A stretch of DNA of 20,941 nt, from the IMG/VR virus record IMGVR_UViG_3300006922_000237, positions 1 through 20,941 of that record. One strand, written 5' to 3'. Below the pieces are notes generated by a model. That model was not told the DNA's origin. It saw only the letters and a program-made list of their open reading frames with translations, and did not search any database. Positions 1-20,941 of the stretch are shown here, one piece after another; the stretch's first letter is position 1, and every line of letters begins with the position of its first letter. The DNA is from a virus. Position numbers and translations under genes: made by a program.

Positions 1-241
1 CTTTATCATCTTCATATAGGTTTACCATTTTACCTAAAGGTTGATCCATATTGTGTTGATATAAATACTTTACACGACTTCCATTCTCCATAATCGTTTT
101 TGTATATGCACCTGGTGTAATTATATCACCATCGCTATCAACATTATTAAATACAGAACCATAACCTTTTACGATTCCACTCTTTTCATCGGCATCAACT
201 AATTCACCGATTGGACTTGACTTATATATTATATTTTCCAT
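1..241 (-). CDS. HK97-type prohead protease, N-terminal part (runs off window)
   Basis: Only the first 80 residues lie in the window; the gene continues past position 1. The visible part has the pattern of the HK97 (U35) prohead serine protease family: an early segment with GIVKGYGSVFNNVDSDGDII, then TPGAY, then KYLYQHNMDQPLGK, where His63 fits the catalytic His that precedes the conserved P-(I/L)-G. The catalytic Ser would lie outside the window. In the family this enzyme trims the scaffold and capsid N-terminus during head maturation. Its place after portal and MuF genes, and before where the major capsid gene should be, fits the usual head gene order. The ATG at 241 lies four bases after a TAnnTTTG box (246-253), so it may be expressed from its own start-proximal promoter. 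Family identity is fairly certain from motif and order. Confidence 0.85.
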   Translation of the reverse strand, partial: MENIIYKSSPIGELVDADEKSGIVKGYGSVFNNVDSDGDIITPGAYTKTIMENGSRVKYLYQHNMDQPLGKMVNLYEDDK

Positions 242-245
242 TTTA

Positions 246-253
246 CAAAGATA
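246..253 (-). promoter_or_regulatory. Bacteroidota-type -7 promoter element before prohead protease
   Basis: On the minus strand this reads TATCTTTG, a match to the Bacteroidota -7 consensus TAnnTTTG. Four bases (TAAA) separate it from the ATG of the protease gene. It starts immediately after the stop codon of the upstream 67-residue gene. I see no clear -33 TTG element. If used, transcription would start at or next to the start codon. Confidence 0.55.
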
Positions 254-457
254 TTAATTTTCTATATATTTATATTCTACTAAATCAAAAGCATTTATAT
301 CTTCTATTGCTTCTATTTTTCTTACATTGGCATTTTCTAACATTTCTATCAGTTTATCAATATCACCACCTGGAAAACTTATATCAGGAACTTCTGAATT
401 AGGGTGAAGCTCTAAATATTCATCTTGTAATTTTAATAATTTTTCAAAATCTTCCAT
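254..457 (-). CDS. Small acidic protein of unknown function between MuF and protease genes
   Basis: A 67-residue acidic, probably alpha-helical protein that I do not recognise. It contains a run EDFEKLLKLQDEYLELHPN followed by a central PDISFPGGDIDKL segment. There is no signal peptide or membrane segment. The start ATG at 457 comes two bases after the stop of the MuF-like gene (460), so it is probably translated by coupling within the head operon. The position between minor head protein and protease suggests a head-assembly accessory role, but nothing in the sequence shows it. The compact gene packing and intact frame support it as a real gene. Confidence 0.7.
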   Translation of the reverse strand: MEDFEKLLKLQDEYLELHPNSEVPDISFPGGDIDKLIEMLENANVRKIEAIEDINAFDLVEYKYIEN

Positions 458-459
458 AA

Positions 460-2085
460 TTATATTTTTGTTGGTGTAAACTGTCCAGTTTCTAATAATT
501 CATCTAATAAATCCATTGCTTCTTCAAAGAGTTTAGGAAAATATTTTTCCATCACTGGATTTCCATTGTATTTCCAGTCATACATATTCGCAAAGACCTC
601 TGCATAATCACCACCTTTTGCTTTTAAATAATAACCTTTCTTATGACCATATCCAAAGTTCTTCATTTTATTAATTGCACCAAAAAAATCGTTAGTCGAC
701 ACAAAGTACCATCTCAATTTATTATATGGTATGTTTGGCATTAATTTTTTTAAGTTTTGTAAGGGTGTATAAGTTGAAACACCTCGATTAATACTTCTCG
801 CTAAATTATCGCTTTGTAAAACTAATATTCCATTAGGATCAAGTTCTTTAAACATTTTTGACATTTGAGATGACAACCTCTTATTACTCATAAACCTTTC
901 TTTCCAATCGTTCATTTTGGCTTTAAATTTTGGGTGTGCTAAATATTCAGAACCTTGTCTATATGCTAATTTTCTTGTAGTATGTATTGAATGACCTATT
1001 TCGTGAACAAGAACTCGACTTCCGTTACCAATAGTCCACCAATTATTTTTTACTTTTTTTAAACCCAAATTAACACTATTTTTGGTTGGGAGATAAAAGT
1101 TACTTGTTCTGTTTTTATTAAGTATAAAGTTTACAGGTTTTACAAAATTTCTTAAATATCCATCATCTTTTGGTAGTTCAAAACCTAATCTTTTTAATTC
1201 ATCAATTTCTTTTGGATAAAAATTTGGTTTTCCTTCTTGCACCACTCTTTGCCTTGGAACTCTCACAGGAGTTGGTTCAATTCTTTGTGGAATACTTCCC
1301 TCAATAATTGCTTCTTTTGGAAAAGGTGCATTTGTACATCTACAATTTATTACATTAGCAGCACTTCCTCTACTATCACCTGGATATGCTAATTCCTCAC
1401 CACCCACTAAAAAGTTTTTATCCATATCGACTACTTGTCCATTTGCTTCAGCGTGGTCAATTCTTACTCTTTCATCTAAATTAGCTATCCACTCTTTTTG
1501 TAGGTTTTCTTTGCCAAAAACATCGGTGGCACTTTGATTAGTAGCATAGTTCGCAGCATTAGTACTTTCGGTTCTTACAATTCGTTTTGCATTTACAACC
1601 GACATATCTTTAAACTTCTTTCTTAATATTCTACCCGCTTGTACCTCATTCATTGATTGAAAGTCGGGGTCTGCCATATATCTTTTTAGTGTTTTTGTTA
1701 ATTCTTTTTTACGATTACCACCAACACTAACAACTCTTGTTCCCGCCACTTGACTACCTATGTATGCAAATTTTTGATTCCAAATATCCTCATATTCAAC
1801 ATCAATATTTTTAGTAATGTATTTGTCAAAGTTTTGTGCATACCACCTGGCAAACTTATTACCAACCTCTTGATAAAGTTCAACATAAAGATTTATTAAG
1901 TCGCTATTCTTAAATTTAGATTGTAGGTCAGGTATTTTTTTATTAGCTTTTAAAAACTCATCAATTATCTGATTGTTTTCACTAACAAGATATTTTACCC
2001 ATTTCTTATCTTGTTTAGCTTCTGCAATATCTAATTGATTAAGCCAATCTTTTTGATAATTTTTTTTGAATTTTTTAGTCAGCAT
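460..2085 (-). CDS. MuF-like minor head protein fused to a C-terminal zincin-like (HEIGH) domain
   Basis: A 541-residue protein. Residues about 60-255 carry the phage Mu gpF / SPP1 gp7-like head morphogenesis region, seen in NAKRIVRTESTNAANYA (165-181), the WIANLDERVRIDHAEANGQ segment (199-217) and the closing NVINCRCT (244-251). After a Pro/Arg-rich linker (about 255-285) comes a second domain, residues about 290-541. It has a metallopeptidase-like HEIGH motif at 361-365 with His368 close by, a DFFGAI...GYGHKKGYY stretch (466-486) and DYAEVFAN (493-500), where Glu496 is a candidate third zinc ligand. MuF proteins bind the portal and enter the head; tail-end toxin or enzyme domains on MuF proteins are known in other phages. 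The start overlaps the portal stop by 11 bases, so translation is probably coupled. The MuF assignment is strong; peptidase activity is inferred from motif only. Confidence 0.85.
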   Translation of the reverse strand: MLTKKFKKNYQKDWLNQLDIAEAKQDKKWVKYLVSENNQIIDEFLKANKKIPDLQSKFKNSDLINLYVELYQEVGNKFARWYAQNFDKYITKNIDVEYEDIWNQKFAYIGSQVAGTRVVSVGGNRKKELTKTLKRYMADPDFQSMNEVQAGRILRKKFKDMSVVNAKRIVRTESTNAANYATNQSATDVFGKENLQKEWIANLDERVRIDHAEANGQVVDMDKNFLVGGEELAYPGDSRGSAANVINCRCTNAPFPKEAIIEGSIPQRIEPTPVRVPRQRVVQEGKPNFYPKEIDELKRLGFELPKDDGYLRNFVKPVNFILNKNRTSNFYLPTKNSVNLGLKKVKNNWWTIGNGSRVLVHEIGHSIHTTRKLAYRQGSEYLAHPKFKAKMNDWKERFMSNKRLSSQMSKMFKELDPNGILVLQSDNLARSINRGVSTYTPLQNLKKLMPNIPYNKLRWYFVSTNDFFGAINKMKNFGYGHKKGYYLKAKGGDYAEVFANMYDWKYNGNPVMEKYFPKLFEEAMDLLDELLETGQFTPTKI

Positions 2086-3979
2086 TTTGAGAAATCTTTT
2101 TAGCCCAAGAAATCATTGCTTTACCACCCCAAAGATTATAAGCTACATACCCTTTGTCTTTATAAGGTTCGTTTCTATATTCTTCAGATATTTTTGCATT
2201 ATCCTCGTGTCTTGCTAAAAAGCTATGAATTCTTTTTACAGTATCAAGTGATATTGATTCTCTATTAGCTAATTGATTTGCTCGTTTCCAACCAACCTCT
2301 GTGCCACCTTTAACAACATCACGACCATATTTCTTTCTCCACTCTAACATTCTCTTTGCATTGTTAGTAGCACCTTGTGGATAATTATTATATGAATTTT
2401 GTTTAGATGTATATTCGTTGTCGTTTGTCTTTAATTCGTTTCCAGTTATTCTTTCATATTCTTCGTGTGATGCACACGGCATATAAACCTTATTTCCATT
2501 ATCATCGTGTGAATGAACACCTTGACAACCAATATCTTCTGCTCTTTCACTTGCTTCAACTCGAGTTGTATAAACATCTCTACGAACCTCTCTCTTAACA
2601 TCAAGAAGTTCATTATAATCTACTTTAACACTTTTAAAGTCCTCGCTAATAACCTCATCTTGTAATGGTACAAGGTTCATTGGAATATAATAATCGTTAA
2701 GTTTTTCATTGTCAGATTCAACACCATAACTCATTGCTTGTCTTTTTTCGTTTGGAGTTAGCCACCACGCTTGACTCATTTGCCCAACCACTTTATCCAT
2801 TTCTTCTTGCATTTCAGAAATACTGGAGTAATCAAAATCAATGTATAGTTTCTCGCCATAAGCAGGAACTAACCATCTGTTTAACTCATCTTTGATTTTA
2901 TTAAGTTCAGGGATTACTGCATTTTGATACAATGTCTTTTTAGCTTCGATTACATTGTTGTATGTAGAAGATTCCGTGTTGTTTAAAAGAACGGCAGGTA
3001 CAGAATAAATATTACATAAATCTTTAATACTTGCATTGTATTGTTCTATAAGAGATAAATCAGATGCAGACATTCCAAAGTTGATCCAAGATAGTTTCTT
3101 TGGTGTTATTACAATATCACCTGCACTGTTAGAGCCTTGATAGTTTTGTCTAAACTTCTCTTTTAATTGTTGTGCTTGTACTTCATTAATATCCCCCTCA
3201 TCACTCATAAGCACACCTCTTGCGGTTTGATTCTGTAAATACTTCGCACCAGTTGTAACTGCTTCGTTATTTGTATCTAATGATCTTAAACCTGCTTTAA
3301 GTGGCGACATTCCATACAAATGACTACCAGTTCCATCATAATAAGGGTTAAAATCTTTTATATGGCAAATATCCTCTGCTGCCATTTGATATTGTCCGTT
3401 ATAATCTAATGAGTATGATTTAACTGGGTCAAATATTCCACCACTATTAATTTCTACCTTTTGACTTGGTAATACATATAATTCTTTGAATTTACCTTGA
3501 TTAGCACCTGTATCAGGTTTTAAACCATAGATATATCGATTTCCAGTTAGTTTACCAAATGCAATTATTTCTTGAATCCAAGAATTGTATGATTGTGCAG
3601 GATTAGGTCTTGATAGTAATTCGTGCAATTCAGTATCTGCTACTTCTTCAAGGGCGTGTTTTCTTAATACCTCTGCTTTGTGTAACGCTGAACCATTTGC
3701 AATACCACTTGTCATAGATTTATACTTCTTTAAATCATTCTCACTTTTTATTTCATATATCTGAAATGGAATAGTCGCTGCCGTTTTAGCAATTAGATTT
3801 ACAATAGAATAAATTGTTGTGTTTTGTTGATACCCTTTTTCAATATATGTATTATCGTTTTCAGGATTCCAAATGATACTGTTTCCTATATAGTTATATA
3901 TCGCTTTATTAAACTCTGCATTAGTTTGTTGAAAATTCTTTGATATGAGTTTCTGAAATCTTGATAAAATTGATGCCAT
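2075..3979 (-). CDS. HK97-family phage portal protein with C-terminal extension
   Basis: A 634-residue protein. Residues about 30-430 match the HK97-type portal: YSIVNLIAKTAATIPFQIYE near the N-terminus, LLSRPNPAQSYNSWIQEII (121-139), the GNRYIYGL segment (146-153), LYGMSPLKAGL (221-231) and SVPAVLLNN (326-334). The portal is the 12-subunit ring at the head vertex through which DNA is packaged by terminase. The family is usually about 400-500 residues; here there are about 170 extra at the C-terminus. They hold a Cys/His-rich patch (GCQGVHSHDDNG...YMPCASHEEYER, 484-510) and a second basic domain (about 533-630) with GGTEVGWKRANQLANRE and YVAYNLWGGKAMISWAKK. The gene follows terminase and overlaps the MuF gene by 11 bases. 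A TAnnTTTG box lies 18 bases before the ATG. Confidence 0.92.
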   Translation of the reverse strand: MASILSRFQKLISKNFQQTNAEFNKAIYNYIGNSIIWNPENDNTYIEKGYQQNTTIYSIVNLIAKTAATIPFQIYEIKSENDLKKYKSMTSGIANGSALHKAEVLRKHALEEVADTELHELLSRPNPAQSYNSWIQEIIAFGKLTGNRYIYGLKPDTGANQGKFKELYVLPSQKVEINSGGIFDPVKSYSLDYNGQYQMAAEDICHIKDFNPYYDGTGSHLYGMSPLKAGLRSLDTNNEAVTTGAKYLQNQTARGVLMSDEGDINEVQAQQLKEKFRQNYQGSNSAGDIVITPKKLSWINFGMSASDLSLIEQYNASIKDLCNIYSVPAVLLNNTESSTYNNVIEAKKTLYQNAVIPELNKIKDELNRWLVPAYGEKLYIDFDYSSISEMQEEMDKVVGQMSQAWWLTPNEKRQAMSYGVESDNEKLNDYYIPMNLVPLQDEVISEDFKSVKVDYNELLDVKREVRRDVYTTRVEASERAEDIGCQGVHSHDDNGNKVYMPCASHEEYERITGNELKTNDNEYTSKQNSYNNYPQGATNNAKRMLEWRKKYGRDVVKGGTEVGWKRANQLANRESISLDTVKRIHSFLARHEDNAKISEEYRNEPYKDKGYVAYNLWGGKAMISWAKKISQNAD

Positions 3980-3997
3980 CGAATAACTTTTATTTTA

Positions 3998-4005
3998 CAA
4001 AAATA
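3998..4005 (-). promoter_or_regulatory. Bacteroidota-type -7 promoter element before portal
   Basis: Minus strand TATTTTTG, a match to TAnnTTTG, in the 30-base gap between the large terminase stop (4010) and the portal ATG (3979). The distance to the ATG is 18 bases, so unlike most of the boxes here it would give a short A-rich leader. Confidence 0.5.
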
Positions 4006-4009
4006 CTAA

Positions 4010-5194
4010 TTAAATTACAAAAAAGTTTTCTTTCTTACCAAAGGAGGAATAAACTGCATAACGAATAGAATCCATTAAATGATTTTCCTTGTCTTGTGGC
4101 TTGTTTATTATTGTTCCATCTTTTAATTGTTCCCAATAATAGCTTTGATATTCTCGTAATATATTCTTTGATTCATTGCTTACATAAATATCAAACTCTT
4201 TTAACTTAGATATTCCCGCATTTATACTTCCTTGCCCTTTTGTTGCAGGTTTTATATACAATCCCAATCTTCTCATCTCCTCAATAGATTTAGGTTCAGC
4301 AGAATCAGCGTAAGTAATTACCTCGCCATACCCTTTAGCTTTTAATATATCTACAATGTCGCTATTGGTTAAACCTTTTTGGTATAATATCTCGTGCAAA
4401 TAAACCCTATCGTGCTTTTTAAAGACAAGAACACAAGCAGTTGGATCATTACTATACCCATAGTCAATTCCGACTATTCCCTCTACATCTAAATCAAATT
4501 CAGGAAACTCATCATAATCAATGAATGTCCAGTTGTTAAATATTTGTCTTGCACTAAAGATTGCTTTTAATCCCTCTCCATATACTCTCCAATAATCAGG
4601 ATCACGAAGTTTCATTCTTTCTATTTCATTGACCAGTTCTTTTGATAAGAAGTTGTTGTCCTTGTATGTTGTTACCCAAGTATCGCAATCATCTCTTGGA
4701 ATTAGGTCATTATATATCCAGTGGATTGGATCTGATGGGTTAAAATCAACAATAACCATATCGGTTGTTCTCATATTGATTTGGCGAAAATCCTCTATGT
4801 TTAATTCATTGCCCTCGTTTAAGAATGCAATGTTTCTTTTACGACCACGAATCTTTTGAGGTTCATCTACCGAAAGAAACTCAATAAGATGATTATTATA
4901 CTTAAAAGTATTATCGGCTTTGTTATGTACTCCTGAAAAATAAATACCTGTTTCTTGTAGCACTATCATTATATCTCTCATTACAGAACCTCTTAATGCA
5001 GGTAATGTCTTACGGACAATAGAGATGGTCAAAGGTTTCTTTGATGTTGTAATAAGATAAACCAGGTATTGACAAACGGCTACTGTTTTTCCTGACCTTG
5101 TTCCTCCTTGATGGACTTTAAATCTTTTTTCTGATCTAATAAGGTCGTAGAATTGCCTATTGCATCTTTGTTCAACTTTCTTGGTGGTGTCCAT
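4010..5194 (-). CDS. terL: Terminase large subunit (ATPase and nuclease)
   Basis: A 394-residue DNA-packaging motor. The ATPase domain shows a Walker A motif, HQGGTRSGKTVAV (28-40), and a Walker B-like NIAFLNE (121-127) ending in the catalytic Glu. The C-terminal RNase H-like nuclease shows GIDYGYSNDPTA with Asp244, YADSAEP with Asp297 and HLMDSIRYA with Asp375, a plausible metal-binding acidic triad. The length fits the PBSX/Terminase_3-6 type of terminase. The protein docks on the portal, cuts concatemeric DNA and pumps it into the head. Its first 38 codons, including the whole Walker A motif, overlap the small terminase gene by 115 bases in another frame. No later ATG precedes Walker A, so the overlap must be real if the small terminase is full length. 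Confidence 0.95.
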   Translation of the reverse strand: MDTTKKVEQRCNRQFYDLIRSEKRFKVHQGGTRSGKTVAVCQYLVYLITTSKKPLTISIVRKTLPALRGSVMRDIMIVLQETGIYFSGVHNKADNTFKYNNHLIEFLSVDEPQKIRGRKRNIAFLNEGNELNIEDFRQINMRTTDMVIVDFNPSDPIHWIYNDLIPRDDCDTWVTTYKDNNFLSKELVNEIERMKLRDPDYWRVYGEGLKAIFSARQIFNNWTFIDYDEFPEFDLDVEGIVGIDYGYSNDPTACVLVFKKHDRVYLHEILYQKGLTNSDIVDILKAKGYGEVITYADSAEPKSIEEMRRLGLYIKPATKGQGSINAGISKLKEFDIYVSNESKNILREYQSYYWEQLKDGTIINKPQDKENHLMDSIRYAVYSSFGKKENFFVI

Positions 5195-5523
5195 TCTATA
5201 ATGGTTGATTTAATTTGATTGTCGTGTACTATCTCGCTTCTTTCAACATAACCACGTTTCTTTCCTTTTGTCTTTAAAAGAAAGATTGTAGCGGTTGTGT
5301 TGCCCTCACTTATTTGTTTATGGAGTTGTGATTCAGCAAAATCAAGAGCAATGTTCTCAATATCTTTTACTTGCTTTGCAAACTCCTCATCTTCTTTTAA
5401 ATACTTGTAAAAGGTAGTTCTATTGATTCCAACTTTCTTACAAGTAGTTGTAACAACTCCCAATGATTTTTCTAATGCTTCAAGAATTGCTTTTTTAGTG
5501 TGTTGCTTTTTGTTTGTTTTCAC
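5080..5523 (-). CDS. terS: Terminase small subunit-like DNA-binding protein (GTG start)
   Basis: A 147-residue protein whose N-terminal half has a helix-turn-helix of the small terminase type: KKAILEALEKSLGVVTTTCKK followed by GINRTTFYKYLKEDEEFA, then a helical segment (IENIALDFAESQLHKQISEGN) and a typical TATIFLLKTKGKKRGYVE end of the core. Small terminase subunits bind the packaging site and hand DNA to the large subunit, which is encoded next. I place the start at GTG 5523 rather than at ATG 5559 or 5538. The codons from 5559 form the 3' arm and T run of a terminator hairpin, and the ATG at 5538 overlaps the -7 promoter box. GTG 5523 sits four bases after that box, the same spacing seen at four other genes. 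The 3' end overlaps the large terminase gene by 115 bases. Confidence 0.82.
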   Translation of the reverse strand: MKTNKKQHTKKAILEALEKSLGVVTTTCKKVGINRTTFYKYLKEDEEFAKQVKDIENIALDFAESQLHKQISEGNTTATIFLLKTKGKKRGYVERSEIVHDNQIKSTIIEWTPPRKLNKDAIGNSTTLLDQKKDLKSIKEEQGQEKQ

Positions 5524-5527
5524 TTTA

Positions 5528-5535
5528 CAAAAATA
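5528..5535 (-). promoter_or_regulatory. Bacteroidota-type promoter starting the packaging/head operon
   Basis: Minus strand TATTTTTG, a match to TAnnTTTG, four bases (TAAA) before the GTG of the small terminase. A TTG lies 21 bases upstream, inside the terminator hairpin, at a plausible -33 position. A terminator directly upstream makes this the likely start of the packaging and head transcription unit. Confidence 0.65.
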
Positions 5536-5538
5536 CAT

Positions 5539-5567
5539 AAAAAAACCCCACTTAAACAAGCAGGGTT
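5539..5567 (-). terminator. Rho-independent terminator between accessory genes and terminase
   Basis: On the minus strand AACCC pairs with GGGTT, an inner CTT pairs with AAG around a GTTT loop with a TG/TG internal mismatch, and a run of seven T follows. It lies after the 119-residue gene (stop at 5625) and immediately before the small terminase promoter, so it separates two transcription units. Confidence 0.7.
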
Positions 5568-5624
5568 AAAAACCAGGTTTCATAACTTCCTATTATCTTT
5601 CACAGTTTATGTCGGAAAGTGGTT

Positions 5625-5984
5625 TTAGTCAGTACTATATTTTTTAATTTTTTTAATCCATTCGGTAATATCTTTTTTGGTTTGCCAACCTGAAACATTA
5701 CCATACTCATCAGAAAATATATTTAATGACATAAGTTCATTGCAACTATCCAATATAGCAATTTCAAAATCTACTATACCATCTCCGTAAAAACCATCAC
5801 CACCTGCAACAGATAATGTTAGTCCATTGTCAAAAGTATATCTTGATCTTTTTTCTCCAAACATTCCAGTTTTGAATGTTAGTTCCTCAAATGTATTAAC
5901 ATCTAAAGGTTCATTATTTTTAATTTTATTTACATCTTTTAATAATTTTATAAATTCTTCTTTTTTATATTCTGTAAAACTCAT
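5625..5984 (-). CDS. Conserved-looking small protein of unknown function
   Basis: A 119-residue soluble protein that I cannot assign. After a charged helical N-terminus (about 1-35) it looks mainly beta: RSRYTFDNGLTLSVAGG, then GFYGDGIVDFEIAILDS, then a C-terminal GNVSGWQTKKDITEWIKKI helix. Proteins with a similar layout (a glycine-rich strand pair followed by an FE(I/V)A(I/V)L strand and a final helix) occur among phage hypothetical proteins, but I know no function. It starts 22 bases after a strong hairpin (6006-6024) and is followed by a terminator (5539-5567), so it is the last gene of its unit. No signal peptide or membrane segment is seen. Confidence 0.7.
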   Translation of the reverse strand: MSFTEYKKEEFIKLLKDVNKIKNNEPLDVNTFEELTFKTGMFGEKRSRYTFDNGLTLSVAGGDGFYGDGIVDFEIAILDSCNELMSLNIFSDEYGNVSGWQTKKDITEWIKKIKKYSTD

Positions 5985-6005
5985 TATAATTGTATTTAGT
6001 TAAAT

Positions 6006-6024
6006 GGGGGTGATTTTCACCCCC
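6006..6024 (-). terminator. Strong 8-bp GC-rich hairpin, terminator- or attenuator-like
   Basis: GGGGGTGA and TCACCCCC form a perfect 8-bp stem around a three-base loop. It lies 30 bases after the stop of the 188-residue gene and 22 bases before the 119-residue gene. On the minus strand the 3' flank is ATTTAACTAA, a weak T tract, so termination may be partial; it could instead protect the upstream mRNA end. Confidence 0.5.
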
Positions 6025-6053
6025 TTGATTTTATAACAATGATTTAGGGCTAA

Positions 6054-6620
6054 TTATAAATCATATTCTTTTCTTGTTTGCCAATTATCATTGGAAATTT
6101 GCATATAAATATTATCCCATTTTTTTACATTGGAATAACCAATGCCTTTTATTTTTCTTATACCCACCCAAACTTTTTTTCCAAACCAATCATCAAAATT
6201 TATTTCTGAATAAAAATCACGAATAATTACTGGAACATTTTTAGCTTTACGATTTGTTGATTTTGCAACTTGATGTAAAATGTGCCATTTCATTCTTTTA
6301 CAATGATCTGAAGTATCATAGCCATATTCTACTAATTTATCTAAAGCAAATTTATCACATCTAAATTCACTAATAGTTCTTGGTTTTACTCTACCATCTA
6401 TAATGTGTTTTATCTCGTGAAAACAAACAGATAATCTGTCTGTATCAGTTGGTCTTGGAATTTCTATTTCACTTTGTTTATTAGCATTTAATCTGCTATT
6501 GTAAGCACAACCACTTGAAGTAGTTCGCCATTTTTTAACTACTATGTTGTATTTCTTAAAATATTTTTGCAAAATTTTCATTGCATTTTTTTCAAAATTT
6601 TCTTTTTCTATTTTTTTCAT
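6054..6620 (-). CDS. HExxH zincin-like putative metallopeptidase (ImmA/IrrE-like layout)
   Basis: A 188-residue protein with a zinc-peptidase-like core: RLSVCFHEIKHIIDG holds the HExxH motif (HEIKH), followed about 15 residues later by ISEFRCDKFALDKLVEYGYD, where the Glu of SEFRCDKFA sits where a third zinc ligand of a gluzincin would be. This HExxH...E-x3-(D/E)-x-FA arrangement resembles ImmA/IrrE-type phage peptidases and M48-like small zincins. The second half is basic, with WGIRK/IGYSNVKKW-like segments, and is not recognised. There is no membrane segment or signal peptide, so it should act in the cytoplasm. It lies in an accessory block, not next to a recognisable repressor gene, so an anti-repressor role is unproved. 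Enzyme activity is inferred from motif alone. Confidence 0.65.
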   Translation of the reverse strand: MKKIEKENFEKNAMKILQKYFKKYNIVVKKWRTTSSGCAYNSRLNANKQSEIEIPRPTDTDRLSVCFHEIKHIIDGRVKPRTISEFRCDKFALDKLVEYGYDTSDHCKRMKWHILHQVAKSTNRKAKNVPVIIRDFYSEINFDDWFGKKVWVGIRKIKGIGYSNVKKWDNIYMQISNDNWQTRKEYDL

Positions 6621-6629
6621 TTTTAGTTA

Positions 6630-6866
6630 TTATAAATTAATTATTGTTGTTCTTGTGTTAATACCAGTAGTATCAATGTCATCAAAATCATTATCACTTT
6701 CCTCTTTAGAAAGAGTAAATAAACTTGCATTCATTTTAATCATAAAGTTGTAAAGAGTTTTCATATATTTTTTTGCCTCTACAAGAGATGTAAAATATTC
6801 GTTAGATTCTTTTATTCCCTCTCCTAAAGAGTAAACTCTATATCTTGTTTTTGTGTTGTTTTTCAT
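6630..6866 (-). CDS. Small protein of unknown function (ATG 6866 preferred)
   Basis: A 78-residue protein that I do not recognise. The N-terminal half is basic (MKNNTKTRYRVYSLGEG), the middle is helical (LVEAKKYMKTLYNFMIKMN) and the tail is acidic then Thr-rich (SDNDFDDIDTTG). A longer reading with a TTG start at 6890 is possible, but that TTG overlaps the TATATTTG promoter box at 6888-6895, so I prefer the ATG at 6866, which leaves a 21-base A-rich leader. It ends nine bases before the metallopeptidase-like gene and likely forms one unit with it. Confidence 0.62.
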   Translation of the reverse strand: MKNNTKTRYRVYSLGEGIKESNEYFTSLVEAKKYMKTLYNFMIKMNASLFTLSKEESDNDFDDIDTTGINTRTTIINL

Positions 6867-6887
6867 ATCGTTGTTTTTAATAATACT

Positions 6888-6895
6888 CAAATATA
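6888..6895 (-). promoter_or_regulatory. Bacteroidota-type promoter for the small accessory unit
   Basis: Minus strand TATATTTG, a match to TAnnTTTG, 21 bases before ATG 6866. It sits in the longest intergenic stretch of the window (6867-6978), which is extremely AT-rich and carries a 13-base palindrome upstream (6957-6969). Confidence 0.55.
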
Positions 6896-6956
6896 AAGAT
6901 TATTTTACAATATAAAAAATATTTTATGTAAATAATTAGTAAATAATTGCTAACTA

Positions 6957-6969
6957 ATTGATAATCAAT
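6957..6969. repeat. Short perfect palindrome in AT-rich intergenic region
   Basis: ATTGATAATCAAT is a perfect inverted repeat around one central base. It lies about 60 bases upstream of the TATATTTG box. Nearby are two direct copies of TAAATAATT (A or G next). An operator is possible; in such AT-rich DNA a chance origin is also possible. Confidence 0.3.
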
Positions 6970-6978
6970 GAGAAAAAT

Positions 6979-7152
6979 TTATTCTTCTTCGTTAGGAGTA
7001 TAGTAATTTATGTTGATTATTACAAAGAAAAAGATTATTTGTATGGTGTGTCGTAGATCATCGGCTAATGATTCTAATCCCTCAATATCTTCATTTGAGT
7101 AGTTAAAACCTATCCCAAAACCCCTCATAACCGATATGCTTACATCAAACAT
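6979..7152 (-). CDS. 57-residue small protein with hydrophobic segment
   Basis: An intact short reading frame, ATG 7152 to TAA 6979. The product begins MFDVSISVMRGFGIGFNYS, has an acidic middle (NEDIEGLESLADD) and then a strongly hydrophobic stretch (IQIIFFFVIININYY, about residues 38-51) before an acidic tail ending EEE. The hydrophobic stretch could be a membrane segment or a buried strand. The N-terminal GFGIGFNY pattern resembles tiny phage proteins of unknown function. Support for it being real comes from a TAnnTTTG box exactly four bases before the ATG and from its filling the gap between the primase-helicase gene and the next intergenic region. Confidence 0.6.
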   Translation of the reverse strand: MFDVSISVMRGFGIGFNYSNEDIEGLESLADDLRHTIQIIFFFVIININYYTPNEEE

Positions 7153-7156
7153 ATTA

Positions 7157-7164
7157 CAAAGGTA
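7157..7164 (-). promoter_or_regulatory. Bacteroidota-type -7 element before the 57-residue gene
   Basis: Minus strand TACCTTTG, a match to TAnnTTTG, beginning directly after the primase-helicase stop codon and four bases (TAAT) before ATG 7152. No clear -33 element is seen. Confidence 0.5.
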
Positions 7165-8838
7165 CTAAAAAGGTATATTATCTTTAATCACCTCAAACCT
7201 TTGAATGTCTTTATCTATTTCTTTATATACACCTCCGTTTTGAAAGTCGGGTGCAACCATAAAATCGCCTTGTTTACCATTCTCTTTTCTCTTTACTTTT
7301 TGAACATACACCTGAACACTATCACTTCCATATATAGTTTGCTGACCAAGATTCCTATAAACGGTTATACAATTATATGCCTTGTTAAAGAAGTCACTTG
7401 ATTGAGAAATATCATAAGGATTTGGAACTCTATATTTACCATCTACACTTTCCATCTTTCTTGGGTGTGCTACTAAAAACAAATGAGTGTTTGTTTGTTG
7501 GCAAAATTGTGTTATCTCCGATAATAGTTTTCCAACATAAGTAAAATCTCGTTGAGCAGAATGGTCTAACATATTGTATGGATCAATCACACATATATTT
7601 ACACCTTTTTGGAATACAAGTTGCTTAAAAGCATCTAAAATGCCTTTTAGAGTTAAGTTTTCGATGTCTATACGAACAAAGAAAAAGTGTTCCTCAATAA
7701 ATGTTTTTGTATTGTTTAAATCTTGTGTTGTACATTCTTTTTCATTTACCTTATTTGCTAACCTTTTTATATGAGATTCATAAGGATAGCTTTCGGGTGA
7801 AAACATTGCTACTCTAAAGTTTTCTTGTAATGCAAGATTAACACATATTTGGTCGATGACATCTGACTTTCCTGCGTTTGGAATCCCTGTGCATACAGTC
7901 CATTCTCCGAAGCTAATGTTATAATACTCATTAGAGTTTCCCAATCGCACATTATAATTCTTGATTCCATTCTCGTTAAAGTTTAAAACACTATCCCAAA
8001 TATCGTTAATATTTAGAACACCTTCAATAGGAAAGTTCTTTGCTTTACTAACAACTTCTCGAAGTTCACTTGCACCTTTGTTGATTAATATATCGTTGGC
8101 ATCTTTATAATCGCCAAATTCTACATATTTACATCTTCCTTGACCAAATCTTCTTGCAAGTTCACCTCGTAGTGATAACCCCGCTTGGTCGTTATCGGTA
8201 CATAATATAATCTCGGTTTTATCCACAAAGTATTCCCAACAATTGTCAAGATACTCTAATCGTTGTGATCCTTTTGATGCACCATTAGGAACTGAACAAA
8301 CACTATAAAGACCTGCTTCATGTAAAGACAAAGCATCTATTTCGCCCTCAACAATATAAATCTTGTCCATTTCCTTGATATTATCAAGACCATAAAAGAT
8401 AAGTTCGGCATCTTTAAATAGTTTAAAGTTCTTTTGACCATCACGATATTTAATATTTATTAATTGCTTTTCACGATAGTAATTAAAGTTGATTGCAATT
8501 CTTTCTTTTTTGACTTGTGGAAAATACTCTATGGATTCGCTAATGTTCCAATTTACGATTGTGGTTTCGGATATTCCTCTTTTAGCAAACCACTTTAAAG
8601 TTTTTTCCGATAGTTCGGATTTAACCTCGATTGGTTTAACGTATTGTTTTTTTGGTTGAAGATTTACATTACCACTATATCCACAATGATGACAATTAAA
8701 TAAGCCTTTTGGTTCATTTATGGATAAGCACCTTTCGGTTTTCTTTTTTCTTGTACTACTGCACTTTGGACAAGTAGTGTGGAACTCACCAGTTTTAAAA
8801 CCAATGTCTATTCCAAATTCTAAAAATTTATCTTTCAT
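7165..8838 (-). CDS. Bifunctional DNA primase-helicase (T7 gp4-like)
   Basis: A 557-residue replication protein with three parts. A zinc finger at the N-terminus has Cys pairs TCPKC (23, 26) and NCHHC (49, 52). A TOPRIM primase core shows YIVEGEIDAL with Glu164 and LCTDNDQAG with Asp215 and Asp217. A RecA/DnaB-like helicase domain has Walker A TGIPNAGKS (317-325), Walker B NICVIDP (414-420) and HLFLVAHPRK (452-461) near the sensor position. This layout matches T7 gp4-like phage proteins that unwind DNA and lay RNA primers. I start at ATG 8838, which overlaps the previous stop by 11 bases; a TTG 30 bases upstream would add ten residues before the conserved region and is less likely. The gene is last in the replication block. 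Confidence 0.93.
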   Translation of the reverse strand: MKDKFLEFGIDIGFKTGEFHTTCPKCSSTRKKKTERCLSINEPKGLFNCHHCGYSGNVNLQPKKQYVKPIEVKSELSEKTLKWFAKRGISETTIVNWNISESIEYFPQVKKERIAINFNYYREKQLINIKYRDGQKNFKLFKDAELIFYGLDNIKEMDKIYIVEGEIDALSLHEAGLYSVCSVPNGASKGSQRLEYLDNCWEYFVDKTEIILCTDNDQAGLSLRGELARRFGQGRCKYVEFGDYKDANDILINKGASELREVVSKAKNFPIEGVLNINDIWDSVLNFNENGIKNYNVRLGNSNEYYNISFGEWTVCTGIPNAGKSDVIDQICVNLALQENFRVAMFSPESYPYESHIKRLANKVNEKECTTQDLNNTKTFIEEHFFFVRIDIENLTLKGILDAFKQLVFQKGVNICVIDPYNMLDHSAQRDFTYVGKLLSEITQFCQQTNTHLFLVAHPRKMESVDGKYRVPNPYDISQSSDFFNKAYNCITVYRNLGQQTIYGSDSVQVYVQKVKRKENGKQGDFMVAPDFQNGGVYKEIDKDIQRFEVIKDNIPF

Positions 8839-9157
8839 TAAAGTTTTCTTTATAATTATTCCTTTCAACTTCTAATTTATAAAAATTAAATGATTGCATA
8901 CCAATAATATGAGCATCTGTTGGTACAAAATATTGCCAACCCTTTGACATACCTCTGTTGAGATAGTAGAAAAAGAAAACTGCTTTCTTTCCAGTATTCT
9001 TTTTAAATATTACTGAAGCTGTATGATCTGACATTGGAATAACCTCAACAACTTTAAATAATTCATTGTTAAAATTACCCTCACGATTCTTTTTAGAAAA
9101 GTTATCAGCAACAATTTCAGCTTTTGCTTTTAATTCTTTTACAAGTGATTTATTCAT
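8828..9157 (-). CDS. Phage protein of unknown function in replication block
   Basis: A 109-residue protein with a basic helical N-terminus (NKSLVKELKAKAEIVADNF) and a beta-rich centre (HTASVIFKKNTGKKAVFFFYYLNRGMSKGWQYFVPTDAHIIGM). The aromatic GKKAVFFFYYLNRG...WQYFVPTD segment looks conserved in style, yet I know no function for it. The start overlaps the stop of the DUF5664-like gene by eight bases, and its own end overlaps the primase-helicase start by 11 bases, so all three are likely translated together. The position suggests a helper role in replication, but this is context only. Confidence 0.72.
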   Translation of the reverse strand: MNKSLVKELKAKAEIVADNFSKKNREGNFNNELFKVVEVIPMSDHTASVIFKKNTGKKAVFFFYYLNRGMSKGWQYFVPTDAHIIGMQSFNFYKLEVERNNYKENFNER

Positions 9158-9455
9158 CGTTCATTTCTAAAAACTTCTCCAATGCACCAAGTGTTCTCCA
9201 AGCAGCTTTACCAAGATGTAATAATCCATCATCATCAACTGGTTCTTCCGTGTGGTCTATAAGATGTCTTACACAAGCATCTAATTCATCTTTCGATTTT
9301 TCCCTATCCCAATGAAGTGGTGTTCCTGGATTGTGTTGTTCATTTCCAACATAACTAACTTTAGAAACATATCTAATTGCTTTTGGAAAATATTTTAGAA
9401 CTCCTGAAAAAACAGGTATTTCTTTTCTTTCTTGATGTTTATTCTTTTTACTCAT
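9150..9455 (-). CDS. DUF5664 / dATP-dGTP diphosphohydrolase N-domain-like protein
   Basis: A 101-residue protein with a pattern I recognise from the phage DUF5664 family, also named dATP/dGTP diphosphohydrolase N-terminal domain: VFSGVLKYFPKAIRYVSKVS, then GNEQHNPGTPLHWDREKS, then DELDACVRHLIDHTEEPVDDDG and HLGKAAWRTL. The conserved His, Asp, Arg and Glu residues in HNPG, WDR and RHLID suit a helical nucleotide hydrolase fold. Proteins of this kind may adjust dNTP pools during phage replication. Here the domain stands alone, with no second catalytic domain. The ATG overlaps the stop of the winged-helix gene by four bases (ATGA). Family call is fairly firm; substrate is not shown. Confidence 0.78.
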   Translation of the reverse strand: MSKKNKHQERKEIPVFSGVLKYFPKAIRYVSKVSYVGNEQHNPGTPLHWDREKSKDELDACVRHLIDHTEEPVDDDGLLHLGKAAWRTLGALEKFLEMNDE

Positions 9456-10135
9456 ATATTTATTTGTTTAAGATTCTTACCAAACTTGGCTTCAAATAGG
9501 TTAATGTATTTTAAACCATCTTTATTTTTCTTTCTTAATTTTAAAATGGTCAAAAAATTGTTTTTCCAAAAATCATCTGATCTTACTTTTTGGACTATGT
9601 AATAAACTTTTCTTGGTGAATATCCATCTAACCTTTCAAGTTTATCTATACAATCAAGCCAAGCACTTTTATCGGCTTGTGTTTTTGGTTGTGTTTGAAT
9701 GGGAAATAAATCACAAATAGGTTTAAATGATTTTAAAACCATATCAGAATGTTTTCCCTTTTTATATTCTAATGTATTATTATTTATATTATTATATATA
9801 TTATCCTTTAACTTTTCTTTAATACCCCCTGAAGATTTCTTTAATACCTCATTAAAATTTGTTATATACATTTCACGACTTTCAATTTCTTTAGAATCTT
9901 GCTTGTAAATCATTTTTATTTTTATATATCCATAATCTTTTAATTGATTTATCCACTTACTTATTGATACATTTGAAACCCCATATAAGTCAGCAAAATA
10001 TTTATTTCTTGCAAAACAAAAACCTTTATCATTACATAGGGCGGTAATTTCGCCATACAATAATTTAGCATTTGCAGTCAAGTTTTGGTCATATCTGACA
10101 AATGCAGGTATGATAGCATAATAACTCTTTTTCAT
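9452..10135 (-). CDS. Winged-helix phage replication protein
   Basis: A 227-residue protein. The N-terminal part (about 1-75) is a winged helix-turn-helix with the widely seen phage pattern YYAIIPAFVRYDQNLTANAK, LLYGEITALCND, then NKYFADLYGVSNVSISKWIN and a wing DYGYIKIK. A low-complexity Asn-rich stretch (about 110-122) separates it from a C-terminal part (about 155-220) with LERLDGYSPRKV and SDDFWKNNFLTILKLRKKNKD, like the ends of DnaD/replisome-organiser-type phage proteins. Such proteins bind the origin and help load the helicase; the primase-helicase gene lies three genes downstream. No origin repeats are obvious inside the gene. A transcription-factor role is the main alternative. Confidence 0.75.
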   Translation of the reverse strand: MKKSYYAIIPAFVRYDQNLTANAKLLYGEITALCNDKGFCFARNKYFADLYGVSNVSISKWINQLKDYGYIKIKMIYKQDSKEIESREMYITNFNEVLKKSSGGIKEKLKDNIYNNINNNTLEYKKGKHSDMVLKSFKPICDLFPIQTQPKTQADKSAWLDCIDKLERLDGYSPRKVYYIVQKVRSDDFWKNNFLTILKLRKKNKDGLKYINLFEAKFGKNLKQINI

Positions 10136-10141
10136 ATTTAA

Positions 10142-10396
10142 TTATAAATTCTCTGTAATGTTTTTTATTTCATTACAAAACTTTCTTAAACGATCATACA
10201 TTAGTTGAACATCTTCGTTTGAAATTTCTTCATCTTGAAACTTTAAGAATAATGCTTCAATAAGTAAATCAAACTCAACCTTTGTAAGCGAACCAATGTA
10301 GGTATAGTTTTCAAAATCATCAAAATTGTGAACAACAGTATAACGAATCCTTTGTTTAGATTCTGACCAGTAAACCATTTTATAACTCTGAATCAT
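10142..10396 (-). CDS. Small protein of unknown function
   Basis: An 84-residue protein not recognised. It has an N-terminal beta-like segment (QRIRYTVVHNFDDFENYTYIG) and a C-terminal helical part (KVEFDLLIEALFLKFQDEE, then VQLMYDRLRKFCNEIK). Two ATG codons compete for the start: 10396, overlapping the previous gene by 17 bases, and 10378, one base after that gene's stop. The second gives 78 residues and is equally plausible. It is followed after six bases by the winged-helix replication gene. Confidence 0.65.
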   Translation of the reverse strand: MIQSYKMVYWSESKQRIRYTVVHNFDDFENYTYIGSLTKVEFDLLIEALFLKFQDEEISNEDVQLMYDRLRKFCNEIKNITENL

Positions 10397-11054
10397 TGGG
10401 TTTAGATAAATAAAGGTCTATAATTTCAATAGTTTTATCATAGTCATTAGTCCAATGACATTCCCAATTCTCTTTTCTCAATCTTTCTAAAGCATCTTTT
10501 TGACTATCAGTTGGTTTGTTATATCCAATCTTTAGTTCAATGGCAAGACCGTATCTACCAGTTCCACCACCCCTAAATATTAATATATCAGGAACACCTG
10601 CTTTGCCACCTAAATACTTAAACTTAAATCTTTCAAATGGACTTCTTTTTCCTTCATTAGCAACATGAATTGCATAAACATTGGGGTATTGAAAAGCCAA
10701 ATATTCCATTACACTATGTTGTAACTTGTCTTCTTTACTTAAATATTTATTAAATGGATTTGCCAACTTATCTATATTTTTTAAACATATTGCCTTTAAA
10801 GTTAAGTAATTATTTTGGGTTGATTTATTATATTCAAGCAAAAAATTAAATTGTTTCATTCCGTTTACAACAGTAGCATGGTTTAAATTAACCGATTTAC
10901 CTAATTTTTCAAACGTTGCACCTGGAACTAATTCTCTTGATAAACTGTAATACATACCCCTTGCATCGACATAAACTTGCATTCTTGTTTTTTTAGCAAT
11001 GTCAATTTGAAAATAATCATTAACAATGTCTTTAATAATTTTTAAATCTTTCAT
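10380..11054 (-). CDS. Fusion of DnaA domain IV-like HTH and VRR-NUC nuclease
   Basis: A 224-residue protein with two parts. Residues about 18-72 resemble the DNA-binding domain IV of DnaA: a basic helix KKTRMQVYVDARGMYYSLSR, a GATFEKLGKSVN segment and LNHATVVNGMKQF, which parallels the DHSTVxxA signature. Residues about 105-215 resemble a VRR-NUC / Holliday-junction-resolvase-type PD-(D/E)xK nuclease: GVPDILIFRGGG (153-164, Asp156), YGLAIELKIG (168-177, Glu173 and Lys175) and SQKDALERLRKENW (184-197, Gln185). VRR-NUC proteins cut branched DNA structures. Joined to a DnaA-like binder it may act at the phage origin or on replication and recombination forks. The start overlaps the exonuclease stop by four bases (ATGA). 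Both halves are recognised by motif; the biological role is inference. Confidence 0.75.
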   Translation of the reverse strand: MKDLKIIKDIVNDYFQIDIAKKTRMQVYVDARGMYYSLSRELVPGATFEKLGKSVNLNHATVVNGMKQFNFLLEYNKSTQNNYLTLKAICLKNIDKLANPFNKYLSKEDKLQHSVMEYLAFQYPNVYAIHVANEGKRSPFERFKFKYLGGKAGVPDILIFRGGGTGRYGLAIELKIGYNKPTDSQKDALERLRKENWECHWTNDYDKTIEIIDLYLSKPNDSEL

Positions 11055-11848
11055 TTTCTTTTTTTATAACCTTTTAAAATAATTGTACCATCTTTTTCAA
11101 ATGAATCAGCTTGATACCCTGTAATAATGTTTTTTTCTTTATATAATTTCCAAAACTTCCAAGTGTTTTCAAATTCGTTTTTTGCATTTTCAAGAAAGAC
11201 ATTATCTAATTTATAAACCTCAACACCGTAAGGGTGATTCGTTTCACAAGCAATAAATCTAAAATTTGCAGGATCAACTCCTAACATTAAGCAATAAAAG
11301 TATGCCTGTAAGTGGTATTTTCTATTTATAATATCTTTTATAAAACCATTTGGCGAACTATCTTGACAAGTTTTAATGTCACTAATCCAATTATCACCTA
11401 AACAATCAGGTCTTACCCTAACAGGTATTCCTTCGTAAGAACCATAATGAGAAACTTCTATTTTGCCCTTACTATAAAGTTGTGCTTTTTTACTTTTTAT
11501 AAAGTTATTATATACACCTCTTATTATGTTATCTTCTTCTTCATCTAAAGCAACTTTATCTTTGTTTTTTTCAATAAGTTTTGCCTTTAATTCTTTATCA
11601 TCTTTTTTTCTAAGATCAAGTTTTGGAAGAACGTAATATTCTTTTTTAAAAGCCTCAATACCCTCATAACAAATCGTGTGTACGGCATTACCTCTTGTCA
11701 TAAATTTAGTTTGAAATACGGGTTTGCGATTTAAATAATGCCAAACAGATGTTTGTGCCATATACTTAATACTACTCGCTGATATTGATTCTTTGGAATG
11801 ATAGTCCTTTATATTATCATTTTTTATCTCTAAGTTTTCTAATTTCAT
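11051..11848 (-). CDS. PD-(D/E)xK exonuclease, RecE/exonuclease VIII-like
   Basis: A 265-residue nuclease of the RecE-C/Cas4/RecB-like type. The expected motifs appear in order: GNAVHTICYEG with His57, IEVSHYG with Glu131, VRPDCLGDNWISDIKT with Asp148, Asp157 and Lys159, and YHLQAYFYCLML with Gln181. Such phage enzymes (DUF3799-type) resect double-stranded ends to leave single strands for an annealing protein; the ERF-type annealer is encoded about 0.5 kb upstream in the same block. The length fits the family's catalytic domain alone. Residues 75-120 form a charged helical insert. The ATG at 11848 lies within the end of the 46-residue coiled-coil gene (32-base overlap). Confidence 0.85.
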   Translation of the reverse strand: MKLENLEIKNDNIKDYHSKESISASSIKYMAQTSVWHYLNRKPVFQTKFMTRGNAVHTICYEGIEAFKKEYYVLPKLDLRKKDDKELKAKLIEKNKDKVALDEEEDNIIRGVYNNFIKSKKAQLYSKGKIEVSHYGSYEGIPVRVRPDCLGDNWISDIKTCQDSSPNGFIKDIINRKYHLQAYFYCLMLGVDPANFRFIACETNHPYGVEVYKLDNVFLENAKNEFENTWKFWKLYKEKNIITGYQADSFEKDGTIILKGYKKRK

Positions 11849-11957
11849 TTTTTAGTTTTTTGTTTTCTTCTTTTAATTCTTTGTTTTTTTCTTCTTCTTC
11901 TTTTAGCTTTTTATCGTAGTTAGCTAAAACATTGTGATATAATATATGTTCATTCAT
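11817..11957 (-). CDS. 46-residue Lys/Glu-rich coiled-coil protein
   Basis: A short frame from ATG 11957 to TGA 11817. After MNEHILYHNVLANYDKK the product is an almost uninterrupted charged helix with leucine/isoleucine every three to four residues (KLKEEEEKNKELKEEN, then KKLKNEIRKLRDKK), which predicts a short coiled coil. It fills the gap between the terminator hairpin (11969-11995) and the exonuclease gene, and overlaps the exonuclease start by 32 bases. Low-complexity AT-rich DNA can produce such frames by chance, so the evidence is position and clean packing only. It may couple translation into the exonuclease gene. Confidence 0.45.
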   Translation of the reverse strand: MNEHILYHNVLANYDKKLKEEEEKNKELKEENKKLKNEIRKLRDKK

Positions 11958-11968
11958 AATATAGTATT

Positions 11969-11995
11969 AAAAAAGGGGGTGATTAAACCCCCCTT
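11969..11995 (-). terminator. Rho-independent terminator after the SSB-like gene
   Basis: On the minus strand AAGGGGG pairs with CCCCCTT around a nine-base loop and is followed by a T-rich tract. It lies five bases after the stop of the 85-residue gene (12000). No TAnnTTTG box follows before the next gene, so the exonuclease and replication genes may depend on readthrough. Confidence 0.7.
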
Positions 11996-11999
11996 AAAG

Positions 12000-12257
12000 T
12001 TAAAATGGTAAGTCATCATCTTGCTCTGCTTTCACAGGAATAGATTCAGTTTTGACTTCCTTTTTTGAATAAGGTTCTTGAATACTTAATGATAAGTATT
12101 TTTCGCCCTTAACATTGGTTTTTACCCAAGCACTTAACTCTTTGTTTTTACCATCGATTTTAGCATCACCTCTATAATCAGGGTGATTGTCTGTGGTTTT
12201 AAAAGAGTTTTTGTTAAGTTGCCCAGTACCATCTTTACGTACAAATTCTTCTGCCAT
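12000..12257 (-). CDS. Small protein with SSB-like acidic C-terminal tip
   Basis: An 85-residue protein. The core (about residues 25-65) is beta-rich: NHPDYRGDAKIDGKNKELSA followed by WVKTNVKGEKYLSLSIQEPY, similar in style to the small DUF736-like phage and plasmid proteins. It ends in EQDDDLPF, a copy of the acidic, Phe-terminated tip that bacterial SSB proteins use to recruit repair and replication partners. The gene lies five bases after ERF and near the exonuclease, so a single-strand-binding or partner-recruiting role in recombination is reasonable but inferred. It lacks a recognisable full OB-fold length (SSB is usually over 110 residues). Confidence 0.68.
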   Translation of the reverse strand: MAEEFVRKDGTGQLNKNSFKTTDNHPDYRGDAKIDGKNKELSAWVKTNVKGEKYLSLSIQEPYSKKEVKTESIPVKAEQDDDLPF

Positions 12258-12262
12258 AATTA

Positions 12263-12736
12263 TTATATTTCGTTTATTGTAACAGAACTTGTTGCTCTGC
12301 TTTCATTAATAGTTTGTTCTGATGCTGAATTTGCATCATCATCTTTTGTTCTAATCCCAAGCAAACCTTGTAAAGTATATCTTCTAAAATATGTAATAAC
12401 ACTTCCAAGTTTTTGTGGATCAGACATAGGTTGTAATTCTAAACTTGATGATTTAGAATCCCCTGTATCAACACAAGTAAGAATGGTAAAAACTTTACCA
12501 TCTCTCATTGGTTGTTCAATTGCAACTTTATATTTATTTAAAAGTGGCTGCAACTGTTCTAACATCGCATTGATGTCTGCATAATTAGATTTAAAATAAG
12601 GGTTTTTAGCATCTTTAATAATAGCTTCAATCTCATTTTGAATTCTAAATATTTTAAGATTGATACTCCAATTTGGAAAATCCATCTTTTTACTAACAAC
12701 TTTTTTAGGAGTTGTTTTCGATTTCTCGGTACTCAT
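12263..12736 (-). CDS. erf: ERF family single-strand annealing protein
   Basis: A 157-residue recombinase of the ERF (P22 essential recombination function) superfamily. The signature runs through residues about 30-135: IEAIIKDAKNPYFKSNYADI, MLEQLQPLLNKYKVAIEQPM, then the hallmark DPQKLGSVITYFRRYTLQGL, LGI and KDDDAN. ERF proteins anneal complementary single strands and support circularisation and recombination of phage DNA. Here the family core is nearly minimal; the basic N-terminus (KTTPKKVVSKK) is short and the C-terminus is Ser/Thr-rich. The start overlaps the preceding HTH-like gene by 32 bases. The SSB-like gene and exonuclease downstream complete the expected recombination set. Confidence 0.92.
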   Translation of the reverse strand: MSTEKSKTTPKKVVSKKMDFPNWSINLKIFRIQNEIEAIIKDAKNPYFKSNYADINAMLEQLQPLLNKYKVAIEQPMRDGKVFTILTCVDTGDSKSSSLELQPMSDPQKLGSVITYFRRYTLQGLLGIRTKDDDANSASEQTINESRATSSVTINEI

Positions 12737-12944
12737 TTTTTATAGTTTCTAAATTAAATTCTAATTCAATAAGATTCTTTATATCCTTAACAGTTAATGT
12801 ATCAGGGTTTTGAATCTTTGAATTCAATGTAGGTAAAGTCATTTCTAACTTTTCCAACACATCTTTCTTTTTAAGACCTAATCGCCTTAAATCATCAATA
12901 AATTCTATTTCGAACTCACTGATAAATGTTTGTATTTTATCCAT
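12705..12944 (-). CDS. Small HTH-like protein
   Basis: A 79-residue acidic protein. Its centre reads LRRLGLKKKDVLEKLEMTLP, TLNSKIQNPDTLTVKDIKNLIEL, which has the spacing of a Cro/XRE-type helix-turn-helix followed by the usual downstream helices. Most XRE proteins are more basic, so DNA binding is uncertain. It begins three bases after the Cys-rich gene's stop and overlaps ERF by 32 bases, so it belongs to the same early unit. A regulator of the early genes is one possibility; nothing in the sequence proves it. Confidence 0.6.
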   Translation of the reverse strand: MDKIQTFISEFEIEFIDDLRRLGLKKKDVLEKLEMTLPTLNSKIQNPDTLTVKDIKNLIELEFNLETIKNEYREIENNS

Positions 12945-12947
12945 AGA

Positions 12948-13205
12948 TTACCATTTATCTAAAGGACATTTAGATGAAGGGGAAAGTGTTTTTGGTGGTA
13001 TTGCACAACCACAACCGTTTTTTATTTCTTTAGTTTTAACATTTACCCCCTGTTTTGTTGGGTTGCATATATGACCACTTCTAATATCACAAATATCGCA
13101 AATAAGTAATCTCATCTTTGACATTTGTTTAATTTCAGGATCAACTAATTTAAATTGGCTTAATGCCCAATTTCCCCAACCTTCTAAAATATTCTTTAGT
13201 AACAT
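12948..13205 (-). CDS. Cys-rich, putative zinc-binding small phage protein
   Basis: An 85-residue protein with a Cys pattern suited to metal binding: LLICDICDIRSGHICNP (CxxC, then C), then GCGCAIPPKTLSPSSKCPLDKW (CGC, then CP). Small phage proteins ending in GCGC...K...KCPxxKW are common and of unknown function. No enzyme motif is seen. It is the first gene of the recombination/replication block, 38 bases after the last tail gene. The preceding sequence has a near-match TAACTTTA box, five bases before the ATG, that lacks the final G of the promoter consensus. Confidence 0.72.
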   Translation of the reverse strand: MLLKNILEGWGNWALSQFKLVDPEIKQMSKMRLLICDICDIRSGHICNPTKQGVNVKTKEIKNGCGCAIPPKTLSPSSKCPLDKW

Positions 13206-13243
13206 TGCGGTAAAGTTAAAAATATTTTCATTAATAAAAAATT

Positions 13244-14581
13244 TTATTCAAATTTATATAAATCAAAACTTGCTTTATCATCATCTTGATTTGGTAAGTG
13301 CATTACAATTCTGTATTGATTTTGTTTTACATCAAACTCTAAACTGTCAATAATAGCACTTACTGGTTCTTGTAATACTGTATTTCCAAAGTTAATCCAT
13401 AATTTATGATAAAAATAAATTGGCACAACATCAGAATCATCTTTGTAAAAAGAACCCTCATATTGTTTAATAGGTAAGCGATAGTCATTTATTATTTCTT
13501 GTAAAACACACTTATCTAATGTATTTGTGTTAAAAACATCTAAAGGTCTGTCTTTTCTCGTGAATGTACCTTGAATTGAATGTATGTCTGCCAAGTCAAT
13601 TTCATTTGACAATAATGTTTCTGCTTGTTTATATTCTCCAGTTACATTGTCATCAGCTTCAGTAACCGATCCATCAATAATTTTAAACTGATTACCCCTT
13701 CTCCTTGTGTGTAATCTTGTTTTAGTGCTTAATTTTTCACTTATTGAAACACCATCAAAAAATGCTGCTGCACCGAAATTTCCTGATGCTGACATTGCAA
13801 AAAGTTTAAATTCTATATGAGGGTTTGTGTCAGATGCAAGTAAATTAGTTTGTATTAATGTTTTGTATTTATTCCAAGAATCAAATTGTGTATAATCTAT
13901 TTTTTTAAAAAAACGATCATCAGTAAAAGCTATTGCACTATCATCTTCGCCACAATCAGAACATTCTGCTCTAAATCTGTTTTCTTCAAAATCGTACATT
14001 TTGTTGATTGTACCATTGTTTGTTGAATCAAGACCTAAACTCATATATTGATGAACTCCAACTGCACCAATTCCTGGTAATGTTTCAATTCTATAATTCC
14101 AACTGATTTCTAAATCTTTACCACTATTAATTCTTGTATCACTTAATGTATTTTTTAACATATGAGTAGTTCTTTCTTGTGTACTACTTGAAAATGGAAC
14201 TACAACTAAAGCACTTTGAAATAAACAATAAACACCTGAAATTGGATTTACCCTTGAATAAACACCACTTGGTATTGCAATGACTGCTTTTGAAGAAGTT
14301 ATATTCCAATTAAATGAATTATATCTAAAGTTTGGATTTTTATTAATTAAAGACATTGTTTCAGTTTTAGTGGTCTTTATTGCATCTCTAAGTGGTCTTA
14401 TGTATTCAACTATTAAATCTGAATTTATAGGTGCTAAATTGCTCGGTATTTGTTTTAAAACATCCTTGCTTTGCTTTAATGTCGTTTTTGCATTGCCCTC
14501 TTTATCGTAAACAAAAAACTCTATATTTTCTGTTCCATTATCTTTAAGTAATCTTGTTTGCTCATCTCTAAATATACCCAT
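13244..14581 (-). CDS. Putative tail or baseplate-associated protein
   Basis: A 445-residue protein that I do not recognise by family. It is rich in Asn, Asp, Ser and Thr with alternating beta-like segments and few helices, as in tail-tip, fibre or receptor-binding proteins. It has a lone CxxC (AECSDCGEDD, about residue 207) and a WNYRIETLPGIGAVGVHQYM segment. The C-terminus (FYHKLWINFGNTVLQEPVSA, IIDSLEFDVKQNQYRIVMHL) resembles baseplate-style beta modules. It is the last gene of the tail block, before the early genes. The ATG is four bases after a TAAATTTG box that overlaps the stop of the glycosyltransferase-like gene, so it may have its own promoter. Tail assignment rests on position and composition. 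Confidence 0.6.
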   Translation of the reverse strand: MGIFRDEQTRLLKDNGTENIEFFVYDKEGNAKTTLKQSKDVLKQIPSNLAPINSDLIVEYIRPLRDAIKTTKTETMSLINKNPNFRYNSFNWNITSSKAVIAIPSGVYSRVNPISGVYCLFQSALVVVPFSSSTQERTTHMLKNTLSDTRINSGKDLEISWNYRIETLPGIGAVGVHQYMSLGLDSTNNGTINKMYDFEENRFRAECSDCGEDDSAIAFTDDRFFKKIDYTQFDSWNKYKTLIQTNLLASDTNPHIEFKLFAMSASGNFGAAAFFDGVSISEKLSTKTRLHTRRRGNQFKIIDGSVTEADDNVTGEYKQAETLLSNEIDLADIHSIQGTFTRKDRPLDVFNTNTLDKCVLQEIINDYRLPIKQYEGSFYKDDSDVVPIYFYHKLWINFGNTVLQEPVSAIIDSLEFDVKQNQYRIVMHLPNQDDDKASFDLYKFE

Positions 14582-14585
14582 AACA

Positions 14586-14593
14586 CAAATTTA
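14586..14593 (-). promoter_or_regulatory. Bacteroidota-type -7 element before the 445-residue tail gene
   Basis: Minus strand TAAATTTG, a match to TAnnTTTG. Its first three bases are the TAA stop codon of the glycosyltransferase-like gene, and it lies four bases (TGTT) before ATG 14581. Confidence 0.5.
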
Positions 14594-15499
14594 CAATATT
14601 TGTTTTACAAGTTCATAATACTTAAAAGATGCTAAATTTGGATTTATTTCTAAATTTTTTGGTGGTTTTTTGTTTAAATATTTTGCTTTATAAAACTCTT
14701 TATTATTATCGTTGTTAATCCCTGCATTATGAAATATTGCATTTTTACCCCAAGCGTTTATGTTTTCAGTTGCCCAAGTAAAATCTAATTCTTTTATTAT
14801 CTCTGTTTTTCTTTCAAGTTTCCAAAGATTCCAAAGAACTGCCCACATATCTGCACACCAAATTTGTAATGGGTGGTGTCTGTCATCTTTTGCTCTTTTT
14901 TTTGTATTTAACTTAACAACCTCTGTAAATAAGTTTTCGCAATCTATTTCAACTTTTTCCCAAAACGTATAGTCAATATTTTTTAATATATAATGACAAC
15001 CACCTGATACATCTTGATTTTGTTTTACAATATCTTTATCAATGTTTGCTACATCGCACATTAAATTTAAAACATCTTCACCTTTAGATAATATATAATC
15101 GTGTCCTATATAACTTATTGTATCGCTTAAATAACAAGTGGGATTGCAACCACACAAGTAATGATCTATTTGCAATGGTTTTGTTAAAGCTATATCGCAA
15201 TCGTGATACATAAAAGTTCCTTTATATAAATCAGCATATTTATAAAAGTGTTTCTTTAAAATATGAGGTCTTACACTTGAAATGTATTTTATGTTTTTTC
15301 TTGTATCAGGATAAAAATAAAAATTAACATCAGGATATTTTTCTGTCAAATAAAAACAAGGATATTCATTGTTTGGTTTATCGGCAAAAACAATATCAAT
15401 TTGTTTTGCTTTTATTCCATTTTGTAAAAAACTATGTAACATAGCATCAACTTGCCACGAGTAATAAACAGTTGATGGTTGGCAGCAAACATATCTCAT
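14591..15499 (-). CDS. Glycosyltransferase-like protein (GT-A, DxD) within tail module
   Basis: A 302-residue protein with glycosyltransferase features: an N-terminal nucleotide-fold-like start (MRYVCCQPSTVYYSWQVDAM), a strand IDIVFADKP (34-42), a GTFMYHDCDIALTKPL segment (95-108) whose DCD at 100-102 is a DxD-type metal/sugar-nucleotide site, an acceptor-like QDVSGGCHYILKN (162-174), and a late IFHNAG (255-260) that resembles the His-containing closing motif of GT-A enzymes. No membrane segment or signal is seen, so it would act in the cytoplasm. The ATG directly follows the stop of the 1007-residue tail gene (TAAATG), so it is translated with the tail genes. It might decorate a virion protein or alter the host surface; the sequence does not decide which. 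Confidence 0.68.
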   Translation of the reverse strand: MRYVCCQPSTVYYSWQVDAMLHSFLQNGIKAKQIDIVFADKPNNEYPCFYLTEKYPDVNFYFYPDTRKNIKYISSVRPHILKKHFYKYADLYKGTFMYHDCDIALTKPLQIDHYLCGCNPTCYLSDTISYIGHDYILSKGEDVLNLMCDVANIDKDIVKQNQDVSGGCHYILKNIDYTFWEKVEIDCENLFTEVVKLNTKKRAKDDRHHPLQIWCADMWAVLWNLWKLERKTEIIKELDFTWATENINAWGKNAIFHNAGINNDNNKEFYKAKYLNKKPPKNLEINPNLASFKYYELVKQIL

Positions 15500-18400
15500 T
15501 TATTGTATCGCACCATCTGAACAACCTGGACAAGTTTGACTTGATAGTGTGTTACCATTCCAAAAGAACAATCCCTCACTATGTTTTATATAATTACCTG
15601 CAGGAAGAAATATGGTACAATCAGAATTTGTAAATACTGCACTTGCAGTTGCTAAAGAGGTTGAATTTATATAAACAAAAACTGGTTTACCACCACAACA
15701 AACACTTAAAGCAGATGTTGATACATTGGCTTGTATCTCGGTACAAGGTGCTTGTGTTGTAGTTGGTGCTTGTGTTGTCGTTGTACTTATGTATGCTTGA
15801 CAAGCTGCACAATCTGCAAAATCCAAGAAATTATCTACATCACCATTTGCACCTGAACCTCCATCTTGTAATGATGAGTAACATATAGAACCATCTGATA
15901 TAACTGATGGAAAATTATTTGTTTGATTAAACACCTCTATAATGGTATCATCTGCACTACAATTACTTTGTAAACTTCTATATATTCTATAAAATATAGA
16001 TGGTTGTGTTGTGGTAGTTGTAACAGGAACTTGTGTTGTTGTCGATATTCCTAAACAATCATCACAAGTTGAAAATCCAGTTGCAAATTTACTTGTAGGA
16101 AAACAACCTAAATTAAATTCATTATCACTTTGAGTGTTTGGTGTTCTATCAATAAAAGTCCAACAATCGTTATTAGAAATTTGTTTTATAAATTGTGGAA
16201 ATTCATTTTTATTATTTCCAATTACTTCAATTCTGTCATCACCACACTTTAAATATCTTGCAAAATCTGTCATTGTTGGACAAGTTTCACTTGGAGTTGG
16301 TTTTACAGTGTTACAAGAAGCATTAATTGTTATGGTTAAAGTTTCGGTTGTAGTTACGTTTTCAAGTATAGTAAAACATTCATTTGTTTGAACACTTAAA
16401 ACAACCCTTTCGCCAACACTAAAATTTGCATTATATTGAACTGTTAATCTATCTTGCGAATTATCTTTCTCAACTAAAAATCCATCAGGTGTTACAACAT
16501 CAGGATCACATTCAGGACAACTTGCCGTATTTAAAAGGTTTGTGCCGTTAAATTGTCTGTAATTTACTAAATCTTCAGACAAAAATTGTGCATTTGTTAG
16601 AGTTGTACAAGTATCATCAATAAATACTTTTGTTGTGTTTGTATTGTCAGTAAAAGATTCACCATTTATATAAAATGTTCTTGATGTTGGTGAACTACAA
16701 CATAAATTGAATGCAGTATCACTTCGATAAAGTGTAATTGCTTTACAAGTTTGAGGATTTGTAGGTTCAACATCAGGTTCAGGGGTATCAGCACAAGCCC
16801 CACTAATTGTTGCAAGACCTGATAAACTTATTAATGATTGACCTATTGATATTACATAACAATCGTTACCTGTTGATGAAATTGTAACCTCATCACCAAC
16901 AGCTTTAGAAGCATCATAAGGAACTGAAACTGAAGTGCTATCTAATAATTTTCTCAATCTCCAAGAATTCCAAGTATATTGTTCTCTTTGTCCTGCCGTT
17001 GGCACACTTTCACCTGTCGTGTTTATTGCATAAGCGTTAAAATAGTGTGCAACACCTGCAGTTAATGTAAGTGTTGGACTTGTAACACTTGTTGTATTTA
17101 AACTAAAACTTAAAACACCTGATATGTTTTGACCTGTTGCAACTGGTATTTTTCTATTTTTAGTATAATCGTTTCCATCAGTTCCAAAATAAAAACCATA
17201 TTCGGTAACATTACTTGTGCCTATATCTGTAATTTTACCCCTTACAGTCATAGATGTATTTTTTACATCACTGTTTGCAAGAATTTCATTGGTTACACTT
17301 GGACTTGCAGATGGTGGTTGTGTTGTAGGTTCAACTGCACCAGGTGTATAGTTAATCCTATCACCAACACCCTCAGTAAAAATATTTGTTTTTACATAAG
17401 CAGCAATAAAATATGTTTCTCCAGTGACCAAACCTGTTTGATTAGATACATAACTTGCAGTTGTGTCTGTTGAAAAAACCTTTGGGTTCGATTCTATAAT
17501 AGGATTTGTTCCAAAATAAAAACCTCTTTCAATTACCTCTAAACCTCTGTCATTTGTTATTGTAGCATTCAAAGTTACACTTGTTGATGTTGTATTTGTA
17601 ACATCATCAGTCGTTACTAATGGGTTTATTATTGTTTGGTTTTGGTCAGTTTCTCCTGTTTGACCTGCTGACAATGCTTTATCATAATAATTACTATTAG
17701 AAACAACATACCAACTCGCATTTGCTTGAAAAACTCTTGAATTTGTTATTCTTAAAATATTTTCTAAAACTTTTTTTGATGAAAGTTTCGCAAAATTATC
17801 AGTAAATGCAAATTCATTAACTAATATATCTTGAAATAAATTATTGTTACCTGTTATTACAGAACCTGCAATAGTTGTGTATCGTATGTTATTTTGTATA
17901 AAAATATCAAAATCTAATCCAGTAAATGATAATATTTTATGTAAATAATAAAATGCAGAATCTAAATTAGTTTGATCGGTTGCACCAACTTTAATTGTAC
18001 CATCAGCATTAGTATTTATATTACCATCAGGTACTAAATAAGAATCAAGAGTTCCCAAGTTATCTATTGCTCTTAAACTAATGTCAAATGGTTTTGATTG
18101 TATTGCTTCTTGAAAGGTATCAGAAACTAAAAACCCCTCCCAATAAACTTGAAAAATTGTTGATGCTGCCCAATTATAATCGGTTTCTTGCCAATTAGTA
18201 TCTGCAACTTGCCAAAGTGGTGAATTAATATCAGCTGCTTCATCTTCAACCCCAACATTAACCCTTACCTTATATTCTCTTTCATCAAAATTTATAAATT
18301 CATCATAAGATATAGTTTCGGTAGTTTTAATATTTAGCACACAAGATGAACCTATAATTGGATTATAAAAATCCTCATCATTAGTGTATGTAATAATAAC

Positions 18401-18523
18401 TGGGTTGTCAGTACCTACAATAGCAAATACATCACCAATATAATCCTTTTTTAGAATTTGGACACTTCTTTTATTTCCCTTGATGTCTGAAAAATCAAGT
18501 TCATATTTAACTCCGTAAGCCAT
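15500..18523 (-). CDS. Large modular tail protein (Ig-like and Cys-rich repeats, Thr-rich linkers)
   Basis: A 1007-residue protein. Residues 1-300 form a structural N-terminal part (MAYGVKYELDFSDIKGNKRS, EGFLVSDTFQEAIQSKPFDI) typical of tail proteins encoded after the tape measure. Two Ig/FN3-like modules follow (about 301-397 and 408-517), sharing TSVTLNATIT.../SMTVRGKIT and ERGFYFGT/EYGFYFGT. Residues 525-1001 hold repeated Cys modules in the order a-b-a-c-c-b, many ending in CPEC, CDDC, CAAC or CPGC. Two Thr/Gln/Pro linkers (826-842 and 911-926) look like mucin-type spacers. The start overlaps the tape measure stop by one base. The job is probably tail tip or host binding, with modules as exposed adhesive units. 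Role is inferred from position; the repeats are seen directly. Confidence 0.8.
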   Translation of the reverse strand: MAYGVKYELDFSDIKGNKRSVQILKKDYIGDVFAIVGTDNPVIITYTNDEDFYNPIIGSSCVLNIKTTETISYDEFINFDEREYKVRVNVGVEDEAADINSPLWQVADTNWQETDYNWAASTIFQVYWEGFLVSDTFQEAIQSKPFDISLRAIDNLGTLDSYLVPDGNINTNADGTIKVGATDQTNLDSAFYYLHKILSFTGLDFDIFIQNNIRYTTIAGSVITGNNNLFQDILVNEFAFTDNFAKLSSKKVLENILRITNSRVFQANASWYVVSNSNYYDKALSAGQTGETDQNQTIINPLVTTDDVTNTTSTSVTLNATITNDRGLEVIERGFYFGTNPIIESNPKVFSTDTTASYVSNQTGLVTGETYFIAAYVKTNIFTEGVGDRINYTPGAVEPTTQPPSASPSVTNEILANSDVKNTSMTVRGKITDIGTSNVTEYGFYFGTDGNDYTKNRKIPVATGQNISGVLSFSLNTTSVTSPTLTLTAGVAHYFNAYAINTTGESVPTAGQREQYTWNSWRLRKLLDSTSVSVPYDASKAVGDEVTISSTGNDCYVISIGQSLISLSGLATISGACADTPEPDVEPTNPQTCKAITLYRSDTAFNLCCSSPTSRTFYINGESFTDNTNTTKVFIDDTCTTLTNAQFLSEDLVNYRQFNGTNLLNTASCPECDPDVVTPDGFLVEKDNSQDRLTVQYNANFSVGERVVLSVQTNECFTILENVTTTETLTITINASCNTVKPTPSETCPTMTDFARYLKCGDDRIEVIGNNKNEFPQFIKQISNNDCWTFIDRTPNTQSDNEFNLGCFPTSKFATGFSTCDDCLGISTTTQVPVTTTTTQPSIFYRIYRSLQSNCSADDTIIEVFNQTNNFPSVISDGSICYSSLQDGGSGANGDVDNFLDFADCAACQAYISTTTTQAPTTTQAPCTEIQANVSTSALSVCCGGKPVFVYINSTSLATASAVFTNSDCTIFLPAGNYIKHSEGLFFWNGNTLSSQTCPGCSDGAIQ
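15746..15787 (-). repeat. Tandem codon repeat encoding Thr/Gln-Ala-Pro linker
   Basis: Near-identical short DNA units (GGTGCTTGTGTTGT twice on the plus strand, 18 bases apart) encode the linker TTTTQAPTTTQAP in the large tail protein. Such tandem units can expand or contract by slippage. Confidence 0.6.
15998..16048 (-). repeat. Low-complexity region encoding Thr-rich linker
   Basis: Encodes STTTQVPVTTTTTQPS, the second Thr-rich spacer of the large tail protein, between its two type-c Cys modules. The DNA consists of repeated TGTTGT-like units on the plus strand, similar to the repeat at 15746-15787. Confidence 0.5.
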
Positions 18524-20469
18524 TATTTAAATCTATTTCTGTTTCGTTCTGCTCTTTGCAAAGCAACTACTAAATCTTGACCTCTTAAAACAAACTCTCC
18601 TTGCATTGCACCACCACTATTTCCTAACATACCTTTTAATTTATTTAATGGTGCTATAACTTCAGGGTTTGATCTTGCACCAGGATATTCTCCAACTAAA
18701 GCATTTGTAGGACCTGAATATATACCTCCTTTTGCATTAGGTACTGGCGACATCATACTACCCATACCACTTAATGCGGCAAAAACTGTTCTAAAATTTA
18801 AACCAAAAATCGCACCTATTATAGCCGACAATGCTGCTGCTACTAATAATCTTTTAATTAATGCTTCAAGTTGTTGCCCTATTTTTTTAAAAGCATTCTC
18901 ACCCTCACCTAAATTAGCAAAAGCATCTACTAAGGTTGTACCAATAGTAGTTGCAAAAGACATTATCATGTCATTGTTTTTCTTTAATTCTTCAGCTAAT
19001 GGTATTATTGCATTTTCTTTAAAATCAGTAATTTTTTGAGTTATAGTTTGCATAGATGTTGAAAAGCCATTTGTAACCATTGTGCTTTTATCCATTACTT
19101 GTTGCCAAGTCAAACCATATTTTGCAGTTTCTGTCGATGCAGTATGTAAGGATTTTGGTAAATCATTATTTAAAAGACCTATAACAGTTTGCAAACCTGT
19201 TCCTAATTTAAATGGATTTATACCTAATAATCCACCTCCCATTGCTTCATCACCTGATTCTGTTGGGGTAGTTGTTGGTGTATCAAAAGTACCTTTTGGT
19301 TGTACTAAAGAAAAAGGTTGCCTACTTTGATTTTTACCTAATGCACCAATAAAGTCATTTTTTGCTATTGCATTTATATTGTTTTGCAATAGTTGTAATT
19401 CTGTATTAACTTTTTTAAGTGATAAAGGTTTGCCAATTATTCCCTCAATTAAATTTTTTGCATTGCTTATTTTAAGTGCCATCAAACCAACTAAAGCTGA
19501 AGTCAAAGCGATAATTATTACAGTTGTAGCTGATACCGCAGTTGCTATTGCGGTTGCTGCTGCTGCAAAAGCACCTAAAAGAATTAAAAGTGGAGGTATG
19601 ACAATAGCTAAACCACTAATTAGTAGTGTTATTCTTTGTGTACTTGGTGATAATTTTTCAAATGATTTAACTAACTCTCCAATCTTTTTAGATAAAGCAG
19701 GAATACCCTCTTTTAAATTTAATGCTTCTGCTATTTCTTTACCAAGTGTTGCAAGTGCTATATTTACATTATCTTTTAATGTACTAAACAATCCCTCTAA
19801 AGTTTGTGAAAGAACCTTTAAACCATCGTTAAAACGACCTTGTGAACCTGTTGCAAACTCAAAACCATCTTGTAAAACTTTAAAAGATATTTTACCCTCT
19901 GATGCCATATCCATTATTTCACTCCTTGCAACTCCCATTGACTTTGAAAGTATATCAAGAATCGGCACACCATTGTTTATAAACTGCCTTAAATCCCTGG
20001 TCATTACTCTACCCTCTGCTGCTGCCTGACCAAATGCTACGGCTATACCTGTCAAATTACCACCTGAAACTGCTGCAACATCACCCAACATTTTAAGAGA
20101 TTTAAAAGCATCATCTGATGTCTGCCCAAATCCCATTAACATATTGTTCACTCTTGTAAGTTCCTCTAATTGTAGAGGTGTTTCTGCACTAAATTTAACC
20201 AATCTTTCAAATGCTTTTGCACCCTCCTCTGCTGATCCATTTAATGTATTTAATGTAACTTGTAATCTTTCAAATTTAGCGGCTTGTCTTAAAGCTAATG
20301 TACCAACTGCAAGTAAAGGAAGTGATAACCTTGTGGACAACATTTTACCTGTCCTTGTAGCTTGTTGACTAAATCTCTCAATTTTACCCCTTGATTTATC
20401 AATATTAACATTGAACTGTGCAGTTTTTGCAATAAACTCGAATAATAATCTAAAATCATTGTTTGCCAT
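18523..20469 (-). CDS. Tail tape measure protein
   Basis: A 648-residue protein. Residues about 60-240 carry the tape measure N-terminal domain: RLQVTLNTLNGSAEEGAKAF, FSAETPLQLEELTRV, the MLMGFGQTSDDAFKSLKMLG and GDVAAVSGG segments, then AFGQAAAEGRVMTRDLRQFI and NGVPILD. Hydrophobic helices lie at about 280-334 and 540-560, and the C-terminus has the usual AKGGIYSGPTNALVGEYPGA and PEVIAPLNKL. Tape measure proteins set tail length and pass through the tail tube. At 648 residues the tail would be short to medium for a siphovirus. The gene follows the chaperone pair, as is standard. The ATG at 20469 is four bases after a TATTTTTG box. A Gly/Pro/Thr linker (about 395-415) separates the halves. 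Confidence 0.93.
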   Translation of the reverse strand: MANNDFRLLFEFIAKTAQFNVNIDKSRGKIERFSQQATRTGKMLSTRLSLPLLAVGTLALRQAAKFERLQVTLNTLNGSAEEGAKAFERLVKFSAETPLQLEELTRVNNMLMGFGQTSDDAFKSLKMLGDVAAVSGGNLTGIAVAFGQAAAEGRVMTRDLRQFINNGVPILDILSKSMGVARSEIMDMASEGKISFKVLQDGFEFATGSQGRFNDGLKVLSQTLEGLFSTLKDNVNIALATLGKEIAEALNLKEGIPALSKKIGELVKSFEKLSPSTQRITLLISGLAIVIPPLLILLGAFAAAATAIATAVSATTVIIIALTSALVGLMALKISNAKNLIEGIIGKPLSLKKVNTELQLLQNNINAIAKNDFIGALGKNQSRQPFSLVQPKGTFDTPTTTPTESGDEAMGGGLLGINPFKLGTGLQTVIGLLNNDLPKSLHTASTETAKYGLTWQQVMDKSTMVTNGFSTSMQTITQKITDFKENAIIPLAEELKKNNDMIMSFATTIGTTLVDAFANLGEGENAFKKIGQQLEALIKRLLVAAALSAIIGAIFGLNFRTVFAALSGMGSMMSPVPNAKGGIYSGPTNALVGEYPGARSNPEVIAPLNKLKGMLGNSGGAMQGEFVLRGQDLVVALQRAERNRNRFK

Positions 20470-20473
20470 AGTA

Positions 20474-20481
20474 CAAAAATA
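20474..20481 (-). promoter_or_regulatory. Bacteroidota-type -7 element before tape measure gene
   Basis: Minus strand TATTTTTG, a match to TAnnTTTG, four bases (TACT) before the tape measure ATG and one base after the stop of the chaperone extension. No convincing -33 element at usual spacing is seen. Confidence 0.5.
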
Positions 20482-20482
20482 A

Positions 20483-20812
20483 CTATTTTTTATTCAACTT
20501 ACTATTAATGAGTTCTTGATACTTTTCAAAATCTTCTCTCGATGTTTTAGCCGTATTTCTCTTTATGTTGTCTTGTGGTAATTCAAAGAGTTGGTGGGGT
20601 TTTATCATATCAGATTTCTTACCAACATTAACATTGTGAATCATTGTCGCAACAAAACGATGTTGTTCCCAAAGTGCATTTATTTGGATTACATAGGATT
20701 CCGACATAAGTTTGTTTTCCTTAAAAGTATTTGTCCAAAAGTCGTTAGGATTAATACCACAATAACCAATGTAGAAATCGGTTATATCCTCCCAAGAAGT
20801 TTTATCGGTTAT
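20483..20812 (-). CDS. Tail assembly chaperone, -1 frame extension (gpT-like)
   Basis: This frame is open from the A run at 20812-20821 to the stop at 20483, about 109 codons, beginning ITDKTSWEDITDFYIGYCG, INPNDFWTNTFKENKL and running through INALWEQHRFVATMI and HQLFELP. The NPNDFW...T...E pattern and the W-x2-x-R...I...P-x-x-L-F-x-L-P ending fit the second half of siphovirus tail assembly chaperones (lambda gpT or equivalents). An internal ATG at 20707 could give a 74-residue product, but it would start inside the conserved segment, so expression by frameshift from the upstream gene is more likely. The fused protein would coat the tape measure during tail-tube assembly and is not expected in the virion. 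Confidence 0.78.
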   Translation of the reverse strand: MTDKTSWEDITDFYIGYCGINPNDFWTNTFKENKLMSESYVIQINALWEQHRFVATMIHNVNVGKKSDMIKPHQLFELPQDNIKRNTAKTSREDFEKYQELINSKLNKK

Positions 20813-20941
20813 TTTTTTTTTGAATCAGTTTGTGGATTCCTATTAAAACCTGTATTTAAATCATTACCCAAGATTCGAGATTCTGTCATTGCCTTGATAA
20901 TCTTCTCAATATCCTCTGAAGTAATATCTTCAAGCCAATTA
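20809..20941 (-). CDS. Tail assembly chaperone, zero-frame product, C-terminal end (gpG-like, partial)
   Basis: The last 43 residues of a gene that starts beyond the window: NWLEDITSEDIEKIIKAMTE, SRILGNDLNTGFNRNP, QTDSKKK and stop at 20809. The helical N-part and disordered Gln/Ser/Lys end agree with the zero-frame chaperone product found just upstream of the tape measure gene in siphophages. The final codons lie in a run of ten A residues immediately followed by the TAA stop, where a -1 shift would join it to the next frame. Confidence 0.72.
   Translation of the reverse strand, partial: NWLEDITSEDIEKIIKAMTESRILGNDLNTGFNRNPQTDSKKK
20812..20821 (-). promoter_or_regulatory. Ten-A slippery run for -1 frameshift in tail chaperone
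   Basis: On the minus strand TC is followed by ten A and then TAACCG. The zero frame reads TCA AAA AAA AAA TAA and stops. Re-reading one base gives ATA ACC GAT and an open frame of about 109 codons. Ribosomal -1 slipping on A-AAA-AAA or transcriptional slippage adding one A would both produce the fusion. Confidence 0.75.

Follow-up and report, generated by a model that had tools for sequence, protein, structure and literature searches.

The window, the whole 20,941-base stretch of an IMG/VR virus record that was analysed, encodes tape measure, portal, terminase, head-morphogenesis and primase-helicase proteins. Next after the tape measure gene lies an ORF for a 1007-residue tail protein, and the TAA stop of this tail gene directly abuts the ATG of a 302-residue ORF for a predicted glycosyltransferase, an arrangement that the first-pass annotation had described correctly. 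The features of interest, all on the minus strand, are as follows:

18523..20469, minus strand: tape measure protein, giving the tail context (Pfam TMP_3, E = 3e-31)
15500..18523, minus strand: ORF for the 1007-residue tail protein, the putative acceptor, next after the tape measure gene
17675..18523, minus strand: N-terminal 283 residues of the tail protein, matching residues 1-327 of single-ORF tail genes
16934..17626, minus strand: tandem fibronectin-III-like domains, residues ~300-530 (AlphaFold2 pLDDT 80-90; Foldseek matches to FnIII tandems)
15998..16045, minus strand: Thr-rich linker 1, STTTQVPVTTTTTQPS, residues 827-842, a putative glycosylation site, disordered in the model
15746..15787, minus strand: Thr-rich linker 2, STTTTQAPTTTQAP, residues 913-926, a putative glycosylation site, largely disordered in the model
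14591..17674, minus strand: interrupting segment, comprising the C-terminal 724 residues of the tail protein and the enzyme
14591..15499, minus strand: predicted GT-A-fold glycosyltransferase of family PHROG_4417, 302 residues (profile, AlphaFold2 and Foldseek)
15194..15202, minus strand: DCD (DxD) motif, residues 100-102, conserved in homologues
14720..14731, minus strand: HNAG motif, residues 257-260, conserved in homologues
13244..14581, minus strand: 445-residue tail protein downstream of the enzyme, homologous to the C-terminal half of the single-ORF tail gene

The 302-residue protein matches the full-length profile of PHROG_4417 (residues 1-301, E = 9e-58), a family annotated in PHROG as "unknown function" whose profile is also matched by homologues from Gram-positive and Chryseobacterium phages. 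Neither Pfam nor NCBIfam gives a family for it, and the family profile has zero matches among PDB sequences. Since Pfam glycosyltransferase profiles find nothing in the window enzyme at E ≤ 1, nor in seven homologues at E ≤ 10, sequence profiles do not place it in CAZy family GT8. Its AlphaFold2 model (46 homologues as input; mean pLDDT 93.7, pTM 0.90) has GT-A glycosyltransferases as its best Foldseek matches in the PDB, at E of about 1e-7, including WbbM, UGGT (GT24), GLT25D1, GT8 and GT6 enzymes, and LARGE1; the top matches among the viral models of BFVD are likewise GT-A glycosyltransferases. TM-scores against these matches are only ~0.4-0.5, indicating a divergent GT-A family.

A set of 59 homologues, drawn from phages of both Bacteroidota and Gram-positive bacteria and reaching down to ~27% identity, shares 21 invariant residues, including D100, D102, Q212, W214, H257, A259, G260 and K271, and N258 is kept in 57 of the 59. 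The DCD and HNAG motifs singled out in the first-pass annotation therefore contain five of these invariant residues, at the positions given there. In GT8 enzymes such as LgtC, a DxD together with a C-terminal H..G forms a metal- and nucleotide-sugar-binding pattern, and by analogy the DCD of the phage enzyme is likely to be its metal/nucleotide-sugar site. The phage enzyme resembles the GT8, GT24 and GT6 enzymes in its GT-A fold and DxD, and LgtC in its C-terminal H..G, but differs from them in its low TM-scores and in having no Pfam or PDB sequence match.

The adjoining tail protein, whose orthologues immediately precede the enzyme gene in those tape-measure loci that have it, contains the two Thr/Gln/Pro linkers that had been noticed at the outset, although their boundaries fall one to two residues from those first reported. 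Both linkers lie in segments predicted to be disordered by AlphaFold2 (pLDDT ~30), and their Thr density reaches 8 per 12 residues, as against at most 6 per 12 in every other minus-strand ORF of the window. The window's Thr linkers are shorter than the Thr tails of most relatives.

In place of this arrangement, one tail ORF of 773-794 residues is found in the window's enzyme-free tape-measure relatives. In one such relative, L139, residues 1-327 of the single ORF align with residues 1-283 of the 1007-residue protein (BLASTP, 31% identity, E = 9e-48), while its C-terminus aligns with the 445-residue protein downstream of the enzyme (39% identity over 85 residues, E = 1e-16). The 445-residue protein also has an additional, weaker N-terminal match to the single-ORF tail gene. 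Some 724 residues, carrying the FnIII-like and other domains and the Thr linkers, together with the enzyme, split what is one gene in the enzyme-free relatives. Insertion is the simpler reading of how this interruption arose, and loss through fusion in the enzyme-free lineage would be the less simple one; in either direction, enzyme and acceptor appear to have been gained or lost jointly as a cassette.

Viral contigs were scanned for enzyme homologues and 80 loci were kept; these were pooled with loci from later scans, clustered at 80% identity and cleared of loci found through their Thr tracts, leaving a non-redundant set of 43. With a Thr tract defined as at least seven Thr per 12 residues, the survey of gene-pair co-occurrence envisaged in the first-pass annotation bore out the pairing across very diverse phages: the gene immediately upstream (-1) carries a tract at 33 of 43 loci, compared with 10 of 468 genes outside positions -3 to -1 (Fisher p = 3e-34, a value that overstates independence, as the loci share ancestry). 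A Thr-tract gene lies within three positions upstream at 37 of the 43. The upstream partners fall into 15 unrelated BLAST groups, so the association does not reflect inheritance of one partner. Of the remaining six loci, L084 and L086 are bacterial contigs, L193 shows a weaker TTAPPTTAPPTT repeat, and in L204 a cluster of 11 overlapping Thr7 matches lies ~24 kb from the enzyme; the enzyme-positive phages L192 and L206 have zero Thr7 tracts anywhere in their records. Lactobacillus phage 521B falls below the simple threshold, yet has TTVKP/TTVAP repeats in the upstream gene.

In the reverse direction, the enzyme was found in 8 of 50 records drawn for Thr8 and in 1 of 50 drawn as an acidic-tract control (p = 0.015), and the sole control record with the enzyme also has a Thr-tract ORF adjoining it. 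Thr tracts are common without PHROG_4417 (42 of the 50 Thr8 records are enzyme-free), and no other glycosyltransferase family appears among the top 25 Pfam/PHROG families listed near 58 enzyme-free Thr tracts, so a tract alone does not predict an enzyme. Together, the locus survey and the reverse test indicate that the enzyme nearly implies the tract, whereas the tract does not imply the enzyme. The enzyme gene is genetically tied to a gene for a structural protein, its putative acceptor.

The same pairing is seen in phages of Gram-positive hosts. INPHARED contains 74 records with an enzyme homologue, from phages of Lactobacillus, Enterococcus, Staphylococcus, Lactococcus and others, and for those examined its gene is found close to head or tail genes, or else adjoins one for a small Thr-repeat protein. 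Nearby major tail or capsid products end in poly-Thr in phages of Enterococcus, Lactococcus, Staphylococcus and Lactobacillus. For example, phiFL1A gp50 has a Thr tail ending ...TTTTTSTTTTTTSSTTTTTTTQASSK, orf13 of Lactococcus phage 1706 has the Thr tail TTTTTTTTTTHHD, the major tail protein of VPE25 has a Thr tail, and Lactobacillus phage Semele has TTTTTSTTTVKP repeats. The phiFL1A major tail protein has especially informative homologues: L530, L531 and L533 have the enzyme, with Thr tails on tail and capsid proteins, whereas enzyme and Thr tails are both missing from L532 and L534-L539, whose tail proteins are 64-88% identical. When annotated phages are included, Thr tails occur in 6 of 6 enzyme-positive and 0 of 14 enzyme-negative members (p = 2.6e-5), where one of the six positives, R3.3, owes its count to a tract in the product of the gene immediately upstream of the enzyme rather than in the major tail protein. 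Moreover, a Thr7 tract is absent from the records of all 18 enzyme-free relatives tested, the window's tape-measure relatives included.

The proposal that a dedicated glycosyltransferase is paired with a Thr-rich virion protein is supported by this co-occurrence and by the joint absence of both from relatives. The partner had been taken for an adhesin; it is a tail protein in the window, but elsewhere it is often a major tail, capsid or small Ig-like protein. The pairing had also been connected with the protein O-glycosylation of Bacteroidota. That system operates in the periplasm, but virion assembly is cytoplasmic, and phages of Gram-positive hosts carry the gene family just as readily, so Bacteroidota O-glycosylation does not explain the pairing. 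For their part, the position test and the Gram-positive phages with and without the enzyme rule out Thr tracts as a mere mark of Bacteroidota phages.

Matches to the enzyme domain also occur in bacteria, in 37 of 400 genomes from the order of a Sphingobacterium. These homologues are mostly 480-770 residues long, with the PHROG_4417 domain N-terminal, and in one of two scanned with Pfam a C-terminal Glyco_transf_7C match indicates a fused galactosyltransferase domain. Their neighbours include LanC-like, VKOR/C39 and C39-ABC exporter proteins and short GG-leader peptides, the last resembling TIGR04149 with scores below its cut-off. Some of the peptides contain Thr tracts (TTTTTTSS in L564) and others do not. 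The bacterial cousins occupy RiPP-like peptide operons, a context that suggests a peptide acceptor for the domain. For most of the two-domain bacterial homologues, the DNA examined shows no Thr-rich neighbour; like L192 and L206, they tell in part against the proposal, as the first-pass annotation had foreseen for such homologues.

Taken as a whole, these observations make it highly probable that PHROG_4417 is a soluble GT-A enzyme that glycosylates the phage's own structural proteins at threonines within disordered, Thr-rich stretches. The enzyme would be translated beside its acceptor in the infected cell, and we infer that it is catalytically active, moving sugar from a nucleotide-sugar donor to the threonines of these stretches; it would do so in the cytoplasm, either ahead of virion assembly or while assembly is under way. 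In the window, the acceptor would be the two linkers of the adjoining tail protein; in other phages, it would be the poly-Thr C-termini of major tail and capsid proteins. The sugar would perhaps be attached in alpha linkage, because many of the top fold matches belong to retaining families. Candidate benefits to the phage include shielding from proteases, spacing or stiffening of the linkers, altered host binding and hiding of the virion.

An alternative is that the enzyme serves to modify host surface glycans, in superinfection exclusion or seroconversion, and that its place beside Thr-rich virion genes is incidental. Serotype-changing phage glycosyltransferases are well known, as works cited in PMC12619734 attest. 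Such a role seems improbable here, given that unrelated Thr-rich partners recur immediately upstream of the enzyme, that Thr tails are absent jointly with it, that its gene sits among structural genes, and that no gtr-like flippase or bactoprenol transferase was found among the ten larger window proteins that were scanned. The peptide-operon context of the bacterial cousins weakens this alternative, and it does the same for glycosylation of modified bases in phage DNA, for which there is precedent in the virus-encoded DNA glycosyltransferases cited in PMC12619734. Action on DNA would leave the linkage to Thr tracts unexplained, and it is hardly credible when the window proteins scanned include no base-hypermodification gene and the bacterial homologues lie in peptide operons.

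Two further alternatives accept the linkage and read it differently. Tail genes are mosaic and Thr tracts are frequent in enzyme-free phages, so tract and enzyme might keep company merely because both occupy a tail region in which related phages recombine readily, the tract having nothing to do with what the enzyme does. We give this little credence: the association spans several host phyla and unrelated partner proteins, the tracts are concentrated in the gene immediately upstream or in major virion genes, and presence of the enzyme separates closely similar tail proteins with tails from those without. A comparably slim chance attaches to action on other residues (Ser, Tyr, Asn or Cys), with the Thr tract as a docking or spacer segment. 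Ser is indeed mixed into the tract in many partners; against this, the Thr-rich C-terminal tail is the conspicuous difference between enzyme-positive and enzyme-free homologues in the Gram-positive set.

Glycosylation of Thr-rich segments by PHROG_4417 would provide a concrete function for a widespread phage family annotated as of unknown function. The occurrence of the pairing across otherwise unrelated phages points to an unrecognised and widespread sugar-coating, and suggests that phages of Bacteroidota and lactic acid bacteria commonly glycosylate their virions, by means of an enzyme unrelated to those of mycobacteriophages. If true, this would explain why tail and capsid proteins in such phages repeatedly carry poly-Thr and, if simple Thr tails are glycosylated, the enzyme would be a portable protein-tagging tool. 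A broader and reasonably plausible extension is that PHROG_4417 and a Thr-rich tail form a portable two-part glycan-tagging system for which any Thr-tailed structural protein may serve as a substrate, that the enzyme domain is shared with bacterial RiPP-like pathways, and that in some phages a +1 frameshift at CCC-TAA puts long tails on a fraction of tail-tube subunits.

Several known systems offer instructive parallels. GtfA-GtfB are GT-B enzymes of bacterial accessory-Sec loci that glycosylate serine-rich repeat adhesins in the cytoplasm; as here, the gene for a cytosolic enzyme adjoins that of a Ser/Thr-repeat acceptor, but those are two bacterial GT-B enzymes and this is a single phage GT-A enzyme. 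Glycocins, which are glycosylated RiPPs, resemble the bacterial cousins in their GG-leader peptides and their LanC-like and C39 transporter genes, the bacterial enzyme being longer, whereas the phage version is single-domain with putative virion acceptors. In the open-access literature searched, no paper connects Thr tracts with glycosylation in phages. That phage enzymes can glycosylate virions is itself already known from mycobacteriophages, where PMC12619734 reports glycans on capsid and tail tube subunits, at their C-termini, and describes the phage-encoded virion glycosylation of Che8 (Freeman et al. 2023). Che8 is alike in that phage-encoded glycosyltransferases act on virion proteins. 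Its enzymes appear unrelated to PHROG_4417 by sequence: gp108-110 score below 0 bits against the enzyme family in hmmsearch (E = 0.1 or worse), and a mycobacteriophage-type enzyme was rejected for want of detectable similarity. Che8 differs further in that gp6 and gp11 lack a poly-Thr tail and its glycosyltransferase genes lie far from the structural genes.

A single tail gene in related phages corresponds to two open reading frames in the window, held apart by a long segment that comprises domains together with the enzyme:
13244-14581, minus strand, tail protein of 445 residues
14591-15499, minus strand, PHROG_4417 enzyme, a predicted GT-A glycosyltransferase
15500-18523, minus strand, tail protein of 1007 residues with Thr-rich linkers

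Among records drawn for runs of eight threonines (L212-L331), tracts of that length or longer occur in many phage proteins whose record lacks a PHROG_4417 homologue. In one enzyme-positive phage (L530), similar Thr-rich C-terminal tails are carried by both a capsid and a tail protein (1616-2611 and 4001-4657). The major tail proteins of Staphylococcus phage SA2 (L554:3117-3930) and Arcanobacterium phage TPWB06 (L551:3164-3926) each end in ...TTTTTTTP at CCC-TAA. Because the +1 frame beyond this site is long and Thr-rich in both genes, the sequences suggest programmed +1 frameshifting at CCC-TAA, which would place a long Thr tail on part of the tail subunits.

Longer homologues containing the PHROG_4417 domain are encoded in chromosomal operons of the order Sphingobacteriales (L594, L595, L596 and L597), and one tested homologue matches Glyco_transf_7C. 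These operons also encode LanC-like, VKOR/C39 and C39-ABC proteins and GG-leader peptides; they possibly represent an uncharacterised glycosylated RiPP-like pathway. For the homologue of Enterococcus phage 9183 (L548:1412-2281), the annotation gives homology with a PqqD-family peptide modification chaperone protein, which agrees with the RiPP connection.

Follow-up and report, generated by a model that had tools for sequence, protein, structure and literature searches.

Tail assembly chaperone genes provide a textbook example of ribosomal -1 frameshifting, and the ratio of the two products is important for tail assembly. The window analysed here, a 20,941-base virus record covering part of a tailed phage whose genes lie on the minus strand, carries at one end two small reading frames that overlap at a run of ten A's immediately followed by a stop codon. 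This arrangement raises two questions: whether a single start gives rise to both a short and a long chaperone, and whether the machine that slips on the A-run is the ribosome, RNA polymerase, or both. The features concerned are as follows.

20812 to 20821, minus strand: putative slip site of ten A's, in the frame TCA AAA AAA AAA, with the stop adjoining.
20809 to 20811, minus strand: zero-frame stop codon TAA, directly 3' of the A-run.
20809 to 20941, minus strand: last 43 codons and stop TAA of ORF1 (gpG-like, zero frame), with its start beyond the window.
20483 to 20824, minus strand: ORF2 (T-like, -1 frame), 113 amino acids plus stop, recognised as an open frame with a conserved domain.
18523 to 20469, minus strand: tape measure protein, matching the tail length tape measure protein of PHROGs at 9.4e-45.

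Direct reading of the minus strand gives ...GAT TCA AAA AAA AAA TAA CCG..., in agreement with the zero-frame end described in the initial annotation, and the ten A's hold two A_AAA_AAA heptamers in frame. The -1 frame is closed upstream by a TGA at 20827-20825, stays open from 20824 to 20486 and ends in a stop at 20485-20483; it had likewise been described correctly as open through the A-run down to 20483. Its 113-residue translation (FKKKITDKTSWEDI...SKLNKK) includes all three of the motifs that had been picked out as chaperone-like, NPNDFW, WEQHRF and HQLFELP, and, as also noted earlier, the frame has a sole internal ATG, at 20707-20705, which lies within the conserved region. The tape measure gene starts 13 bases after the end of ORF2. 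Because the window is cut at 20941 with the zero frame still running off its end, the start of ORF1 must lie outside it. The upstream extension that had been suggested was supplied by relatives, which gave a complete ORF1 of 123 amino acids (MTKQRGYYTLKIGG...); complete versions of ORF1 in relatives (MTKQRGYYTLKIGGKNRTLHFSMNFW...) are 121-138 amino acids long. The partial ORF1 of the window (20809-20941), near the contig end, differs from its near relatives at two residues (DLNTGF for DLNAGL).

Relatives were collected with the second frame, the tape measure protein and profiles of either frame, yielding at least 394 loci with both parts. Many of these are overlapping pieces of the same contig, and dropping identical 300-base junctions left at least 199 distinct junctions. 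The second frame lies at -1 to the first in 394 of the 394 loci listed (199 distinct junctions), and in 171 of 176 representatives the -1 frame has no ATG, GTG or TTG ahead of the conserved domain. ORF2 could be a separate protein that begins at the ATG present at 20705-20707 or at a rare start codon, but translation from that ATG would cut off the conserved NPNDFW region, the codon is Leu or Ile in many relatives, and the general lack of a start before the domain speaks against any other entry point; we regard this reading as very improbable. The initial annotation had named a separate downstream gene with its own start as the finding that would contradict a frameshift, and no such gene was found. 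It had also named an A-run of a length that simply fuses the two frames. Homopolymers are indeed prone to sequencing and assembly errors, and such an error would make the two frames one gene. However, the exact string TCA AAA AAA AAA TAA occurs in 34 of 43 contigs among the matches listed in the second-frame search, relatives keep either exactly ten A's or nine plus a G, and variants with A9G or GGGAAAG at this place maintain the same -1 relation, leaving an error only a negligible chance.

The second frame (window 20486-20818) has 99-100% amino-acid identity in about 20 contigs, and in many of these the tape measure proteins are only 49-79% identical. Much of this contrast may be explained by a mosaic centre of the tape measure gene: the interval 18736-19666 on the minus strand (tape measure codons about 268-578) has no DNA match in most relatives, and the flanks on both sides have about 70-95% DNA identity to them, so that the centre of the gene has the appearance of an exchanged module. 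Immediately following the tape measure gene, positions 15500-18523 encode a protein of 1007 amino acids with Cys-rich stretches and TTTTTQ/TTTQAP linkers, for which no match was found in Pfam or PHROG.

What kind of proteins do the two frames encode? The full ORF1, taken from a relative, matches phrog_2115, a tail protein, at 1.4e-6. Its AlphaFold model has a mean pLDDT of 81 and gave 13 matches with E of 1e-3 or less in BFVD, one of them named tail assembly chaperone; the same name is also found on many weaker ORF1 matches in BFVD that miss this E limit, and most such names are automatic. On the strength of this model, the predicted fold of ORF1 resembles those of tail assembly chaperones. 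Neither the ORF1 model nor the ORF2 model had a match in the PDB, and neither protein had anything above the cut-off in Pfam. ORF2 has a weak match to phrog_16333 and no relative among annotated phages, where ORF1 has one weak match only, in Cellulophaga phage phi10:1. The gene order points in the same direction as the fold. The window ends before the gene upstream of ORF1, but in a relative (L084) a major tail protein (Pfam PF06199; phrog_1407) ends 52 bases before ORF1, giving the order major tail protein, ORF1, ORF2, tape measure. At the protein level, phages of Cellulophaga, Tenacibaculum, Flavobacterium and Bacteroides are among the best annotated neighbours, and a Shine-Dalgarno-like motif precedes the ORF1 start in none of 175 relatives; both observations would fit a host in Bacteroidota. 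A host assignment through four matching contigs in metagenome-assembled bins was not trusted.

Because both frames are conserved as proteins, and the second is always at -1 and has no start of its own, expression by a frameshift from one start is indicated. We therefore consider it highly probable, from these comparisons of sequence, that a programmed -1 frameshift at the ten A's makes two tail assembly chaperones, whichever machine slips, which upholds the gpG/gpGT-like pair proposed in the initial annotation. Translation from the single start with no shift would yield a short chaperone ending ...TDSKKK (gpG-like), and a -1 slip at the A-run would yield a long fusion, ...TDSKKKITDKTSWEDI... 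(gpGT-like), so that ORF2 would be made only in fused form, as the C-terminal half of the long product. By analogy with lambda, the short form may coat the tape measure protein, the long form may recruit the tail tube protein, and the ratio of short to long would matter for tail assembly.

A standard slip heptamer is present in frame at the overlap in the window (A_AAA_AAA) and at nearly all distinct junctions, and the family has two main forms of this homologous site. GGGAAAG, which we take to be lambda's own slip heptamer, stands in the right frame at 111 of the 199 distinct junctions, and about 79 of the 199, the window included, have runs of nine or more A's with an in-frame A_AAA_AAA. A_AAA_AAG alone is found at 2/199 junctions and GGGAAAC at 1/199; A_AAA_AAG is also present in the A9G members and in one lineage with seven A's. 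The contexts of the A class vary by lineage: some have TCA, ACA, CCA or TTA, then three codons for Lys and the stop, and others have GAA/CAA ahead of AAA AAA and a codon whose first base is A. A stop adjoining the slip site is seen in many GGGAAAG members as well. A small clade of six representatives (L343, L346, L381, L382, L393 and L404) keeps the -1 relation with no clear standard heptamer, its overlap reading, for example, CCG GTA AAG GTC or GCG GCA AAG CCG. In a quick tree of 176 representatives, parsimony gives about ten changes for the A-run form, two of which are forced by strongly supported branches. AT-rich drift as the source of the A-runs was considered and dropped, the GC medians of the two classes being close (0.33 in the A class, 0.35 in the G class).

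The two forms also differ in the RNA that follows them. The 60 bases 3' of the site fold better than shuffled sequences in the GGGAAAG class (mean z -2.2, 103 sequences), and the same test gives a mean z of -0.95 in the A class (64 sequences). Many GGGAAAG members have an arm, 5-6 bases 3' of the site, that pairs with the codons of a Gly-Gln-Val-Gly stretch about 40-50 bases further on; the pairing is absent in one GGGAAAG clade (spacing 50-53) and in some other members. In an alignment of 38 members the paired fraction is 83.5% of cells, with a maximum of 53% for slid controls. There are 27 compensatory cells in this group against 10.1 in shuffles (0/500 as high), and a second group of 24 pairs at 92.3% with 9 compensatory cells against 2.6 in shuffles, counts that are not to be read as probabilities because the sequences share ancestry and their own single folds had suggested the stem. 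One RNAalifold consensus gave no structure, though the pair counts back this long-range stem. Its discovery in single folds biases the counts in its favour, but the shuffled and slid controls fall well short of them, and on this comparative evidence a stem in the GGGAAAG class appears supported. In the A class, the same stem search scored no better than swapped controls. Some single A-class sequences do fold well 3' of the site, and the 62 bases after the run in the window have a z of -0.25; as a class, the A-run form appears to have no conserved stem.

Other candidate signals did not hold up across the family. A Shine-Dalgarno-like stimulator was dropped as a family feature: such motifs precede between 2% (G class) and 20% (A class) of slip sites, besides being absent from all 175 ORF1 starts. 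Nascent hairpins have been described as stimulating RNA polymerase slippage (PMC5009743), and the region upstream of the slip site has an average z of -1.2 in the A class and -0.45 in the GGGAAAG class. This tendency is uneven among clades and the hairpin is absent in the window (z +0.9), and the upstream hairpin was set aside as a stimulator of RNA polymerase slippage. Among the A-class clades, the L268-L292 group and L116-L119 have a predicted hairpin 10-70 bases upstream of the slip-site end, with z about -3. A short third-frame extension, a possible sign of transcriptional slippage, was not decisive across lineages and was likewise dropped.

The length of the A-run bears more directly on the slipping machine. 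Counted from the tree and the contexts, there are 12 A-type lineages, 10 with nine or more A's and 2 (L267/L227 and L401) with seven. If the heptamer alone were needed, runs of nine or more would be expected at 27-44% of A_AAA_AAA sites (three codon pools), and the observed 10 of 12 has a binomial probability of 7e-5 to 6.5e-3 when the 12 lineages are treated as independent. Elsewhere in the same loci, in-frame A_AAA_AAR heptamers in other ORFs of at least 300 codons lie in runs of eight or fewer in 76 of 76 cases. Away from the junction, the numbers of 7- and 8-A runs are close to expectation, and those of 9 and of 10 or more are too low in the A class and the GGGAAAG class alike; since replication slippage could also produce such a depletion, the depletion on its own does not identify the slipping machine. 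In the window, the ten A's are the only A or T run of at least nine on the sense strand, where about 4.8 A-runs of such size would be expected from dinucleotide content. Bacterial RNA polymerase slips efficiently at nine A's or T's (PMC5009743), and a homopolymer of about nine or more at the junction, one of the marks of programmed transcriptional slippage, is present in the window's A10. When constructs of another gene family were assayed in E. coli, frameshifting was 10% at 7, 40% at 9 and 63% at 11 A's, reported without naming the slipping machine (PMC3711429).

The initial annotation had allowed for either a ribosomal or a transcriptional slip, and the present comparisons sharpen that choice rather than decide it. 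The site could work by ribosomal -1 slippage alone, with tandem tRNA-Lys slipping on A_AAA_AAA in uniform transcripts and the stop or the longer run raising the efficiency. The ribosome is indicated by the ribosomal sites of most relatives, by the 7-A lineages and by the in-frame heptamers. The lambda-type shift is described as ribosomal and G_GGA_AAG is highly shift-prone in E. coli (PMC5009743); GGGAAAG is the commonest site of the family and in many members is followed after 5-6 nt by the compensatory stem; A_AAA_AAG is found in A9G members and a 7-A lineage; and the adjoining stop is shared with many GGGAAAG members. Yet slippage of the ribosome alone leaves runs of nine or more in 10 of 12 lineages unexplained, as it does their absence from other long genes, which do tolerate in-frame heptamers within runs of 7-8, and the A class lacks a conserved stimulatory stem. 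The absence of Shine-Dalgarno-like motifs from the ORF1 ATGs makes a stimulator of that type unlikely, which also counts against it. We think this reading quite possible, a little short of even. At the other extreme, RNA polymerase slippage alone would turn A10 into mRNAs with 11 A's, with no ribosomal shift. A run of at least nine at the junction that is avoided elsewhere speaks for this reading, and there is precedent at 9-11 A's or T's in Thermus thermophilus dnaX (PMC5009743) and Citrobacter tssM1 (PMC4256274). However, ribosomes too slip on A_AAA_AAA, so some contribution from them is to be expected, and most of the family has ribosomal sites, with 7-A lineages existing as well; we consider polymerase slippage alone unlikely.

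That reading forms part of a broader one, in which RNA polymerase slippage, giving some of the mRNAs one more A, contributes at A10 either alone or together with ribosomal slippage. A polymerase share is suggested by the run-length preference (10 of 12 lineages at nine or more, none of 76 sites elsewhere) together with the missing stem in the A class. Against it, the 7-A lineages fall below the documented run of nine for efficient slippage, and lambda makes about 1 fusion per 30 (PMC5009743), whereas A-runs of nine or more give tens of percent in E. coli (PMC3711429). On the sequence evidence we judge the case for a polymerase share to be evenly poised, and favour it over ribosomal slippage alone. 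If the polymerase does contribute, phages may have switched repeatedly, in one orthologous gene, between two signals, one being GGGAAAG with its covarying stem and the other an A-run of nine or more that works largely through RNA polymerase slippage, the same chaperone ratio being set at translation in one form and at transcription in the other. We offer this tentatively, the balance lying somewhat against it.

How does this locus compare with known systems? In lambda, the gpG/gpGT site likewise lies between the major tail protein and the tape measure, with the -1 shift placed close to where the first ORF ends, and genes V, G-T and H have the same order and frame relation as the window family, which at the 111 GGGAAAG junctions presumably uses the same heptamer. 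Unlike in lambda, the site in the window is A10 followed directly by a stop, and has no conserved downstream stem, and its two frames have no match above cut-off to any Pfam family. It resembles T. thermophilus dnaX, Shigella mxiE/spa13 and Citrobacter tssM1 in having an A or T run of at least nine at the junction and no conserved stimulatory stem; tssM1 serves a machine that resembles a phage tail (PMC4256274). It differs from these poly-A slippage genes in that its A-run also holds in-frame ribosomal heptamers. Two-ORF dnaX genes from the GeneTack survey (PMC3711429) also have ten A's at the junction of two ORFs, and in some candidates the zero-frame stop directly follows the shift site (PMC5009743), but dnaX is a cellular replication gene, and its mechanism there was likewise deduced from sequence. 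Cellulophaga phage phi39:1 has two small ORFs in different frames, gp19 and gp20, upstream of a related tape measure gene, with an A8 run as the junction homopolymer at the end of the first ORF: gp19 ends at CCTATAAAAAAAAGAAGGTAG (L104 3560-3590), and the next frame is open across it. The second frame there is +1 (or -2) rather than -1, the two are annotated as hypothetical genes and are at most candidate homologues of ORF1/ORF2, and gp19/gp20 is possibly another frameshifted chaperone. A search of the open-access literature found no report of transcriptional slippage in a tail chaperone.

To our knowledge, no tail chaperone has been described as relying on transcriptional slippage. The kind of gene and the kind of shift are already known; what appears unusual is that a stop directly adjoins the A10 site and that signals have been exchanged repeatedly at a single homologous position, and it is the swapping of signals that would be new. 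Because some members have GGGAAAG and a stem where others have a bare A-run, the family amounts to a natural experiment on what sets the chaperone ratio, and it allows a clean test of RNA polymerase slippage as a substitute for ribosomal frameshifting. When these marine phages are annotated automatically, the chaperone may be split or missed.
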